Source: Armatimonadota bacterium
GTDB taxonomy: Bacteria > Armatimonadota > Fimbriimonadia > Fimbriimonadales > Fimbriimonadaceae
Direction: 5' to 3'
DNA: 64,000 nucleotides
Assembly: GCA_020161505.1 (NCBI GenBank)
Contig: JAIUNY010000010.1
Span: 1 to 64,000 of the forward strand
Each line of letters begins with the position of its first letter. The stretch's first letter is position 1. The notes beneath the pieces were generated by a model that was not told where the DNA came from, ran no database searches, and saw only the letters and a program-made list of their open reading frames with translations. Shown here piece after piece: positions 1 through 64,000 of the stretch. The position numbers were made by a program, and so were the translations under genes.

Positions 1-2
1 AA

Positions 3-86
3 GTCTACTTCTGCGATGTCAAACTCGCACCCCTTGACGACCTCAAAGTGTCACGGATGTCGTGTCCTGAAGTGTCACGAATGTAT
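3..86 (+). CDS. C-terminal fragment of a probable IS transposase (cut by window edge)
   Basis: The third frame is open from the window edge to a TGA at 84-86. It encodes a tail containing VYFCDVKLAPLDD, which resembles the C-terminus of IS481-type (DDE) transposases, where a W-x-VYFG...L-G-x-LD pattern is usual. The tail runs directly into repeated AAGTGTCAC units, as expected where a transposase gene ends inside the terminal repeats of its element. Only 27 codons are visible, so the family call is an inference. Confidence 0.4.
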
Positions 87-100
87 TGACACTTGACACG
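46..100. repeat. Direct and inverted repeats, probable IS terminus
   Basis: AAGTGTCACGGATGT (46-60) is repeated as AAGTGTCACGAATGT (70-84) with a 24-base period. The second copy also starts an inverted repeat, AAGTGTCA (70-77) with TGACACTT (87-94), followed by another TTGACAC. Clustered repeats of this kind overlapping a transposase end fit transposase binding sites at an IS end. An operator array is the alternative. Confidence 0.5.
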
Positions 101-175
101 GGAGTCGGTGGCGGGCGTCGACTGAGAGTCGTCCTCGGGTTCCGAAGTTTCTGACTCCCCTCCCGCCCGATCCCG

Positions 176-202
176 GGTGCCCTGAGCCCTTTTGGGGTCG
201 GG
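176..202 (-). repeat. Dispersed stem-loop repeat, copy A
   Basis: On the minus strand this reads CCCGACCC-CAAAA-GGG...GGGCACC. It is a diverged copy of the hairpin that is perfect at 19681-19706, lying in the gap between the IS end and the epimerase gene. The rest of 95-244 holds nothing else I can recognise. Confidence 0.5.
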
Positions 203-244
203 ATGGCGCTAACTCGCACTCGTCGCCCCCTGCCAAATCGGGCT

Positions 245-1282
245 CTACATCAGATAGCCGCCGTGGCCGGGGACTTCTTGGGGCATGACGATGCCGTCGA
301 TCCAGTCGACGCCGGCGGCGGGGTCGGGGTCGTGGTTGAGGTGGGTGTCCAGGTCGATCATGTCGCAGAGGCCGCTGATGGCGGCAGACATCGCGATCCC
401 GACGGTGGTTTCGCACATGCAGCCGATCATGGTTTTGAGCCCGTGGGCGCGGGCGGTGGCGAGCAGGGCGAGGCCTTCTGTGATGCCGCCGCTCTTCATG
501 AGCTTGAGATTCACGCCATCGCAGCGGTCCGCGACCTTGATGACATCGCGGGCCACCCGGACGCTCTCATCTAGGTAGATCGGCAAGGCGCGGTGGGCGA
601 AAATCAGGGGGAGGTCATCTTCCGAACCTTTGACGAGGGGCTGCTCGATGTATTCGCAATCGTGGTCGCGGAGCCAGCGCATCATGTCGACGGCTTCGTC
701 GGGAGTCCAGCCACCATTGGCGTCGGCGCGGAGTTTGGCCCCGAACGGAGCCGCCATCTCGCGGGAGATCGACCAGATTTCTTTGTCGTGGTCGCGCCCG
801 CCGGGCGATCCGAGCTTGACCTTCAATGATTTCGCTCCGGTGAGATTTAGGATTTTCGGGACGCGCTCCCGGACGACCTCGGGAGGCTCGATACCCATCG
901 TGACGCTCGTCACGGCGGTGGGTTTGGGGAGACCGAGGAGTCGGAAGAGGGGCATTCCGGCTTGCTTGGCCTTGAGATCCCAGAGGGCTCCGTCAAGCGC
1001 GGCGAGGGCAACGGCTTCGATTTCGAGCTCATGTCCCAGTTGATTGAGGGCGTGGAGGTCGAGGGTGTCGAGTTTGGCAAACAGCGGCGCGAGGTGGTCG
1101 CCTGCGGTTTCGGCAAAGTCGGCGGGGAGTCCGGTGGGCGGGGCTCCTTCGCCAAGCCCGGTGTGAGTTCCGTCGCTGACTTCCACAAAGAGATTGCGCG
1201 TGGTACCGCTGGTTCCTCGGCTGATGGTGAGAGGGAAGAGCTTGGGAACGTCTCGGAAAAAGGTTCGGGCAACGAGCGGCAT
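245..1282 (-). CDS. Dipeptide epimerase (L-Ala-D/L-Glu epimerase type), enolase superfamily
   Basis: The 345-residue protein has the muconate-lactonizing/epimerase architecture of an N-terminal capping domain followed by a TIM barrel. Visible catalytic signatures are the KVK pair near residues 154-156, metal ligands in RADANGG (D187), EYIEQPL (E213) and LDES (D238), and the second-face lysine in NLKLMKSGG (about 260). This set matches dipeptide epimerases, which interconvert L-Ala-D-Glu and L-Ala-L-Glu during recycling of murein peptides. A longer in-frame start at 1327 exists, but family homology begins at MPLVARTFF. The gene is transcribed divergently from the kinase at 1379. The exact dipeptide specificity is not readable. 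Confidence 0.85.
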   Translation of the reverse strand: MPLVARTFFRDVPKLFPLTISRGTSGTTRNLFVEVSDGTHTGLGEGAPPTGLPADFAETAGDHLAPLFAKLDTLDLHALNQLGHELEIEAVALAALDGALWDLKAKQAGMPLFRLLGLPKPTAVTSVTMGIEPPEVVRERVPKILNLTGAKSLKVKLGSPGGRDHDKEIWSISREMAAPFGAKLRADANGGWTPDEAVDMMRWLRDHDCEYIEQPLVKGSEDDLPLIFAHRALPIYLDESVRVARDVIKVADRCDGVNLKLMKSGGITEGLALLATARAHGLKTMIGCMCETTVGIAMSAAISGLCDMIDLDTHLNHDPDPAAGVDWIDGIVMPQEVPGHGGYLM

Positions 1283-1345
1283 GGCGTGGTTCCGGTTTAC
1301 CCGGAGGACGCGGGGTGATGCTTGCACTTCTGCTCCTGCGGTGTG

Positions 1346-1371
1346 GTTGCCTCTGCAACAGAGTGTAAGAT
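1346..1371 (+). promoter_or_regulatory. GTTGC-N4-GCAAC dyad and -10-like box before the phosphotransferase
   Basis: GTTGC (1346-1350) and GCAAC (1355-1359) form a perfect 5+5 inverted repeat with a 4-base spacer. A TAAGAT box at 1366-1371 ends 7 bases before the ATG at 1379, suggesting a leaderless or nearly leaderless transcript with an operator just upstream. The same dyad with the same spacer length occurs at 28959-28972. Confidence 0.4.
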
Positions 1372-1378
1372 CGATCGC

Positions 1379-2287
1379 ATGGCGGATCGAGAGGCCGAGA
1401 CTCGAAAGGGTCTGTTCCGGCTGATGCCGGAGCTCGAGGTCACGAAGATTTCTCCACTCACGGGCGGTATGTCCTCGACAATGCTTCTGGTGGAAGCAAA
1501 CGGTTCACAGGGGCCGGAGAAGTTTGTCGCCCGGTTTCCGAGCGAATATGTCCGGCAGATTTTTGATGATCCTGCGGCGAAGGAAGCGCAGGTTCTGATT
1601 GCGGCGCGTCAAGTTGGTCTGCCGGTGCCCGGTGTTCTGGGCCTGGCAGATGCCGAAGACGGTCGATTCTTGATTTTGGAGTTCCTGCCCGGCGAGGCGA
1701 CGGCGGCCCCGCATGATGTTTCGTCGTTTCTCTCTCAAGTTGCGGTGAATCTTGCGCGTATTCATCAGATTCCTTTTGATGCGGATCGGTTTAGCTTTCT
1801 GCTCGGAACGCGCGAGGGTTTTGTGGCTCCGCGCGGCGAGATGAACAAGGATCTGAACGAGCCGGCGCTGGTCGAAGCGATGCTGGAGCACGGAGAACCG
1901 GAACGAGGGCGCGACGTGCTGCGGCACGGAGATTTTTGGCCCGGCAATCTCTTGTGGCAAGAGGGTCAGCTGACGGGGATCGTGGATTGGGAGAACGCTC
2001 TGCGCGGGCCTGCTCTGGCGGATTTGGGGATCTCTCGGCTGGATATCGCTTGGATACTGGGGTTTGAGGCGATGGAAGAGTTCACCGCGAAGTACTTTGA
2101 GGCCAACCGAATTTCTAGGCAGGGGCTTGCTTACTGGGATCTGCGCGCGTGCTTGCGTCCGGCGCGGAATCTCGGCGAATGGGTGGGGCCGTATGCATCG
2201 CTGGGTCGGCCAGATATTGATGAAGAGCATCTGAAGCAGGTGCTTCTTCGGTTTGGCGAGGAGGCTCTGCGGCGGTATCTGGGGTAG
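1379..2287 (+). CDS. Aminoglycoside phosphotransferase (APH)-family small-molecule kinase
   Basis: The 302-residue protein has the APH/choline-kinase fold. The catalytic loop HGDFWPGNLL carries the HGD triad near residues 183-185, and the metal-binding IVDWE follows near 201-205. The hinge is LILEFLPGE near 98-106. Family members phosphorylate hydroxyl groups of aminoglycosides, choline, homoserine or sugars; nothing here fixes the substrate, and antibiotic resistance should not be assumed. The ATG at 1379 is preferred over the upstream in-frame start at 1322 because TAAGAT lies 7 bases before it and conserved sequence starts later. Confidence 0.8.
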   Translation: MADREAETRKGLFRLMPELEVTKISPLTGGMSSTMLLVEANGSQGPEKFVARFPSEYVRQIFDDPAAKEAQVLIAARQVGLPVPGVLGLADAEDGRFLILEFLPGEATAAPHDVSSFLSQVAVNLARIHQIPFDADRFSFLLGTREGFVAPRGEMNKDLNEPALVEAMLEHGEPERGRDVLRHGDFWPGNLLWQEGQLTGIVDWENALRGPALADLGISRLDIAWILGFEAMEEFTAKYFEANRISRQGLAYWDLRACLRPARNLGEWVGPYASLGRPDIDEEHLKQVLLRFGEEALRRYLG

Positions 2288-2289
2288 CT

Positions 2290-2540
2290 GTCCACCTGAT
2301 AGGAGTGGGGGTTGTCCATGGGGTGAGGTCAGGGGATGCGTGTTGAGCGCGAGTTGGGTGGAGATCCAGCCCCTCCCGGCCTTTGGCCACTCTCCCCGAG
2401 GCAAGCTCGGAGAGGGCGTCGATTGGGGGTTGTCCCTGGGGGCTTGACGCCTCTCGACATTGTACGAACCGTCCCGGCCCCGAAGGGATCGGGGCACCCG
2501 ATGTGGGGTCTCCTCCCTGATTGTGGAGACCCCGGGGCGC
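2290..2540. repeat. Intergenic hairpin repeats, copy B
   Basis: This gap between convergent genes holds two stem-loops also found near 52206-52268. The first pairs CTCTCCCCGAG (2390-2400) with CTCGGAGAG (2406-2414) around GCAAG. The second is CCCGGCCC-CGAA-GGGATCGGG followed by GCACCC (2473-2499), a variant of the 19681 repeat. No gene is evident in the gap. Confidence 0.6.
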
Positions 2541-4163
2541 TTAGTTCAGCTTCATCGGGAGAACGCGGATGCGGCGTTCGGGGTCTTGGCCGACGGCTTC
2601 GGCGGCGAGTTTTTGCGACTCGATGTACCGATGCTGCTGCTTGCGAACCCTTGAATCTTGCGGTCCGAGTTCGAGGGGTTTCCCGCTTTGGAGCACGGCT
2701 TTCACGGCATGTGCCGCTTCATCGAGTGCGGATTCCATGGTGTGATCGGCACCTGTGACTTGCCGCACCGCTTCTTCAAGAGCATGAGCGATTTGGCTGA
2801 AGGTGTTCGACTTCACCATGATCGTCGGCACGTTGGCTTTGCTTTCGCGCAGCTTCGCGGGCTTTTGCATCTGGACGTTGCGCATCGTGATGACGGCATC
2901 GGCCTGGTGGATGTCGTTGACGATCATCGCGACGACTTTCTTCTCGCGGATCGCGCGTTCGAGCCTCGTCCGGGCGATACCGTAGGGGAAGACGCGAAGG
3001 ACATTTCGGTTTCCTCGGGGCTCGTGGTCTTCGTGATGAGGCTCGCGCGGACGGTCGTCTCGGGGTCGATCCTCGCGGGCTCGGTGAGAGGAGCTTTCTT
3101 GCGGGCGCTTGTTGAGGCTCGGGAAGCGCTCGTTGAACCCGGGCTCGTCGACGTCGGGGGCGAATTCCTTCTGCACCACTTCGACTTCGCCTTGCTCGGT
3201 GCGGACGCGCAGTTCTGGTCTCGGCGCCACGCCTCGGAGCATGAGATCCACGGTCTTTTGGACATTGCCATGAACCGCGAGGCGATCGAAATCGAGGAGC
3301 TCAATCACGACATCAAATGTGGGCGGGGCCTTGCGCTCGAGAACGGTTTTCTGGGTTCCTCGCCGCTTGGCTTCATCGTCGCTGAGGGTCACGGCCTGGA
3401 TGCCGCCGATGAGATCGCAGAGCGACGGGTTCAGCATCAGATTCTCCAGGGTTTGACCGTGGGCGGTCGCAATGAGTTGCACCCCTCGCTCGGCGATGGT
3501 GCGGGCGGCTTGGGCTTCGTGCTCGTTGCCGATCTCGTCGATGACGATGACCTCGGGCATGTGGTTTTCGACCGCTTCGATCATCACGCCGTGCTGCTCG
3601 ATGGGGTTCGGAACCTGCATCCGGCGTGATCCGCCGATGGCGGGGTGGGGAATATCGCCATCGCCGCCGATTTCGTTGCTCGTGTCCACGATGACGACTC
3701 GCTTGTTGACCTCGTCGGAGAGGACGCGCGCGACCTCGCGGAGCTTGGTGGTTTTGCCAACTCCTGGGCGGCCGAGGAGCAGGATGCTCTGGCCAGAGCG
3801 CACGATGTCATCAATGATGTCGATCGTGCCTTCCAGGTTGCGTCCGACACGACAGGTCAACCCAATCACTTTTCCGCTTCGATTACGGATCGCGCTGATT
3901 CGGTGGAGCGTTCTTTCAATTCCCGCGCGGTTGTCGCCGGAGAATGATCCGATCTCCTTCACCACATGCTCGATGTCGTGGTCGGAGACAATGGTGTTGG
4001 GCCACCGCTCGACGCTGCGCAAGAAGCGGGCTTCGGCGGGCCGACCGTAGTCGAGAACCACTTCGACAAGGGAGCTCAGATCAGGATGGTGATCAAGTTT
4101 CTCACGGATAACAGGAGGGAGAACCTCAAGAAGTTGGAGCAAGCCATCTGGAAGCTTTGCCAT
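2541..4163 (-). CDS. Ycf45/SpoIIIAA-like AAA ATPase with C-terminal R3H domain
   Basis: The 540-residue protein has a RecA/AAA core with Walker A GRPGVGKT (131-138) and Walker B EVIVIDE (about 204-210). The ATPase half matches the SpoIIIAA/Ycf45 family seen in cyanobacteria, plastids and endospore formers. A charged linker rich in R, E, D and H follows (about residues 350-385), and the C-terminus carries an R-x3-H pair (RKQQH, about 507-511) typical of R3H single-stranded nucleic-acid-binding domains. The domain arrangement is that of cyanobacterial Ycf45 rather than sporulation SpoIIIAA, so sporulation is not implied. Its cellular role is unknown; ATP-dependent nucleic-acid handling is an inference. 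Confidence 0.85.
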
Positions 4164-4336
4164 GAGTCAATCATTCTGACGATGGGGCGGCGGATTTGTT
4201 GCCAAAGACTCGGGTCGAATTAGCAGGTTCTTAACGCAAACTTGGGGAAAACCGCTGGCTTCCAAACAGAAACGGAGCAGCCGAAGCTGCTCTGCGTTCT
4301 GTGAGTGCTATCTGATGTTGTTGGTTTCGACAGTGT

Positions 4337-5776
4337 TTAGCGGCGTCCAGCGAAGAGGTTCATCGCCTTAGCGGCAACGCGTTGACCGACTTGCTGGCCC
4401 ATTTGGAGGCCGTCTTCGTTGCCGCGTCGGAAGTGGATTCCGCCGTAGAGACGGGACATGCCGGCGGCTTGGGCGGCGGAGCTGAGCGTTGAGTAGCGCA
4501 GAGTCACGGTTCGCTTTGGAGTGACTCCCGGCTCGTTCTTGCTTGCCCCCGGTTGGATCGTCACGGTGTAGTCAAGACGATCGCTGCCGGTGAAGGCTCG
4601 AAGAACTTCGGCGCTTGCGGAACTGAAGGTCGAGTGACCACTCGGGAGCTCGGCGAACGGTGGGGTGAGGAAGCTATCCGGCTGGTACGGCTTCCATTCG
4701 GATCCGTCGATGGTTTTCAGGCCGCCTTCCTTGCCAGCCCATGCTTGGATCTGTTGACCCTTGTACATGTGTCGCACCGCGCTGATCGGGCGGACATAGT
4801 CGTGAGCGGTTTTGCTATCCCAGCAAGAGATTCCTGCATCCATTACTGCGTTGCCGACGAGCATGAACATCTTGATCTGGCCTTCCAGCGGGGTGTTGTC
4901 ACGACGAATCATATGCTTGGTGATGAGGATCCAGTGTCCCGGAGGAGTCTCGCTCGAGGGGCCATCGGACCAGTACTCGGAGATCATCTTTTGCTCGTCC
5001 GTGAGGTTCTTTTGGAGGTTGATCACTTCGTCTACTTGGGCCTTGAACTCAGGCGTGCCGTAGGAGATTCCCGGAGGGCACCGAAGTTCGGCACCGGAAC
5101 TCAGGGCGAAGGTCTTGACTCCGCCCCAGTGGGGGACGAGGAACTTCGGAGTGCGCTTTGATCCGTCGGGCATCGTGAAGGTCACGGGTTGCCATCGTTC
5201 AGGATCGTTCAGCGTTGATTCGGTGTTGGCAGGGGAGTAGCCAGAGGTGTCCGCGTAGTTGTTCAGCTGGTTGCTGCCATCGAGGTGGCGTTGGCTGATC
5301 AGGCGATCCGCGACCATGTTGCCGATGCCAACGGCGGAATCGGGGCCGGTGGTGCCGTTGTAGGGGTCGAGGCCCCGGTCTCGCATCACTTGTTCAAGCT
5401 GGGCTCGGCGGTGGGGGAAGAGATCGGCGGCGACTCGGAAGGCGGCGTAGCTGACGGCGATGTCCTGGTTCTGCGGGGTATTCGGAACCGTGACGGTCAT
5501 CGTCTCGTCGGGGGTGTAGACGGCGACGGCGGTCGGATCGAGGGTGGCCCAGGCGTCGTACATCGCGGTGGTGATCAGGGCGATGGCGCGGGAGTTTGCC
5601 GGCGGGCCGATGGTGGAGTTGCGGATGCTATCGAGCATCGCGTCGGTCCAGACCATGGCGGCAGTGTTGTTCACGCTTGGCGCAGGGGTCGGGAGAGGGG
5701 TTGTTCCACCGGAGCCACCGCATCCCACGAGGAGACCGAGGCTGGCGAGCACAGTCATGAGGGCAATTCGACGCAT
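4337..5776 (-). CDS. Vanadium-haloperoxidase/PAP2-family lipoprotein
   Basis: The 479-residue protein begins with a lipoprotein signal ending in LLVGC, so it is probably a lipid-anchored envelope protein. The C-terminal half shows the vanadate/phosphate pocket of the family: HDYVRPISAVRH, then ELPSGHSTFSS (acid-base histidine), then SRLYGGIHFRRGNEDG (Arg and His ligands). Relatives are haloperoxidase-like or acid-phosphatase-like, and the sequence alone does not decide. I placed the start at 5776, where the signal peptide begins; an in-frame ATG at 5824 would put 16 extra residues in front of it. It is divergent from the NamZ-like gene at 5921. Confidence 0.85.
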   Translation of the reverse strand: MRRIALMTVLASLGLLVGCGGSGGTTPLPTPAPSVNNTAAMVWTDAMLDSIRNSTIGPPANSRAIALITTAMYDAWATLDPTAVAVYTPDETMTVTVPNTPQNQDIAVSYAAFRVAADLFPHRRAQLEQVMRDRGLDPYNGTTGPDSAVGIGNMVADRLISQRHLDGSNQLNNYADTSGYSPANTESTLNDPERWQPVTFTMPDGSKRTPKFLVPHWGGVKTFALSSGAELRCPPGISYGTPEFKAQVDEVINLQKNLTDEQKMISEYWSDGPSSETPPGHWILITKHMIRRDNTPLEGQIKMFMLVGNAVMDAGISCWDSKTAHDYVRPISAVRHMYKGQQIQAWAGKEGGLKTIDGSEWKPYQPDSFLTPPFAELPSGHSTFSSASAEVLRAFTGSDRLDYTVTIQPGASKNEPGVTPKRTVTLRYSTLSSAAQAAGMSRLYGGIHFRRGNEDGLQMGQQVGQRVAAKAMNLFAGRR

Positions 5777-5920
5777 GATGCTTTGCCGAACAGCAGAGCG
5801 TGGGCCAAAGATCGCGAATTTCAAGTCGATTGTGAGGTTTTGAAGGCGAAAGAATTACTCATATTGCGATGCGGAAGAGTTTCGATGCGGTGGCTTTCTC
5901 TCGCGGGCTAAACTGCATCA

Positions 5921-7102
5921 ATGCTCACCCAAACGGGGCTCGATGTCTGCATACGCGAGGATTTTTCGCTGTTTCATGGTCAAAGTGTGGGGGTGGTTTG
6001 CCACCAGGCATCGGTCGCGAGGGATCTGGGGCATATCCTTGATCACATGCTTCCGCTCCATCAAGCGGGGAAGCTGAAGATCGCCGCTTGCTTCGGGCCC
6101 CAGCACGGGATTTGGGGGCATACGCAGGACAACATGATCGAGTGGGAGGGTTACGTCGATCCTCGAACCGGGCTGAAGTTCTACTCACTTTATGGCGAGC
6201 ACCGGGTTCCCACGGCGGAGATGCTGAAAGGGGTGGATCACCTGATCTTTGATGTGCAGGATGTAGGGGCGCGGTACTACACGTTCATCTGGACTCTGGC
6301 GAACTGCATGAAGGCGTGCGAGCCACTCGGGATTCCCATCACGGTGTTGGATCGGCCGAATCCGATTGGGGGGAATCAGGCCGAGGGTCCGGGGCACTCG
6401 ATGGCTTACCAGAGCTTTGTGGGACTCTATCCTCTACCGGTTCGGCATGGACTTACGGTCGCCGAGGTGGGTCTGCATCTGAAGCAGCATTGGTTCCCGA
6501 AATGCGATCTGCGTGTGGTCGCGGTCGAACGCTGGCAGAGGCATTGGAAGCATCGTCTGACGGGATTGCCCTGGGCGCTGCCAAGCCCGAACATGCCGAG
6601 CCCGGAGACCGCGCTGGTGTATCCGGGGCAATGCTTGCTGGAGGGCACCAAGCTTAACGAGGGGAGGGGCACCACGCGACCGTTTGAGATGTTTGGCGCG
6701 CCCTACATCGACGGATGGAAGCTCTGCGACCGCTTGAATGCTCAAGGGCTGCCGGGTTGTCATTTTCGACCGATTCAGTACATGCCGACGTTCCACAAGT
6801 TCGGCGGCGAGGTCTGCCAAGGGGCATATCTGCATGTGACAGACGAGGATTCCTTCCGTCCCGTGCTTGCGACGGCTGTGTTGCTGACTCAGATCCACGA
6901 TCTGTATCCGAACGACTTCGCCTGGCAGGATCCCCCGTACGAATACGAGTACAAGCTCCTGCCAATTGACATCCTGGCGGGTGGGGACGGATTCCGAACG
7001 AACGTTCACTCAGGGTTTTCCACAGGTCAGTGGATTGAATGGATTGACGGCAATGGAGCGGATATTGTGCGAGAAGTTAAGGGTTCCCACCTCTATGCCT
7101 AA
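5921..7102 (+). CDS. DUF1343 protein, NamZ-like exo-beta-N-acetylmuramidase (GH171)
   Basis: The 393-residue protein matches the DUF1343 family: FGPQHGIWG near residue 56, then LYGEHRVP, FDVQDVGARYYT, VLDRPNPIGG, and GLTVAEVG. A characterised member, Bacillus subtilis NamZ, removes N-acetylmuramic acid from the non-reducing end of peptidoglycan fragments. No signal peptide is visible, so it may act in the cytoplasm on recycled muropeptides or be exported by a route I cannot see. A TAAACT box at 5909-5914 ends 6 bases before the ATG, suggesting a leaderless message. With the dipeptide epimerase it hints at cell-wall recycling in this stretch. Confidence 0.85.
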   Translation: MLTQTGLDVCIREDFSLFHGQSVGVVCHQASVARDLGHILDHMLPLHQAGKLKIAACFGPQHGIWGHTQDNMIEWEGYVDPRTGLKFYSLYGEHRVPTAEMLKGVDHLIFDVQDVGARYYTFIWTLANCMKACEPLGIPITVLDRPNPIGGNQAEGPGHSMAYQSFVGLYPLPVRHGLTVAEVGLHLKQHWFPKCDLRVVAVERWQRHWKHRLTGLPWALPSPNMPSPETALVYPGQCLLEGTKLNEGRGTTRPFEMFGAPYIDGWKLCDRLNAQGLPGCHFRPIQYMPTFHKFGGEVCQGAYLHVTDEDSFRPVLATAVLLTQIHDLYPNDFAWQDPPYEYEYKLLPIDILAGGDGFRTNVHSGFSTGQWIEWIDGNGADIVREVKGSHLYA

Positions 7103-7222
7103 CAAATCGATGGTCCCAACTTTGAAAAAAGGTCCCACGAAAAAGAACTGTGGTCCACTTGGGCCAGTCGAATGAGAGGGCACAATACAGGTGCCTTAAC
7201 AAGCACTCCTCCGGTGATTCTT

Positions 7223-8131
7223 ATGAAGCGGGCATTTACCCTGATTGAACTTCTCGTCGTGATCGCGATCATCGCGATCCTTGCCGCCATCCTGTTCCCT
7301 GTCTTCGCTCAAGCGAAGGTTGCCGCAAAGAAGACGGCTGCGATCAGCAACCAGAAGCAGATCAGCACCTCCTTCTTGCTCTACCTGGGCGACAACGATG
7401 ATCGCTATCCGATGCGATCCGGTTGTGAGCTGAACAGCTCGATCAACCCGGCTCTCAACGATGGCACCCTGCGCTGCAGCACGGGCCCGGGCTTCGGTCA
7501 CAGCATGACCTGGCAGACCTGGCAAAAGTACATCTACCCGTACATGAAGAACGTCCAGATCTTCGAGCACCCGCTGCGACAAAAGAACGCGACCGAGTGG
7601 AGCACCAACGGTCAGCTTCTCAACGCTTTCGCGATCAACCTCGCCATCACCGGCGCGGCAACCACCGCGATCACGAGCACCCCGTGGACGGGCGGTACGC
7701 AAACGGGTATCCCGAGCGTTTCTGAGGCCTGGATCCTGGCTGAACTGCCGCACAGCTACGCTGCTCCTTTCGCGGTTCAAACCGGCGGCCCCAGCGCGCA
7801 AACCGTCTATCCGATGGCCATTCGAGAGTACTGGCGCGCCATCTTCCTGAAGAATGCTGGCGGATGCACCACGACCGAAGAAGTTGATCCGGTGGCTGCA
7901 CCGGCCGGCGGACTCGTCCTCGGCATGGCTGATGGCTCGGCTAAGTTCTTCCAAGTGAAGAAGTTCCTGGGCGAAACCCCGACGCTGGCCCAGTACGTTC
8001 CTGGCGCGGCTCTTCCTGGGCCGATGGGAAGCAACTGCCGCAACGCTCGAAGTGCCTACAACTACTCGGGTGGCCCGGCTGTGCCGAACCTCAACATCAA
8101 CGCTCCGCTGTGGGGTCTGACCACTCAATGA
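7223..8131 (+). CDS. Type IV prepilin-like protein (pseudopilin), first copy
   Basis: The 302-residue protein starts [13 protein letters not shown], the type III signal cut by prepilin peptidase, with E5 after the cut and alanine instead of glycine at -1. The hydrophobic helix runs to about residue 25 and ends FPVFAQAK. The body is that of the prepilin-type proteins abundant in Planctomycetes and Armatimonadota, with a degenerate C-terminal xADG motif (GMADGSAKFF). A role in a pseudopilus, secretion or surface structure is an inference. The ATG at 7223 is chosen because it opens the signal. The stop overlaps the start of the next gene. Confidence 0.85.
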   Translation: MKRAFTLIELLVVIAIIAILAAILFPVFAQAKVAAKKTAAISNQKQISTSFLLYLGDNDDRYPMRSGCELNSSINPALNDGTLRCSTGPGFGHSMTWQTWQKYIYPYMKNVQIFEHPLRQKNATEWSTNGQLLNAFAINLAITGAATTAITSTPWTGGTQTGIPSVSEAWILAELPHSYAAPFAVQTGGPSAQTVYPMAIREYWRAIFLKNAGGCTTTEEVDPVAAPAGGLVLGMADGSAKFFQVKKFLGETPTLAQYVPGAALPGPMGSNCRNARSAYNYSGGPAVPNLNINAPLWGLTTQ

Positions 8132-8295
8132 TCCGCAAGCTTGGTTTTCTTCTTCTGGCGTCCATGACGCTTGGGCTCCTGGTTGGATGCTCGGGTGGCG
8201 AGGTCAACCAGACTCAGGTGGAAGACTGGCAGAACCAGGGACGGGATCCGAACGACAAGTCGAATCCAGCTCCCGCAGGTGAAAACGACCGCTGA
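8128..8295 (+). CDS. Small lipoprotein, translationally coupled to the prepilin
   Basis: The 55-residue protein begins MIRKLGFLLLASM and has a lipobox LLVGC, giving a mature chain of about 35 polar residues (EVNQTQVEDWQNQG..., rich in Q, N, D). Its ATG shares bases with the prepilin stop (ATGA at 8128-8131), so translation is probably coupled. The role is unknown; a small partner lipoprotein for the pseudopilin is possible. A terminator follows. Confidence 0.7.
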   Translation: MIRKLGFLLLASMTLGLLVGCSGGEVNQTQVEDWQNQGRDPNDKSNPAPAGENDR

Positions 8296-8321
8296 GGTCA
8301 CTGCTCGAAAGGGCGAAGTTC

Positions 8322-8356
8322 GGGATCCCGGAAGATTTTCCGGGGTCCCGATTGAT
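8322..8356 (+). terminator. Terminator after prepilin-lipoprotein pair
   Basis: GGGATCCCGG (8322-8331) pairs with CCGGGGTCCC (8340-8349) around an 8-base loop, followed by GATTGATTTTTG. Confidence 0.7.
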
Positions 8357-8373
8357 TTTTGTAGACCCGATTT

Positions 8374-8416
8374 CTTAACGATCTGTTAAACTTGCGGCCT
8401 GACAATGTTCTGTCAG
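8374..8416 (+). promoter_or_regulatory. Dyads upstream of the second prepilin
   Basis: A TTAAC-GATCT-GTTAA inverted repeat (8375-8389) and a CTGACA-ATGTTC-TGTCAG inverted repeat (8399-8416) lie between the terminator and the ATG at 8448. CTTAAC at 8374 recurs before the two other prepilin genes (7195 and 63421). Promoter or operator function is inferred. Confidence 0.35.
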
Positions 8417-8447
8417 CGCGTCTGTGTTGCCGCACGGAATTTCTCTA

Positions 8448-9356
8448 ATGAAAAAAGCCTTTACCCTCATTGAGCTTCTCGTCGTGATTGCGATCATCGC
8501 TATCCTCGCCGCGATTCTCTTCCCTGTTTTCGCTCAAGCAAAGCAAGCCGCTAAGAAGATTCAAGGCCTCGCCCAAGCCAAGCAAATCGGCACGGCGTCC
8601 CAGATCTACCTGAGCGACTACGATGATGTTTACTTCCCGTATCGCCTCAACGGCTCGGTGGGCAATGGCTGCTCGGGTGCCGGATGCTCCAACACCGACT
8701 ACCAAAAGGCGATCACGACCCTTGGTCTGGCTCAAGCCAACACGGTGTTCGGTTCTCGAAGCCGCGACGTGATGTTCTTCAAGCAGATGCTGGATCCGTA
8801 CACGAAGAACAACGAGATCTGGAACAGCCCGAACAACCCGGCGAAGTGGGTCGGCTACGACACGGGGAACGGTCAAACCGAGCCGCAGTTCCGCAGCTAC
8901 GGCGGTCAGAACTCCTACGGCGTCAACAACTACGCGTTCACCTCGCAAGCCGGTACGTCCAGCATCGGTGGCGGACTCAGCAGCACCGTGGTCAACGATG
9001 TCAGCAACACCCTGCTGATGGTTGACGCGAGCTACTACAACGTTCTGCCGCGCTACGTTGCCCGACTGGCAGGAGCGCAAACCGCGTTCGATCCGTGCAG
9101 CAGCACGTATCCTCGCTACTGGAAGAGCCTCGGAAACAGCTACTTGTTCCGCTGGGGCACGGCCGCGAATGAGCCGACGGACGCCGAAGCTCTGCGACTG
9201 ATCGACAGCCGATACAGCGGTCAGCTGAACGTGATCCGGTTCGACACCAGCGCCAAGAGCATGAAGTCGGACAAGGTTCTGAACGATCTGCGCGACAATC
9301 CGAACAACTCGATGTGGGATCCGTACAAGGCGGGTATCACCTCCGTTTGCCCGTAA
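8448..9356 (+). CDS. Type IV prepilin-like protein (pseudopilin), second copy
   Basis: The 302-residue protein starts [13 protein letters not shown] with the same helix and FPVFAQAK end as the first copy, so it should be a prepilin-peptidase substrate. The two proteins have the same length but their bodies share little beyond the N-terminus, so this is an old paralogue or an independent family member. Its C-terminus has a degenerate version of the ADG motif (RFDTSAKSM). It has its own upstream dyads and a strong terminator downstream, so it is probably monocistronic. Confidence 0.85.
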   Translation: MKKAFTLIELLVVIAIIAILAAILFPVFAQAKQAAKKIQGLAQAKQIGTASQIYLSDYDDVYFPYRLNGSVGNGCSGAGCSNTDYQKAITTLGLAQANTVFGSRSRDVMFFKQMLDPYTKNNEIWNSPNNPAKWVGYDTGNGQTEPQFRSYGGQNSYGVNNYAFTSQAGTSSIGGGLSSTVVNDVSNTLLMVDASYYNVLPRYVARLAGAQTAFDPCSSTYPRYWKSLGNSYLFRWGTAANEPTDAEALRLIDSRYSGQLNVIRFDTSAKSMKSDKVLNDLRDNPNNSMWDPYKAGITSVCP

Positions 9357-9378
9357 GCTGAGATCTGCTCAGTCATCC

Positions 9379-9413
9379 GAGGCACCTGGAAGATCCAGGT
9401 GCCTCTCTTCTTT
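9379..9413 (+). terminator. Terminator after second prepilin
   Basis: A perfect 11-bp stem, GAGGCACCTGG (9379-9389) with CCAGGTGCCTC (9395-9405), loop AAGAT, is followed by TCTTCTTT. Confidence 0.85.
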
Positions 9414-9439
9414 GCGGTTTCGGGCATTCCGGCTACAAT
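9412..9439 (+). promoter_or_regulatory. Promoter of darA-holB, near-leaderless
   Basis: TTGCGG (9412-9417) and TACAAT (9434-9439) are separated by 16 bases and resemble a sigma-70 promoter. The ATG at 9448 follows only 8 bases after the -10 box, so the transcript would begin at or very near the start codon. Confidence 0.55.
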
Positions 9440-9447
9440 AGGGGGTG

Positions 9448-9777
9448 ATGAAGCTCCTGGTCTGCGTGGTCCATAACCGTGATCGGAACCGCCTGACCGA
9501 TGAAATGGTGAAGGCGGGATACAAATTCACGATCATCGGCTCTTCTGGGGGATTCTTGCGCGAGGGCAACACGACGATTCTCGTTGGGGTGGAGGATGAA
9601 AAGCTTGAGGAGCTCAAGAGCTTGATTCAAGAGAACTGCGAGCAACGCGAACAGCTCGTGAACGTGACGCCGTTTGATGCTGGCCCAGGAGGCGGGCTCT
9701 TGCCGAGTCCGGTGCGCGTGCCGGTTGGTGGGGCGGTGGCCTTTGTTTTGAATGTCGATGAGTTCGCTCGGTTCTGA
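9448..9777 (+). CDS. darA: PII-like cyclic-di-AMP receptor (DarA/PstA family)
   Basis: The 109-residue protein (MKLLVCVVHNRD...) matches the DUF970/DarA family in length, in the ferredoxin-like PII pattern, and in the conserved segment AGYKFTIIGSSGGFLREGNTT that forms the nucleotide pocket and B-loop region. In Firmicutes these trimers bind c-di-AMP; their downstream target is not settled. It is followed by a DNA polymerase III delta-prime gene, the same neighbourhood as in Bacillus (yaaQ ... holB), which supports the assignment. A GTG at 9445 is an alternative start. Confidence 0.85.
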   Translation: MKLLVCVVHNRDRNRLTDEMVKAGYKFTIIGSSGGFLREGNTTILVGVEDEKLEELKSLIQENCEQREQLVNVTPFDAGPGGGLLPSPVRVPVGGAVAFVLNVDEFARF

Positions 9778-9787
9778 AGGGGTGTTG

Positions 9788-10714
9788 ATGACCACTGCAC
9801 CTCCAGGATCGCCAGCTCACCGCTTGATCGACCGCATGCTTTCGGGCGAGACCGACTTCCAGGCGGTCTTGCTTTATGGCAATCGAGGCACCGATGCGGA
9901 GGCTCTGGCGGAAGGGCTCGCGCGGTTTTGGCTCGGAAAAGGCGGAGCGAAGGTTTCGGAAGATCTGAGCCGGGCGATTGACTTCCAGCGCATCAAGCCC
10001 ACAGGAAGCAGCGAGATTATCAAGGTCGGGGCGATTACCCCGACCTCCGGCCCGGATTCCGGCGATGACGACAAAGAGCCTCCGGTTGTGCCGGTCACGG
10101 TGTTCTTCCGCACTCGCCCCTTGATGAGCCCGCACAAGGTTTTGTGGTTCGACCGTCCCGATCGGATGAACTCGCGGGCCGCGAATGCACTCCTCAAGAC
10201 CCTGGAAGAATTGCCAGATTATGCGCGGGTGGTGATGACGACAACGGAAATCGGTCGCGTGCTCCCGACGATTCGGTCGAGATGCCTCTGCGCTGCGGTG
10301 GAGGCGGTGCCTCTTGGCGAACTTGCCGATGGGCCGAAGACGGAGATTGAGTCCCTTTTTGCCTCCACGCAGGGCGATCTGGCGTTCCTGCGCGCGCACC
10401 AGGATCTGTTTGAAGACTTGGCACGGTTGCTTCGCCAGACTGAAACGGCCCCGCCTCTCGCGGCGATTCGGCTTGCCGAACAGACCAAGGAGCTGGTGGA
10501 CAAGCTGAGTGACAAAACCAAGATGCCGACCCGGCTGGCCGCGGTCAGAGTCCTGGAATCGATTGGGCAATGGATGGCGCGAAATGCCCCAGATGATCCG
10601 GCCAGCGTGCAACGAACCGCCGAGCTGGCAGGGTATGTGCAAGGGAATGGGAATCTCCAGCTTGCACTGAATGTGCTTTTTGCGCAATTCTTGACAACTC
10701 GTCGGGAACTGTAA
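9788..10714 (+). CDS. holB: DNA polymerase III delta-prime-like clamp-loader subunit
   Basis: The 308-residue protein resembles the delta-prime/tau clamp-loader family: the core NALLKTLEELPDYARVVMTTTE (about 137-158) carries the signature in which bacterial HolB reads NALLKxLEEP, followed by VLPTIRSRC, the SRC motif. The P-loop region (LLYGNRG) is degenerate, as is usual for delta-prime, which does not hydrolyse ATP. I infer a role in loading the beta clamp. The start lies 10 bases after the darA stop; GTG 9782 and TTG 9785 are alternatives. GAAGGGG just upstream may be the ribosome-binding site. Confidence 0.75.
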   Translation: MTTAPPGSPAHRLIDRMLSGETDFQAVLLYGNRGTDAEALAEGLARFWLGKGGAKVSEDLSRAIDFQRIKPTGSSEIIKVGAITPTSGPDSGDDDKEPPVVPVTVFFRTRPLMSPHKVLWFDRPDRMNSRAANALLKTLEELPDYARVVMTTTEIGRVLPTIRSRCLCAAVEAVPLGELADGPKTEIESLFASTQGDLAFLRAHQDLFEDLARLLRQTETAPPLAAIRLAEQTKELVDKLSDKTKMPTRLAAVRVLESIGQWMARNAPDDPASVQRTAELAGYVQGNGNLQLALNVLFAQFLTTRREL

Positions 10715-10752
10715 GCACAGGGTTTGCAGTATCAGACAGGCATAGGAGACCT

Positions 10753-11346
10753 TTGGGTGTGATCTTGACTTGGGTGAAATCCTTCTCGCGGACTCAGGAA
10801 GACCGTAAACCGTTGTTTGAGCGTCTGATGGCGGACTCGTATCGCCAGGCGTATCACATGGCGTATCGCTTCACGTCCAACCGCACAGAGGCGGAAGACC
10901 TTCTGCAAGAGACGTATCTGCGGGCTTATCGCTTTTTCCATCGATACGACGAATCCTTGCCGTTCAACGCATGGCTCTATCGAATCATGACCAACGTGCA
11001 TATCGACTCGGTGCGCGTCTCAAACCGCCTGAGAACGGTGAGCATGGAAACGGCCACGGCAGACGGCACCCAGACCTGGGAACTGCCGGATGAGAAAGCT
11101 GATTTTGAATCCCAGATGATCAGCGAATCGCTGGATGACACCTTCCAACGTGGGCTGAAGGCGATGACCGCCGAGTTCCGCATGGCGGTGGTGTTGGCTG
11201 ACCTCGAAGGGATGTCGTACGAAGAAATCGCCGCTATCATGGATACATCGGTCGGAACCGTGCGCTCGCGCATCCACCGAGGCCGCAAGCAGCTACGCTC
11301 CTATCTTGAGCAGGAAATGCCGAATAAGGAGTGGGTGACCCGATGA
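10753..11346 (+). CDS. ECF-type RNA polymerase sigma factor
   Basis: The 197-residue protein has sigma-70 region 2 (DLLQETYLRAYRFFHRYDE, about 51-69, then AWLYRIMTN) and region 4 helix-turn-helix (MSYEEIAAIMDTSVGTVRSR, about 155-174), the size and layout of ECF sigma factors close to RpoE/SigE. It is the first gene of a cassette with an anti-sigma factor, an RseB-like protein and an HtrA protease, so an envelope-stress role is likely. There is no ATG: TTG at 10753 or GTG at 10759 follows AGGAG at 10744-10748. The stop overlaps the anti-sigma start (ATGA). Confidence 0.9.
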   Translation: MGVILTWVKSFSRTQEDRKPLFERLMADSYRQAYHMAYRFTSNRTEAEDLLQETYLRAYRFFHRYDESLPFNAWLYRIMTNVHIDSVRVSNRLRTVSMETATADGTQTWELPDEKADFESQMISESLDDTFQRGLKAMTAEFRMAVVLADLEGMSYEEIAAIMDTSVGTVRSRIHRGRKQLRSYLEQEMPNKEWVTR

Positions 11347-11780
11347 ATTGCATCCGTGTAGAGACGCTGCTCTCTGCCTACCTCGACCGAGAGCTGAGCG
11401 GCGAGGAGTCTTTGATGATTCGTGAGCACATCCGAATGTGCCCGAGTTGTGCCCAGGAGATGGAAGATCTCCGTGCCGTCAAATCGATCGCGATGCGGAT
11501 GGCACCGGTTGAACCTTCGGATGATCTGTTGGCGAAGCTGAAGGCGAATATCGGGGCTCCCGAGCCGAAGCGTCACTTCCCGGCCCGACAAGCCGTGATG
11601 ATCGGCGCGGTGGCGGCGGCTTCAGCGGCACTTACCCTTTCGCTTTTGAACTGGGCGTCTCAGACGTCGTCTCCACAAGTCCCGATTGCCAATGATCAGC
11701 TGAGTGGCGACGTCTATGTATCAGGAGTCGAAATGGGCGGCGGTTATCGTCCCGTCTCTCTTGTTCGCTCTGAAGAATAG
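11343..11780 (+). CDS. Zinc-finger (ZAS/HC2) membrane anti-sigma factor
   Basis: The 145-residue protein starts with the cytoplasmic ZAS domain: C3 followed by LSAYLDREL and HIRMCPSC (about 31-38), giving the H-x3-C-x2-C zinc site that holds ECF sigma factors. A single transmembrane helix lies near residues 83-102 (MIGAVAAASAALTLSLLNWA), leaving about 40 residues outside. The ATG overlaps the sigma stop by 4 bases, so the pair is translated in a coupled way. By analogy with RseA it should be cut under envelope stress; the protease is not identified here. Confidence 0.85.
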   Translation: MNCIRVETLLSAYLDRELSGEESLMIREHIRMCPSCAQEMEDLRAVKSIAMRMAPVEPSDDLLAKLKANIGAPEPKRHFPARQAVMIGAVAAASAALTLSLLNWASQTSSPQVPIANDQLSGDVYVSGVEMGGGYRPVSLVRSEE

Positions 11781-11801
11781 TCCAACTCCCCCCATCTTGC
11801 T

Positions 11802-12779
11802 GTGAACTCCCACCTCCGACGTGTGGGCACTGCCTTAATGTTCGTTCTGGCGGTGCTCCCCGGTTCGCTCCCGGCAAGAGCGACCTCGGCTCCCTCGCCT
11901 GAGCAAATCTTGGCTCGGGTGCTGGAGGACGATTTTGACTACAACGCTCGCCTGGTGGTGCGTCGGCAGATTTGGCGGGAAGAGCCTCTCCTGTTCTCCG
12001 TGGTGGTGAGCAAAGGCGTGGGGTCGAAATACACCGTCGTTCACCCAAGCACGTATCAGGGGCAGGTCTTTATTGATGACGGGAAGCAACTTCGGCACTA
12101 CATACCCGAGAACAAGACGATCTTCTTGCGGCCGAGCGGGCACTCGTTTTCGCCGTCCGGCTCCTGGTTGGCGCGACGGGCTTCCAAGAACTACACGCTC
12201 TCGATCGTGGAGCGATCGAAGCGATTGGGGCGCGATGTCACGACGATTGCTTTGCGGCCCAAAAATGCCGCAATGCCCTCACGTCGCATGACCGTGGATG
12301 ATGACTTGCCGGTGGTTCATCTGCTGGATGCATTTGATGGCAATGATCGTCTCCGGTTGGTGGAAGTGATCGATCTGAAGCCTTCCTCGACGAACCTGGG
12401 CGAGCTGAAGTTCGACACCACGCGAGAGGTTCGCACTCGGCAATCGTGGGGGCCCCGACCGGCCAACGACATGAAGCTGGCGGCGGGAATTCTCGGGTTT
12501 TCCCCTTTGAGCCCGCGCAAGATTCCTCTTGGGTTTGAATCGTACACCCGACAATTGGGCGGGACGGAACAACTCCCGGCGTTTGTCAACCGGCTGAGCG
12601 ATGGCGTGGCGATGATTACGGTGTATCAGTGGGCCTTTGATGAAGACAAGCGCCCCGAATTGTTTTCCATGAAGCCCCTCGCATTTGATGCTTCGGGGAA
12701 GATCGCGATCACGGCGGATGGGGATGTTGCCCCGAGCGTGCTCAGGCAGATGGCCCAGGCCTTTGTGTCGCCGCGATAG
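11802..12779 (+). CDS. MucB/RseB-like periplasmic sigma-E regulator
   Basis: The 325-residue protein has an N-terminal signal (MFVLAVLPGSLPARA) followed by a LolA/LolB-like half-barrel pattern (SPEQILARVLEDDFDYNARLVV...) and a C-terminal domain, the plan of MucB/RseB. In E. coli, RseB shields the anti-sigma factor from proteolysis and senses mislocalised lipoproteins or LPS. Placement directly after sigma and anti-sigma genes strongly supports the call. Start is GTG at 11802, 21 bases after the anti-sigma stop. Confidence 0.75.
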   Translation: MNSHLRRVGTALMFVLAVLPGSLPARATSAPSPEQILARVLEDDFDYNARLVVRRQIWREEPLLFSVVVSKGVGSKYTVVHPSTYQGQVFIDDGKQLRHYIPENKTIFLRPSGHSFSPSGSWLARRASKNYTLSIVERSKRLGRDVTTIALRPKNAAMPSRRMTVDDDLPVVHLLDAFDGNDRLRLVEVIDLKPSSTNLGELKFDTTREVRTRQSWGPRPANDMKLAAGILGFSPLSPRKIPLGFESYTRQLGGTEQLPAFVNRLSDGVAMITVYQWAFDEDKRPELFSMKPLAFDASGKIAITADGDVAPSVLRQMAQAFVSPR

Positions 12780-12879
12780 GGACCTCGGAACGCCCCGGGC
12801 CATTTTGGAAGTTTAACTCCATACTCCGACAACTTCGCAACAAAGCCGTAGGAAACGGGGTAAGGAAGAAAATCAGCAC

Positions 12880-14424
12880 ATGAGTCAAAAGAACAACCCT
12901 CTCAAGAACCCGATCGTCTTGATTGCCTTGGGGTTGATTGCGGGAGCGGGAGCCCTCGCGTTTAGCCTAGGCGACTCGAATTCGGTGGCGCATAGCCTCA
13001 CCCGACGCATTCTTCCCACCTCCGTGGTCAGCCAGCCGGTGGCGAACATTCCGGCTCCGGAACTCACCAAGAAGGGGCTGGATCTCTTGCGCGATCTGGA
13101 TCAGACCTTCGCTGGTCTGGCCGAGGAAGCTTCGGCAGGCGTGGTGAGTATTCAGGCGGGCAATGGCATGGGTCAGGGCCAGGGTTCGGGATTTGTTTAC
13201 CGCAAAGACGGCTGGATCGTGACGAACGATCACGTCGTGGCGGGCAACGAGGAAGTCACGGTGATCCTCAACGATGGTCGGGAACTGAAGGGCAAAGTCA
13301 CCCGAGCCAACGACAACCAGATCGACCTCGCGGTGATCAAGGTGAACGCGGATGGACTGATCCCTCTGCCGATGGCGGACAGCAATAGGGTTCATCCGGG
13401 TCAGTTTGCGATGGCGGTCGGCGCGCCGTTCGGGCTCGATAACACGGTGACGGTCGGTCACGTCAGTGCGGTTTCTCGGGGCAGCACGGTCAACGACCCT
13501 CGGTATGGAGCACGCGGCTACGCGGGGCTGATTCAGACGGATGCACCGATCAATCCGGGCAACAGTGGCGGACCGCTTTTGAACATCGAAGGTGAGGTCA
13601 TTGGGGTGAACAGCACGATCGTTTCGACGACCGCGGCGAGTGCGGGAATTGGATTCTCCATCCCGAGCAACATCGTCTCCGCCGTCGCCGACGAACTGAT
13701 TGCCACGGGCAAGTTTGATCGTGGATTCCTGGGAGCTGTTCTTCGCGATGTGAAGCCGTACGAGCGCACGAAGCTCGGCGTGAAGGGCGGGGCCATGCTG
13801 GAGGAAGTTCCGGCGGAAGGGCCAGCTGGTCAGGCCGGGTTGAAGGATGGCGACATTCTCGTGCGAGTGGGCGAAGATGTGGTTCACACCGAGCTTGATC
13901 TGCGCATCTTGCTCTACAAGACTTCACCAAACCAGAGCGTTCCGATTCAGTTCATCCGAGATGGTCAGACGAAGTCGGCGAACTTGAAACTTGGTGCGCC
14001 GGAAGCGATGGTCGCTCGACGCCCGGAGAGCTTCCCATTCAATATGGAAGATGTCCCGGGGATTGAGATTCCCGACGAGCTTCGCGAGCGCCTGGGCGAT
14101 CCGAACACGGCCCCCGTGCCTGATCGAGTTCGACTCGGAGTTGGGCTGCGGATGCTGGACGAGACGGCCCGAAGTCAATTCAAGCTCCCGGCAAGCGCCA
14201 AGGGTGTGGTCGTAATGACCGTGGCGCCGAACAGCTTTGCTCAGCGCGTGGGAATGAGGGCCGGTGACGTGCTGGTTCGACTGAATGGCGAGGATGTTCT
14301 CGATGTCGACGACATCTCGCAGATTCTGGCGGACGTGCAATGGGGCGACCAGGTGACGGTCGTCATGGATCGCTACACCGATGGGGTGAAATCGACGATC
14401 ACCCAGACCCGGGCGATTCGATAA
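12880..14424 (+). CDS. HtrA/Deg-family periplasmic serine protease with two PDZ domains
   Basis: The 514-residue protein has one N-terminal membrane helix (about residues 11-30) that may be an anchor, then a trypsin-like domain with the triad H118 (TNDHVV), D149 (NQIDLAV) and S229 (NPGNSGGP). PDZ1 follows near 280-375 and PDZ2 near 410-505, separated by an acidic linker. This is the HtrA/DegP/MucD layout; such proteases degrade or refold damaged envelope proteins. It lies 100 bases after the RseB-like gene, with GGAAG upstream of its ATG, and completes the stress cassette. A bidirectional terminator follows. Confidence 0.9.
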   Translation: MSQKNNPLKNPIVLIALGLIAGAGALAFSLGDSNSVAHSLTRRILPTSVVSQPVANIPAPELTKKGLDLLRDLDQTFAGLAEEASAGVVSIQAGNGMGQGQGSGFVYRKDGWIVTNDHVVAGNEEVTVILNDGRELKGKVTRANDNQIDLAVIKVNADGLIPLPMADSNRVHPGQFAMAVGAPFGLDNTVTVGHVSAVSRGSTVNDPRYGARGYAGLIQTDAPINPGNSGGPLLNIEGEVIGVNSTIVSTTAASAGIGFSIPSNIVSAVADELIATGKFDRGFLGAVLRDVKPYERTKLGVKGGAMLEEVPAEGPAGQAGLKDGDILVRVGEDVVHTELDLRILLYKTSPNQSVPIQFIRDGQTKSANLKLGAPEAMVARRPESFPFNMEDVPGIEIPDELRERLGDPNTAPVPDRVRLGVGLRMLDETARSQFKLPASAKGVVVMTVAPNSFAQRVGMRAGDVLVRLNGEDVLDVDDISQILADVQWGDQVTVVMDRYTDGVKSTITQTRAIR

Positions 14425-14443
14425 CGATCTTCTCGCCAAACGG

Positions 14444-14481
14444 AAAAGCCCGAGTTTCCCCGCAGGGAACTCGGGCTTTTT
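14444..14481. terminator. Bidirectional terminator between htrA and fur-family gene
   Basis: AAAAGCCCGAGTT (14444-14456) pairs with AACTCGGGCTTTT (14468-14480), extended by CCC/GGG. T-runs occur on both strands, serving the convergent genes. Confidence 0.9.
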
Positions 14482-14508
14482 CCATGGTTCGATCTTGCTC
14501 CGGGGGCC

Positions 14509-14976
14509 TCAGCCGGTCTTTGCCTGGCACTTGTTGCACGTGCCGAGGACTTCGATCCGAACCTCCCGAGCCTGGAAGCCTGATTCCTGGAGCTGTTCTT
14601 CGAGATCCTTGGTGGTACACGCCGGAATCGAGATCTCGGTGACGGAGCCGCAGTCATCGCAGACGAGGTGCTCGGTTTGGTTATCGTGCTCGCAGACTCC
14701 GGTGCAGGGCAGGAAGCCGTCGGCACTCGGGATGAAGTGCACCAGGCCGAGCTCGGAGAGAACACTGAGGGTGCGGTAGACGCTGACCACATCGACCGCG
14801 CCGCCTGCGGCTTTGATCTGAGCATGGAGGGCGTAGGCGTTGAGAGGGCGGTTAGTGGCGGCTAAAGCCTCCAAAATCTGGATACGTGGGCCGGTGATGC
14901 GCATCCCTGCCTCCTTGAGTTGGGTTCGCCCTAAGGCTACGAACTCTGATCCAGCCATCGTCATTTCTACGCCCAT
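14509..14976 (-). CDS. Fur-family metalloregulator (Fur/Zur/PerR type)
   Basis: The 155-residue protein has the Fur winged helix (RITGPRIQILEAL...; VDVVSVYRTLSVLSELGLV near 61-79) and dimerisation domain with the structural zinc cysteines CDDCG (about 114-118) and CNKC (about 148-151). The regulatory site segment reads EHDNQTEH instead of the HHDH of Fur, so iron, zinc and peroxide sensing cannot be told apart. It is convergent with htrA and has no target gene next to it. ATGs at 14964 and 14958 are alternative starts. Confidence 0.85.
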   Translation of the reverse strand: MGVEMTMAGSEFVALGRTQLKEAGMRITGPRIQILEALAATNRPLNAYALHAQIKAAGGAVDVVSVYRTLSVLSELGLVHFIPSADGFLPCTGVCEHDNQTEHLVCDDCGSVTEISIPACTTKDLEEQLQESGFQAREVRIEVLGTCNKCQAKTG

Positions 14977-15163
14977 TGTCCCGATTCCGGCCTGATTTTA
15001 GGCGGAAACAGGTCGTTTCCACAGAAAATTCCTGGGTAAGTCTTGCATGAATCCGAATTCCTCGTTCAAACTAGGTTGATTCTCAGCAGAGTGCCGAAGC
15101 GAAAGCCCAGACCGCTCCGTCTAAGAAACGATTACCAAACTCCCCAAGGGTTGGATGGGTTCT

Positions 15164-15358
15164 ATGCAGTTTTACGATCTGAAAACTCGATCTCACGTCG
15201 ATGTACCGGAATCTGATGTCCGCAAGACTAAGATGATCCGCAAGACGAAGAATGGCGAACAGGTTCGCTACGCTCTCAAAGCCAGCTACAACGGCGGCAC
15301 GCTCTACAAGTTCGTGAACGAGGCCACTTACAAGGCCACGGACGTCGCCGAAGGCTAA
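15164..15358 (+). CDS. Small conserved-looking basic protein, function unknown
   Basis: The 64-residue protein (MQFYDLKTRSHVDVPESDV...) is polar and basic with no membrane segment, no cysteines and no motif I recognise. Its alternating pattern (VRYALKASYNGGTLYKFV) suggests a small beta-sheet fold. It resembles in outline the tiny DUF5679-like proteins but lacks their cysteines, so I do not assign it. It is flanked by a 186-base upstream gap and a strong terminator, so it is probably its own transcript. Confidence 0.6.
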   Translation: MQFYDLKTRSHVDVPESDVRKTKMIRKTKNGEQVRYALKASYNGGTLYKFVNEATYKATDVAEG

Positions 15359-15380
15359 AGATTTTCCTTTCCATCCTTTG

Positions 15381-15412
15381 GGAGGCATCCGGTGCGGATG
15401 CCTCCTTCTTAT
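15381..15412 (+). terminator. Terminator after small basic protein gene
   Basis: A 10-bp perfect stem, GGAGGCATCC (15381-15390) with GGATGCCTCC (15396-15405), loop GGTGC, followed by TTCTTATTT. Confidence 0.85.
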
Positions 15413-15494
15413 TTGACCCCGTTAGCTTTTGCGGGTTTGGGGTGGAGCATCGGCGCGCAGTGAACCTGCGGCGTCGGCATGCGTCACATCTGCC

Positions 15495-16928
15495 ATGCCA
15501 CTGAAGACTGAAAGCGAAAAGGTTGCCCATCTGCTCAGGCGTTTTGGGTTGGGGGCGAGCGAAGCTGAACTCGATTTCTACGGGGATAGTGGCTATGCCG
15601 GAGCGGTCGAAAAGCTCCTGAGTTACGAGAGCCGCGAAGACTCGATTATCTTGGACGAGCTCCTGCTTCGGGACAACGATGGACGCGTGATCCAGAATCC
15701 TCGCTTGGCCCAGGTGGCCACCTACGCTTACTTTTTGGCGACATCTCGGCCTTTGGAGGCCAAGATGACCTTGTTCTGGCACGATCACTTTGCGACGAGC
15801 GCGCAGAAGGTGAGCAATGGGCCGACGATGTACCGCCATCTCAACCTGCTGCGGGAAAATGCGACCGGGAATTTCTATGAGTTTCTCGTTGCTGTGAGCA
15901 AGGATCCCGCGATGCTCTACTGGCTCGACAACCATTTGAATCTGAAGGGGCGGGCGAATGAGAACTTTGCGCGGGAAGTGATGGAGCTGTTCACTTTGGG
16001 GGTCGGCAACTACACGGAAAAGGACATCCAGGAGGCAGCGCGTGCTTTCACCGGCTGGACATACGGGCTCCGCCGAGGGGCGAGGATTGCGCCCGCGAGA
16101 GAAGAAGTTCCGAACGCGCGCAGCGTGTACCTTTTTGATGAACCCAACCATGACTTTGGCTCGAAGACTTTCTTTGGCAAGACCGGAAACTGGAACGGCG
16201 ACGACATTTTGAGGATGTTGAGCGAAATGCCTCGCACCGCTTACTATCTGACGGAGAAGATCTGGGAGTGGTTTGTTTATCCCAAGCCGAGCAAGGCGGT
16301 CGTGGAGAAGCATGCGGCGCTGTTCCAGAAGAGTGGGCTTGAGATCAAAGCGCTGGTGAAATCGATCATGCTTGATCCCGAGTTTGTGAGTGATCGAGCG
16401 GAACGCGCGATCATCAAGAACCCCATCGACTACTGCGCCTCGATGATTCGCCAGATGGGGCTTGGGGCGCCGATTGTGCAGAACATCAATGCGGCCCGCG
16501 AGTCGGGCGGGAATATCCAGCGCGGGGGCATGCTCTCGGCGGCGCGGACGAATCAGAGCACGAGCACGATGGGAATGGTTCTCCTGGAGCCGCCCGATGT
16601 CGCGGGTTGGCCGGCTCAAGAACAGTGGATCAGCACGGCCACGATGATCGAGAGAATCACCTGGGGATCGGAGCTGTTCATGGGGGCCAACGGTCGTCCG
16701 ACGGCGTACCCGGCTTTCAGCTTGTTCGCGGCGAATCCCACGACGGCCGGGGTGATCAATGCGCTTTGTAGCCTGTTTGATGTCACACTGCCCGCGGCGA
16801 AAAGGCAGGTGATTCTCGATGCAGTTGCAGAAAAGTCTGGCGGATCAGTGACCAGGCAGAACGCGAATCAGATCGCAGCGGATGCGATGAAACTGATCTG
16901 CGCGACGCCAGAGTTTCAGTTCATGTGA
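15495..16928 (+). CDS. DUF1800 family protein, first tandem copy
   Basis: The 477-residue protein matches DUF1800: HLLRRFGLGAS near the N-terminus, the metal-like HDHFATS segment (FWHDHFATS, about 94-102), ANENFAREVMELFTLGVGNYTEKD (about 153-176) and PPDVAGWP near the C-terminus. The family is common in Planctomycetes and Armatimonadota, usually beside a DUF1501 gene; none is present here. No biochemical function is established. The ATG at 15495 begins the conserved part; an upstream frame is open from 15429 but unlike the family. The second copy starts 23 bases downstream. Confidence 0.85.
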   Translation: MPLKTESEKVAHLLRRFGLGASEAELDFYGDSGYAGAVEKLLSYESREDSIILDELLLRDNDGRVIQNPRLAQVATYAYFLATSRPLEAKMTLFWHDHFATSAQKVSNGPTMYRHLNLLRENATGNFYEFLVAVSKDPAMLYWLDNHLNLKGRANENFAREVMELFTLGVGNYTEKDIQEAARAFTGWTYGLRRGARIAPAREEVPNARSVYLFDEPNHDFGSKTFFGKTGNWNGDDILRMLSEMPRTAYYLTEKIWEWFVYPKPSKAVVEKHAALFQKSGLEIKALVKSIMLDPEFVSDRAERAIIKNPIDYCASMIRQMGLGAPIVQNINAARESGGNIQRGGMLSAARTNQSTSTMGMVLLEPPDVAGWPAQEQWISTATMIERITWGSELFMGANGRPTAYPAFSLFAANPTTAGVINALCSLFDVTLPAAKRQVILDAVAEKSGGSVTRQNANQIAADAMKLICATPEFQFM

Positions 16929-16951
16929 TTCATCGCCTATCATAAAGGTGC

Positions 16952-18379
16952 ATGGCACCGATTTCTGAGCAGGCGGCGATCCGGCATCTGTTGCGGAGGT
17001 TTGGTCTTGGGGTTTCGCCTCAAGACCTCGCCGCTTTTGGATCGGGCAGCTATCGCCAGGCGGTTGAGAAGCTGCTTGAGCCAGGCCCAGATGGGTATTC
17101 GCTGACTTTGTGGGATTGGCGGAATCGGGAGAACGACAATCTGAATCTGCGCCAAGCTCAGTATCAGTGGTATTCCCGGTTGCTCGTCACCCGCCGCCCT
17201 CTTCAGGAGCGGATGACGATTTTTTGGCATCACCACTTTGCCACAAGCGGCGAGAAGGTGACCTCGGCGTTTGCGATGACCGAGCACATCGACACGCTGC
17301 GGGCGAATGCTCTGGGGCCGTTTCCGAAGCTGCTTCATGCGGTCAGCAAAGATCCCGCGATGCTCTTTTGGCTCGACAATCACCTGAACACCAAGGGGAA
17401 GCCGAACGAGAACTTTGCTCGCGAGGTGATGGAGCTTTTCACGCTGGGAATTGGGCACTACACCGAGGAGGATGTCCAGGAGGCGGCGCGGGCGTTCACG
17501 GGCTGGTCTCTGGCGGCACCTCGAGACAACGGATCGTTTGCGATTGTGCGCGGCGCGAATATCCCGAATCGGCGGGATTTGCAGTTCCTGTTTGATCGCA
17601 AAAACCACGATGAAGGCACGAAGTCGGTGATCGGGCAGAGCGGGCAGTTCAATGGCGATGACATCCTCGATCTGCTTTGCCGGAATCCGCAGACGACGCG
17701 ATTCTTGGTCAAGAAGATTTGGGAATGGTTCGTTTACCCCGAGCCCGAGCAGGCACTGGTGGAGCAACTTTCGACGAGTTTCCGTAAGTCGGGGCTGAGT
17801 GTTTCGGTGCTGCTCCGAGAGATCATGCTGAGCGCGGAATTCCGGAGCGAAAAGGCGATACGCGCCGTCGTGAAAAGCCCGGTGGATTTGTGTGTCGGCA
17901 CGCTTCGGGCTCTGGGAGCGGGGGAGATGTTCCTCAAGGAGTTCAATCGGGAGGACGACTACCGCAAGAGCTCCAAAGCGACGAATCCAATGGGATTCTC
18001 GATCACCGCGAGCAAGGCAATGGGGATGGAGTTGATGTTCCCGCCGGATGTGGCGGGGTGGAAGGATGGCCCGGCGTGGATCAGTACGGCCACCGTGATC
18101 GAGCGATTGAAGTGGGCTCGGGCGATTTTCGGGGGCAACAACGTGCGCACGTTCCGCTGGCCCGCGTGGCCTCTGTTTGAGTCTGATCCCCGGGTTGAAT
18201 CGGCGGCCAAGGTGCTGTGCGAGTTGTTTGACTACGATGCCTCTCCGGAGGTTTTTGCGAGTTTGGTGGCGGCGGGGCAAGACGCGAGCAATGGGCCGAT
18301 CACCCAGCGGAATGCGAATGAGGTCGCGGCGCGGATTACGCAGCTGATGTTCGGGGCTCCTGACTTTCATCTGATCTGA
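16952..18379 (+). CDS. DUF1800 family protein, second tandem copy
   Basis: The 475-residue paralogue shares all landmarks with the preceding gene: HLLRRFGLGVS, FWHHHFATS, KPNENFAREVMELFTLGIG, FTGWSL and PPDVAGWKDGPAWISTATVIE. The similarity along the whole length implies tandem duplication. TATCAT at 16938-16943 ends 8 bases before the ATG, so this copy may have its own near-leaderless promoter in addition to read-through. No partner DUF1501 gene is seen. Confidence 0.85.
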   Translation: MAPISEQAAIRHLLRRFGLGVSPQDLAAFGSGSYRQAVEKLLEPGPDGYSLTLWDWRNRENDNLNLRQAQYQWYSRLLVTRRPLQERMTIFWHHHFATSGEKVTSAFAMTEHIDTLRANALGPFPKLLHAVSKDPAMLFWLDNHLNTKGKPNENFAREVMELFTLGIGHYTEEDVQEAARAFTGWSLAAPRDNGSFAIVRGANIPNRRDLQFLFDRKNHDEGTKSVIGQSGQFNGDDILDLLCRNPQTTRFLVKKIWEWFVYPEPEQALVEQLSTSFRKSGLSVSVLLREIMLSAEFRSEKAIRAVVKSPVDLCVGTLRALGAGEMFLKEFNREDDYRKSSKATNPMGFSITASKAMGMELMFPPDVAGWKDGPAWISTATVIERLKWARAIFGGNNVRTFRWPAWPLFESDPRVESAAKVLCELFDYDASPEVFASLVAAGQDASNGPITQRNANEVAARITQLMFGAPDFHLI

Positions 18380-18427
18380 CGGATTGGCCGCTTGGCGGTC
18401 GGTCCGGTTTGGGTTCGGGGGCATTGG

Positions 18428-18433
18428 TACACT
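18428..18433 (+). promoter_or_regulatory. -10-like box of tyrS, near-leaderless
   Basis: TACACT lies 9 bases before the tyrS ATG at 18443 and no purine-rich ribosome-binding site intervenes. A clear -35 is not visible. Confidence 0.4.
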
Positions 18434-18442
18434 GGGCCCGGC

Positions 18443-19630
18443 ATGACCATCGACGAACAGATCGCCCTTTTGCGCCGAGGAACCGCGGAAATCATCGGCG
18501 AAGACGACCTGAAGCGCAAACTCGCCTCGGGCAAACCGATCAGGGCGAAACTGGGGGTGGATCCCACGGCGGCACACGTGACGCTCGGTTGGGCGGTGGT
18601 TTTGCGCAAGCTACGCGATTTTCAGAAGCTGGGGCACACGGCGTGCCTCATCATTGGCGACTTCACCGCGATGATCGGTGATCCGAGTGGCAAGAGCAAG
18701 ACGCGCAAACAGCTCACGCGCGAAGAAGTCCAGGCGAATGTGGACGCGGTGAGCACCCAGATTTATAAAATCCTGGATCCGGAACGCACAGAGATCTACT
18801 TCAACAAAGATTGGCTCGGCAAGATGGCATTCGAGGACGTGATTCGACTTTGCAGTCGGTACACGGTCGCGCGAATCATGGAGCGCGACGATTTCACCAA
18901 ACGGTGGGAAAATCACCAGCCGATTTCGATGCACGAGATTTTGTATCCCCTGTGTCAGGGGATGGACTCGGTGGAGATTAAGGCAGATATTGAGCTGGGG
19001 GGGACGGATCAGAAGTTCAACAACTTGGTGGGCCGGACTTTGATGGATCAGTATGGTCTGGAGCCGCAAGCGGTCATGCTGTGCCCGCTGCTTGTGGGAA
19101 CGGACGGCAAGGACAAGATGTCGCAGTCTCTCGGGAACTACGTGAGCGTGATCGATGAGCCGAACGATATGTTTGGCAAAACCATGTCGATTCCGGATGA
19201 TCTGATTGAGAACTGGTTTGAGCTCTGCACGGATGTCCCGATGGATGAAGTGAAGTCGATGCTGGGCGAAGGGAAGAATCCGCGCGATGCCAAGGTTCGA
19301 CTGGCCAAAGAGATCGTCGCGCTCTACCATTCGGTGGATGCGGCGGAGGCTTACTTTGTGGAGACCTTCAGCAAGCGGAATCAGCCAGTCGATGCTGAAG
19401 AGGCGGTGATTCCGGATAGTCTGATTGAGAATGGGGAAGTTTCTATTCCTCACCTTTTGGTGGAGCTTGGGCTCGCGGAAGGGACAGGGAAGGCGCGTCG
19501 ATTGATCGAGCAGGGAGGCGTCAGCTTGGATGGCGAGAAGGTTTCGGACGGCTTTGGAAAGGTGAGCGTGGAGTCGGTTCGGGGCAAGGTGCTCCGGGCG
19601 GGGAAGCATCAGTTTCGGAAATTAGTCTGA
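18443..19630 (+). CDS. tyrS: Tyrosyl-tRNA synthetase with atypical HIGH motif
   Basis: The 395-residue class I synthetase matches bacterial TyrRS: KLGVDPTA near 37-43, LRKLRDFQKLGH, GDFTAMIGDPSG (about 70-81), the tRNA/tyrosine pocket YPLCQGMDSVEI, ELGGTDQKFN, then KMSQS (KDKMSQSLGNY) and a C-terminal S4 RNA-binding domain (ARRLIEQGGVSLDGEKV). Two features are odd: the usual HLGH signature reads TLGW (HVTLGW, about 45-50), and KMSKS reads KMSQS. The rest of the pocket looks intact, so activity is likely. Start ATG 18443 fits the family N-terminus. It charges tRNA-Tyr in the cytoplasm. Confidence 0.9.
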   Translation: MTIDEQIALLRRGTAEIIGEDDLKRKLASGKPIRAKLGVDPTAAHVTLGWAVVLRKLRDFQKLGHTACLIIGDFTAMIGDPSGKSKTRKQLTREEVQANVDAVSTQIYKILDPERTEIYFNKDWLGKMAFEDVIRLCSRYTVARIMERDDFTKRWENHQPISMHEILYPLCQGMDSVEIKADIELGGTDQKFNNLVGRTLMDQYGLEPQAVMLCPLLVGTDGKDKMSQSLGNYVSVIDEPNDMFGKTMSIPDDLIENWFELCTDVPMDEVKSMLGEGKNPRDAKVRLAKEIVALYHSVDAAEAYFVETFSKRNQPVDAEEAVIPDSLIENGEVSIPHLLVELGLAEGTGKARRLIEQGGVSLDGEKVSDGFGKVSVESVRGKVLRAGKHQFRKLV

Positions 19631-19680
19631 GGTTTTTCTCGGTTGGGTTCGATTGGGAAGCGGTTTTCGACGCAAAGATT

Positions 19681-19706
19681 CCCGACCCTGAAGGGTCGGG
19701 GCACCC
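19681..19706 (+). repeat. Dispersed stem-loop repeat, copy C (perfect hairpin)
   Basis: CCCGACCC-TGAA-GGGTCGGG (19681-19700) is a perfect 8-bp stem with a 4-base loop, followed by GCACCC. Variants occur at 176-202 (minus strand), 2473-2499 and 52243-52268, always between genes. It may double as a terminator for tyrS, though a T-run is weak. Confidence 0.7.
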
Positions 19707-19747
19707 TTTAGTTGAGATTCGTTCCCTGCTTGTGCGAGGAACTCTCC

Positions 19748-20968
19748 CTACTCCCCGCCCACCCGCCAGCCGGAGAAGCTGGCTTCGAGGACGTCGAGGG
19801 TGTGGCGGACTTCGACAACTTGCCCATGCTCACGAGCGGCTTGGGCGATCCAGGCTTGGCAACCCGGATTGCCGGTGATGACAACTCCTGCTCCGGTGGA
19901 TTCTACGTTGGCCCACTTGCGCTCCAGGAGCGTGCGGGCTTTCGTCGGTTGGAAGATATTGTAGGTTCCCGCGCTGCCGCAGCAGAGATCACTTTCCGGC
20001 AAGGGAACCAGCGAGAGGCCAGGAATCGCGCCGAGCAGAGCCCGGGGAGGATCCTTTACCTTTTGCCCGTGCAGAAGGTGGCAGGCATCGTGGTAAGTGG
20101 CGACCATGCCAGGCAATCCGGGCGATCGACGAAGCGCATCCGCCAGGCCGTGCTCCAACAGGAACGTGCTCACCTCTTTCGCTCGGTGGGCAAAGCCTTC
20201 CAGCCCGACACCGATCACCCCACCATACTCCCGAATCGTGCTCCCGCATCCGGCGGAGTTGATGATGATCGGCAGATCATCGGGCATTGCCTGAGCAAGA
20301 GACTGGGCACGGCTTTCCGCTTCCGCGAGGTATCCCGAATGGGCATGCATCGCGCCGCAGCAGCCGGCGTTCACCTTGCGGACGCGGTAGCCGATGCGTC
20401 GCAACATCCGCTCGGTGGCCTCGTTGACATCGGGATAAAGCACCCGCATGACGCACCCTTCCAGCATGTAGACCTCTCCCCTCGCCGGAGGGAGATCATG
20501 GTCTTCGAGCGCGGGCCACGGGGCGGGAGAGGGAAGTCGGGGAGCGTCGGCTTGCGGGAGCTCGCCGCTGAGAAGGCGGCTGAGGATCGCCGGAGGCCGT
20601 CCACCAGGGAGTAATCCTGCCAGGCCGAATTGCATGCGGGCGAGGTTCGGTTGCGTCAGAGCATTCAGAAAGGGCTTGCGGATCGCGCGACCGTGCTCTT
20701 TGGTGGTGGCTTCGCGGGCGAGTTCGAGAATCTTGCCATACTGGACGCCGCTCGGGCAGGCGGTCTCGCAGGCCCGGCATCCAAGGCAGGATTCGAGTGC
20801 CTCGTGGGTTGCCTGATCCCAGCGACCGAGCCGATTGGCCTCGCGGGAGAGCGTGATTCGCCCGCGAGGAGACTGGCTCTCATCCCCGGTGATCAGAAAC
20901 GTCGGGCACGATTCGAGGCAAAATCCGCACTTGATGCACTGAGCGGCCAGATCGTCGAGCTTCGCCAT
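19748..20968 (-). CDS. glcF: (Fe-S)-binding glycolate oxidase subunit GlcF-like
   Basis: The 406-residue protein has two [4Fe-4S] ferredoxin motifs near the N-terminus, CIKCGFCLESCP (about 11-22) and CLGCRACETACPSG (about 61-74), followed by two CCG domains (NAGCCGAMHAHSG about 206; SDLCCGSAGTYNIF about 328), the plan of GlcF. In glycolate oxidase, GlcF passes electrons from the GlcD/GlcE flavin subunits to the membrane. Neither flavin partner is adjacent here, so the enzyme complex is inferred, and a lactate-oxidase-type relative is possible. It is divergent from the GH5 gene. Confidence 0.8.
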   Translation of the reverse strand: MAKLDDLAAQCIKCGFCLESCPTFLITGDESQSPRGRITLSREANRLGRWDQATHEALESCLGCRACETACPSGVQYGKILELAREATTKEHGRAIRKPFLNALTQPNLARMQFGLAGLLPGGRPPAILSRLLSGELPQADAPRLPSPAPWPALEDHDLPPARGEVYMLEGCVMRVLYPDVNEATERMLRRIGYRVRKVNAGCCGAMHAHSGYLAEAESRAQSLAQAMPDDLPIIINSAGCGSTIREYGGVIGVGLEGFAHRAKEVSTFLLEHGLADALRRSPGLPGMVATYHDACHLLHGQKVKDPPRALLGAIPGLSLVPLPESDLCCGSAGTYNIFQPTKARTLLERKWANVESTGAGVVITGNPGCQAWIAQAAREHGQVVEVRHTLDVLEASFSGWRVGGE

Positions 20969-21088
20969 GGATTCCGGCGTTAGTCTACTGGCTTTTTGAA
21001 CTCATCGCTCTCCGCTGAACGCCCGCATGATGAACTTTCAATCGGTCTGATGTCGGGGGTTCAGCGCGAATATTCATACAATGCGATC

Positions 21089-22900
21089 ATGCTTAGCGCG
21101 TTTTTGGCGATGTTGCCAGCGTCCACGGTTCAGGCTCCCTTGCCCGAGATCAAAGTGCAGGGCCGCTACTTGGTCGATCAAGGCGGGAAAAGAGTGATCC
21201 TCAACGGGACGAATCTTGGCAACTGGCTCATGCTCGAAATGTGGATGCTCCGCCTGAGCGAAGCCCCGAACGAATTCGATGATCAGCACGAGATGCTGGA
21301 AACCCTGCGCTCTCGATTCGGTGAAGAGAAAACCCATGCCCTCATGGAAACCTATCGCGCGAGTTGGATGACCAAGCGCGACTGGGATCTGATGAAGGAG
21401 TACAAGTTCAACGTCATTCGATTACCGATCGACTACCGGCTGCTGGAAGATGACGCGAAGCCGATGCAGCTTCGGCCCAACGCATTCAAGTGGATTGATC
21501 TGGCGGTGAAAGAAGCCGAGCAGCGGGGGATTTACACGATTCTCGACTTGCACGGTGCGCCGGGTGGTCAAGGATGGGAGCATCACACAGGTCGAAGCGG
21601 GCAAAACAAGCTCTGGGGGAGCGAGGAGTTCCAAAAGCGCACGGTTTGGATTTGGAAAGAACTCGCCAAGCGCTACGGCAAGCGCAGTTCGGTGGTCGCC
21701 TACGATGTTCTCAACGAGCCGTGGGGAGGCAAACGCAAAGAGATCGCCACTGTGTTTGAGAAGATTCTGAAGGGAATTCGAGAGGTCGATGCGGACACTC
21801 TGGTCTATGCTCCGGGCTACTACGATGACTTCGAGCACTTCCCGATTCCGCGCCAAGTGGGTTGGAAGAATGTCGGGGTGACAATGCACTTTTATCCGGG
21901 TCTGTTCGGTGATGAGGAGAGCCCGTGGGCTCATGCGCGGCACTTCAAGCGGGTCGAGCAGTTCTTTGAGAATCGATTGAATGCCTATCAAACCCCGATG
22001 CTCGTCGGCGAGATGAACGTGGTTCTGACGAAGAACGGCGGCGCGGAGATGATGCGCCACGCGTTTGATCTCTACAATCGGCTGGGATATCAGACCACGA
22101 TGTGGAGCCACAAGGTCATGGAGCCCAACGGTCTGAGCGAGGGCGGATCGTGGGGAATGGTGGTGAACCGAGACCCCTACAAGGCCCCGAACTTCAAAAC
22201 CGCGAGCTACGACGAACTGATGGCGTGGGCGAAATCGTTTGCCACGATGCCTCTCCAGACTTACACCCAGTTGCGAGATGTCCTTACGGCGAAGAATCCG
22301 AAGCTCACGCCTGTGCCGGTGATCACGGATTGGCGGGCGAAGGCTCCGGATACCGATGAGGTCGCGGGATTTAAGAAGGTGGATATCGGCGGGGCGATCA
22401 AAGGTGGCCTCGTCGCGGCTCCCGGCGGCGTGCTGAAGCTGTATGGAGGCGGCATGGATATCTGGGCGGATCGGGATCAGTTCCGGTATCTCTATGCCTC
22501 TGACCTCAAGAACTTCACGATTTCGACGGAGGTTCAGAGTCTGGAGAACACGAACGGCTTTGCGAAGGCGGCGATTCTGGTGCGGAGTGGGCTCAAGTCA
22601 GACTCTGCGACGGTCTTGGTCAGCGTTTTCCCGAATGGAGTGGCCCAGGTCGCGATCCGCAAGGTGGATGGCGGGATGATGGAAGGCGTTCACACCGTCG
22701 AGCCAGGGAAAATGCCGCGCAAACTCGAAATCGCTTGGCGCGATGGCAAGGCGACGGTCAGTGTGGATGGGAATCCGGTCTACACGAGCGAGAAGATGGC
22801 TTGGGGCGACAAGGTGTATGCCGGAGTCGGGTCGCTTAGCCACGAGCCGGCGCGGCTGGCCGAGGCGGTCTTTAAGGATCTCAAACTCGTTCGCGAGTGA
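21089..22900 (+). CDS. Secreted GH5-family glycoside hydrolase with C-terminal lectin-like domain
   Basis: The 603-residue protein starts with a short signal (MLSAFLAMLPASTVQA). The catalytic barrel (about 20-390) shows GTNLGNWL, DLHGAPGGQ, the acid/base glutamate in DVLNEPWGG and the nucleophile glutamate in MLVGEMNV, the pattern of GH5 cellulase/exoglucanase-like enzymes. The last 180 residues (LKLYGGGMDIWADRDQFRYLY...) resemble beta-sandwich concanavalin-like/DUF1349 modules that may bind polysaccharide. The substrate, probably a beta-glucan, is not determinable. The ATG at 21089 is chosen for the signal; the frame is open further upstream. Confidence 0.8.
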   Translation: MLSAFLAMLPASTVQAPLPEIKVQGRYLVDQGGKRVILNGTNLGNWLMLEMWMLRLSEAPNEFDDQHEMLETLRSRFGEEKTHALMETYRASWMTKRDWDLMKEYKFNVIRLPIDYRLLEDDAKPMQLRPNAFKWIDLAVKEAEQRGIYTILDLHGAPGGQGWEHHTGRSGQNKLWGSEEFQKRTVWIWKELAKRYGKRSSVVAYDVLNEPWGGKRKEIATVFEKILKGIREVDADTLVYAPGYYDDFEHFPIPRQVGWKNVGVTMHFYPGLFGDEESPWAHARHFKRVEQFFENRLNAYQTPMLVGEMNVVLTKNGGAEMMRHAFDLYNRLGYQTTMWSHKVMEPNGLSEGGSWGMVVNRDPYKAPNFKTASYDELMAWAKSFATMPLQTYTQLRDVLTAKNPKLTPVPVITDWRAKAPDTDEVAGFKKVDIGGAIKGGLVAAPGGVLKLYGGGMDIWADRDQFRYLYASDLKNFTISTEVQSLENTNGFAKAAILVRSGLKSDSATVLVSVFPNGVAQVAIRKVDGGMMEGVHTVEPGKMPRKLEIAWRDGKATVSVDGNPVYTSEKMAWGDKVYAGVGSLSHEPARLAEAVFKDLKLVRE

Positions 22901-22992
22901 GCGTCTGGAATGGGCAGAAAGAAATCCTGGGAAAAATTACATTAGGACCGGGTGATCTTTCTGCCTACAATCCGTTATAGTAACAGTTACCA

Positions 22993-23118
22993 CAGCTTTG
23001 CTGGGGAGTAGCCTGCACGCATGTGCCTCGTCAATACAGGATTCCGGTGAAAACTGGCACTCCTCGGGGCCATGAGCGATGAGTTCACACTCAACGCTGG
23101 GCGAGACCATTGAAGCGT
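22993..23118 (+). ncRNA. yybP-ykoY (manganese) riboswitch upstream of P-type ATPase
   Basis: Conserved blocks of RF00080 appear in order: GGGGAGTAGC (23003-23012), CTCGTCAATAC (23028-23038) and GCTGGGCGAGACC (23096-23108). The flanks GCTT...GG (22995-23004) and CC...AAGC (23107-23116) can close the P1 helix. These blocks form the Mn2+ site in solved yybP-ykoY riboswitches. The element sits 22-30 bases before the ATPase ATG at 23140, in the correct orientation. TACAAT (22969-22974) and TATAGT (22977-22982) upstream could supply the -10. No intrinsic terminator is obvious, so control may be translational. Confidence 0.85.
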
Positions 23119-23139
23119 TCTGGTGCAGAGCGTCTCAAA

Positions 23140-25920
23140 ATGGTACAAGAACACACGCCCGTCGTGACGACTTCTTCGTCGTCCCCGAACTCCTGGCATA
23201 CCCAGGATCCCACCACGGTTCTTTCCACCTGGGAAAGTACGTTGGAAAATGGTCTGACTGACCAAGAGGCCACGGTACGCCTCGAAAAGCATGGTCGCAA
23301 CGTGCTGGAGCGCAAGGCCGCAGACGGCCCGCTCGTTCTCCTGTGGCGGCAGATCAACAATCCTCTGATCTGGGTGCTGATCGCGAGCAGCGTCATCGCC
23401 TTCGTCGCGGACCCGAAGGATGGCCTCAAGAACGGCCTCGTGATCCTCGCGGTCGTTGTCCTCAACGCGATCATTGGATTTGTCCAAGAATTCCGCGCGG
23501 GCAAGGCGATTGAAGCCCTCAAAGACTTCGTCCCTGAATTCGCCACCGTGCTGCGCAATGGCACCAAGAAGCAGGTTCCCGTCGCGGAAATTGTGCCGGG
23601 TGACATTGTTTCGGTGATGAGCGGCGACCGCGTTCCGGCGGATATGCGCCTGGTTCAGTGCCGCACCCTTCTCGTCGAAGAGGCGGCTCTGACCGGAGAA
23701 TCTGTCCCGGTCGAGAAGAAGCTCGACTCGGTGGCAGAAGATGCGACTCTTGGAGATCGCAAGAATATGGCTTACGGAGGCACCTTGGTCACTCAGGGTG
23801 CGGGCCTGGGCGTGGTGGTCGCGACGGCGGGCGATACGGAGCTCGGTCGCATCAACACGATGCTCAATGAGGCTACGGAGACAGAAACTCCGCTCTCTCG
23901 TTCACTTTCCCAGATCGGAACCGTGCTCTCGATCGGCATCGGCGTGGTGGCTCTGCTGATTCTGATCTTGGGCACGGCTCGAGGCGTTGGTCAAGGCCTG
24001 GAAATGGCGGCGGCGTTCCGAGAGTCGGTGATCTTTGCGATCACCCTCGCGGTTGGCGCGATTCCCGAGGGACTCCCCGCGATTGTCACGATTGCTCTGG
24101 CGATCGGCGTGCAGCGCATGGCGGCTCGAAAGGCGGTCGTTCGCAAGCTCCCGAGCGTCGAGACGCTTGGTAGCACGACGGTGATCTGCAGCGACAAGAC
24201 GGGAACTCTGACCAAGAACGAAATGACGGTGCAAAGCATCGTCACCGTCGATGGCGCGAAGTACACGATGACCGGCGTCGGCTATGAGCCAGTCGGGGAT
24301 TTGATGCGCAACGGCGAAAAGGTCACGGAAGCTCCGGCGGATGTGGCTCTGCTCCTGAAGGCAGCCGCGCTTTGTTCCGATGCCACGCTGGAAGACGACA
24401 ACGGCATCTGGCGGCTCCACGGCGACCCGACTGAGGGTGCGCTGGTCGTGGCGGCCGAGAAGCTGGGCTACGAGTCAGGGGTCTTGCGAAAGAGTGCTCC
24501 GCGGATCGACGCAATTCCGTTCGAGTCGGAGTATCAGTTCATGGCGACTCTTCAGGACTACAACGGTCAGCGTTGGATCTTTATGAAGGGATCGCCGGAA
24601 GCGGTGCTCAAGCGATCGGCGGGCATGGACGCGAATGCAGTTCTCAGCGACGTGACGGCACTGGCGAGCCAAGGTCAGCGCGTGCTCGGGATCGCGGGCA
24701 AGAAGGTCTCGGCGGATCATGCCGAACTGGCGTTCAGCGATGTCGATCAGGACATGGAGTTCCTTGGTCTGGCGGCGATGATCGATCCGCCGCGTAAGGA
24801 GGTCATTGACGCGATTCGCCTCGTCCACGGGGCCGGCGTGACGGTGAAGATGATCACCGGCGACCATGCGAAGACCGCCGAGGCGATTGGCGAGCAGCTC
24901 AACATCGCCGATGGTCGCGATGCGATCACGGGTACTCAGCTTGCTGAGATGGACGACGCGCAGATCCGCGTGGCGGCCAAGAGCACCAACGTCTTCGCCC
25001 GCGTGGCCCCTGAGCATAAGCTCCGCCTGGTGCGGGCTCTGCAGGAGGAAGGCCAGGTTACGGCGATGACCGGGGACGGCGTCAATGATGCTCCGGCGCT
25101 CAAGCAGTCAGATATCGGCGTGGCGATGGGTATCACAGGAACCAGCGTGAGCAAGGAATCGGCGGACATTGTTCTTGCGGATGACAACTTCGCGAGCATT
25201 GTCGCGGCGGTTGAAGAAGGCCGACGGGTGTACGACAACCTCATCAAGTCGCTCGCGTTCGTTCTGCCGACCAACCTCGGTTTGGCGATGATCCTGATGG
25301 CGGCGGTTGCATTCTTCCCATTCGTGGGGGGTGAGCTTCTGCTCCCGATGCTCCCGACGCAGATTCTCTGGATCAACCTTGTGGCGACAGTTGCCCTCGC
25401 GTTGCCGTTGGCGTTCGAGAGCAAGGAGCCGGATATCATGTCGCGGCCTCCGCGCAACAAGAAGGAACCCGTGCTGAGCGGGTTCGTGATTGCGCGGACC
25501 TTCATTGCGGCTACCCTGATGACGGTGAGCGCGGTCGGGCTCTTCCTGTGGCAGTACAACAAGGATCTGCCGCTGGTGCAGGCCGGTCAACTCTCGATGC
25601 CGATGCTTCTGGCGGAAGCTCAGACGATGGCGGTCACCACGGTGATCTTCTTCCAGATCTTCTACATGCTGAACTGCCGATCTCTGCGCGATTCGATCTT
25701 CCGCATTGGTCTGTTCAGCAACAAGTCGGTCTTCGCCGGGATTGCCGCGGTGTTGGTTCTGCAAGCCGCGTTTATCTATCTGCCGCCCCTCCAAGCAGTG
25801 TTCAGCACGGCTCCTCTCACCCCGATGGCTCTTGGCATCTCGGCGGTGGCAGGCATGTTGATTCTGCCGGTGATCACGGTGGAGAAGTTGATCCGAGGTC
25901 GCAAGCGCGCGACGGTCTGA
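23140..25920 (+). CDS. P2-type cation-transporting ATPase, manganese-riboswitch controlled
   Basis: The 926-residue membrane pump has the P-type landmarks: TGES in the actuator domain (about 185), membrane helix PEGLPA (about 310), phosphorylated DKTGTLTKNE (about 353), the nucleotide-domain KGSPE, MTGDHAKTAEAIG, and TGDGVNDAPALKQSD (about 645). It belongs to the P2A (SERCA/PMR1, CtpF) group. The M6 segment reads WINLVATVALALP, without the aspartate of NLVTDGLPA in calcium pumps, so the ion preference differs or is uncertain. The upstream yybP-ykoY riboswitch argues for Mn2+ efflux, as for other Mn-regulated P-type ATPases. TTG 23110 is an alternative start. Confidence 0.9.
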   Translation: MVQEHTPVVTTSSSSPNSWHTQDPTTVLSTWESTLENGLTDQEATVRLEKHGRNVLERKAADGPLVLLWRQINNPLIWVLIASSVIAFVADPKDGLKNGLVILAVVVLNAIIGFVQEFRAGKAIEALKDFVPEFATVLRNGTKKQVPVAEIVPGDIVSVMSGDRVPADMRLVQCRTLLVEEAALTGESVPVEKKLDSVAEDATLGDRKNMAYGGTLVTQGAGLGVVVATAGDTELGRINTMLNEATETETPLSRSLSQIGTVLSIGIGVVALLILILGTARGVGQGLEMAAAFRESVIFAITLAVGAIPEGLPAIVTIALAIGVQRMAARKAVVRKLPSVETLGSTTVICSDKTGTLTKNEMTVQSIVTVDGAKYTMTGVGYEPVGDLMRNGEKVTEAPADVALLLKAAALCSDATLEDDNGIWRLHGDPTEGALVVAAEKLGYESGVLRKSAPRIDAIPFESEYQFMATLQDYNGQRWIFMKGSPEAVLKRSAGMDANAVLSDVTALASQGQRVLGIAGKKVSADHAELAFSDVDQDMEFLGLAAMIDPPRKEVIDAIRLVHGAGVTVKMITGDHAKTAEAIGEQLNIADGRDAITGTQLAEMDDAQIRVAAKSTNVFARVAPEHKLRLVRALQEEGQVTAMTGDGVNDAPALKQSDIGVAMGITGTSVSKESADIVLADDNFASIVAAVEEGRRVYDNLIKSLAFVLPTNLGLAMILMAAVAFFPFVGGELLLPMLPTQILWINLVATVALALPLAFESKEPDIMSRPPRNKKEPVLSGFVIARTFIAATLMTVSAVGLFLWQYNKDLPLVQAGQLSMPMLLAEAQTMAVTTVIFFQIFYMLNCRSLRDSIFRIGLFSNKSVFAGIAAVLVLQAAFIYLPPLQAVFSTAPLTPMALGISAVAGMLILPVITVEKLIRGRKRATV

Positions 25921-25942
25921 TCGGACGTCTGCTCAGATCCTC

Positions 25943-25981
25943 GCGGGCAGGAGGGCTTCGGCTCTCCTGCTCGCTTTTTTT
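25943..25981 (+). terminator. Terminator of the cation ATPase
   Basis: GCGGGCAGGAG (25943-25953) pairs with CTCCTGCTCGC (25964-25974) with one internal mismatch, followed by seven T residues. Confidence 0.85.
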
Positions 25982-26057
25982 AAGTTCGTCCTTAAGAATC
26001 TTGAGGAAGGGTCCTACCTGGCTCAACGTTTCTTGAGATATTTGCGTCTAAGTGTGT

Positions 26058-26363
26058 ATGGCCACTCCGGTGCCTCCGACTCCTTCGCGAACCCCTTGGG
26101 GGGCGATTCTCAGCTTGGTGAGCGCGCTCGCCTATGGCGTGTCGCCGCTTGACCTGATTCCCGATATCCTGCTCCTGGTGGGGTGGGTGGACGATGCGAT
26201 CCTCGTGCCGCTGCTTTTGGTGATAGCCGGGGTGAGTTTCTTCCGGCACAAGGCTCGGATGAAGCAAGAGTCCACTGGAACCTCGGTGATTCCGGCGCAA
26301 GCTCGTTCGGTGAATGAGCCGCCCGTGATCCCGAACGACTACGAGTCGGCCACGGCTCGGTAA
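26058..26363 (+). CDS. DUF1232 (YkvA-like) small membrane protein
   Basis: The 101-residue protein carries the DUF1232 signature YGVSPLDLIPDILLLVGWVDDAI (about 29-51) followed by a hydrophobic stretch (LVPLLLVIAGVSFF) and a polar C-terminus. The family is widespread and its function unknown. The ATG at 26058 is preferred to GTG at 26052. A strong terminator follows. Confidence 0.8.
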   Translation: MATPVPPTPSRTPWGAILSLVSALAYGVSPLDLIPDILLLVGWVDDAILVPLLLVIAGVSFFRHKARMKQESTGTSVIPAQARSVNEPPVIPNDYESATAR

Positions 26364-26387
26364 GTAGGAGCTGTTTGAGGTTTTAGA

Positions 26388-26418
26388 GCGGTGTGAGCGC
26401 TTGCTCACACCGCTTTTT
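26388..26418 (+). terminator. Terminator after DUF1232 gene
   Basis: A perfect 11-bp stem, GCGGTGTGAGC (26388-26398) with GCTCACACCGC (26403-26413), loop GCTT, followed by five T residues. It lies between convergent genes. Confidence 0.9.
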
Positions 26419-26452
26419 CGTGCCTAAGATGGGCGGCGAGAAGGCGTCTCGC

Positions 26453-27748
26453 CTAGTGCATCGGCGGAATCCAGTCGCCGTGAGCCTCGAACAGGTCATC
26501 GCACAGGGCCCGAATCTTGTCGAGCGGCAGATCCTGCGACGTGTGAGGATCGAGCATTGCCGCGTGGTAGACGTGCTCTTTCTTGCCCGTCAGAGCTGCT
26601 TCCACGGTGAGCGATTGGACGTTCACGTTGGTCATCATCATCGCCGCGAGTTGGGGCGGCAGAGTGCCGACCTTCACCGGTTGGATCCCCTGTTTATCCA
26701 CCAAACACGGCACCTCGACACAGCAGCCTTGGAGCAGGTTGTCGATCAGCCCTTCGTTCGGAACATTGCCATAGACCACGCGGGGCTGGTTGGTTTCCAT
26801 GCTGTGAATGATCAAGCTGCCGTACTCGTGGCTGCGCCGAACTTCCAGTTCTTCGCCCGCTTCCATCTTTGCCTTGAGGCTTTGCCATCCTGCGATTTGA
26901 TCTTCGCAGCGACGGATGTACTCATCGAGAGGCACATTGAATCGCTCAATCAGCTCGGGCGAGTCGCGGCGGATGAAGTAGGGGGTGTATTCGCTGAAGT
27001 GCTCGCTGGATTCCGTGACGAAGTAGCCGAGCCATTTGAGCATCTCGTAGCGCACGCGGTTCCAGTCGGGAACGCGACCTTCTTCATAGACCTTGTGGAT
27101 GTCGGGGTAAAGGTCGCGGCCGTTGTGCTCGAACCGCAGATAGAACGCCATGTGGTTGATCCCCGCGCAGAAGTAGTTGAGCTCTTCGTAGGGGATCCCG
27201 ATGTCGTGGCAGAGTTGCTCGGCCGTGCCTTGGACGCTGTGACAGAGGCCAATCGTGTTGATGGCGCTCCATTCACTCACCGCCCAGCAGAGCATCGCCA
27301 TGGGGTTGGTGTAGTTCAGCAGCAGGGCATCCGGGCAGAGATCTTCCATGTCGTTGGTGATCTCCAGCAGCACGGGGATCGTGCGCAGGGCGCGGAAGAT
27401 GCCGCCGATTCCCAGGGTGTCGGCGATGGTCTGGCGCAGGCCGTATTTCTTGGGGATTTCAAAGTCGATGACCGTGCCAGGTTTGTAGCCCGCGACCTGG
27501 ATCATGTTGATGACATAGTTCGCGTCCACCAGGGCTTCGCGGCGGTCGAGAGTCGCGGTGATCGTGGCCTTGCCGCCGAGGGATTCGTTGATCCGGTTCG
27601 CCACGATCTCGCTCGTCTTGAGCCGTTCTCCATCGATATCCATCAGGGCGATGTGCGCGTCCGCCAGCTCCGGGAAGCTGAGGATGTCCCCGATCAGGTT
27701 CTTGGCGAAAACAGTGCTCCCGGCACCGATCATTGCGACTTTAGCCAT
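26453..27748 (-). CDS. GH4-family NAD-dependent glycosidase, alpha-galactosidase (MelA)-like
   Basis: The 431-residue protein has the GH4 Rossmann start (KVAMIGAGSTVF), the segment NYTNPMAMLCWAV, the metal-binding cysteine in GLCHSVQGT (about 169-177) and the metal-binding histidine in AGINHMAFYL (about 197-206). GH4 enzymes use NAD+ and Mn2+ in an oxidation-elimination mechanism. The CHS motif and the loop GINHMAFYLRFE favour alpha-galactosidase-type members over 6-phospho-glucosidases. The ATG at 27748 begins the Rossmann strand; the frame extends upstream across the pdxS terminator without homology. It acts in the cytoplasm. Confidence 0.85.
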   Translation of the reverse strand: MAKVAMIGAGSTVFAKNLIGDILSFPELADAHIALMDIDGERLKTSEIVANRINESLGGKATITATLDRREALVDANYVINMIQVAGYKPGTVIDFEIPKKYGLRQTIADTLGIGGIFRALRTIPVLLEITNDMEDLCPDALLLNYTNPMAMLCWAVSEWSAINTIGLCHSVQGTAEQLCHDIGIPYEELNYFCAGINHMAFYLRFEHNGRDLYPDIHKVYEEGRVPDWNRVRYEMLKWLGYFVTESSEHFSEYTPYFIRRDSPELIERFNVPLDEYIRRCEDQIAGWQSLKAKMEAGEELEVRRSHEYGSLIIHSMETNQPRVVYGNVPNEGLIDNLLQGCCVEVPCLVDKQGIQPVKVGTLPPQLAAMMMTNVNVQSLTVEAALTGKKEHVYHAAMLDPHTSQDLPLDKIRALCDDLFEAHGDWIPPMH

Positions 27749-27803
27749 AGCTGGGTTATACCGAAGCGTTTCGCTGGGCGGTGATCCTGGTTTGCCCAGA
27801 AAC

Positions 27804-27834
27804 AAAAAACCCCCTGACTCTGCCAGGGGGTTTC
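27804..27834 (-). terminator. Terminator of pdxS
   Basis: AAACCCCCTG (27807-27816) pairs with CAGGGGGTTT (27824-27833). Read on the minus strand, the stem is followed by six T residues, so it ends pdxS before the GH4 gene. Confidence 0.9.
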
Positions 27835-27853
27835 TATGGAGCTTGTGCCGGGA

Positions 27854-28780
27854 TTACCAGCCGCGGGTCGCGAGTTGCTCTTCCTTCGGCAGGGTGGAGC
27901 AGTTGATCCCGACCATCGCTTCGCCGAGGTTCTTGCTGATCTCCGCGAGCTTCTTGGCATCTTGGTAGAAGAGCACACTCTCGACGATGGCGCGGGCGCG
28001 CTTGGCCGGGTCGCCGCTCTTGAAGATTCCGCTACCGACGAACACGGTTTCCGCACCGAGTTTCATCATGAGGGCGGCATCCGCCGGGGTGGCGATGCCA
28101 CCAGCGCTGAAGTTGGGCACCGGGAGCTTGCCGATCTTGTGGACTTCACGAATCAGATCGAGCGGGGCTTGGTGCTCCTTGGCGAGAACATAGAGCTCGT
28201 CTTCGCGGGCGTTTTGCACGGTGCGGATCTCGCTCATGATCGTGCGCATGTGGCGAACGGCTTCGATGACGTCGCCGGTTCCGGCTTCGCCTTTGGTGCG
28301 GATCATCGCCGCGCCCTCGGCGCATCGGCGCAGAGCCTCGCCAAGATTGCGCGCGCCGCAGACGAACGGCACGGTGAACGCGTGCTTGTCGACGTGGTTA
28401 GCGTGGTCGGCGGGGGTGAGAACTTCGCTCTCGTCGATGAAGTCGATTTCCAGAGCTTCCAGGATCTCTGCTTCGACAAAGTGGCCGATGCGGCACTTGG
28501 CCATCACGGGGATCTTGACCGCTTCCTTGATGCCGAGGATCATTTCCGGGTCGCTCATGCGGGCGACTCCGCCATCCTTGCGGATGTCAGCGGGGACGCG
28601 CTCCAGGGCCATGACCGCGACCGCACCAGCATCTTCGGCAATCCGAGCCTGCTCAGGATTGACGACGTCCATGATGACGCCGCCCTTCAGCATCTCCGCC
28701 AGGCCGACCTTTTCCCGCCAGGTTTTCTTGGCGGTGATGGTGGCGGACGAACCGTTCGAGTGACCGTTGTGCGTGCTCAT
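27854..28780 (-). CDS. pdxS: Pyridoxal 5'-phosphate synthase, synthase subunit
   Basis: The 308-residue protein matches PdxS/Pdx1 along its whole length: [32 protein letters not shown], the lysine in [14 protein letters not shown] that takes part in ribose-5-phosphate chemistry, [25 protein letters not shown] and [16 protein letters not shown]. PdxS builds PLP from ribose 5-phosphate, glyceraldehyde 3-phosphate and ammonia; the ammonia normally comes from the PdxT glutaminase, whose gene is not adjacent here. It has its own terminator and faces the divergent mhqO-like gene. Confidence 0.95.
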
Positions 28781-28951
28781 AGTAATGTGTGAGGCGAAAG
28801 CGCCTGGGAACTGAGTTCAACAAAAGAGGATTCGGAAATCCCCGGCGGACAAGCCGTCCACCAGAATGATCTACGCAAAAGTGTACATTCATGGCGGCGA
28901 GGCCCGGGGGACTGCGTAGACTCTGAGAGGACTGCGTCGGGACGTCGTGCC

Positions 28952-28974
28952 TATTATAGTTGCGCAAGCAACTA
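28952..28974 (+). promoter_or_regulatory. Promoter -10 box and palindromic operator of mhqO-mhqD pair
   Basis: TATTAT (28952-28957) is a good -10 box, and TAGTTGC-GCAA-GCAACTA (28957-28974), a 7-bp perfect dyad, starts at its last base and would cover the transcription start. A repressor bound there would block transcription. Quinone- and thiol-responsive MarR-type repressors control mhq genes in Bacillus, but no regulator gene lies next to this site. The core GTTGC-N4-GCAAC recurs at 1346-1359. Confidence 0.55.
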
Positions 28975-29002
28975 ATTGTCTCATCCCGGCGTTGAACCAA
29001 TC

Positions 29003-29977
29003 ATGAGCACGAACACGGCTACGAAAATCCTGGGTCTGCACCACGTCACTGCGATGTCGGGAGATCCCCAAACGAATATCGATTTCTATGCCGGAATCCT
29101 CGGCCTACGCATGGTCAAGGTGACGGTGAACTTCGATGATCCGCACACCTATCACCTCTACTACGGCGATGGGCTCGGCCGACCGGGGACGCTGATGACG
29201 TTCTTCCCGTGGCCCGGTGCGCGCAAAGGGAATGTTGGAATCGGTCAAGTGGGCGTCACGGCGTTCTCGATCCCCAAGGGCTCGATGGATTTTTGGGTGA
29301 ACCGATTGAGCGAGGCGGGCGTGCCGTTCTTCGGCCCTGAAGAGAGATTTGGCGATCAGGTTCTCAGCTTCGTTGACCCGGACGAGATGCCTTTGGAACT
29401 GGTGGAGTCCTCGGAGGGTGATCCTCGGGATGCCCAGCCGTGGAACGGCCTTGGTGCTGACGTCGCGATTCGCGGCTTCCATTCGGTGGAGCTCTGGCTT
29501 GGCAAGATGGAAGGTATGGAGGCTTTGCTCCAGGAGATCATGGGGCTGAGCTTGGTCGGCGTGGATCAAGGCCGGTCTCGACTGGCGGCGAATGGCAACC
29601 TGCCGGGGAACCGGGTGGATTTGGTTCACCGACCGGGGACGCCGTTTGGCACAACGGGAGTCGGAACCGTGCACCACATGGCATGGCGCGTGGAGTCGGT
29701 GGTGGAGCAGGAGGCTCTGCGGCAGACTCTGGAGCGCGCGGGTCTGCGGGTCACCGAGATTGTGGAGCGGAACTACTTTCAGAGCATCTACTTCCGCACT
29801 CCTGGTGGCGTGCTGTTCGAGGTCGCGACGGATGGCCCGGGCTTCGATATCGACGAGCCTCTGGCGACGATGGGCACGACTCTGCAACTGCCGGAGCAGT
29901 ACGAAGCGATGCGCGGCGAGCTCCAACGGACGCTCCCCGACTTGGTTCTGCCGGATGGAACGGTGGTGACGAAGTGA
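29003..29977 (+). CDS. Ring-cleaving dioxygenase of the glyoxalase/VOC superfamily (MhqO-like)
   Basis: The 324-residue protein consists of two paired VOC modules, each starting with a metal-ligand histidine (LGLHHVTAMSGD near 9-20; VGTVHHMAWRV near 220-230) and ending in a glutamate (PLELVESSE; LFEVATDGPG). This matches MhqO/MhqA-type dioxygenases that open quinone or catechol-type rings. With the esterase that follows it makes an mhqOD-like pair for quinone stress. Start ATG 29003 fits the first beta-strand. Its stop overlaps the next start (GTGA). Confidence 0.8.
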   Translation: MSTNTATKILGLHHVTAMSGDPQTNIDFYAGILGLRMVKVTVNFDDPHTYHLYYGDGLGRPGTLMTFFPWPGARKGNVGIGQVGVTAFSIPKGSMDFWVNRLSEAGVPFFGPEERFGDQVLSFVDPDEMPLELVESSEGDPRDAQPWNGLGADVAIRGFHSVELWLGKMEGMEALLQEIMGLSLVGVDQGRSRLAANGNLPGNRVDLVHRPGTPFGTTGVGTVHHMAWRVESVVEQEALRQTLERAGLRVTEIVERNYFQSIYFRTPGGVLFEVATDGPGFDIDEPLATMGTTLQLPEQYEAMRGELQRTLPDLVLPDGTVVTK

Positions 29978-30585
29978 CGCCGTTCGACGAAATTGTGCTT
30001 CCCGGCGACCCCGGGAAGCCGGTTTTGCTCGCCCTCCACGGCACGGGCGGCGACGAGCATGATCTTATCCGGATCGCCGAGGCGGTCGCGCCGGGGTGGA
30101 CGTATTGGGGAATCCGGGGCAAAGAACGCGAGCATGGGATGAATCGGTACTTCAAACGGTTCGCGGAAGGGGTCTTCGATGAGGACAACATCCGGATGCG
30201 CACCCCGGAGCTGGCGGATTGGATTCGGATGCGTTGGCAAGATGAAGACCTGGCGGGTCGGCCCGTCGTGGCACTTGGCTACAGCAACGGAGCGAACATG
30301 GCGGCAAACTTGCTGCTCAGTGGATCGGGAGTGCTGGAGGGCGCGGTGATGCTCCGCCCGATGGTGACCCTCGATTGGCCGGAGGCTTCTCTGAACGGTG
30401 TGAAAGGGCTCGTGATTTCGGGGCAGATTGATCCGATTTGTCCTCCGGAGCAAGGGGCGGCGTTGGCGGGGCAGCTCCGCGAAGCGGGTGCAGAAGTGGA
30501 GTTTGTGACCCTCGGGGTCGCCCACAATCTGGCTCAGGGCGACATCGTCAGGTCGAGCGAGTTTTTGGCCTCGTTTGAAGGCTGA
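29974..30585 (+). CDS. Phospholipase/carboxylesterase-type serine hydrolase (MhqD-like)
   Basis: The 203-residue alpha/beta hydrolase has the oxyanion segment LALHGTGGDEHD (about 17-28), the nucleophile elbow GYSNGAN (about 102-108), an aspartate in SGQIDPICP (about 151) and the histidine in GVAHNL (about 184). It matches MhqD-type putative hydrolases, which sit beside MhqO dioxygenases in quinone-resistance operons. Start is a GTG overlapping the previous stop by four bases (GTGA), so the genes are translationally coupled. The substrate is unknown. Confidence 0.8.
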   Translation: MTPFDEIVLPGDPGKPVLLALHGTGGDEHDLIRIAEAVAPGWTYWGIRGKEREHGMNRYFKRFAEGVFDEDNIRMRTPELADWIRMRWQDEDLAGRPVVALGYSNGANMAANLLLSGSGVLEGAVMLRPMVTLDWPEASLNGVKGLVISGQIDPICPPEQGAALAGQLREAGAEVEFVTLGVAHNLAQGDIVRSSEFLASFEG

Positions 30586-30604
30586 GAGCTGAGGGCTGAG
30601 GGCT
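30581..30604. repeat. Short 7-base tandem repeat between convergent genes
   Basis: GCTGAGA-GCTGAGG-GCTGAGG-GCT spans the mhqD-like stop and reaches the ftsY stop. It is probably replication slippage; no function is evident. Confidence 0.5.
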
Positions 30605-31472
30605 ATTCAAACAGGCCGCGGGCGAAGGCATCGGCGTCGAAATCGCGCAAGTCCTCGGCCTTTTCCCCGACTCCAATCAACTTGATGGGGACGTGGAAGC
30701 GCTCGTAGACGCCGATGAGGGCTCCGCCCCGGGCGGTTCCGTCGAGCTTGGTGAGCACGAGGCCGGTGACGCCGGCGGCATTCGTGAACTCTTCGGCTTG
30801 ACGGATCGCGTTTTGGCCAGTGTTGGCGTCGAGGACGAGGAGGACTTCGTCGGCGGGGCGTCCAAGCGCCTTCTCGACCACCTTGGCAACCTTGGCGAGC
30901 TCGGCCATGAGATTGCCTTTCGTATGCTGGCGACCGGCGGTGTCGGCGAGAACGAAGTCGGCGCCTCGGGCTTTGGCGGCGTTGATCGCATCGAAGAGCA
31001 CAGCGGCAGGGTCTCCGCCGGGTTGGGCTTTGACGATCATGGATCCACTGCGCTCGGCCCAGATTTCGAGTTGTTCAATCGCTGCCGCGCGGAAGGTGTC
31101 GCCAGCGGCGAGGACAACCTTCCGGCCTTCCTTGGTGAGGCGGGTAGCGAGTTTGCCGATGCTCGTGGTCTTGCCGACGCCGTTGACCCCCACGAAGAGA
31201 TAGACGCACGGCGGGAAGTTGCGGAAAAGGATGGATTCGCCGGGCTGGCTGAATCGGGATCGGATGGATTCCTGGAGCCGGGCTTTGATACCTTCGGCAC
31301 TGGTGATTTTTTCCTCGCGCACCGCTTTGCGGAGCTCTTCGAGGATTTCGTGGGTGGTTTGGATGTTGGTGTCGGCCTGGAGGAGGGCTTCTTCAAGCTC
31401 CTCGTAGAGTTCTTCGTCGATGACCCCGCGTCCGAGCATGCGGTCGACTTTTTGCATCAGGCCTTTGAACAT
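30603..31472 (-). CDS. ftsY: Signal recognition particle receptor FtsY
   Basis: The 289-residue protein has the four-helix N domain (LMQKVDRMLGRGVIDEELYEELEEALLQAD) and the SRP GTPase G domain: GVNGVGKTTSIGKLA (about 94-108), DTFRAAAIEQL, DTAGRQHTKGNLMAEL, TKLDGTARGG and IGVGEKAEDLRDF. It lacks the long acidic A domain of E. coli FtsY, as in many bacteria. It docks SRP-ribosome complexes at the membrane for co-translational targeting. Start 31472 (MFKGLMQ) is chosen because the upstream extension to 31532 is low-complexity. Confidence 0.95.
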   Translation of the reverse strand: MFKGLMQKVDRMLGRGVIDEELYEELEEALLQADTNIQTTHEILEELRKAVREEKITSAEGIKARLQESIRSRFSQPGESILFRNFPPCVYLFVGVNGVGKTTSIGKLATRLTKEGRKVVLAAGDTFRAAAIEQLEIWAERSGSMIVKAQPGGDPAAVLFDAINAAKARGADFVLADTAGRQHTKGNLMAELAKVAKVVEKALGRPADEVLLVLDANTGQNAIRQAEEFTNAAGVTGLVLTKLDGTARGGALIGVYERFHVPIKLIGVGEKAEDLRDFDADAFARGLFE

Positions 31473-31565
31473 TCGATAGGGGAGTATGGCAGACTGATCG
31501 GGACGTTGAGCGGGCGTGCTTGTTCTGGGCATGAGGGCAGATGACGTCAGGTATGGAGGGCAGAA

Positions 31566-32516
31566 ATGATATCAGCAGTTATCGCGGCGCTAGTCACTTC
31601 CTCGGTGCAGGATCCTTTTCAGACGCTCTGGAAGCTGAGTTTGCCCTCGTCCACGAGAGTCACGATGGATGGGGGCAAGCTTCAGATAGATGGAAAGCTG
31701 TTTGATGTGCACACTGGCTTTGCGGTTCCTCGGCCAGCCTTCGACTTTGATGTGTGGGTTCCTAGCGACGATCGAGCCGGAATGTTTCAGCCGGAATCCA
31801 TTTCAAACGGCGTGGGCGAGAAAACGGTCTATGCTCGCGAGGCCCTTAAACTCCAGATCATAGGGCGCGGGGTGGGAGAAGCGATGTGGTTCTTCGAGGG
31901 ATTTCGTTTGCGGCGGAGTAATCAAGAGCCGCCTCGGGATGCTCGACGAATTGAGTCACAGCCACTGTATCGACGCAGTCCCAGTCGTGCGTTCGGCAAG
32001 TTTTCGGATGGTTTCTTCTGGGTGACCAACAAGGGCTTTGATGCCGATGTCACTCAGGCCTATCAAAGCATCGTCGTGCTCGATCCCTTCATGGTCACGC
32101 CGCTCAAGTTCACCTTCTACCACGACGTGTCCAACCCTCGACGCGTGACTGGTGACTTCTACGAAAATTTCGAACGGGATCGGGAAGAATCTACCTACAA
32201 GTACCTGCGGCCTGACTGCATTGCCTGCGGAGACCTCTACACCGGGAAGATCCACTGGAAGCTAGGCAAAGAATTTCGGTGGGCAGGCCGAGTTGGTGAG
32301 AAGACTCTTGCCTGGTCTGTTAACACCCCTCACTGGTTCACTGTCGATGAGAAGACGGGGGCTACGACGGTAATCCAGTCTTCAGTTCTCAGCAGATATT
32401 CGCGGCCCGTCTTCTCATCACTTGATGGCTGCCTCGTTGTCGATGAATTCACAAATGGCCGGTGTGTCATCACATGCTACGGGCTTGCGGAGTCGGGCGC
32501 ACAGGGTGGGTACTGA
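31566..32516 (+). CDS. Hypothetical secreted protein
   Basis: The 316-residue protein starts with a short signal-like segment (MISAVIAALVTSSVQ) similar in style to that of the S41 peptidase at 33589. The body is beta-rich with repeated W/F-containing stretches (FGKFSDGFFWVTNKG, GDLYTGKIHWKLGKEFRWAG, LAWSVNTPHWFTVDE) that recall beta-propeller blades, but I cannot identify a family. GGAGGGC lies just before the ATG. It is divergent from ftsY. Two CxxC-like pairs (CIACGD) could bind metal or form a disulfide. Confidence 0.6.
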   Translation: MISAVIAALVTSSVQDPFQTLWKLSLPSSTRVTMDGGKLQIDGKLFDVHTGFAVPRPAFDFDVWVPSDDRAGMFQPESISNGVGEKTVYAREALKLQIIGRGVGEAMWFFEGFRLRRSNQEPPRDARRIESQPLYRRSPSRAFGKFSDGFFWVTNKGFDADVTQAYQSIVVLDPFMVTPLKFTFYHDVSNPRRVTGDFYENFERDREESTYKYLRPDCIACGDLYTGKIHWKLGKEFRWAGRVGEKTLAWSVNTPHWFTVDEKTGATTVIQSSVLSRYSRPVFSSLDGCLVVDEFTNGRCVITCYGLAESGAQGGY

Positions 32517-32527
32517 GCGAGAGGCCT

Positions 32528-32630
32528 CGTCGCCGCCCGGCCCAAGGCCAATCCCCCGACTTTTGCGGAGATCATTGGCGGTGGTTCGGGAGCGAGTGGT
32601 CGCAAAAGTCTCCCGCCCCGGTCGGCGACG
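32528..32630. repeat. Large imperfect inverted repeat in intergenic region
   Basis: CGTCGCCG (32528-32535) and CGGCGACG (32623-32630) form the outer arms, and GACTTTTGCG (32558-32567) and CGCAAAAGTC (32601-32610) the inner arms of a nested palindrome of about 100 bases. The gap 32517-32704 holds no gene. It may be a remnant of a small mobile element or a folded 3' end. Confidence 0.5.
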
Positions 32631-32704
32631 GTAACAGAAAGGCAAAGCCGTCGACCCAGGCTCTGCAGGGTCGGCGTACGGGGAACCAAACAGTCAAACA
32701 AAGA

Positions 32705-32733
32705 GCCCCCGATCTCGGTTGAGATCAGGGGCC
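32705..32733 (-). terminator. Terminator of rplA
   Basis: On the minus strand GGCCCCTGATCTC pairs with GAGATCGGGGGCT around AACC, followed by CTTTGTTT. The T-run is short. Confidence 0.65.
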
Positions 32734-32756
32734 TTCAACTCTGAAAGAACAGAGAC

Positions 32757-33482
32757 TTAGTGACCGGAAACCTTGGAGGCAGCGGTTGGGTCGAGGCGGA
32801 GGCCGGGGCCCATGGTGCTGCTGAGGCTGACGGTTTGGAGATAGCGGCCCTTGCTGCTCGCGGGCTTGGCCTTAATAACGGCGTCCAGAGCGGCGATGAA
32901 GTTCTCGCGAATCTGGTCATCGGTGAAGGTGACCTTGCCGAGCGGCACGTGGACAACGCCGGCCTTGTCGGCGCGGTATTCCACACGAGCGGCGCTCTTG
33001 ATTTCCTTGACCGCAGCGGCGATGGCACTGGTCACGGTGCCGTTGCGCTTGTTCGGAGTCTTGGGGCCGAGGAAGCGACCGATCTTTCCGATTTGCGGGG
33101 CCATGTCGTCCGAAGCGATCATCACATCGAAGTCCTTCCAGCCCTCCTGCACGCGCTTGATGAGATCCTCATCACCGACCACGTCGGCACCAGCGGCTTC
33201 GGCTTCCTTCGCCAGGTCACCCTTGGCGAGAACAGCAACCTTCTTGACCTTGCCGGTTCCGTGGGGGAGAGTGGTGATGCCGCGAACGTTTTGGTCGCTC
33301 TTGCGGGGGTCGATGCCAAGGCGCAGAGCCAGTTCAACCGTTTCCGGGAACTTGGCGGTCGCGTTCTTCTTCACCTGTGCGATGGCTTCATCGACGGTGT
33401 AGATGGCGTCCTTTTCAAGGGTCTTGGTGATCTCGGTATACCGCGCCGAGTGCGCGTTCTTGCGTTTGGTTCGAATGGCCAT
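32757..33482 (-). CDS. rplA: 50S ribosomal protein L1
   Basis: The 241-residue protein matches L1 throughout: [58 protein letters not shown] and the C-terminal [18 protein letters not shown]. It binds 23S rRNA in the L1 stalk and in many bacteria represses its own operon. A strong ribosome-binding site (GGAGG, 33489-33493) precedes the ATG. It is unusual that rplK does not lie upstream: the neighbour at 33589 is an unrelated divergent peptidase gene, so rplA has its own promoter here. Confidence 0.95.
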
Positions 33483-33588
33483 AAAGGTCCTCCGTGGTCA
33501 AGTGGCCCCAAACAGAGCCTGCCACAGGTTTGCAAAGATACCTCAGGAACTTGCGCGAATCTGGGACGGGTAGGGTAGAGAGACAATT

Positions 33589-34737
33589 ATGCTCGCCACT
33601 CTCACTGCCGCCTTGATTCTTCAGACACCCAACTATGCCGCCACATGGCAAGAGGTCTCCGGGGCGATCAGTTCCCGCTACTACGCCCGGGCGGAGCGAC
33701 GCACCGAAATGAACGCCCTTCTGACCAAGTACGGCCCGATTGCCTCGGCCGCGAAGTCGAATGAGGAGTTCGCGGCGACCATGCGCTCGATGATCGCTGA
33801 GTTTGGCGATTCGCACTTTGACTTCGTCACGGCGGAGGATCAAGGCTTTGCAATGATGGCGAACATCGTGAATACCCGGGGCATGGGCCGAGGCACCACG
33901 CCGCAACTGCCGAACATCGGGGCTTGGTTCAAGCGTGATACCGGAGGATTTCGAGTGATGATGGTGCTCAATGATTCTCCTGCTGCGGCCGCCGGGCTGG
34001 AAAAGGGCGATCTCGTGACGACGATTGAAGGGAATCCATTCACGCCGGTGAAGTCGTTGCAGCCGTTTGTCGGTAAGTCAGTGAAGCTGACCTTCGTTCG
34101 CGGGACGGAGACGAAGTCGGTGCAGGTCACGCCGATTGAACAGCTTCCGTATCAAATGTTCTACACGGCGACCCAGAAGAGCACGAAGATCATCGAGCGC
34201 AACGGCAAGAAGATCGCGGTGTTTCGGCCCTGGACAATGGTGGATATCCAGATCAGCGACATGCTGGGCATCTTTGTTCGGCAGGGGCTCGCGGGCCGGA
34301 GCGATGCGTTGATCTATGATCTTCGCGATGGGTTTGGCGGTCGCCCCGAAGGATTCTTTGAGCTCTTCTTCGCGCCGGACTATGAGCTTGCCTGGGGGCT
34401 CGGCAGCGTGACGAGCAAGCAACGTACGGGATACGACAAACCGATGGTTGTGCTCACGAACGAAGGAACCCGGAGCGCCAAGGAGGTCGTCAGCGCGATC
34501 TTTAAGAAGTCGAAGCGGGCGACTCTGATTGGTCAGCCCACGAAGGGTGATGTTCTGGGCACCTTCCCGCAGATGATCGGCGACTGGGGGATTCTGGAAA
34601 TCCCGATGGTGGATCTCGCATTTGAAGGGGAACGGATGGAAAAGAACCCGGTTCAGCCGGACATCAGCGTGAAGGATGACCCGTTCAGACCGGGGGATGA
34701 GCAGTTCGAAGCGGCGCTGGATCACTTGAGCAAGTGA
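33589..34737 (+). CDS. S41-family (C-terminal processing-like) peptidase with PDZ domain
   Basis: The 382-residue protein has a short N-terminal signal (MLATLTAALILQT), a helical segment, a PDZ domain (about 118-185: VLNDSPAAAAGLEKGDLVTTIEG) and an S41 core with the nucleophile serine in LTNEGTRSAKEVVSA (about 285-299), a GQPTKGDVLG loop and PVQPDISVKDD near the end. The general base is usually a lysine; the candidate is K in GQPTKGD. It probably acts in the envelope on protein C-termini or peptides. It is monocistronic. Confidence 0.75.
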   Translation: MLATLTAALILQTPNYAATWQEVSGAISSRYYARAERRTEMNALLTKYGPIASAAKSNEEFAATMRSMIAEFGDSHFDFVTAEDQGFAMMANIVNTRGMGRGTTPQLPNIGAWFKRDTGGFRVMMVLNDSPAAAAGLEKGDLVTTIEGNPFTPVKSLQPFVGKSVKLTFVRGTETKSVQVTPIEQLPYQMFYTATQKSTKIIERNGKKIAVFRPWTMVDIQISDMLGIFVRQGLAGRSDALIYDLRDGFGGRPEGFFELFFAPDYELAWGLGSVTSKQRTGYDKPMVVLTNEGTRSAKEVVSAIFKKSKRATLIGQPTKGDVLGTFPQMIGDWGILEIPMVDLAFEGERMEKNPVQPDISVKDDPFRPGDEQFEAALDHLSK

Positions 34738-34900
34738 CCCCCCAAAGCGCAGGATGCCGCTGGTCAGTTCGGCCCACGCAGGGCTGCGAGGGGCCGGACT
34801 TTCCGCTTGCTTCCTTACCCCTCTGTAGGTAACCTGACAACTGACGGGAGAAGGGCAGCCTGCCATTTGGCGTGGCGCTCAACGAGGTGCGTCTACCCCT

Positions 34901-36079
34901 ATGCAAAACACATTCGCTATTCTTGGTTCCGGTATGCAGGGCACGGCTGCTGCTTACGACATCGCCAAATTCGCGCAAGAGCCCAAGGTCTTCATGGGCG
35001 ACGTGAGCTTCGATCAAGCTCGCAAGAACGCGGAGCGCGTCAACAATCTCATCGGTCGAGAGGTTTGTATCCCGCACGAAGTCAACGCGCTTGACGAAGT
35101 TAGCCTCGCTCGCTTCCTGGAAGGTGCGGATATTGTCATCTCCTGCGTGCCCTACTGGATGCACCCTCACATTGCCAAGGTTGCGATCAACTCGATCACC
35201 GACATGGTGGATCTCGGCGGCAACACCGACATCACGATGCGCACGCTGGATCTCGATCTGGAAGCAAAGGAGAACGAAGTCACCCTCGTGCCGGATACCG
35301 GGCTTGCGCCAGGCCTCGTGAACAACGTGGGCCTTTACATGATTGAGAATCTGGACGAGTGCCACAGCGTGAAGCTCTACTGCGGCGTTCTCCCGCAGAA
35401 TCCCAAGCCGCCGTTCAACTACAAGCTCACTTTCAACATGGAAGGCTTGGTCACGGAATACGACTTCGAAGCGATTGCTCTGCGCGATGGCAAGATCATC
35501 AAGGTTCCGACTCTGACGGAGCTGGAGCACCTGCACATCGACCAACTGGGCGATATGGAAGCCTTTGTGACTTCCGGTGGTACGTCAACCGCTCCCTACA
35601 CGTTGGAGGGTAAGGTTCCGAACTACGAATACAAGACGATCCGCTTCCCGGGTCACTGCCACCTCATGAAGATCTTCAAGGACTTCGGTCTTTGGCGAGA
35701 GGATGAGGTCGAAGTGAAGGGCGGCAAGGTTCGTCCGAAGGATGTGTTCAACAAGGTCTTCGGGCCGGAGCTGGAGAAGTTCGTCGATGACGACCTCTGC
35801 GCGGTTCGAGGCGTGGGTGTCGGCATCAAGAATGGTCAACCGAGCCGCATCCAAGTCGATATCTTTGACAAGCAGTGCAAGGAAACCGGCTTCACGAGCA
35901 TGGAGCGACTGACCGGCTTTAGCACCTCGATCATCGCCCAGGAAGTCGTCCAAGGCAACGTGCCGAAGGGTGCGGTGCGCTACGAGAATGCCATGACGGG
36001 CACGGCGTTCCTGCGAGAACTCCATCGCCGAGGCATTGATCTCAAGATCCAGCAAACCACCGAAAAAGTCTTCGGCTAA
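34901..36079 (+). CDS. Saccharopine dehydrogenase / lysine 6-dehydrogenase-like oxidoreductase
   Basis: The 392-residue protein has an NAD(P) fold with GSGMQGTAAAYD near the N-terminus, DIVISCVPYWMHPHIAKVAI (about 77-96), DLGGNTDI and VPDTGLAPGLVNNVG (about 128-142), and the conserved GGTSTAPYTL. This matches the family holding saccharopine dehydrogenases and lysine 6-dehydrogenase. Substrate choice (lysine, saccharopine or a related amino acid) cannot be read. It has its own terminator and no obvious partner gene; the gap 34738-34900 upstream shows nothing I recognise. Confidence 0.75.
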   Translation: MQNTFAILGSGMQGTAAAYDIAKFAQEPKVFMGDVSFDQARKNAERVNNLIGREVCIPHEVNALDEVSLARFLEGADIVISCVPYWMHPHIAKVAINSITDMVDLGGNTDITMRTLDLDLEAKENEVTLVPDTGLAPGLVNNVGLYMIENLDECHSVKLYCGVLPQNPKPPFNYKLTFNMEGLVTEYDFEAIALRDGKIIKVPTLTELEHLHIDQLGDMEAFVTSGGTSTAPYTLEGKVPNYEYKTIRFPGHCHLMKIFKDFGLWREDEVEVKGGKVRPKDVFNKVFGPELEKFVDDDLCAVRGVGVGIKNGQPSRIQVDIFDKQCKETGFTSMERLTGFSTSIIAQEVVQGNVPKGAVRYENAMTGTAFLRELHRRGIDLKIQQTTEKVFG

Positions 36080-36104
36080 GCGCTGACTGGTTTGCCCCAA
36101 GCCC

Positions 36105-36138
36105 GAACCCTCTTTCTTCGCGAGAGAGGGTTCTTTTT
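36105..36138 (+). terminator. Terminator of saccharopine-dehydrogenase-like gene
   Basis: GAACCCTCT pairs with AGAGGGTTC (36105-36133) around a loop of about 11 bases, followed by TTTTT. Confidence 0.8.
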
Positions 36139-36175
36139 GTGGGTCGGCTCGGATACTCTGCCGTTGGGTTAGCGC

Positions 36176-37738
36176 ATGAAAGAAGTTCCGGTTTTTGGTC
36201 TGTTTGAGCTGGGGTGGCAAGAGGAAGCTAAGGGTGGAAATCCGTTTTTGGAATCCCCTCGGTTGATGACCGTTCGGCATGACGAGGGAGAGTCGTGGGA
36301 GATCGCGGGGTTCTGTGACGACACGAAAGGAACCCAATTTGCCGCGCGATTCATGCCGCAACGAGCGGGGCGCTATTCTGCGGAGGTGCGCAGCGGGGAT
36401 CGTGTGGTGCGCGAGAGCTTCGCCGCCGTGGATCGAGGGCTGGCTGGAATTCCGCAGGCACACGGGTGGCACTTTGCTTGGTCTGGAAGTGGCGAGCCGA
36501 TTTATCCGAACAGCACGACGGCCTACATGCTCTTTGGGCTCGAGGAGTCAGTGGCAAAGGCTGCGCTGGATCGGCTAGCCGACCAGGGGATCAATCGGAT
36601 TCGGGTGGCCCTCTCTCCCTCGCGGCAAGATGATGGATCGCGGTGGATGGAGCCGCAGGTTGCGGAACGCGACGATTTCACCTACACGTACAGCCCGTGG
36701 GTTTTGGGTGATCCAGGCAATGCGCGGCAGCCCCAGACTGACGTGACGCGTTTTGATATCGGGTTCTGGCACAAAGTCGATCGAATCGTGGCGCACGCGC
36801 AATCTCGCGGGATCGTGAGTGAGATCATCTTCTTTCTCGATGGCGCGGATGAGGGGAACTATCCGTTTGAGAAGTTTCGCGTGAGCGCGAGTGATCCTGA
36901 TGAGGATCGGTACTACGCCTATGCCGTGGCTCGCCTCGGGGCTTTCTCGCACATTGAGTGGTGTGTGACCAACGAGTGGACGCTTTTCCAGACCGACGAG
37001 TGGGTGGAGCGCCAGGGGGCCTTACTCGCGGCTCTCGATCCATACGATCACCCTTTGAGCGTGCATGGGCATGGGCACTTCCCGTTTCGGGCGAGCCCGT
37101 GGTGTACCCATGCTCTCTTCCAGGTTTGGGATGAGCATGGAGGCCATGAGTGGGCTCTGCGTGAGCGGGCAGAGATGGTCAAGGCGGGTCAGGTTAAGCC
37201 GGTCTTCAACGAGGAGTTTGGATACGAAGGGCACTACTCGTTTCCTTGGGGCGAGGCCCGAGTCGCCCCGGCCAGATCGGCGGAGACCCGGCTCCGGATC
37301 GCTTGGGGGGTCGCGACGGCAGGGTGCTACAGCACGGACGGAGAAACCGCGAAGCCGGGCCTCGGCGGCTGGATCAACGGGTTGAACGAGGGCGAATCTG
37401 AGCTCTTGATCGGAAGGCAGCGGATGGCTGAGTTCTTCTCGTCTTTTGACTTTGCAAGTTGCGAGCCGGATGACGATTCAGCTTCCGGCGATGCGTGGGT
37501 TCTGCGCGGGGCCGATCAGATCGCGGTGTTTCTGCCCAATGGCGGTCAAACCTCGGTTCATGTCCCTGAGGGCTTGTGGGATATTCGGCAATTCGACCCG
37601 AGGTCGGGCTGGTGGGAAGAGCTCTTGCGGGATCAAGAGCTTTTCCGTCAGCCGGAGTGGCGCGGCTGGGTTTCTCCTTTCATCGAGTTTGGTCGCCCGA
37701 TGGCGTTCCTCATTGCACGGTCAACGCTTGCTGAGTGA
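36176..37738 (+). CDS. Glycoside-hydrolase-like protein with N-terminal DUF5060-type domain
   Basis: The 520-residue protein begins with a beta-sandwich like DUF5060 (PVFGLFELGWQ ... FAARFMPQRAGRYSAEVRSGD, about 1-95), then a TIM-barrel region (about 100-400) with LADQGINRIRVAL, FFLDGADEGNYPF, CVTNEWTLF and the motif KPVFNEEFGYEG, whose glutamates are candidate acid/base and nucleophile, and a small C-terminal beta domain (VFLPNGGQTSVHVPEG). It resembles DUF4038/apiosidase-type glycosidases. No signal peptide is visible, so it may act inside the cell. Substrate unknown. Confidence 0.7.
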   Translation: MKEVPVFGLFELGWQEEAKGGNPFLESPRLMTVRHDEGESWEIAGFCDDTKGTQFAARFMPQRAGRYSAEVRSGDRVVRESFAAVDRGLAGIPQAHGWHFAWSGSGEPIYPNSTTAYMLFGLEESVAKAALDRLADQGINRIRVALSPSRQDDGSRWMEPQVAERDDFTYTYSPWVLGDPGNARQPQTDVTRFDIGFWHKVDRIVAHAQSRGIVSEIIFFLDGADEGNYPFEKFRVSASDPDEDRYYAYAVARLGAFSHIEWCVTNEWTLFQTDEWVERQGALLAALDPYDHPLSVHGHGHFPFRASPWCTHALFQVWDEHGGHEWALRERAEMVKAGQVKPVFNEEFGYEGHYSFPWGEARVAPARSAETRLRIAWGVATAGCYSTDGETAKPGLGGWINGLNEGESELLIGRQRMAEFFSSFDFASCEPDDDSASGDAWVLRGADQIAVFLPNGGQTSVHVPEGLWDIRQFDPRSGWWEELLRDQELFRQPEWRGWVSPFIEFGRPMAFLIARSTLAE

Positions 37739-37761
37739 ACGTTAATTTCATCAATTTTGGT

Positions 37762-37790
37762 ATCGAACCATGACATTTGTCATATCGATC
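37762..37790. promoter_or_regulatory. Nested palindrome upstream of the first cytochrome c gene
   Basis: ATGACA-TT-TGTCAT (37770-37783) is a perfect 6-bp dyad, flanked by an outer pair ATCGA (37762-37766) and TCGAT (37785-37789). It lies about 70 bases before the ATG at 37856, a plausible operator for an unidentified regulator. The 117-base gap holds no gene. Confidence 0.45.
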
Positions 37791-37855
37791 CTCCAGGGGT
37801 GTGCGACACAATAATGAAGGTGATGCTCTCTTGCGGCATCCCAGGTGTCTTACAC

Positions 37856-38236
37856 ATGCAAAAACTTGTCTTGCCGTTACTCGGGCTGGCGGTGTTGGCC
37901 AGCGGGATTGGGTCGATGGCCCAAGCAGCACCACCAGCCGAATCGAAGAAAAGCTTTAAGAAGGATGTCGCTCCGGTTTTGCAGCGCGCCTGCGCAAGCT
38001 GCCACGCCGGAAAGAGTGCGTCGGCGGGTATTGATGTCAGTTCCTACAAGGCCTTGATGGCGAAGCGAACCGGCGAACCTGTGGTTGCTCCGGGCAAGAG
38101 CAAGCAGAGTCTCTTGACTCTCTCCATGCGTGGGGAGGATGGCGTTGCCAAGATGCCTCCGGGACGAGGTCACATGCGCGAAGGGACGATCAAAGTCGTC
38201 GAAGCCTGGATCAACGAAGGCGCCAAGAACAACTGA
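37856..38236 (+). CDS. Exported small c-type cytochrome (planctomycete-type), first copy
   Basis: The 126-residue protein has a Sec signal (MQKLVLPLLGLAVLASGIGSMAQA) and one haem motif CASCH (about 45-49, context LQRACASCHAGKSASAG), then LSMRGEDGVAKMPPG, where the methionine of KMPPG is the likely distal haem ligand. It resembles PSCyt1-type domains usually found in large Planctomycete proteins, here free-standing. Start at 37856 is set by the signal. A paralogue follows 74 bases downstream. Confidence 0.85.
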   Translation: MQKLVLPLLGLAVLASGIGSMAQAAPPAESKKSFKKDVAPVLQRACASCHAGKSASAGIDVSSYKALMAKRTGEPVVAPGKSKQSLLTLSMRGEDGVAKMPPGRGHMREGTIKVVEAWINEGAKNN

Positions 38237-38310
38237 TTTCCCGCTTTTTCGGAAGAAACTGCGGCGAAAGCTAAACGAATCGGCGGCTCAGGCGTCCAAA
38301 ATGCGAAGGT

Positions 38311-38685
38311 ATGAAGTCTTTCGCTTTTCTTGCTCTGTCGTGCGTCGTTCTGGGTGCGGGCATTCTGTCGCAAGCCCAAGCGGGTGTTCCGCAGGAGGCT
38401 AAGAGCTACAAGAATGACGTTGCCCCGATTCTGAAGAACTACTGCGTGGGGTGTCATACCGGGAACAGCGCCAAGGCTGGTCTTGACCTCAGCACCTACA
38501 AGGGTCTGACGGCCAAGCGGGAGAAGGCAACGATCGTCGCGGGTAAGGCGGAGAAGAGTGCGCTTATCCAAGCGGTGAAGGGCTCGGGTGAAGTGAAGAA
38601 GATGCCTCCGGGACGCCGCACCGTCAAGGCTGCGGAGATCGAGGTGCTGAGCGCCTGGATCAACGAAGGCGCGAAGGATAACTGA
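38311..38685 (+). CDS. Exported small c-type cytochrome (planctomycete-type), second copy
   Basis: The 124-residue paralogue has a signal (MKSFAFLALSCVVLGAGILS), haem motif CVGCH (context KNYCVGCHTGNSAKAGLDLSTYKGL) and KKMPPG with the presumed methionine ligand, ending AWINEGAKDN like its neighbour (AWINEGAKNN). The pair arose by tandem duplication. Each is expected to be a periplasmic, single-haem electron carrier. Partner oxidoreductases are not in the window. Confidence 0.85.
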   Translation: MKSFAFLALSCVVLGAGILSQAQAGVPQEAKSYKNDVAPILKNYCVGCHTGNSAKAGLDLSTYKGLTAKREKATIVAGKAEKSALIQAVKGSGEVKKMPPGRRTVKAAEIEVLSAWINEGAKDN

Positions 38686-38776
38686 GCTTCCCGCCACGGG
38701 TTGAGGGCGTCCCACCCTCGGCTGAGGATTTGGGGGGCCGAGCGGTAGAATCAGCAAGATTCCCCCTTAGCCTCTC

Positions 38777-40573
38777 ATGGATCAATCGCACATCCGTAAC
38801 TTCTGCATCATTGCTCACATCGATCACGGCAAGTCGACGCTCGCTGATCGCATCTTGGAGCATTGCGGAGCCGTACGCGGCACCGCCCAAGAGCAGATGC
38901 TGGACACGATGGATCTGGAGCGGGAACGCGGCATCACGATCAAGATGACCGCTGTGCGGCTGGAATACAAAGCCCGCGATGGTCAGACGTACCAGTTCAA
39001 CCTGATCGACACCCCGGGGCACGTGGACTTCACCTACGAAGTCTCGCGCGCTCTCTACGCCTGTGAAGGCGCGCTGTTGCTCGTGGATGCAACGCAGGGA
39101 GTCGAGGCTCAGACGATCGCCAACGCCAACATGGCGATGAATCAGAACTTGGAGATCATCCCGGTGGTCAACAAGATGGATCTCCCCCATGCTGATTTGG
39201 ACATGGCCAAAGAGGAGATCGAAAACGCCCTGATGCTCGATGCGAGCGACGCCATCCCTTGCTCGGCCAAGAGCGGACTGGGAATCGAGGACATTTTGGA
39301 GGCGGTGGTCGCGCGGATCCCATCGCCACGCGGGAAGTCGGACAATCCGCTGCGCGCGTTGATTTTCGATAGCCACTTTGATAGTTATCAGGGCGCGGTG
39401 GCCTATGTTCGGGTTGTCGATGGCGCGATCAATCCGGGCGACAAGATCAAGATGATGTCCACGGGCAAGGTGTTTGATGTCGACGAAGTCGGTGTCTTCC
39501 GCCCGAGGCTGGAGCGTGGTCAGAGCCTTGAGACGGGGGAAGTTGGCTTCCTGACCGGAGCGATCAAGACGATTGGCGATGCGAGCGTGGGCGATACCGT
39601 CACGAGTGCCGAGCGCTCGGCCGACGAGGCTCTGCCGGGTTACCGCAAAGCCAAGTCGATGGTCTACTGCGGTCTGTATCCCACCGATTCAGACTCTTAC
39701 GAGGACCTGCGCGATGCGATTCAGAAGCTGCAACTCAACGATGCGAGCTTGGAGTACGAGCCGGAAACATCTGCCGCCCTCGGATTTGGCTTCCGCTGCG
39801 GATTTTTGGGGCTGCTCCACATGGAAATCATGCGCGAGCGGCTGGAGCGCGAATTCGATCTGGATTTGATTCTCACGGCACCGAGCGTGGACTACAAGGT
39901 TCAGACCACGGCGGGGGAAGAACTGCACATCTCCAACCCGAGCGAGATGCCGCCGAGCAACCACATTTCCTACGTGGAAGAGCCGGTGGTCAACGCCACG
40001 ATCATGGTTCCTGTGGATTACATTGGCGCGGTGATGACCCTGTGCCAAGAAAGGCGCGGCATCTTCAAGCGGACGGAATATCCTACGCCGAACCGGGCGA
40101 TGATCCACTACACGCTCCCGCTGGCCGAGATTCTGTTGGACTTTTTCGACAAGTTGAAGAGTTCGACAAAAGGCTATGCTAGCTTTGACTACGAGTTCGC
40201 GGGCTACGAGCTCAGCGAGCTGGTGAAGGTGGACATCATGCTGAACGGCGATGTCGTGGACGCGCTGAGCTTTATCGTCAACAAGCAATTCAGCTACCAG
40301 CGTGGCCGGGCGATTGTCGAGCAGCTTCGCAAAGTCGTTCCGAGACAGCAGTATGAGGTCAAGATTCAAGCGGCCATCGGGGCCAAGGTGATCTCGGCGG
40401 ACGTCATCAAGCCGTTCCGCAAGAACGTCATCGCGAAGTGCTATGGCGGTGACGTGAGCCGCAAGCGCAAGCTCCTCGAAAAGCAGAAGAAGGGTAAGAA
40501 GCGGATGAAGAACATCGGCTCGATCGAGGTTCCGCAGGAAGCCTTCCTCAGCGTGCTTCGGGTTGCGGAGTAG
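38777..40573 (+). CDS. lepA: Elongation factor 4 (back-translocating GTPase LepA)
   Basis: The 598-residue protein matches LepA: G1 AHIDHGKST (about 14-22), ERERGITIK (about 50), DTPGHVDF (about 78), NKMDLPHAD (about 134), [12 protein letters not shown], then LepA domains with [20 protein letters not shown] and the LepA-specific C-terminus ending [18 protein letters not shown]. It is a ribosomal GTPase whose loss is tolerated in most bacteria. TAGAAT at 38746-38751 is a possible -10 box. Confidence 0.95.
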
Positions 40574-40610
40574 GGCGGGAGCCACTAAAGCCGGTCTAAC
40601 CAGGCATCCC

Positions 40611-41747
40611 TTACACCGCAATCGCAGGAGCGAAGGCGGATTCGTCGGTGCCTCGGTAGCGGCTGGTTTCCAGACTTTCGGCATGGAGCAGACGGCCCTC
40701 GTGCCAGGCGGAAACGTGATGCCCAATCGCCTCGCCGAACTTCACCGGCACAGCGTTGCCGAGTTGGCGGTATTGATCTGCCAGCTTGCCCGCGAGCTGC
40801 CAGTCGTCGGGGAAGGTTTGAAGGCGTTGATACTCTTGAACGCTCAGTGCGCGCAGCTCCTCAGGGTGTGCGAGAAGCGTCGCGGGCATGGTGGGGGTGG
40901 TTACTAAGGTCGGAGACGGGGCATCCCACGCGACCCGGCGGAGGAAGCCGGTGCGGCCGCCTTCGCAGAAAAACACATTCCCAAGTGCCTCTTTCTGGAG
41001 TTCGATCGGCAAAGATCGCCAGTTCTCGCCCGGTTTGAGCAGTGGGAGATACGGCAGCATCTTGGTTCGAAGCGGCAGGCATTGAGGCTCACCTGAGAGG
41101 CCTTCGAGAGCCTCGCGAACCGTGGGCGCGGGCGAGGTGAAGGGCAACAGATGGGGCACACGGCGCTTTCCGCGTGCGGCGATGAGCACCACGCGCTCGC
41201 GCACCTGCGGCACGCCGAATCGCGAGGTGTCGTACAATCGGAAGGAGCAAGCGTAGCCGCTTTCCTCCAACCGACTGAGAATGAGCTTGAGGGCGCCGCC
41301 TTTGGCTTCTGCCTCGGTGAGCTCAGGAAAATCCGGGCCGCGCTCGTGGTGCGGCCGGTGAACGAGGGGGGCCGAAAGAAGCCCCCTCACGTTCTCGATG
41401 ATCACGTACTGTGGCTCCAAACGAATAGCCAGGTCAAGAAAATGGAGGAAGACATGCCCTCGTTCGTCGTTCAGCCCCTGACGACGACCAGCCGTCGAGA
41501 AAGCCTGACAGGGTGGGCCCCCGACCACGGCATCAATCGACGCCAGGTCGGGGCCAAGGGTGTCTCGGAGAAAAGCGTGGCTCAGGCTTCGAATGTCTTG
41601 GGCAAAAAGGGGAATGCCCGGACGATTCCGTGTGATGGTTTGGCAAGCAATTGGGTCGATCTCGTTGAAGGCGACCGGCGTCCAGCCAGCGTGTTCCAAC
41701 CCAAGATCAAGCCCCATCGCTCCCGTAAAGAAGCTGAGGTACCGCAT
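40611..41747 (-). CDS. Orphan C5-cytosine DNA methyltransferase
   Basis: The 378-residue protein has the motifs of m5C methyltransferases in order: I FFTGAMGLDLGLEHAG (about 6-21), IV GGPPCQAFSTAG with the catalytic cysteine (about 81-92), VI IIENVRGLL (about 123-131), VIII QVRERVVLIA (about 193-202), a target-recognition region, IX LSVQEYQRLQTFPDDW and X QYRQLGNAVPV (about 340-350). No restriction endonuclease, Vsr or specificity gene lies beside it, so it is an orphan or part of an unusual arrangement. The leader contains two stem-loops (41765-41783 and 41787-41801). The recognition sequence cannot be read. Confidence 0.85.
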   Translation of the reverse strand: MRYLSFFTGAMGLDLGLEHAGWTPVAFNEIDPIACQTITRNRPGIPLFAQDIRSLSHAFLRDTLGPDLASIDAVVGGPPCQAFSTAGRRQGLNDERGHVFLHFLDLAIRLEPQYVIIENVRGLLSAPLVHRPHHERGPDFPELTEAEAKGGALKLILSRLEESGYACSFRLYDTSRFGVPQVRERVVLIAARGKRRVPHLLPFTSPAPTVREALEGLSGEPQCLPLRTKMLPYLPLLKPGENWRSLPIELQKEALGNVFFCEGGRTGFLRRVAWDAPSPTLVTTPTMPATLLAHPEELRALSVQEYQRLQTFPDDWQLAGKLADQYRQLGNAVPVKFGEAIGHHVSAWHEGRLLHAESLETSRYRGTDESAFAPAIAV

Positions 41748-41850
41748 CCGTGTGGTTTGTGTGCGCCTTCCATCCTAGAAGGCGGCGCTCCTTCCTGGAG
41801 CACTGCGAGAGTTTTCCACATCCCCTGTGAAAAATGCTAGGGCTATCCCG

Positions 41851-42717
41851 TTAAGACTTTTCGTGAATCTCTTGAGCGAACCGGACGATGTCTGGCCAAC
41901 GCTCGTGGAGATCGCTCGCGAGAGGGATGCGCGAGCGGGCGAGGGGCACGTCGTCGAGGTCGATTTCGGCGAGAACCAGTTGTTCGCCGAGGATGTCGGC
42001 TTGAGCAATGATCTGTCCGAAGGGGTTGAGAATCATGCTTCCTCCGGTCATCCCCTTGCCGCCTTCGAACCCAACGAGCATCGCCATGGCGCAAGCCATT
42101 CCGTGCTCCTCGCAGAGGGCGGTGAGCATCCGCTCGTAGCGGAGCAGATTGCCGGGTTTCTCGGCTTGGAACCCTCGGGCCGGGGAGGCAGAGTGGACAA
42201 GAATCATCTGAGCCCCACCCGCGCACAGGAGAGCGGGGAGAATGGAATGCCAGACGTCTTCGCAGATCAGCTGGCCGAATCTCCCGAACCGCGTTTCGAT
42301 GAGACCAAGATCGTTGCCTGCTTGGTGGAATCGGTGCTCATCAAACACGTGGTACGTGGGGAGGAAGAACTTGTGGTAACTCCCCACCAAACGGTGGGAG
42401 TTTGGGGCGAATTCGAAGTATCCCGCTGAGTTGTAGGGGCGGAATTGAGCGGACTCGTAGAACCCGATGCTCGCGTCGATCGGGCGTTTGAGCCCGGTGA
42501 GTCGTGCGGCGAGTTTGTCACCCAGGTCGCTGGCGGAAAGGGAGAGTTCGTCGACGCCTCCTTCTAAGATGTACCCGGTCGTGCTGGATTCCGGGAAGAC
42601 GACGAGATCCGCGCCTTCGTCGGAGGCTTGCTGGATGCATTCCGCCATATGGTCAAGCGTCGCCTCCAGGCGACCCTTATCGGGCTGGAATTGGCAAACG
42701 CCGACGGTGAACTTCAC
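41851..42717 (-). CDS. Carbon-nitrogen hydrolase (nitrilase superfamily), NadE-glutaminase-like
   Basis: The 288-residue protein has the nitrilase triad: glutamate in VFPESSTTGY (about 41-50), lysine in HKFFLPTYHVFDEHRF and cysteine in LICEDVWHSILPA (about 160). The lysine region is close to the glutaminase domain of NAD synthetase, but the synthetase half is absent, so it is a free-standing amidase with unknown substrate. It lies 9 bases after the AddA-like gene and probably shares its transcript. Confidence 0.75.
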   Translation of the reverse strand: MKFTVGVCQFQPDKGRLEATLDHMAECIQQASDEGADLVVFPESSTTGYILEGGVDELSLSASDLGDKLAARLTGLKRPIDASIGFYESAQFRPYNSAGYFEFAPNSHRLVGSYHKFFLPTYHVFDEHRFHQAGNDLGLIETRFGRFGQLICEDVWHSILPALLCAGGAQMILVHSASPARGFQAEKPGNLLRYERMLTALCEEHGMACAMAMLVGFEGGKGMTGGSMILNPFGQIIAQADILGEQLVLAEIDLDDVPLARSRIPLASDLHERWPDIVRFAQEIHEKS

Positions 42718-42726
42718 TGCTTCATT

Positions 42727-45060
42727 CTACCGCTCTGCATCCGGTTCGTCAGCCTTGCGTTGCGAGGCTGGGGAGATTCGCACGGTGATGCTAGGTTCCA
42801 TGCGATCGCCGGGGAAGACGAGCTCGGCGAGCCTGACGGTCGCGAACTGCGTTCTGGATCCTTCCGCGAGGCCGAGAATCAGCCGCTGCTCCGCGCGCGT
42901 GGCGGCCACATACAACAGACGCTGATCTTCGGCCTTCTCATCCTGTTTGAGCCAAGTGTTCAGCCATGTCTTAAGCCCCGTGTTCGGGGACTGGCTGACC
43001 ATAAGGGCCGTTTTGCGATGGATTCTCGCGAGAGGCGAGCCGATCAACTTGTTGTCCCACTTCAAGTCGAATCCTGCGATGATGACGGTGTGAAACTCGA
43101 GCCCCTTGGCCGCGTGGATCGTCATCACCTTGACCACAGGATCGCCCTCATCCGTGATGGTTGCATCGCCTTCCTTGAGGTCGCTCTCGACGGTCAGCCG
43201 GATGCGATCCGCGTACTCGCCGGGACGAAGCGTCGGCTGACTGGCGGCTTGAGAGAGCAGTTTGCGCACGTGGGCCACGACATGCTCACCATTTGGTCGA
43301 GATCCCACGTTCGCCAGATAGGGGCTCCGGTGAAGGGCCTCGTTCAGGACCTCCCATGCCGGGAGTCGATCCGCCACCGCCGTGAGGGGCAGGAACCACT
43401 CCCGAAACTCATTCAGCTTCCCATTCTCTACCTCATCCTCCAGCGTGACCCCAGCGAAGGTCTCCGTAAAGGTCTCGCTTGCGGACAACCGGATGACGCT
43501 GCTGAGATTCAGCCCGCAGAATGGGCTGTGGAGAAGGGAGGCAAGGGCAAAGGAATCGAGCGGATCTACGCTGGCGGAGAGCAGGTTGGCGACATCTCTG
43601 GTCTCCATCCGGGCATAAAATCGGTTGGAACCTCCCACCAAAAGGTGGGGGATATGAAATACTTCGAACAAACGCCCGATGGCCTTTGCTGTCTTCGCCG
43701 CGCGCACGAGCACGACAATTTTTCCTGGGGCCGAGGCAGGATCTTCGTCTTCTTGGATCAGCTGATGGATCAGCTCGACCAAACCTTCGGCTCCCGTGGT
43801 GCCCAGCTGCCAGAACTCCACACCTGCGTACCGATGGGTGTTTGATTCCCCGTCGGGATGCACCATCTGGTTGTATTGGCCTTCCCACAAAGCGCGGAAT
43901 GCATTGTTGATGAAGTTGAGCACGCCGGGGCTTGAACGGTAGTTCACGTCCAGAGTGATGCTCCCGTTCTCCACGCGCTCGGCGAAGAGCTCTCGATCTG
44001 CGCCCCGAAACGCATAGATGCTTTGCTGAGCATCTCCGACAAAGAATGTCCGTTCGATGGGGAGGTTGTCGAGTAGCCGGTACTGGGTCGGGCTGACGTC
44101 CTGAGTTTCATCAACCAAAGCCACTTTGTAGCGAGATCCAATGCGACCGCGTACTTCGGCATCGGTTTCCACTAACCGGATCGTTTCTTGTTCGAGGAGA
44201 GTGAAGTCCATGCGCTGGCTGGATCGCAGCGCAAGTTCGTAGTTTTCCCAAGTTTCCAAGCCGAGGGCGGCAAGCGCAAGCGTATCACTAATGACCTGCT
44301 CTGCCTCGTCTTGGCTATAGTCCCGGAAGAGCCTTTTCAGCTCCGGCCGCAAGCGAGCGCGACGAGCCTGGGCTTCCCGCAGCCAATCCAAGAGACTATC
44401 GCTTGGTTCAGGAAGCCCGCCATCTGGGAACTGGGCGCAAATCCTTTCGCTCATCGCCAAGCTGTAGGATTGGCTGGACCGATAGATTCGGTGAATCTCG
44501 CTCATCGGCACCGTGCCGCCACGAAGACTGCCGAGGAAGTCTTTGAGAACAAAACTTCGTAAGGCTGTTTCCCAGCTCCTGGAAGATCCCCAGACCGCCT
44601 GCCCTGCGACACGCTGGCGGAGCTCCCGAACTCCCGGGTGATCTTGCAGATCCCCGACAAGCGCAAGTTGAAACGCTTCGACGAGCAACCGCTGCGATTC
44701 CGCACCATCAATCACCTCGAAGCTGGGGTCGAGCCGGGCAAGCATGGCGTTCTCGCGCAACGTGCGCTCGCAAAAGCTGTGGATCGTCTGGATGGGGCCG
44801 GTTTCGGCGGTTTGGGCATCCTCGCTCCGGCCGAGATCCCGTAGACGACGAACAATCCGCTCCTTCATTTCGGCGGCAGCTTTGCGGGTGAAGGTAACGG
44901 TCAGGATCTGGCTTGGCGTCAGGCCATCTTCCACCACATGGCGGAGATAGCGTTGCACAAGCACTGCGGTCTTTCCCGCGCCAGCCGATGCGGTGACGGT
45001 CACGCGCGCATCGTTGCTCTCCACCGCGCGCTGCTGGTTTGTGTTCAGCTTCAGACTCAC
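42727..45060 (-). CDS. AddA/UvrD-like superfamily 1 helicase lacking a nuclease domain
   Basis: The 777-residue protein has SF1 motifs: Q motif LNTNQQRAVES, Walker A TASAGAGKTA (about 23-32), Ia TFTRKAAAEMKERI, II VALVDETQDVSPTQYRLL, III FVGDAQQSIYAFRGAD, IV LDVNYRSSPGVLN, V IHAAKGLEF and VI RLLYVAATRAEQRL. It most resembles AddA, but AddA is about 1200 residues and ends in a PD-(D/E)XK nuclease; this one stops about 45 residues after motif VI. The GTG start overlaps the AddB-like stop by four bases, so the two should form a complex in double-strand break processing. Confidence 0.85.
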   Translation of the reverse strand: MSLKLNTNQQRAVESNDARVTVTASAGAGKTAVLVQRYLRHVVEDGLTPSQILTVTFTRKAAAEMKERIVRRLRDLGRSEDAQTAETGPIQTIHSFCERTLRENAMLARLDPSFEVIDGAESQRLLVEAFQLALVGDLQDHPGVRELRQRVAGQAVWGSSRSWETALRSFVLKDFLGSLRGGTVPMSEIHRIYRSSQSYSLAMSERICAQFPDGGLPEPSDSLLDWLREAQARRARLRPELKRLFRDYSQDEAEQVISDTLALAALGLETWENYELALRSSQRMDFTLLEQETIRLVETDAEVRGRIGSRYKVALVDETQDVSPTQYRLLDNLPIERTFFVGDAQQSIYAFRGADRELFAERVENGSITLDVNYRSSPGVLNFINNAFRALWEGQYNQMVHPDGESNTHRYAGVEFWQLGTTGAEGLVELIHQLIQEDEDPASAPGKIVVLVRAAKTAKAIGRLFEVFHIPHLLVGGSNRFYARMETRDVANLLSASVDPLDSFALASLLHSPFCGLNLSSVIRLSASETFTETFAGVTLEDEVENGKLNEFREWFLPLTAVADRLPAWEVLNEALHRSPYLANVGSRPNGEHVVAHVRKLLSQAASQPTLRPGEYADRIRLTVESDLKEGDATITDEGDPVVKVMTIHAAKGLEFHTVIIAGFDLKWDNKLIGSPLARIHRKTALMVSQSPNTGLKTWLNTWLKQDEKAEDQRLLYVAATRAEQRLILGLAEGSRTQFATVRLAELVFPGDRMEPSITVRISPASQRKADEPDAER

Positions 45061-47951
45061 GAGAAATCCTCCTCAAACGGACTGCTGAAGTCGCCGAATT
45101 CGACGTGGCGACGACAGAGATCGCTGTAGTTGCATCGCTCGCACTGGGTTCCGGGTTTAGGGAGCATTTCGCCGCGATCGAGGTCCTCGAGGACTCGGCT
45201 CGCTTGCTCGACTGCTTCCTGTCGGAGCTTTTTACGCGCAGCCATGCCTACGAGTGGTCCTGTTTGAGAAGGGTAGACCACGATCTTTAGATCGTCGGGC
45301 ATGAACTCAGGCGGGTTAAACGCCGACCCGGCGAGCACGTACAGCACGCGCGATCCATCAATCGAATCGACTTGCATGGCGGCATAGTCAGGGCTTTGTC
45401 GAAGCATCGCCAAGATCAGACCGAAGCGGAACCGGAATGCCGGATTCTTATCGACTTCCGTCGCCGTGCCGGGCACCGAGCTTTCGTAGCTGGTGAGCGT
45501 CGTCGCATTCTCTCCGACCCAGGCGGCGGGGAACTTGGCGCGGATCGGTACCTCCTGATCCCTGAACTTCAGCTTGCCGCGCAGATGGTCGCCCCCGGTC
45601 CGCACGTCGGTTTGAAGTGTTTGCCCTTGCAGTCCGAAGGCTGATCGAGCGGCGAACTCTTTGCGAACCCACGAATCGATCACCCGTGTGACCGCATCGT
45701 CGATCAACCGCGATTGCCACGGTTCCATTTCGTCGGCAAGTTCCTCTCTTTGCCGATCGACTGCGGCACGCAGAGCCATCCGGGCAGTCGGAGCATCCGG
45801 GGCTTGGGCGAGCTGCGCCTCCACCGGGATCTTGGTCAGCCAAAACATCGATCCAAAACTGCCCTTGGGATTCAAGGAGAGTCGGTACCGCATCGCGGCC
45901 TGGAAGGGGCAGACGGATGCGATGGAGAGCTCCTTGAGATCCACACCTTTCTCCCAATCGGGGCGGATCATGGCCTGAACTTCGGGATCAGTGACACGAG
46001 GGACATCGGGCGCGCGACGGGGGCCTTCCAGGGCCTGGGCGAGCACACTGTCGCTCACGGCATAGCAGTCCTCGACCGGCGGCGTCATGTCCTTGCGCCG
46101 ATGAAGCACACGTTTGGCCCCTCGGGCCGAAGCTCTTTCGACCTCGCTGAGATAGAAAGCGGGCACGGCGTCGCTTTCATCTTGGGTCATCGGATAGCTC
46201 AGCACCAGCCTCTCGCGCGCCGAGCCGCAGATGCGGATGAATTCATCGCGCTCCGCCTTGGCGGTGTCATGGCTGGTCGGCAACTTCGGCAGAGACGGGC
46301 AGTGGGTCGCGAGTTCCGCCCGATCCAGATCGTCGAGCACCGGATCCTCAGTACGACGCCGGGGGAACGTCCCCTCCAGCATCCCGAGACAAAAAAGCAC
46401 GTTGAACCCAGAGAGTTCCGAGGTGCTTGAGGTCACGTGGACGCCCGCTTCTTTCCTTGACCACAGCACATTTTCCAAGTCCCAGAGCTCTTCTGCCTTG
46501 GCCAGGAACGAAGCGAAATCCAACGGGAAATCGCGATCTTGAAGCACGGCATCGCGGAGCGAACGCTGAAGCACGGTCATCGCTTTGAGGTCGCGAGAAC
46601 GGGTTTCCTCATAGTCGTGCGCCGCGCGATCGAGCACCCTGGTTCCTTCCCAGAGATCCCGAAAATGGACGGCCCAGCCGGACATCGGCATACTCGCATC
46701 CATCGACCGCTGGCGCCAGTGGAGAAGACTCCGGAGCCACTCGCCTTCGGTTGCAGATTCAGCATGAACCTGGAGGGCGTTCCAGGCATCCCCCGTCGCC
46801 TCGCGCGCACTGCGGATCGCTTGAACCAGCCACGTTCGCTCGGAGGAATCCAGCCCAAAGTAAGTGGAACGAACCACGCGCTCGAGCCTACGGATATCGC
46901 TCCCTGCCAACACCTGCAAGACTTTGAGAGTCAGTCCGGCGAAGCCGTTGCTCAGAACCGGGGCGCTCATGCTGCCCGCGATTCTCACGCCAAGGCGCCG
47001 TGCGCTGGCGACCATGAGAGGCAGATAGCTCTCGGCATTTCGGGCGTAGACCCCAATCGACTCTTCGGGTACTCCCTGAGCCACGAGCTTCTGGCATTCA
47101 CGGCAGACCCACTCGCATTCGGCGAGAGGGTCTCCGGTCTGCCAAATTTCTACGTCCGGGCTTTCCGAGGCTTTCGTCTCCGTGAACAGATGCTTGATCC
47201 AAGTGGGATCGTCGGGTTGGATCATCTGCGTCGGAGCGATTCGGTTGACGGTCTGGCGACTCGCACGGAACACTTCCAGCTGACCCGGGATCTGCTCTAC
47301 CACGACATCCACGACCGTGCCCGTTTTGGAGAGCCATGCGATCCATTCCTCGTAAACCGGTTGGGATTCGTGGGAGGCAAAAATCACGACATGCCGCTCA
47401 CGAAGTTCGGGGATTTCTGCCATTTCGAGGCAGAACTGAGCGCGGTCGATGCCAAATTCTCGGCTGGAGTCGGTGGCGAGTTGCCGGAGTCGGCGATCAA
47501 GCTCGCCCAACTGCGAGAGCTTAATCGCGGTCAAGCCATTTGAAGTACGGGCTGCTGCTTCCGTCAGATCCGTTGCGGTGTAGCCGTGGTAGTGCAGTTC
47601 GGTGAGGGCACTTGCGAAGGCATCGGCCAAGCCCGGCAGGGCGGCGGCGGCCGAAACGAGGCTAGACTCAGGGAAACCAGCGGCGACGGCTTGAATCATG
47701 GACCGCATCTGGGGGCGAGTCAGGCGAGGGAATCCCGTGTCTCCCATCATGCCGGCAAATCGAGCCACCAGCGATCCGAACGGAACGATTTCAACATCCA
47801 TGTCGTCCGGCAGGTGCCGGCGCACCATGACGAGAGAGCGGTCGTCCATCGCGCTCACCCAAGACTCCTCCGTCAAGATTTGACGAAGAATCTCTTGCCG
47901 ACCTATTCCCCCCGGCATGACCGAGACCACTCGCGGACGTGCATCTGCCAT
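45057..47951 (-). CDS. AddB-like recombination protein with Fe-S cysteines
   Basis: The 964-residue protein has the AddB layout: a degenerate helicase-like N-terminal half and a C-terminal RecB-like region with the iron-sulphur cysteines, one in SVCPFQA (about 672) and three in CERCNYSDLC (about 942-951). The catalytic motifs expected between them (D-x-I-D and DYK-like lysine) are not visible: the matching stretch reads VPIRAKFPAAW and TSYESSVPG. The nuclease may thus be inactive or much diverged. It is the first gene of an operon with the AddA-like helicase. The start at 47951 is 18 bases from a divergent gene. Confidence 0.75.
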   Translation of the reverse strand: MADARPRVVSVMPGGIGRQEILRQILTEESWVSAMDDRSLVMVRRHLPDDMDVEIVPFGSLVARFAGMMGDTGFPRLTRPQMRSMIQAVAAGFPESSLVSAAAALPGLADAFASALTELHYHGYTATDLTEAAARTSNGLTAIKLSQLGELDRRLRQLATDSSREFGIDRAQFCLEMAEIPELRERHVVIFASHESQPVYEEWIAWLSKTGTVVDVVVEQIPGQLEVFRASRQTVNRIAPTQMIQPDDPTWIKHLFTETKASESPDVEIWQTGDPLAECEWVCRECQKLVAQGVPEESIGVYARNAESYLPLMVASARRLGVRIAGSMSAPVLSNGFAGLTLKVLQVLAGSDIRRLERVVRSTYFGLDSSERTWLVQAIRSAREATGDAWNALQVHAESATEGEWLRSLLHWRQRSMDASMPMSGWAVHFRDLWEGTRVLDRAAHDYEETRSRDLKAMTVLQRSLRDAVLQDRDFPLDFASFLAKAEELWDLENVLWSRKEAGVHVTSSTSELSGFNVLFCLGMLEGTFPRRRTEDPVLDDLDRAELATHCPSLPKLPTSHDTAKAERDEFIRICGSARERLVLSYPMTQDESDAVPAFYLSEVERASARGAKRVLHRRKDMTPPVEDCYAVSDSVLAQALEGPRRAPDVPRVTDPEVQAMIRPDWEKGVDLKELSIASVCPFQAAMRYRLSLNPKGSFGSMFWLTKIPVEAQLAQAPDAPTARMALRAAVDRQREELADEMEPWQSRLIDDAVTRVIDSWVRKEFAARSAFGLQGQTLQTDVRTGGDHLRGKLKFRDQEVPIRAKFPAAWVGENATTLTSYESSVPGTATEVDKNPAFRFRFGLILAMLRQSPDYAAMQVDSIDGSRVLYVLAGSAFNPPEFMPDDLKIVVYPSQTGPLVGMAARKKLRQEAVEQASRVLEDLDRGEMLPKPGTQCERCNYSDLCRRHVEFGDFSSPFEEDFS

Positions 47952-47969
47952 AGTGACGTTGCAATCATT

Positions 47970-48608
47970 ATGTCGCGACCGGGCCGCCGACTTTGGACAA
48001 CCTCACGTCAAGTCATCGGGAATCTTCTCCCGCTGATCGCCGTGCTGATCCCCGCGATCCCGATTTCGCTCGGAATCGTGCGCGCGGGGGTTACCTGGCT
48101 CGCGATCGGACAGCTTTTCGGGTGCATTGCCCTCGGGATCGTCGTCCTCAATTATCTCGGCCTGTTTGGCAATCGAGGGATGCAGAGAAAGTTCAGTCTC
48201 CGCTACCCAGCGCTGTATCCCGATGCGCCCGCTCCGACGCTCTTCGTGGGTTTTGCGCGGCCCGATCACAAGAGTCTGCTCGACCCTCACGAGGACATTG
48301 GGTTTCTGACTCTCACCGAGGATTCCGTGGCCTTTCGGGGAGAGATTCATGAAGTAGACATTCCCAAGCACTGCATCGAGTCGATCCGACTGAGGCCGAA
48401 TATCCACTCCTGGCTCTGGTTAGGAGGATGGGTGAGCTTTGAAGCCAAGATCGCGGACAAGTCGATTCGACTGGACATCGAGCCGCGCAAGTATCACACT
48501 CTCTTTGCCAACGCCCGATTTCGGCGCAAGTTTGTGAGGGAAGCCCAAGCATGGCTCAACAGCTCGCAGACACCGTCCGAGCCTCAAACCGAAAACGCCC
48601 CTGAGTAA
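47970..48608 (+). CDS. Hypothetical membrane protein
   Basis: The 212-residue protein has two adjacent transmembrane segments near the N-terminus (about 18-38 and 41-66: LLPLIAVLIPAIPISLGIV; WLAIGQLFGCIALGIVVLNYLG) and a soluble C-terminal domain of about 140 residues with beta strands (FLTLTEDSVAFRGEIHEVDI; IRLRPNIHSWLWLGGWVSFEA), similar in outline to PH-like domains. No family is recognised. It starts 18 bases from the divergent AddB-like gene, and its ATG at 47970 is favoured because the reading frame upstream lies inside that gene. Confidence 0.6.
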   Translation: MSRPGRRLWTTSRQVIGNLLPLIAVLIPAIPISLGIVRAGVTWLAIGQLFGCIALGIVVLNYLGLFGNRGMQRKFSLRYPALYPDAPAPTLFVGFARPDHKSLLDPHEDIGFLTLTEDSVAFRGEIHEVDIPKHCIESIRLRPNIHSWLWLGGWVSFEAKIADKSIRLDIEPRKYHTLFANARFRRKFVREAQAWLNSSQTPSEPQTENAPE

Positions 48609-48663
48609 CCCAACGAAAGTTGCCGATACATTTTCCGGGAACCGCGCAGATTCCGGAGCATGG

Positions 48664-50868
48664 ATGAATAGGTTTTTGAGGAAGACGGCCGATCGAGCGG
48701 CACGTGATCTCACTCGGGGGTTTGAGATCACCCAAGATGGTTCGCCTTGGGCGAGCCAGCTTTTCGTCGCGTTAGATCATCACCGCGAGCGCCGCCACCA
48801 CATGGCCGAGCAAGTCTATCAGCAGGTGCTCGTCTCCGATCCTGACCACCGAGACGCCCTCTATCTCTACGCGCTCCTCAAGCTCCTCTACCAAGACTTT
48901 TCCGTCGCCACCGACATGCTCCGTCGGTTGACGATGGCTCATCCCGGGTTCGCCCGAGGATGGGCGAGCTACGGCGCGGCGCTCTCTGGACTTGGTCACA
49001 GCGAGGAGTCGATCATTGCGTTCCAGCGGGCGCTGGAGATCGAGCCCACCTATGCCGATGCCCACTACAACCTGGGTCAGCTCCACAAGCAACTGAAGGA
49101 GTGGGACAACGCCGTTCTGTGCTATCGCCGCGCAGCGGGCTATGACCCCACCCACGCTCAGGCTTACAACGAGATGTCGGAGTGCTACTACGAGCTCGGC
49201 GACTACGAGGACGCGATGTCAGCGTGCCACAGCGCCCTGCTCATCGACAAGCACTTGGTTCCGGCTTACAACAATTTGGGTCGCGCCCTTGCCGCGCTTG
49301 GTCAGACAAAGAACGCCGAAGAGACCTTCCGAACCGCGATCAAGCTGAACCCCGGGTTTGCCGATGCCTATAGCAATTTGGGCAAGACGTTCTTGGCGCT
49401 TGGACGCCCGGCACAGGCGCTGGAAGCCTGTATCCAAGCCACGCAACTGAACGATGACCTTGCGGTTGCTCACTGCACCCGAGGTGAATCGCTCCGCCAA
49501 CTGGGTCGCCTGGATGAGGCGATGCAGAGCTGTCAGCGCGCCATCCATGTTGATCCGGAGTCAGTGGACGCGATGAACGGTCTTGGTCTGGTCTATCTGG
49601 ATTCGTCGCTGATTCAGGAGGCGGTCAATGCCTTCCGCAAGGCGAACGACACCCGAAAAGGCCATCGCGAAGCCGCGAGCAACGTTGTTGAGGGGCTGAA
49701 GTGTCTCACCGGAGCAACTCCTGCTGAGGTGAAAGAGGCTGCGGAAAACTGGGCCAAGCAATTCGCCTTCTCAGAATTCGGACCGATGGCGAAGCCAGTG
49801 GGGGTTCAGCGGGTTGGATTCCTGCTCGGGAACCTGGAGCATAGCCGCGAAGGCGTGGTGCTCGACGCCCTGCTGAGCGCCTGGGATCGCTCCATCTGTG
49901 AGGTTTTTGTCTATGTCAATCACGCCGGCGATGGCCCGATCTCGCAGAGAATCAGCCGCGTCGCGACGGAAGTCCGGCATATCGTCGGCTTTGATGATGT
50001 GACCGTTACCGCGATCATCCAGGGTGACCGAATTGATGCGCTGGTGGATATGCAAGGCCACTCGGAGTCTGGGCGACTCGGCGTTTTCGTGAACCATGCC
50101 GCTCCGATTCAGCTTTCCTGGTGGGGCGGAATGGGAACGTCTGGTTTGGGTTCGATGAGCGGGATTCTCGCTGATCGCAACTTGATTCCGGAATGCGAGA
50201 TTGATGCCTACACCGAGCAGGTTTGGTATCTCCCCCGATTGCCGCTGGCGTACTTGCGCCCAGAAGCGGAAGCACCGCTCGGCCCTCCGCCGAGCCAGGC
50301 TGGTGAAGCTTTCACGTTTGGGTGCTTCACCTCGGCCAAGAAGATCAACAAACAAGTCGTGGCGGCGTGGTCGGAGATTCTGCGTCAGGTTCCCGGTTCG
50401 CGCCTGGTGCTGAAAAACCGAAGTCTGGCGTCGGGAAGCCTCCGCCGGCAGTATCTCGGCTGGTTCCGCAACGAGAACATCGACGCAGATCGCATCGTGT
50501 TTCTCCAGACTCAGAACCCGCAAGCGCACTTTGCCGCTTTCAATCAAATCGACATCGCGCTGGATCCGTTCCCGTGCGCAGGTGCCCAAACAACGCTCGA
50601 TGGGCTTTGGATGGGCGTGCCGACGGTGACTCTGGTCTCACCCGGATTCCACGGTCGAACTGGTCACGCGATCCTCTCGGCGATTGGTCGAGGAGAGTGG
50701 GCGGTGCCCACCATCGACCAGTACGTCGATCTCGCGATCAAGATGGCGAAGTCTCCCGACGATCTGGTGAAGTGGCGACGCAGTTTGCGCGACGAAGTCG
50801 TTCTCAGCGAAGTTGGGGATGCGAAGTCTCTGTTCCAAGTTTTCATCGCGGCGCTGAACGCCCACTAA
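48664..50868 (+). CDS. TPR-containing O-GlcNAc transferase-like protein (GT41)
   Basis: The 734-residue protein has about nine tetratricopeptide repeats (about 45-350; for example AFQRALEIEPTYADAHYNLG and AIKLNPGFADAYSNLG) followed by a GT41 catalytic half: LVDMQGHSESGRLGVF (about 460), APIQLSWWGGMGTSG, FTFGCFTSAKKINKQVVAAW, DIALDPFPCAGAQTTLDGLWMGVPTVTL and GFHGRTGHAILSAIG. This matches SPINDLY/OGT-type enzymes, which transfer GlcNAc or another sugar from a nucleotide sugar to Ser/Thr of proteins. Targets are unknown. The ATG at 48664 follows a CGGAG ribosome-binding site. Confidence 0.85.
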   Translation: MNRFLRKTADRAARDLTRGFEITQDGSPWASQLFVALDHHRERRHHMAEQVYQQVLVSDPDHRDALYLYALLKLLYQDFSVATDMLRRLTMAHPGFARGWASYGAALSGLGHSEESIIAFQRALEIEPTYADAHYNLGQLHKQLKEWDNAVLCYRRAAGYDPTHAQAYNEMSECYYELGDYEDAMSACHSALLIDKHLVPAYNNLGRALAALGQTKNAEETFRTAIKLNPGFADAYSNLGKTFLALGRPAQALEACIQATQLNDDLAVAHCTRGESLRQLGRLDEAMQSCQRAIHVDPESVDAMNGLGLVYLDSSLIQEAVNAFRKANDTRKGHREAASNVVEGLKCLTGATPAEVKEAAENWAKQFAFSEFGPMAKPVGVQRVGFLLGNLEHSREGVVLDALLSAWDRSICEVFVYVNHAGDGPISQRISRVATEVRHIVGFDDVTVTAIIQGDRIDALVDMQGHSESGRLGVFVNHAAPIQLSWWGGMGTSGLGSMSGILADRNLIPECEIDAYTEQVWYLPRLPLAYLRPEAEAPLGPPPSQAGEAFTFGCFTSAKKINKQVVAAWSEILRQVPGSRLVLKNRSLASGSLRRQYLGWFRNENIDADRIVFLQTQNPQAHFAAFNQIDIALDPFPCAGAQTTLDGLWMGVPTVTLVSPGFHGRTGHAILSAIGRGEWAVPTIDQYVDLAIKMAKSPDDLVKWRRSLRDEVVLSEVGDAKSLFQVFIAALNAH

Positions 50869-50930
50869 GTCCGCATTGTCGGAATCCAGCACCCGGGCCG
50901 CTTGGGGCTCGCAGGTAGCATGGAATCGCA

Positions 50931-51815
50931 ATGCGAACGGTCGTCTCAACGTGGCTGCGACCGGGCAAAGTGGCTCTCCAAGGAGCCCTGGTGTCCGGCC
51001 AACAGGGTGGTTCTCTTTTGGATGTCTTGGTGGCAGGCCTCGCCGCCGCCGAAGATGATCCCGACCTGATCGCCATTGGCCGGGGAAGTCTGCCGAACAC
51101 CGATGGTGAGCTTGAGCTCGACGCCAGTATCATGCGCGGCGACACCCTTGCCGCTGGCGCGGTGTGCGGCGTGCGCGGGCTCCTCCCGTGTATTCAGGTG
51201 GCTCGATGGGTGATGGAGAAAACTCCCCACGTTATGCTGTGTGGCGATCAAGCACGGAGATTTGGCATCGAAAATGGCCTGAAACCCCAGAGCCTCTGGA
51301 CCGATGAGCTGGTTCGCCGATGGGCGAACTTCCAGGAGAATCCAGAGCGCGAGCGCGCTTATGTTCACAGTCGCGAAGATGAGCCCCCTCACGACACGGT
51401 CACCATGCTCGCGCATGATGCTGGAGAGTTTGTCGCCGCGAGTTCCACGAGTGGAATGCCGTACAAGCGGCCCGGTCGGGTCGGGGATTCGCCGATCATT
51501 GGCGCAGGAATCTATGCCGACAATGAGGCCGGATGCGCGGGAGCGACCGGACTCGGCGAAGAGCTTTGGAAGGCCTGCGCGAGCTTCAGCGCGGTTGAGC
51601 ATATGCGTTCGGGTGCTTCGGCCCAGGAGGCCTGTGAGGCGGTGGCGCGTCAGATGCGCCGTCGGCAACCTGCGAGCCGAGAAACGATCTGTGTGGTGCT
51701 GGCCTTGGATAAGAATGGCGGATTCGGTGCAGGCGTTACCACGGGCACTTTCGATCTCTGGGTGGCTCAGGGCGATGCGATGACGTGTCACCATTTCGAA
51801 CAGGTGCAGGATTGA
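50931..51815 (+). CDS. N4-(beta-N-acetylglucosaminyl)-L-asparaginase-like Ntn hydrolase
   Basis: The 294-residue protein resembles aspartylglucosaminidases and plant-type asparaginases: an N-terminal alpha chain with LDASIMRGDTLAAGAVCGVRG (about 63-83) and a beta chain probably starting at the threonine of PHDTVTMLAHD (about 153-155), followed by GRVGDSPIIGAGIYADNEAGCAGATGLGE, the substrate-binding region. Such enzymes self-cleave before the threonine to expose it as nucleophile. Placement after the OGT-like gene is suggestive of glycoprotein turnover but may be chance. No signal peptide is seen. Confidence 0.75.
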   Translation: MRTVVSTWLRPGKVALQGALVSGQQGGSLLDVLVAGLAAAEDDPDLIAIGRGSLPNTDGELELDASIMRGDTLAAGAVCGVRGLLPCIQVARWVMEKTPHVMLCGDQARRFGIENGLKPQSLWTDELVRRWANFQENPERERAYVHSREDEPPHDTVTMLAHDAGEFVAASSTSGMPYKRPGRVGDSPIIGAGIYADNEAGCAGATGLGEELWKACASFSAVEHMRSGASAQEACEAVARQMRRRQPASRETICVVLALDKNGGFGAGVTTGTFDLWVAQGDAMTCHHFEQVQD

Positions 51816-52311
51816 TCGACGATCGTACTAGTCGCGCGGCGATGGGTTCAGAGTCGGCAGGAAAGGCGAATTCGGGTACCTCGACTCTTTCTGGGTCGGG
51901 ACAGCATTGGTTTGATCCCTGCACGGTATTGAATCCGCAGACAATTTCTAATCGACGCCCGCCACCGACTCCGGTCGGGGGAGGGTGGCCGACGGCCGGG
52001 AGGGGGTTTCCCGCATCCTCGAAGAGGATGCGGGGGCCGCAGGCCCAATATGAAAAAGTGATGTGCAGGCGCGACTGGTCTCACGCCCAGCCGAGTACGG
52101 TTTCCCCCTCTCGCCCGGTTGGGGCACTCTTCCCCAAATCGGGGATTTGGTGGAGGGCGTCGCTTGAGGGTCTGTGGTGGGCGGCCCCTCCCCGGCTCTC
52201 GCCGACCCTCCCCGAGACAAGCTCGGAGAGGGCTCTCAGGAACCCGACCCTGAAGGGAACGGGGCACCAGGCGGCTGATCGCCAGCGAGGGGAGATGGAG
52301 GACGGAATTTC
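51816..52311. repeat. Hairpin-rich intergenic repeat island, copy D of dispersed repeat
   Basis: This 496-base gap has no credible gene. It holds a perfect 11-bp hairpin CCCGCATCCTC-GAA-GAGGATGCGGG (52010-52034), a CCAAATC-GGG-GATTTGG hairpin (about 52133-52149), CCCTCCCCGAG-ACAAG-CTCGGAGAGGG (52206-52232, shared with 2390-2416), and CCCGACCC-TGAA-GGGAACGGGG-CACC (52243-52268). I looked for a tRNA-Sec because selB follows and found no tRNA-like arm set. Confidence 0.65.
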
Positions 52312-54138
52312 ATGGCGATCTTGATCGGAACGGCGGGCCATGTCGATCATGGGAAAACCACGCTGCTGGAAGCCCTGACCGGCACGAATGCCGACCGGCT
52401 GCCGGAGGAGAAGTCGCGTGGTCTCACCATCGATCTCGGATTTGCCAGCATGACCCTCCCCGGCGTTGGAGAGGTCAGCTGGGTGGACGTTCCCGGCCAC
52501 GAAAGATTTTTGACGAACATGCTCGCCGGAGCGACAGCGATGGATGTGGCTCTGCTCTGCGTTGCCGCGGATCAAGGCGTAATGCCGCAAACCCGCGAGC
52601 ACTTCGCAATCCTGGAACTCCTCCCGGTTCAGCAGATCATTGTCGCCCTTACCCGGAGCGACCTGGCGGACGAAATCACCCTCGCGATCACCCACGAGCA
52701 GCTTGATGACCTCCTAGGCTCGACCAGGTTCCAAGACGCTCCGCGCATCGAGGTCTCCGCGAAAATGGGCACGGGGCTCGATGAGTTGAGGTCGGCTGTG
52801 GCCCAGGCGATCCAGCAATGCACGCCGAGACCAGAGTCACGCTGGTACCTGCCGGTAGACCGGATTTTCTCCGTGGCAGGACGGGGAACGGTGGTCACAG
52901 GAACGCTTCTCGGCCGAAATGTCAGCGCTGGGTCTGCCGCAACCGTGCTGCCCGAGGGGTTCGAGACGAGAATCAAAGCCCTCCAAGTCCACTTTCGCAC
53001 GGTGGAGTCGGGTGAACCAGGGCAGCGCGTGGCCCTGAATCTGAACCGAATTTCTCCGAACCAACTGGTACGAGGAAGCGTGATCTCGGAGCCGGGCGCG
53101 GCATTTGCCACGTCGGTGTTTGATCTCGAAATCCGATGGATCGAGACCCCCAAGCACGGAGCCAAAGTCAGGGTTGCTCTGGGTGCCGATGATGTCGTGG
53201 GCAAGATCTTCCTCAGTGACCACGATGAATCCCTGGCGCAAATTCGCACGGATCGACCGACCGTGGCCGCACTCCACCAAGCCGCGATCATCCGCGTGGC
53301 GAGCTCGGGAAAGATCCTCGGTGGAGGCAAAGTGGTCACTCCGATCGCCACGATTCGACGAAAAAATGCCGCCCTCTTACGGCCCGAAGAGCAGTCCGTG
53401 GTCGGGGTGGTTGCCGCCAACCCAGAAGGAGTCCAATCGACTGAGATCGCTCGTCAGCTGGGACAATCTCCGCAGCAGCTTGGAGACGAGATCGAGAAGC
53501 TTCGACTCAGCGGGGAACTCATCGGATTCGCTGGTCTTTGGTTCACCCAATCCACTTGGGAGAGTGCGGCAGAGAGGCTCGTGCAAGGCATTCAGGCATG
53601 CCACGAAGAAGCCCCCGCCAAGGCCCTTGTTCCGCGAGAATCGGCGGTGAAACGTGCGGGACTTTCCTGGTCAGGCAAACCCCTTGACAGGATGATTTCT
53701 CATCTCAGCGCGTCGCGCACCATTCGATCCAACGGCACCATGATCGCGGCGATTGATCATCGCCCGTCGTTGCCGCCCAAACAGCGACAGCTTTTGGATC
53801 GAGTCATTGCCACGCTCACCGAGGCCGATCTCCTTGTCCCTAATCCGCATGAGCTAGGACTTCAACTCAGGATTCCTCCGCAGGCGGTGACAGAAATCCT
53901 GCGCGTTGGACACGATACGGGCGAACTCGTCACCCTCGCGGAAGGCGTGATCTATCCCGTCGCCACTCTCGATCGGGCGATCGAACGACTGCGCGAAAAA
54001 TTTGCCAACACTCGGTTTACCGCCGCCGATTTCAAGGCGTTTTTCGGCACCACGCGCAAGTACACAATCCCCCTGATGGAGCAATTTGATGCTTGGGGGA
54101 TCACGCTCCGCCAGGGCGACACTCGGGTGGTCAAATAA
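52312..54138 (+). CDS. selB: Selenocysteine-specific translation elongation factor SelB
   Basis: The 608-residue GTPase has GTAGHVDHGKTTLLEALTG (about 6-24), the SelB-type switch EEKSRGLTIDLGF (about 32-44), DVPGHERFLTNMLAGA (about 59-74), TRSDLAD and EVSAKMGTGLDEL, then EF-Tu-like domains 2 and 3 (VFSVAGRGTVVTGTL in domain 2) and C-terminal winged-helix repeats that bind SECIS RNA. It delivers Sec-tRNA to UGA codons. selA, selC and selD are not next to it. Its last eight bases overlap the end of the convergent ABC-like gene. Confidence 0.95.
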   Translation: MAILIGTAGHVDHGKTTLLEALTGTNADRLPEEKSRGLTIDLGFASMTLPGVGEVSWVDVPGHERFLTNMLAGATAMDVALLCVAADQGVMPQTREHFAILELLPVQQIIVALTRSDLADEITLAITHEQLDDLLGSTRFQDAPRIEVSAKMGTGLDELRSAVAQAIQQCTPRPESRWYLPVDRIFSVAGRGTVVTGTLLGRNVSAGSAATVLPEGFETRIKALQVHFRTVESGEPGQRVALNLNRISPNQLVRGSVISEPGAAFATSVFDLEIRWIETPKHGAKVRVALGADDVVGKIFLSDHDESLAQIRTDRPTVAALHQAAIIRVASSGKILGGGKVVTPIATIRRKNAALLRPEEQSVVGVVAANPEGVQSTEIARQLGQSPQQLGDEIEKLRLSGELIGFAGLWFTQSTWESAAERLVQGIQACHEEAPAKALVPRESAVKRAGLSWSGKPLDRMISHLSASRTIRSNGTMIAAIDHRPSLPPKQRQLLDRVIATLTEADLLVPNPHELGLQLRIPPQAVTEILRVGHDTGELVTLAEGVIYPVATLDRAIERLREKFANTRFTAADFKAFFGTTRKYTIPLMEQFDAWGITLRQGDTRVVK

Positions 54139-54958
54139 GGCCAATCAAGGCTTCGGCGAGCGTTGGCTCACGCCAGACGATGGTTTTGATGTTTCCGTAG
54201 CCCTGCGTCAGCAGCCGCGCGGCGAGCGCCTGCCCATCGTGGGCGGTCACGACGACTTGACCTTTGCTGGCTTTGACCGAAACCGAGAACGGTTCGACCA
54301 TGGTGTGGACGGTGGAGGAATCGTCGCACTCGATGGTGAGTTCGACGGGCTGGGTTTTCTCGAGGAGTTCCCGCAATGATCCGGCAAACGAGGCCTCGCG
54401 GGCTTTCATCACGATCAGATGCCCCAGGCGCTCGGCGACATCGGGCCGGTTAGTGCTCACCAAGAACGCTCGGCCCGATTCCCGATCTTCGTCGATAAGC
54501 CGCATGACGGAATCAAGCGTGTGGGGATCGAGGAGATCGAGTTCGCCATCAATGACGACGAGCGGTTGCGCCCCCAAGAGGGGACCCACAAGTGACGCCG
54601 CGATCATCTGACTCGAGGTGAGCTTCGAGAGCTGGAGATCTCGGTGCTCGGTCAGGCCGAGCATGTTGAGGACGGTCACGGTGCGGTCGCTATCGTTTCG
54701 CTTCGCAAAGTCGCGGACCAAGGAGAGCGGCGTGCCTCGCCGAGGGAGATCTTCCGGGGCGGCTTGGATCCAAGATTCGCTGACTTTCGCCGACCCGCGG
54801 CCCGGCTTGCTCTGCCCGAGAATGGTTTGGAGGAGCAGGCTCTTGCCCGATCCTCCACGCCCCATCAGGGCAAACGCATCGCCCGCGTCAAGCTCCAGCG
54901 AGAGCCCGCGCCCATCCGGACGCAGGGCTAAGTCGTCAAGCTGGGCGATTCCGCTCAT
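54131..54958 (-). CDS. ABC-type ATPase with degenerate catalytic motifs
   Basis: The 275-residue protein has an ABC nucleotide-binding fold with intact Walker A GRGGSGKS (about 33-40). The signature LSGGQ appears as LTSSQ, the Walker B/catalytic glutamate LDEP is VIDGE, and the H-loop histidine is asparagine (LVSTNRPDV). ATP may bind but hydrolysis should be poor. The C-terminal 80 residues (LTIECDDSSTVHTMVEPFSVSV...) are an extra domain. It ends a five-gene minus-strand operon; its ATG shares one base with the stop of the M24 peptidase. No permease gene accompanies it. Confidence 0.75.
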   Translation of the reverse strand: MSGIAQLDDLALRPDGRGLSLELDAGDAFALMGRGGSGKSLLLQTILGQSKPGRGSAKVSESWIQAAPEDLPRRGTPLSLVRDFAKRNDSDRTVTVLNMLGLTEHRDLQLSKLTSSQMIAASLVGPLLGAQPLVVIDGELDLLDPHTLDSVMRLIDEDRESGRAFLVSTNRPDVAERLGHLIVMKAREASFAGSLRELLEKTQPVELTIECDDSSTVHTMVEPFSVSVKASKGQVVVTAHDGQALAARLLTQGYGNIKTIVWREPTLAEALIGLI

Positions 54959-56022
54959 CAGGCTTCAATCAGTTCTTTCGGGAAGCTGGTGAGGATGTCT
55001 GGCTCGCCTTCGGTCACCAGGACATCGTCTTCGATCCGAACTCCACCGAATCCTTCGATGTACACCCCTGGCTCAACGGTGAGGACCATGCCTGGTTCAA
55101 GAATCTCGCTGACCGTCATCGTCAAGCGACCCGGATCGTGGACATTGAGGCCAAGCCCGTGACCGAGGCCATGACCGAAGTACTGAGCGAGATCCTTCTC
55201 GTTCAGAATGTCGCGCGTCATTTGATCCACCGCTTTGCCATCCACCCCAGGTTTGAGCGCGGCGCAGGCCGCGATTTGCGACTTCAGCACCTGGTCGTAG
55301 ATCTCTCGGTGGCGATCGCTGGCCTTGCCGACGAGAAATGTTCGTGTGATGTCGGAGCAATAACCGTCCAGCTTCCCGCCGCAGTCGATGGTGACAAAAT
55401 CGCCGACTTCGAGGAGTCGTTCGCCGGGTTTTCCGTGGGGCTTGGCGGAGTTCGGGCCGCTCACCACAATCGGCTCGAAGGCGAGCAAGGCTCCATGACG
55501 CCGGTAGAAGAACTCGACATCCAGACCAAGATCGTATTCAGAAATTCCTGGTTGGAGCATTCTGCTCACGTGCTCCATGCATGCGTCGGCGAGCTTGCAG
55601 GCCTCTCGAATCTTGGCAATCTCTGCGGGGGTCTTGATTCGGCGGAGATTCTCGATCAGCCCGTCGGTGGCCGTCCAGGTGACGCCATCGTAGAGTTTGG
55701 ATCGGCGTTGCCACTCGGAGTAGCTTTGGCTGGTCTCAAATCCGAGCTCTTTGACGCCCATTCGGGTGAGCTCTTGGCCGAGGACGCCATCGAGATTGTC
55801 AGGCGTCGAGAAGACTCGTTGCGGCATCTCGGTCACTTGTTGTGCGGCTTGGAGCGTGTAGCGGCTATCGGTGATGAAAATCGCATCGGAGGGAGTGACC
55901 ACGACCACGCCGGAGCTCCCAGTGAATCCGCTGACCCAGCGGATATTCAACAGATCGGTCACAAGCAGGGCCGAGACATTCTCTTTCTCCATCAAGGCTC
56001 GAAGCCGAACGAGGTTGCTCAT
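54958..56022 (-). CDS. M24-family metallopeptidase, Xaa-Pro dipeptidase/aminopeptidase type
   Basis: The 354-residue protein has a creatinase-like N-terminal domain (LLNIRWVSGFTGSSG) and a pita-bread M24 domain with metal ligands in TIDCGGKLDGYCSDITRTF (two aspartates), FGHGLGHGLGLNVHD (histidine), GMVLTVEPGVYIEG (glutamate) and GGVRIEDDVLVTE (glutamate). It fits Xaa-Pro-specific peptidases (PepP/PepQ class). It lies 3 bases after aroQ, so it shares the operon; aroQ-pepQ neighbours are common in Gram-positive bacteria. It acts in the cytoplasm. Confidence 0.9.
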   Translation of the reverse strand: MSNLVRLRALMEKENVSALLVTDLLNIRWVSGFTGSSGVVVVTPSDAIFITDSRYTLQAAQQVTEMPQRVFSTPDNLDGVLGQELTRMGVKELGFETSQSYSEWQRRSKLYDGVTWTATDGLIENLRRIKTPAEIAKIREACKLADACMEHVSRMLQPGISEYDLGLDVEFFYRRHGALLAFEPIVVSGPNSAKPHGKPGERLLEVGDFVTIDCGGKLDGYCSDITRTFLVGKASDRHREIYDQVLKSQIAACAALKPGVDGKAVDQMTRDILNEKDLAQYFGHGLGHGLGLNVHDPGRLTMTVSEILEPGMVLTVEPGVYIEGFGGVRIEDDVLVTEGEPDILTSFPKELIEA

Positions 56023-56025
56023 GGG

Positions 56026-56478
56026 TTAAACCGTTGCCTCCAGGCTGAGAAGCCCGCGCATGGCCAACACATATCCGTAGGCACCGAATCCGACGATCTG
56101 CCCGACCGTCACCGGCGCGACCACGCTGTGCCGACGAAATTCCTCCCGGTTGTGGACGTTGCTCATGTGAACCTCGATCACCGGAAGACGCACACTCGCC
56201 AGGGCATCGCGGAGGGCGTAGGAGTAGTGGGTAAACGCACCTGGGTTGATGATGATGCCACCCGCCCACTTGCGATTTTCTTGGATGGTGTCGATGAGAA
56301 CACCCTCATGGTTCGATTGCAGAATCCGCACGTCCACCGAAAGCTCTTCGGCGGCGCGTTGGATGTCCTCGTCGATCTCCGCCAGAGGCTTCTTGCCGTA
56401 AAGTTCCGGTTCGCGGAAACCGGTGAGGTTGATGTTCGGCCCGTGGAGGACCAGCACGTTCATTTTGGTTGTCGCCAT
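56026..56478 (-). CDS. aroQ: 3-dehydroquinate dehydratase, type II
   Basis: The 150-residue protein matches type II dehydroquinases: LVLHGPNINLTGFREPELYG with the active-site tyrosine, SNHEGVLIDTIQE, INPGAFTHYSYALRDAL, PVIEVHMSNVHNREEFRRHS and IVGFGAYGYVLA. It converts 3-dehydroquinate to 3-dehydroshikimate in the shikimate pathway. The ATG at 56478 is right for length; the frame extends upstream into the preceding gene without homology. It lies third in the operon, before the M24 peptidase. Confidence 0.95.
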   Translation of the reverse strand: MATTKMNVLVLHGPNINLTGFREPELYGKKPLAEIDEDIQRAAEELSVDVRILQSNHEGVLIDTIQENRKWAGGIIINPGAFTHYSYALRDALASVRLPVIEVHMSNVHNREEFRRHSVVAPVTVGQIVGFGAYGYVLAMRGLLSLEATV

Positions 56479-56536
56479 CGTCTGCTCGCGGTTTTCAGTA
56501 TGCCCCAACTCGCGCCGACGGGATGAGAGCGACGGG

Positions 56537-56731
56537 TCACTCCTGAGGAGGATTCGCCCCGGAATCTTCGACCGGCACCGCCTCATCCGAGACAAGGTGG
56601 GGAATCCCGTCGCGGATCGGGAACTTCATCTTGCAGGAATCGCAGATCAGCCAGTCGCCTTCTTGCCGCAAAGGAGGGCGGCTGGGATCCAAGGGGCAAC
56701 CCAGTTGATCAATCCACGAAAGGGTGTTCAT
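56537..56731 (-). CDS. Trm112/YcaR-like small zinc-ribbon-type protein
   Basis: The 64-residue protein has the Trm112/UPF0434 pattern: LGCPLDPSRPPL, WLICDSCKMKFPIRDGIPHLVSDEA. The second CxxC (CDSC) and FPIRDGIP are typical, but the first cysteine pair has only one cysteine (GCPLDP), so zinc binding is probably incomplete. Trm112-like proteins activate methyltransferases or support cell-envelope sugar enzymes; the function here is unknown. Its ATG at 56731 overlaps the glycosyltransferase stop by four bases. Confidence 0.75.
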   Translation of the reverse strand: MNTLSWIDQLGCPLDPSRPPLRQEGDWLICDSCKMKFPIRDGIPHLVSDEAVPVEDSGANPPQE

Positions 56732-57804
56732 TGTGTCCATTCTCGGTAAGCGGCAAGGGTGAGCTCGGCGGTGCGTTTCCAGGAGTATTGGGCGGCCCGG
56801 CTGGCCCCTTCACGCTGAAGTCGTTCCAATGTACCGGAATCCTGGAGAGCGGCCAGGATCGATTTTGCCCATGCTTCGGGATGGTCTGAAGTCTGGGCGA
56901 TCAGGGCCGAGCCTCCGACCTCTTTCATCGCCCCTCGGTCGAAGGCGGCGACCGGACAATGGCAGAGCCCTGCTTCCACAATCGGGATTCCGAACCCTTC
57001 GTGCAGGGAGGGCAGAAGGAGCAGATCGGCCCCGGAATAGTGCGCGCTCATCAGAGAATCCTCGACGTAGCCGAGCGGTTTCGCATGGCTTGGAGCGTCG
57101 ACAAGATTGCCTTTTCCGCAAATCGCCAGAGTATGGGGCCAGATCTTGTGAAGCTCCCGACTGACTTGAAGCGCAAACGGTACATTCTTGCGCGCCCAGG
57201 CCGAATTGATGACGACCACATAGGGCGGCGTGAGCCCGAACTCCTCCCGCACCCTTGCCTGAGCTTCTTTCTTGGGGAGTCGCTGCACAAAAGGCGCGGG
57301 AGCATTCGGAGTGACCCGCACCTTGCCCTTTGCTGCGGGCAGAAATTGCTCGATTTCTTGCCGCGAGGTCTCGCTGACCGTGAGAATGCCGCGCGCTTGC
57401 TTCACCGTGCGAGGGATGAGCAACTTGAGGAGAGTCCGATCTTTGAAGCCATACCAAGCAGGGTTGACGAAGAACGAGACGTCGTGGATCGTCGTGACCC
57501 CCTTTTTCCCGTACAGAGGGGAGAGGTTGTACTGGGTATGGATCAGATCGACGCCGCGCGAGAGAGCGGCCTCGGGGAAGAGCTTGGCGCTCCAGATTCG
57601 ATCCGACTCTCCCGGCAGGTGAACCCACTCGGCGCCGGAAGGCATGGGAACTGATTCCGGCTGAGGTGCGTTGGAGTAAAGCAAGAGCCGAGGAGAATCC
57701 TCGATTTCGCAAAAACCCTGCAAGAGTCCTCGCCAATAGCTGGTATCGCCCGTGTGAGCACGGGAGATGAGCCGGACATCGAGGGCAACGGTGAGGGGTT
57801 TCAT
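56728..57804 (-). CDS. GT4-type glycosyltransferase
   Basis: The 358-residue protein matches GT-B family GT4: an N-terminal acceptor domain (IDV-type start MKPLTVALDVRLISR, HTQYNLSPLYGKKGVTTIHDVSFF) and a C-terminal donor domain with SAWARKNVPFALQVSRELHK, GYVEDSLMSAHYSGADLLLLPSLHEGFGIPIVEAG (E-x7-E motif). It probably transfers a sugar from a nucleotide donor in envelope or polysaccharide synthesis. It opens the operon glycosyltransferase, Trm112-like, aroQ, M24 peptidase and ABC-like protein. The start at 57804 is fixed by homology; the upstream open frame crosses another gene. Confidence 0.85.
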   Translation of the reverse strand: MKPLTVALDVRLISRAHTGDTSYWRGLLQGFCEIEDSPRLLLYSNAPQPESVPMPSGAEWVHLPGESDRIWSAKLFPEAALSRGVDLIHTQYNLSPLYGKKGVTTIHDVSFFVNPAWYGFKDRTLLKLLIPRTVKQARGILTVSETSRQEIEQFLPAAKGKVRVTPNAPAPFVQRLPKKEAQARVREEFGLTPPYVVVINSAWARKNVPFALQVSRELHKIWPHTLAICGKGNLVDAPSHAKPLGYVEDSLMSAHYSGADLLLLPSLHEGFGIPIVEAGLCHCPVAAFDRGAMKEVGGSALIAQTSDHPEAWAKSILAALQDSGTLERLQREGASRAAQYSWKRTAELTLAAYREWTQ

Positions 57805-57906
57805 GCAGAAATTCGGGAGAATCGTGGGCAAAGCGCGGGCATGGCCCGAACGTTGCCGATCTCGCAGACTACAATACTCGTCAAACAGTTTAGGTGATTT
57901 AAGGAC

Positions 57907-58302
57907 ATGCAACAAAAGAAGTCCCCTGCAATGCTTATCGTGGGCCTGTGCGTCGTGCTCGGTGCGGCCTACTTCGTGAATGCCACGGCGTTCTTTACCA
58001 AGCCTCTCCTGCCGCCCCCGGCGGAAGCTCCCAAAGCTCCGGATGCTGCCGAGGCTTCTGCCATTGCGAAGCAAGCAAGCGCGCGGATGCGCGAGCAGGT
58101 CAAGAAGGGCGGTGGCGCCCAAGCCGGTCCGGAAGGCGAGACCGTCGCATCCGGTATCCCGGCTGAGCCAGCCATCTTCCCGCCGAAGGTTCAGCGCTAC
58201 AATCCGCAGTACAACGAGACCTCGACCAGTGGTCAGTGGTACCGCGATGATTCGGCCGTGAACGAGCGCGGCGAGAAAGTCCGCGAAGATCGAGGATTCT
58301 AA
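57907..58302 (+). CDS. Hypothetical single-pass membrane protein
   Basis: The 131-residue protein has one N-terminal membrane helix (about 8-31: AMLIVGLCVVLGAAYFV), a proline/alanine-rich linker (LLPPPAEAPKAPDAAEASA), a lysine-rich coil (MREQVKKGG) and a polar tail ending in YRDDSAVNERGEKVRED. No family is recognised. AAGGAC before the ATG is a reasonable ribosome-binding site. Its last bases overlap the end of the convergent ABC gene by four bases. Confidence 0.6.
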   Translation: MQQKKSPAMLIVGLCVVLGAAYFVNATAFFTKPLLPPPAEAPKAPDAAEASAIAKQASARMREQVKKGGGAQAGPEGETVASGIPAEPAIFPPKVQRYNPQYNETSTSGQWYRDDSAVNERGEKVREDRGF

Positions 58303-59075
58303 TCCACGATTTGGTTCGGTAGCCAGACTCCGTCTTGGTTTTGCCGGAACGGGACACCAAATGTAGCAGCGAGACTCTCCGCCCGGAGGGTCTCGCTTTT
58401 CTCTCCCTGAGCCACAACGGTTCCCTGGCGGATCAAGGTCAAGTCGTCGGCGATTTCTTGAGCCCACAGAAGATCGTGGGTTGTCACGAGGAGGGCCATC
58501 TTTCGGCTCTTTTGTCGGAGCAGGAGCGTGGTGAGGTCGGCTTTGTGCCGGACGTCTAGGCTTGATGTCGGCTCATCGAGGAGCAAGATGGTCGGGTTCT
58601 GAGCGAGCGCTCGGGCGATGAGAACCCTGTGCTTTTCACCACCCGAAATCTCCGCAATGTTCTTGTGCCGCAAAGTTAGCAGGTCGCATGCAGAGAGGGC
58701 CTCTTCGGTAGCTTCGTGGTCGGTCTGGGATTCCCAAAGCCCCCGAACCCACGGCGCGCGGCCCATCAGCACCATCTGCTCGACAGTGAAACCAAACGGG
58801 GTTTCTTCATCTTGCGGAACCAGAGCGATGAGTTTCGCCCGGTTCTCCGGGGAGAGCGACTTCAGATCGGAGGACGGCGTGGCAATCTCGCCGGAAGCAG
58901 GAGAGTTTTCGCCGGTGAGAAGCCGGAGGAAGGTAGATTTTCCTGACCCATTCTCACCCAGCAGGACATGAATCCTCCCGGCTTGGAGGCCGAGCGAGAG
59001 GGGGCCGATCGAAGCCCCTTTGGGATATCGGAAGGTTACCGATTCGGCGCGCAAGAGTACGTTAGCCGAGGCCAT
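58299..59075 (-). CDS. ABC transporter ATP-binding protein, iron-siderophore/cobalamin type
   Basis: The 258-residue protein has Walker A LLGENGSGKST (about 38-48), the segment FGFTVEQMVLMGRAPW typical of FecE/BtuD-like ATPases (about 91-106), signature SGGEKHR, Walker B ILLLDEPTSSLD and an intact H-loop histidine (VTTHD). It resembles importers of iron complexes or vitamin B12. No permease or binding-protein gene is adjacent. Its start at 59075 lies inside the end of the upstream exporter gene (14-base overlap), so the two are co-transcribed. Confidence 0.8.
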   Translation of the reverse strand: MASANVLLRAESVTFRYPKGASIGPLSLGLQAGRIHVLLGENGSGKSTFLRLLTGENSPASGEIATPSSDLKSLSPENRAKLIALVPQDEETPFGFTVEQMVLMGRAPWVRGLWESQTDHEATEEALSACDLLTLRHKNIAEISGGEKHRVLIARALAQNPTILLLDEPTSSLDVRHKADLTTLLLRQKSRKMALLVTTHDLLWAQEIADDLTLIRQGTVVAQGEKSETLRAESLAATFGVPFRQNQDGVWLPNQIVD

Positions 59076-61014
59076 CGTCGAGCACCCCTCCGCTGAAGGC
59101 GCGCACCATGCCTGCGTAGACATCGTTTTTCTGCATCAGCTCCTCGTGGCTCCCCAGCTCCAGAACTTCGCCCCGGCGTAGCACCAAGATCCGGGTTGCC
59201 CGAGCCGCCGTAGTGAGTCGGTGGGCGATGAAGAGAGTGGTGCGCTCATGCATCACCTTGTCCAAGGCTTCGGTGACGAGCTTTTCGCTCATCGCGTCCA
59301 GGTTGCTCGTGGCTTCGTCGAGGATGAGCACCTTAGGCTCGCTGACGAGGGCGCGGGCGATGGCAAGTCTCTGGAGCTCGCCTCCGCTGAGCCGGACACC
59401 TCGTTCGCCGAGCTCGGTTTGGAGCCCTTCCGGAGATTGGTCGATGAAGCCCTGAGCGTTTGCCATCTGGCACGCGCTCCCAATGATTTCCGGCGTGGCA
59501 TCGGGGTTTCCGAGCTTGAGGTTCTCCTCAATGGTGCCAGCAAAGAGGAACGTTTGCTGGGGGACGACGCCGAACTGGTCTCTCAGCCAGGCAATCTTGA
59601 GCTGCCGATAGTCCACGCCATCAAAGAGAATCTCGCCGGACGTCGGGTCGTAGAAGCGGAGCACCAGGTCCGCGATGGTTGATTTCCCAGCTCCGCTCGG
59701 TCCGACAAGGGCCAGAGATTCGCCTGGTTCCAACACGAACGAGACATTGCGCAAGGCTTGGGTGCCGTCGGCGTACGCGAAGGTGACGTTTCGAAACTCG
59801 ATTCGACCCTGGGGGGCGGGAATGGTGACCGCTTCCGGGGTGTCGGTGCGCTCATCGGGGACATCGAGGACGTGGGTGTGGATCCGCTCGACGGCGGCTT
59901 GAACTTGGTTGTAGGTGCTCGTCACGTTGGTGATCGACTTAAATCCTTGGTTGACCAAGTCCAGTGCCTGCACGATCACGATGATCTGGCTGATGTTGAG
60001 GAGGCTCGCTTTCGCCAGATGCCCGCAGGCGTACATGATGAGAGCAATCGCGACGGCCCCCATGAGCTCCACCGTCGGGCGAAGGCTGGCGACGCGCCTG
60101 GCCCCTCGCAGCTGACTTTGATACTGCTTTTCAACCGCACGCTCAAAGATGCTCTTGATCCGATCTTCGGCCGAGAATGCTTTGATGACTCTGGTTCCCG
60201 AGAGCGCCTCCTGCGAGAGCGCCGTCACGGCAGCAAGATCTTGCTGAATCTCAACCTGCGCCGCTTTGATGCGCTTGCCGGTTCGATTGACAATGAACGC
60301 GAGAAGAGGCACGAACATCAACGCGAGAAGCCCGAGGAATGGCTGCATCCAAAAGACGAAAATGAGAGCGCCAATCGCCTTGATCGGGCCGTCGATGGAA
60401 TCGCGGATCACGTTGACGGCGGTCTGATAAACGTTGACATCGTTGGTAACAATGCTCTGAATCTCACCCGTGCGTTTGTTGTTGAAGTACGCCACGGGGA
60501 GGCGCATCAACTTGTCGAACAGTCGCTCTCTCAGGTCGCTAGCCAGGCGGTGACTCGCCTTGCTCAGGTAGTAAACCTGCCCTCGGGTGAAGGTGTACTT
60601 GAGCCCAAACACCAGCACCACGCCCAGGCACGCCCAAGCAAGCGTGAGCAAGGCTTGATTCTGGCGGGACTCGCGTTGGCTGCTGGTTTCGGGAGCGGCA
60701 GCGGCGGATTGGGCTTCCGCGATCTGCGTGCTGAGCGCGTCCTCAGAAACACCCGTCTTGGCGGCCACCTCCCGGATTTGATCCGGGGTGAGATCCAGCT
60801 GGCTCGCGCCGTCCTTGCTCGCTTCAATCGCCTCTGCGAGGTCATCGGGATCAATCCCGAGCCCATTCGCCACGGGAGCGGACTGCTTCTTGGTGAGGTC
60901 GAGGGCCTCCTTCGTGATTCGACTGCTTGCGGCATCTTCGATTGCGCCGAGAGCCACGAGGGTGAGACGCAGAGTCGCGACGGTCAGCAGGGAAGTGATG
61001 ACGACACACGCCAT
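59062..61014 (-). CDS. ABC exporter (MsbA/LmrA type) with unusual insertion after the first helix
   Basis: The 650-residue protein has six membrane helices and an ATPase domain with GPSGAGKST, signature RLSGGELQRLAIARALVSEP, Walker B VLILDEATSNLD and H-loop IAHRLTT, all intact. Between helix 1 and helix 2 lies a hydrophilic insert of about 80 residues (about 25-118), rich in D, E, Q and A. Its ATG at 61014 is preceded in frame by LLRRFDPRIAAELKRQRRTI, typical of exporter N-termini, with no ATG/GTG/TTG there; a CTG at 61089 is the only plausible upstream start. It is 85 bases after asnS. Confidence 0.85.
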   Translation of the reverse strand: MACVVITSLLTVATLRLTLVALGAIEDAASSRITKEALDLTKKQSAPVANGLGIDPDDLAEAIEASKDGASQLDLTPDQIREVAAKTGVSEDALSTQIAEAQSAAAAPETSSQRESRQNQALLTLAWACLGVVLVFGLKYTFTRGQVYYLSKASHRLASDLRERLFDKLMRLPVAYFNNKRTGEIQSIVTNDVNVYQTAVNVIRDSIDGPIKAIGALIFVFWMQPFLGLLALMFVPLLAFIVNRTGKRIKAAQVEIQQDLAAVTALSQEALSGTRVIKAFSAEDRIKSIFERAVEKQYQSQLRGARRVASLRPTVELMGAVAIALIMYACGHLAKASLLNISQIIVIVQALDLVNQGFKSITNVTSTYNQVQAAVERIHTHVLDVPDERTDTPEAVTIPAPQGRIEFRNVTFAYADGTQALRNVSFVLEPGESLALVGPSGAGKSTIADLVLRFYDPTSGEILFDGVDYRQLKIAWLRDQFGVVPQQTFLFAGTIEENLKLGNPDATPEIIGSACQMANAQGFIDQSPEGLQTELGERGVRLSGGELQRLAIARALVSEPKVLILDEATSNLDAMSEKLVTEALDKVMHERTTLFIAHRLTTAARATRILVLRRGEVLELGSHEELMQKNDVYAGMVRAFSGGVLDDGLG

Positions 61015-61099
61015 TCCGGCAAGAATCGTCCGCCTCTGGCGTTTGAGCTCAGCGGCGATCCTTGGATCAAAACGGCGGAGGAGTTTCAGGGGATGAACC

Positions 61100-62503
61100 T
61101 CAGAAGTCGGCTTGGCCCGGTGTGCGGTGGAACGGGATCACGTCGCGGATGTTCTTCATGCCCGTGAGGTACATCACCAGGCGCTCGAACCCGAGACCGA
61201 ATCCGCTGTGGGGGGCGCTCCCGAATCGTCGCAGATCGAGGTACCACCAGTAGGCTTCCAGCGGCAGACCAAGTTCAACGATCCGGCTCTCCAGCACGTC
61301 GAGGCGATCCTCCCGTTGCGATCCGCCGATGAGTTCGCCGATGCGCGGTACCAGCACGTCCATCGCCCGCACGGTTTGCCCATCGTCGTTGCCGTACATG
61401 TAAAACGCCTTGATCTCCTTGGGGTAGTCCGTGACGATGACCGGGCGGCCGATTTTCTTCTCGGTTAGCCATCGTTCGTGCTCGCTCTGGAGATCGCTGC
61501 CCCAGTCGCAGGGGAATTCGAAGTTTTCGCCGCTGGCTTCGAGGAGCTTGATCGCTTCGGTGTAGGTGAGTCGCTCAAATCCGCTGTTGACGACGTGCTC
61601 CAGGGTCTGAAGGAGTTCGGGCTCGATGCGCTTGTTGAAGAAATCAAGGTCGGGGCCGCAGTGGTCGAGGACATCCCCGATGACTTCGCGCACGAATTCT
61701 TCCGCTAGATTCATGTCCCCCTCGATGTCGCAGAACGCCATCTCCGGCTCGATCATCCAGAACTCGGCGAGGTGGCGCGGAGTGTTGGAATTCTCCGCTC
61801 GGAAAGTCGGGCCAAAGGTGTAAACGTTGGTCAGGCCAAGAGCGTGAGTCTCGACGTTGAGCTGCCCGGAGACCGTGAGGTAGGCGGGTTTGCCAAAGAA
61901 GTCGTTCGCCGGATCGGTGTCTTTCAGTCGGAACTGGGTGCCCTCGGGGGTCGGCTCAGCTTCCAGGAGTGTCGACACCGCGAACATCGCTCCCGCGCCT
62001 TCGCAATCGCTGGCGGTAATGATGGGGGTGTGAATCCAGTTGAAACCGCGCTCCTGGAAGAATCGGTGGACGGCGTAGCTGGCTCGGTTCCGAACGCGCA
62101 TCACCGCTCCGAATGTGTTGCCCCGCACCCGAAGGTGGGCGATTTCGCGCAGAAACTCAAAGCTTGCGCCTTTCTTTTGCAAGGGGTAACTGGCGGGATC
62201 GGCTTCGCCGTAGATCGTGATGGTCTCGCCTCGGAGCTCGACCGCTTGTCCCGCCGCCGGGCTTTCGACGAGTTCGCCTGCGAACATCACGCAGGCTCCG
62301 GTGCTCACGCGCTTGAGGTCTTCATCTGGGAGGGTTCCGGCTTCGATCACCACTTGAAGGTCGGTGAAGCAGGAGCCGTCATTCAGTTGGACAAAACTCA
62401 CGCCTTTGCTGTCGCGCTTGGTTTTCACCCAGCCGTAAGCCTCCACTCGCTCGCCAGGGGTTTTGGCGAGGATGTCCTTGATCGTCGTGCGTCGGTAGTC
62501 CAT
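61100..62503 (-). CDS. asnS: Asparaginyl-tRNA synthetase
   Basis: The 467-residue class II synthetase has an N-terminal OB-fold ([24 protein letters not shown]), motif 1 region ([15 protein letters not shown]), motif 2 [28 protein letters not shown] and motif 3 [16 protein letters not shown]. The Asn-specific features such as [10 protein letters not shown] and [11 protein letters not shown] are present, which separates it from AspRS. It charges tRNA-Asn. The ABC exporter reading frame opens inside or just after its stop. Confidence 0.95.
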
Positions 62504-62642
62504 TGCTAAGGCGAGAGTTTACTATCCGCACCGAGATTCGGAATGGGTGCCGAGTTTTCCGACTCCGTGACCGGGCGAGTCCCGAACTTTTGGTCGCTCT
62601 GCGCGACGCGCCGGAAACCGAACGTAGGATAAAGTCAAGAAC

Positions 62643-63335
62643 ATGATCACCCCGTATGACTGGCAAGAAGGGATGGGCCACCGCGCCGAATTTGTCGAGG
62701 CCCGCCTCAAAGCTGGAGCTCCGGTGATCGCGGTCTCCATTCCCGATGGCATTCTCCTGGCAACCTATCGAGGGCAAGCCAGCAAGCTCCACGAGATCTA
62801 TGATCGCATTGCCTACAGTGCGATTGGAATGCAGAGTGATGTTGAAGCCATCCGGGTTGCGGCTGTGGAGTTCTGTCATCAGGAAGGATTTCGGAGAAGC
62901 GAAGACGATGTCACTCTCCAGCGTCTCGCGACCCGCATGTCCGAGCCGGTGAAGCGCGCCTTTGGCGATTTCCGGTCGGCGCCCATCGTTGTCCGGAGCT
63001 TGTTCGCCGAGGTAGGCCCGACCCTTGAGGAAGACCTCTACTACATGCTCGATTTCGACGGCGACTATGCCGTGCGGCGGGGAATGAGCATTCTCTCCGG
63101 CAGCAAGGAGGCGTTTGATGCCATGCGCCAAGCCATTCAGGACGTTGATTTCACGAAAATTGCGCGGGTGGATGCAGAGGCTCAGCTCCGAGAAGCCTTG
63201 ATCAAGGGGATGGATCCCGAGGGGGCCGAGGCGGTGAAGGGCGATATGCCGGAGCTTGTGTTCGAATCAGCGATTTTGCGCAGGGATCACCAGACCACGC
63301 GAAAGTTCCTGCGGCTGGCGGATCCCAACATCTGA
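62643..63335 (+). CDS. Proteasome alpha-subunit-like (Ntn-hydrolase fold) protein
   Basis: The 230-residue protein resembles PrcA-type proteasome alpha subunits: RAEFVEARLKAGAPVIAVSIPDGILLATYRG (about 14-44), KLHEIYDRIAYSAIGMQSDVEAIRVAAVEFCHQEGF (about 48-83) and APIVVRSLFAEVG (about 117-129). No N-terminal threonine is exposed, as expected for an alpha rather than a beta subunit. No prcB, pup or ATPase (Mpa/ARC) gene is nearby. TAGGAT at about 62626 lies near the start. The C-terminal 60 residues (IARVDAEAQLREALIKGM...) are an extra alpha-helical tail. Confidence 0.7.
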   Translation: MITPYDWQEGMGHRAEFVEARLKAGAPVIAVSIPDGILLATYRGQASKLHEIYDRIAYSAIGMQSDVEAIRVAAVEFCHQEGFRRSEDDVTLQRLATRMSEPVKRAFGDFRSAPIVVRSLFAEVGPTLEEDLYYMLDFDGDYAVRRGMSILSGSKEAFDAMRQAIQDVDFTKIARVDAEAQLREALIKGMDPEGAEAVKGDMPELVFESAILRRDHQTTRKFLRLADPNI

Positions 63336-63382
63336 CCCAGTGATTGCGCGTGAGTCCACCGACCCGGTTTGAGCCCGGAAAG

Positions 63383-63422
63383 TTAAGCGAGTGTTAATCC
63401 TAACACTCGCTTAATCTTTCCT
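63383..63422 (+). terminator. Perfect 14-bp hairpin between proteasome-like gene and third prepilin
   Basis: TTAAGCGAGTGTTA (63383-63396) and TAACACTCGCTTAA (63401-63414) form a perfect stem with loop ATCC, followed by TCTTTCC. It probably ends the proteasome-like transcript; being 65 bases before the next start, it could also regulate the prepilin. Confidence 0.75.
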
Positions 63423-63479
63423 TAACAGTCCATTTTCACAGTCGAGGAGTTGAGCCCTGCGCTCCCCGGAACTCCTGTC

Positions 63480-64000
63480 ATGAAACGCGCCTTTACCCTC
63501 ATCGAGCTCCTGGTGGTGATTGCGATCATCGCCATCCTCGCTGCCATCCTTTTCCCAGTCTTCGCCCAAGCCAAGAATGCCGCCAAGCAAACGGGCAACG
63601 TCTCGAATCTCAAGCAGATCTCTCTCGCTGGCATTCTTTACGCCGCCGACTACGACGACAACCTGCCGGCCAATGGCTCCACCCAGCTTTTCAATGGTCG
63701 AGTGATCAGCAACGGATCGTGGTACTGGCAGTTCCACTTCCAACCCTATATCAAGAGCAAGATTGGTAACCACAGCCAGCAGAAGCAGGGTGTCTTCGTC
63801 AGCCCCGCTGCTCCGAACGTGAAGCTTCAGTATCTCAGTGAGTCAACTTCTAACCGCCGGGTGACCTTCGCGGAGTCTCAAGGTTGGGATGTTGCTTGGG
63901 GACTCACGCGAACCGTGGACGCGGAGAACCGACCAGCTTTCGCCTACTATGCCACCTACGCGTACAACGAGCACATCGCTGACGAAGCTCCCTCGATGAC
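63480..64000 (+). CDS. Type IV prepilin-like protein, third copy (cut by window edge)
   Basis: The gene starts [13 protein letters not shown] with helix and FPVFAQAK end as in the other two copies, and runs off the window after 173 codons. The visible body contains [16 protein letters not shown], the conserved region after the helix shared by the copies (YLGDNDD, YLSDYDD). A CTTAAC motif at 63421-63426 recurs before the other prepilin genes. The C-terminus is not visible. Confidence 0.85.

Follow-up and report, generated by a model that had tools for sequence, protein, structure and literature searches.

The leader of a P2-type cation ATPase gene in the window (the whole 64,000-nucleotide stretch of DNA analyzed here) very likely contains a Mn2+ riboswitch of the yybP-ykoY class, its aptamer lying at positions 22995 to 23116 and probably acting as a Mn2+-ON translational switch of a cation exporter that is probably encoded on a single-gene transcript. 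Five things were computed here: the aptamer sequence, its fold, covariation among its relatives, its link to an ATPase subfamily, and the mutual exclusion of helix P1 and a pairing that covers the start codon. By analogy with the family, the ligand would be Mn2+ and the direction of control ON. The element is a genuine, fairly typical member of a well-studied class, and the pump a probable exporter of Mn2+ (or of Mn2+ and Ca2+). The proposal of an earlier note that a Mn2+ riboswitch controls an exporter is thus supported by sequence, fold, covariation and gene context, but the note's argument from membrane segment M6 of the pump fails, and Mn2+ efflux is argued here from the regulation of the gene.

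Sequence and fold of the aptamer

The three sequence blocks of yybP-ykoY RNAs, which the earlier note had placed in order upstream of the ATPase ATG, are all there on the + strand: GGGGAGTAGC at 23003 to 23012, CTCGTCAATAC at 23027 to 23037 and GCTGGGCGAGACC at 23096 to 23108, the last ending 31 bases 5′ of the ATG at 23140. A generalized pattern combining the three blocks had a single match in the 64 kb, and 100 dinucleotide-preserving shuffles of the window yielded none.

The check named in the earlier note, a search of the leader with the Rfam model RF00080 (Rfam 15), came out below threshold, a result that the note had said would count against the riboswitch: there was no match in the window at the gathering cut-off and none at E ≤ 10 on a 301-base stretch. 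That cut-off is a detection threshold, however, not a biological feature. We collected control loci carrying the same blocks from other phyla (Bacillus, Paenibacillus, Thermus, Xanthomonas, Variovorax and others), and RF00080 at its gathering cut-off recognized only 4 of 28 (1 of 10 plus 3 of 18). The genes downstream of these loci, assigned by eye and by motif, encode mostly membrane proteins and include TerC/YkoY-like, UPF0016-like and P-type ATPase families, and the recognition of four of the loci by RF00080 at the same place shows that the control set belongs to the yybP-ykoY family. Since the model misses so many comparable loci, the negative result in the window reflects the model and not the RNA, and we rejected RF00080 as an arbiter because of its insensitivity. 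Nor did any of the 113 genomes from the host's order give an RF00080 match over the cut-off.

An independent covariance model, R1, was built from an alignment of 43 aptamers of other phyla, none of them from the host's order. In this seed alignment, P1, P3.1, P3.2 and P4 form standard pairs in 87% of cases and 20 of the 25 pairs are changed on both sides, while slid controls are paired in at most 49%; because a similar block pattern had been used to collect the seed loci, the block matches are not independent evidence, but the structure is. R1 found 22995 to 23116 at 41.8 bits with an E-value of 5.7e-9 (R1 E-values are rough, coming from a short calibration), the next best match in the window scoring 10.9. 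Matches occurred in 52 of the 113 genomes of the host's order, with a best score of 57.6 bits, and in 85 of 291 genomes of the phylum. Across the 60 matches from the order, pairing reaches 89.7% and 22 of 25 pairs covary, against at most 51% pairing in slid controls, which are the fair comparison for an alignment fitted to R1. P4 is hardly represented in this alignment.

Unconstrained minimum-free-energy folding of 22995 to 23116 gave the architecture of the class. The 5′ strand of P1 (22995 to 23004) pairs with 23107 to 23116 at 9 of 10 positions, and P1 is 98% paired in the 60 relatives. Next come the two sides of L1 (GGAGUA, 23005 to 23010, inside the first block, and GAGA, 23103 to 23106) and P1.2 (GCCU, 23011 to 23014, with GGGC, 23099 to 23102). 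In P3 (23020 to 23074), P3.1 is formed by CAUG (23020 to 23023) and GCCUCG (23025 to 23030) with CGGGGC (23065 to 23070) and CAUG (23071 to 23074), and it abuts L3 (UCAAUAC, 23031 to 23037), followed by P3.2 within 23038 to 23064; a P4 hairpin at 23075 to 23098 is weakly conserved in the host's order. Of 1,000 block-preserving shuffles, 2 reproduced the flush P3.1-L3-P3.2 arrangement, and not one yielded the full set, for which P3.1 needed 6 or more pairs and P1 8 or more. GCAC-GCAU-GUGC could form a separate P2 hairpin, but the minimum-free-energy fold spends CAUG on the longer P3.1. In the structure of the Lactococcus lactis riboswitch, the invariant adenosine A41 contacts Mn2+ through N7 (PMC9190785), and by alignment its equivalent is present in L3 as A23033; docking of L1 with L3 is known for the family (PMC6754395).

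Compared with the class as represented by RF00080 and by the L. lactis yoaB and Xanthomonas oryzae aptamers, the window element has the same three blocks, the same P1/L1/P1.2, P3.1/L3/P3.2 and P4, the same UCAAUAC with its metal-contacting A, and the same position 5′ of an exporter gene. It differs in a minimum-free-energy fold without a separate P2 hairpin, as in many aligned Firmicutes members, in a 23-nt linker with a predicted start-codon pairing in place of a terminator, and in lying below Rfam detection.

The position of the element 5′ of a metal-homeostasis gene is conserved in relatives. Within the order, the window's ATPase and eight others make up a single group with at least 55% identity to the window's protein. 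The element was found in the window and at all seven assessable orthologues, which come from related species and so are not independent events, either directly upstream of the ATPase gene or, as the head of an operon, before one preceding gene, encoding a zinc-ribbon protein in one genome (G074) and HtpX in two (G084 and G085). The ninth member (G051) was left out because of its position at the edge of a contig. For 17 ATPases of the order that are more distant, the examined flanks, some of which were short, contained no element above 15 bits.

Two readings that would deny the leader a working Mn2+ aptamer can be set against these results. That the blocks are a chance resemblance is favored by the RF00080 failure and nothing else, and we regard it as already refuted by conservation upstream of the orthologues, in addition to the shuffled windows and the R1 E-value. 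Very improbable, too, is a decayed or variant aptamer that has lost or changed its ligand and for that reason gains no Rfam score. The R1 score, below the best in the order, would agree with it, but RF00080 at its cut-off overlooks most comparable loci anyway, L1 and L3 are intact, as is the metal-contacting A, and different genera share both the fold and the synteny.

The transcript that carries the aptamer could start from a promoter with a tentative −10 element, TATAGT, noted by eye at 22976 to 22981 on the + strand; TATA[ACG]T occurs within 45 bases upstream in 13 of the 60 related leaders against a shuffled mean of 1.9, and no match to a full sigma-70 consensus was found for the ATPase leader promoter. 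Downstream of the ATPase gene, on the same strand, lies a strong intrinsic terminator with a 14-pair stem and a T tract (25943 to 25981), so the transcript probably carries the ATPase gene alone. Directly 3′ of this terminator, a small DUF1232-domain membrane protein is encoded at 26052 to 26363.

Predicted control at the start codon

The predicted expression platform occupies 23106 to 23144 on the + strand: ACCAU at 23106 to 23110 pairs with AUGGU at 23140 to 23144, which contains the start codon, and this pairing excludes P1. In the metal-free fold it closes the hairpin GCGUUCUG/CAGAGCGU. When P1 was enforced, the mean unpaired probability of the start region rose from 0.22 to 0.71, a difference reached by none of 300 linker shuffles. 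The folding calculation contains no Mn2+ energies and hence gives no concentration at which the switch turns.

These calculations lead us to lean toward translational rather than transcriptional control. The alternative, that the same aptamer acts through a terminator or Rho and not through start-codon pairing, draws on the fact that most relatives in the host's order, including the htpX copy of the same genome, have a terminator that uses the 3′ strand of P1 as its 5′ arm. Against it, the stretch from the end of the aptamer (23116) to the ATG, 23 nt in length, has no T tract, a search for a transcription terminator there found none, and enforced P1 makes the start region accessible; we judge transcriptional control unlikely, though Rho may still act on this leader. 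Strong sequestration of the start codon was found in the window leader alone, and because it is slight in two orthologues whose leaders are short, start-codon control is a model-based prediction for the window leader and not a conserved fact.

In the mechanism described for the family, Mn2+ docks L1 with L3 and stabilizes P1.1, and a competing downstream structure is thereby prevented (PMC6754395). At high cytosolic Mn2+, Mn2+ and Mg2+ would dock L1 with L3 (UCAAUAC) and so stabilize the switch helix P1, which would then hold the strand ACCAUUGA. In the metal-free RNA, ACCAUUGA would instead pair with the start codon and close a hairpin over the ribosome-binding region. Metal binding would thus free the start codon and turn translation on, and the pump would then remove the excess Mn2+, perhaps Ca2+ too.

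The ATPase and the ion that it moves

The gene at 23140 to 25920 (+ strand) encodes a P2-type cation ATPase of 926 amino acids with the Pfam domains E1-E2_ATPase, Cation_ATPase_N and Cation_ATPase_C, the phosphorylation motif DKTGT and the motif GDGVNDAP. Its ATG at 23140 is supported by the start of an orthologue (MTQEHTH versus MVQEHTP). The best NCBIfam match, under its cut-off, is PMR1-type, and the closest solved structure is the Listeria Ca2+ pump lmo0841, with human SPCA1 and SERCA also matching. The pump departs from the SERCA/PMR1 site of P2A calcium pumps, with Leu in place of E771 in M5, the glutamate expected of two-ion pumps, and Thr in place of D800 in M6. The nine-member group is one clade (support 100/99), and all its members have Leu where SERCA has E771 and Thr, Ser or Ala where it has D800.

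The earlier note was right that the ATPase lacks the aspartate of the calcium-pump M6 segment, which reads NLVATVALAL where calcium pumps have NLVTDGLPA. It had gone on to take this absence as a sign of an ion other than calcium, and that step we rejected. In Firmicutes, Chloroflexi and Nitrospirae, the M6 Asp is retained by all six of the P2 ATPases whose genes directly follow such riboswitches, and Mycobacterium tuberculosis CtpF, a P2 ATPase that is reported to be a calcium pump, has no D800 either (PMC7525011). By its published description, CtpF keeps the other Ca2+ ligands except A305, whereas the window pump lacks E771 too. A candidate second Asp-less riboswitch pump, from Nitrospirae (L060), was left uncounted because several unrelated genes intervene.

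The case for Mn2+ export rests instead on the riboswitch and on the precedent of pneumococcal MgtA, described as a Mn2+/Ca2+ ATPase under such a riboswitch (PMC11434433). Like Streptococcus pneumoniae mgtA and L. lactis yoaB, the window gene is a P-type ATPase gene with a yybP-ykoY Mn2+ riboswitch 5′ of it (PMC11434433; PMC9190785); MgtA and YoaB are known here by description, and the window pump belongs to a clade in which Leu replaces E771 and Thr, Ser or Ala replaces D800. By analogy, the pumped ion is probably Mn2+.

A competing reading keeps the Mn2+-sensing aptamer but has the pump export mainly Ca2+, or several divalent ions, so that Mn2+ would be a signal or one substrate among several. 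The best matches are calcium pumps (lmo0841, PMR1-type, SERCA), MgtA itself is described as having the double specificity, and CtpF shows that a reported calcium pump can do without D800. Yet equivalents of both E771 and D800 are missing from nine of nine members of the subfamily, and a Mn2+ riboswitch is present at every assessable one; we hold a calcium or multi-ion pump to be rather improbable and keep Mn2+ as the favored ion.

Mn2+ riboswitches across the host's order

The genome of the window element contains a second Mn2+ riboswitch. This one (L222:888-1911), on contig C9, has its aptamer at 39387 to 39482 (45.6 bits) 5′ of a gene for an HtpX-type M48 protease, and among the weak RF00080 matches elsewhere in this genome, the one at this place (C9:39383) was the only one that R1 confirmed. 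The htpX copy has a terminator-like hairpin sharing the 3′ strand of P1. The two TerC genes of the genome, C21:6148-6756 and C25:82211-82783 (L247 and L248), have no riboswitch match in their flanks, and no Nramp importer was found in the genome.

Behind the 60 aptamers of the order, the first gene is most often that of TerC, counted whether or not a zinc-ribbon protein comes before it (26), or HtpX (18, two of them followed by a P2 ATPase); the rest are P2 ATPases (6), outer-membrane-efflux-like proteins identified by eye (5), zinc-ribbon proteins with no TerC within reach (3), one carbonic-anhydrase-like protein and one universal-stress-like protein. The carbonic-anhydrase-like gene belongs to a genome of the host's genus (L186). 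The zinc-ribbon protein, a small Pfam Zn_ribbon_TFIIB protein with the sequence CPxCxGVWLDRGELDK, regularly sits between riboswitch and terC (L199, L193, L220, L167 and others) or, in G074, the P2 ATPase gene. At L182, L188, L191, L212 and L213, the riboswitch lies 5′ of the gene for a signal-peptide protein that resembles outer-membrane efflux (TolC-like) proteins; the first 90 residues of one of these gave no Pfam match.

Many of these leaders share a second element. GRAAC-N15..18-CGT occurs within 60 bases upstream of 27 of the 60 aptamers, against a shuffled mean of 0.28 and a largest shuffled count of 3. With the looser GNAAC, the number rises to 35 of 60 leaders (set L163-L221), 32 of them with a spacing of exactly 17 bases, and the element mostly ends up 11 to 15 bases before the aptamer. 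To judge from its sequence, GNAAC-N17-CGT resembles an ECF sigma factor promoter. HtpX leaders nearly always carry it, that of the same genome included (GAAAC-N17-CGT), and the window's own leader has none.

In Bacillus subtilis, HtpX co-purified with a TerC protein (PMC10246235). Of the B. subtilis TerC proteins MeeY and MeeF, MeeY is riboswitch controlled (PMC10246235). TerC genes are likewise the most frequent targets of the riboswitches in the host's order, but there htpX itself lies behind a riboswitch, and in the literature that we searched we found no paper linking a yybP-ykoY riboswitch to htpX control. It is conceivable, at somewhat less than even weight, that the riboswitch of this order heads an undescribed regulon, in which an ECF-type promoter (GNAAC-N17-CGT) and the Mn2+ aptamer would together control genes for metal handling and for quality control of the envelope, among them those of HtpX, of TerC behind its zinc-ribbon protein and of the outer-membrane-efflux-like protein, and that the window pump, as part of a distinct P2 subfamily, exports Mn2+ without the M5 Glu and the M6 Asp of calcium pumps.

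The aptamer itself is ordinary; the interest lies in an Rfam model that is blind to it, in the unusual subfamily of the pump and in the possible regulon of HtpX and ECF-like promoters. The current model misses most of the class members tested (24 of 28) and all the matches found in the host's order, and as a consequence Mn2+ control is under-annotated in whole bacterial groups. A P2 ATPase subfamily that lacks the acidic residues of calcium pumps and stands under Mn2+ control offers a hypothesis on substrate. That a Mn2+ riboswitch is tied to HtpX, a protease, and to ECF-like promoters agrees with a report that associates TerC proteins with secretion and with quality control of the membrane (PMC10246235).
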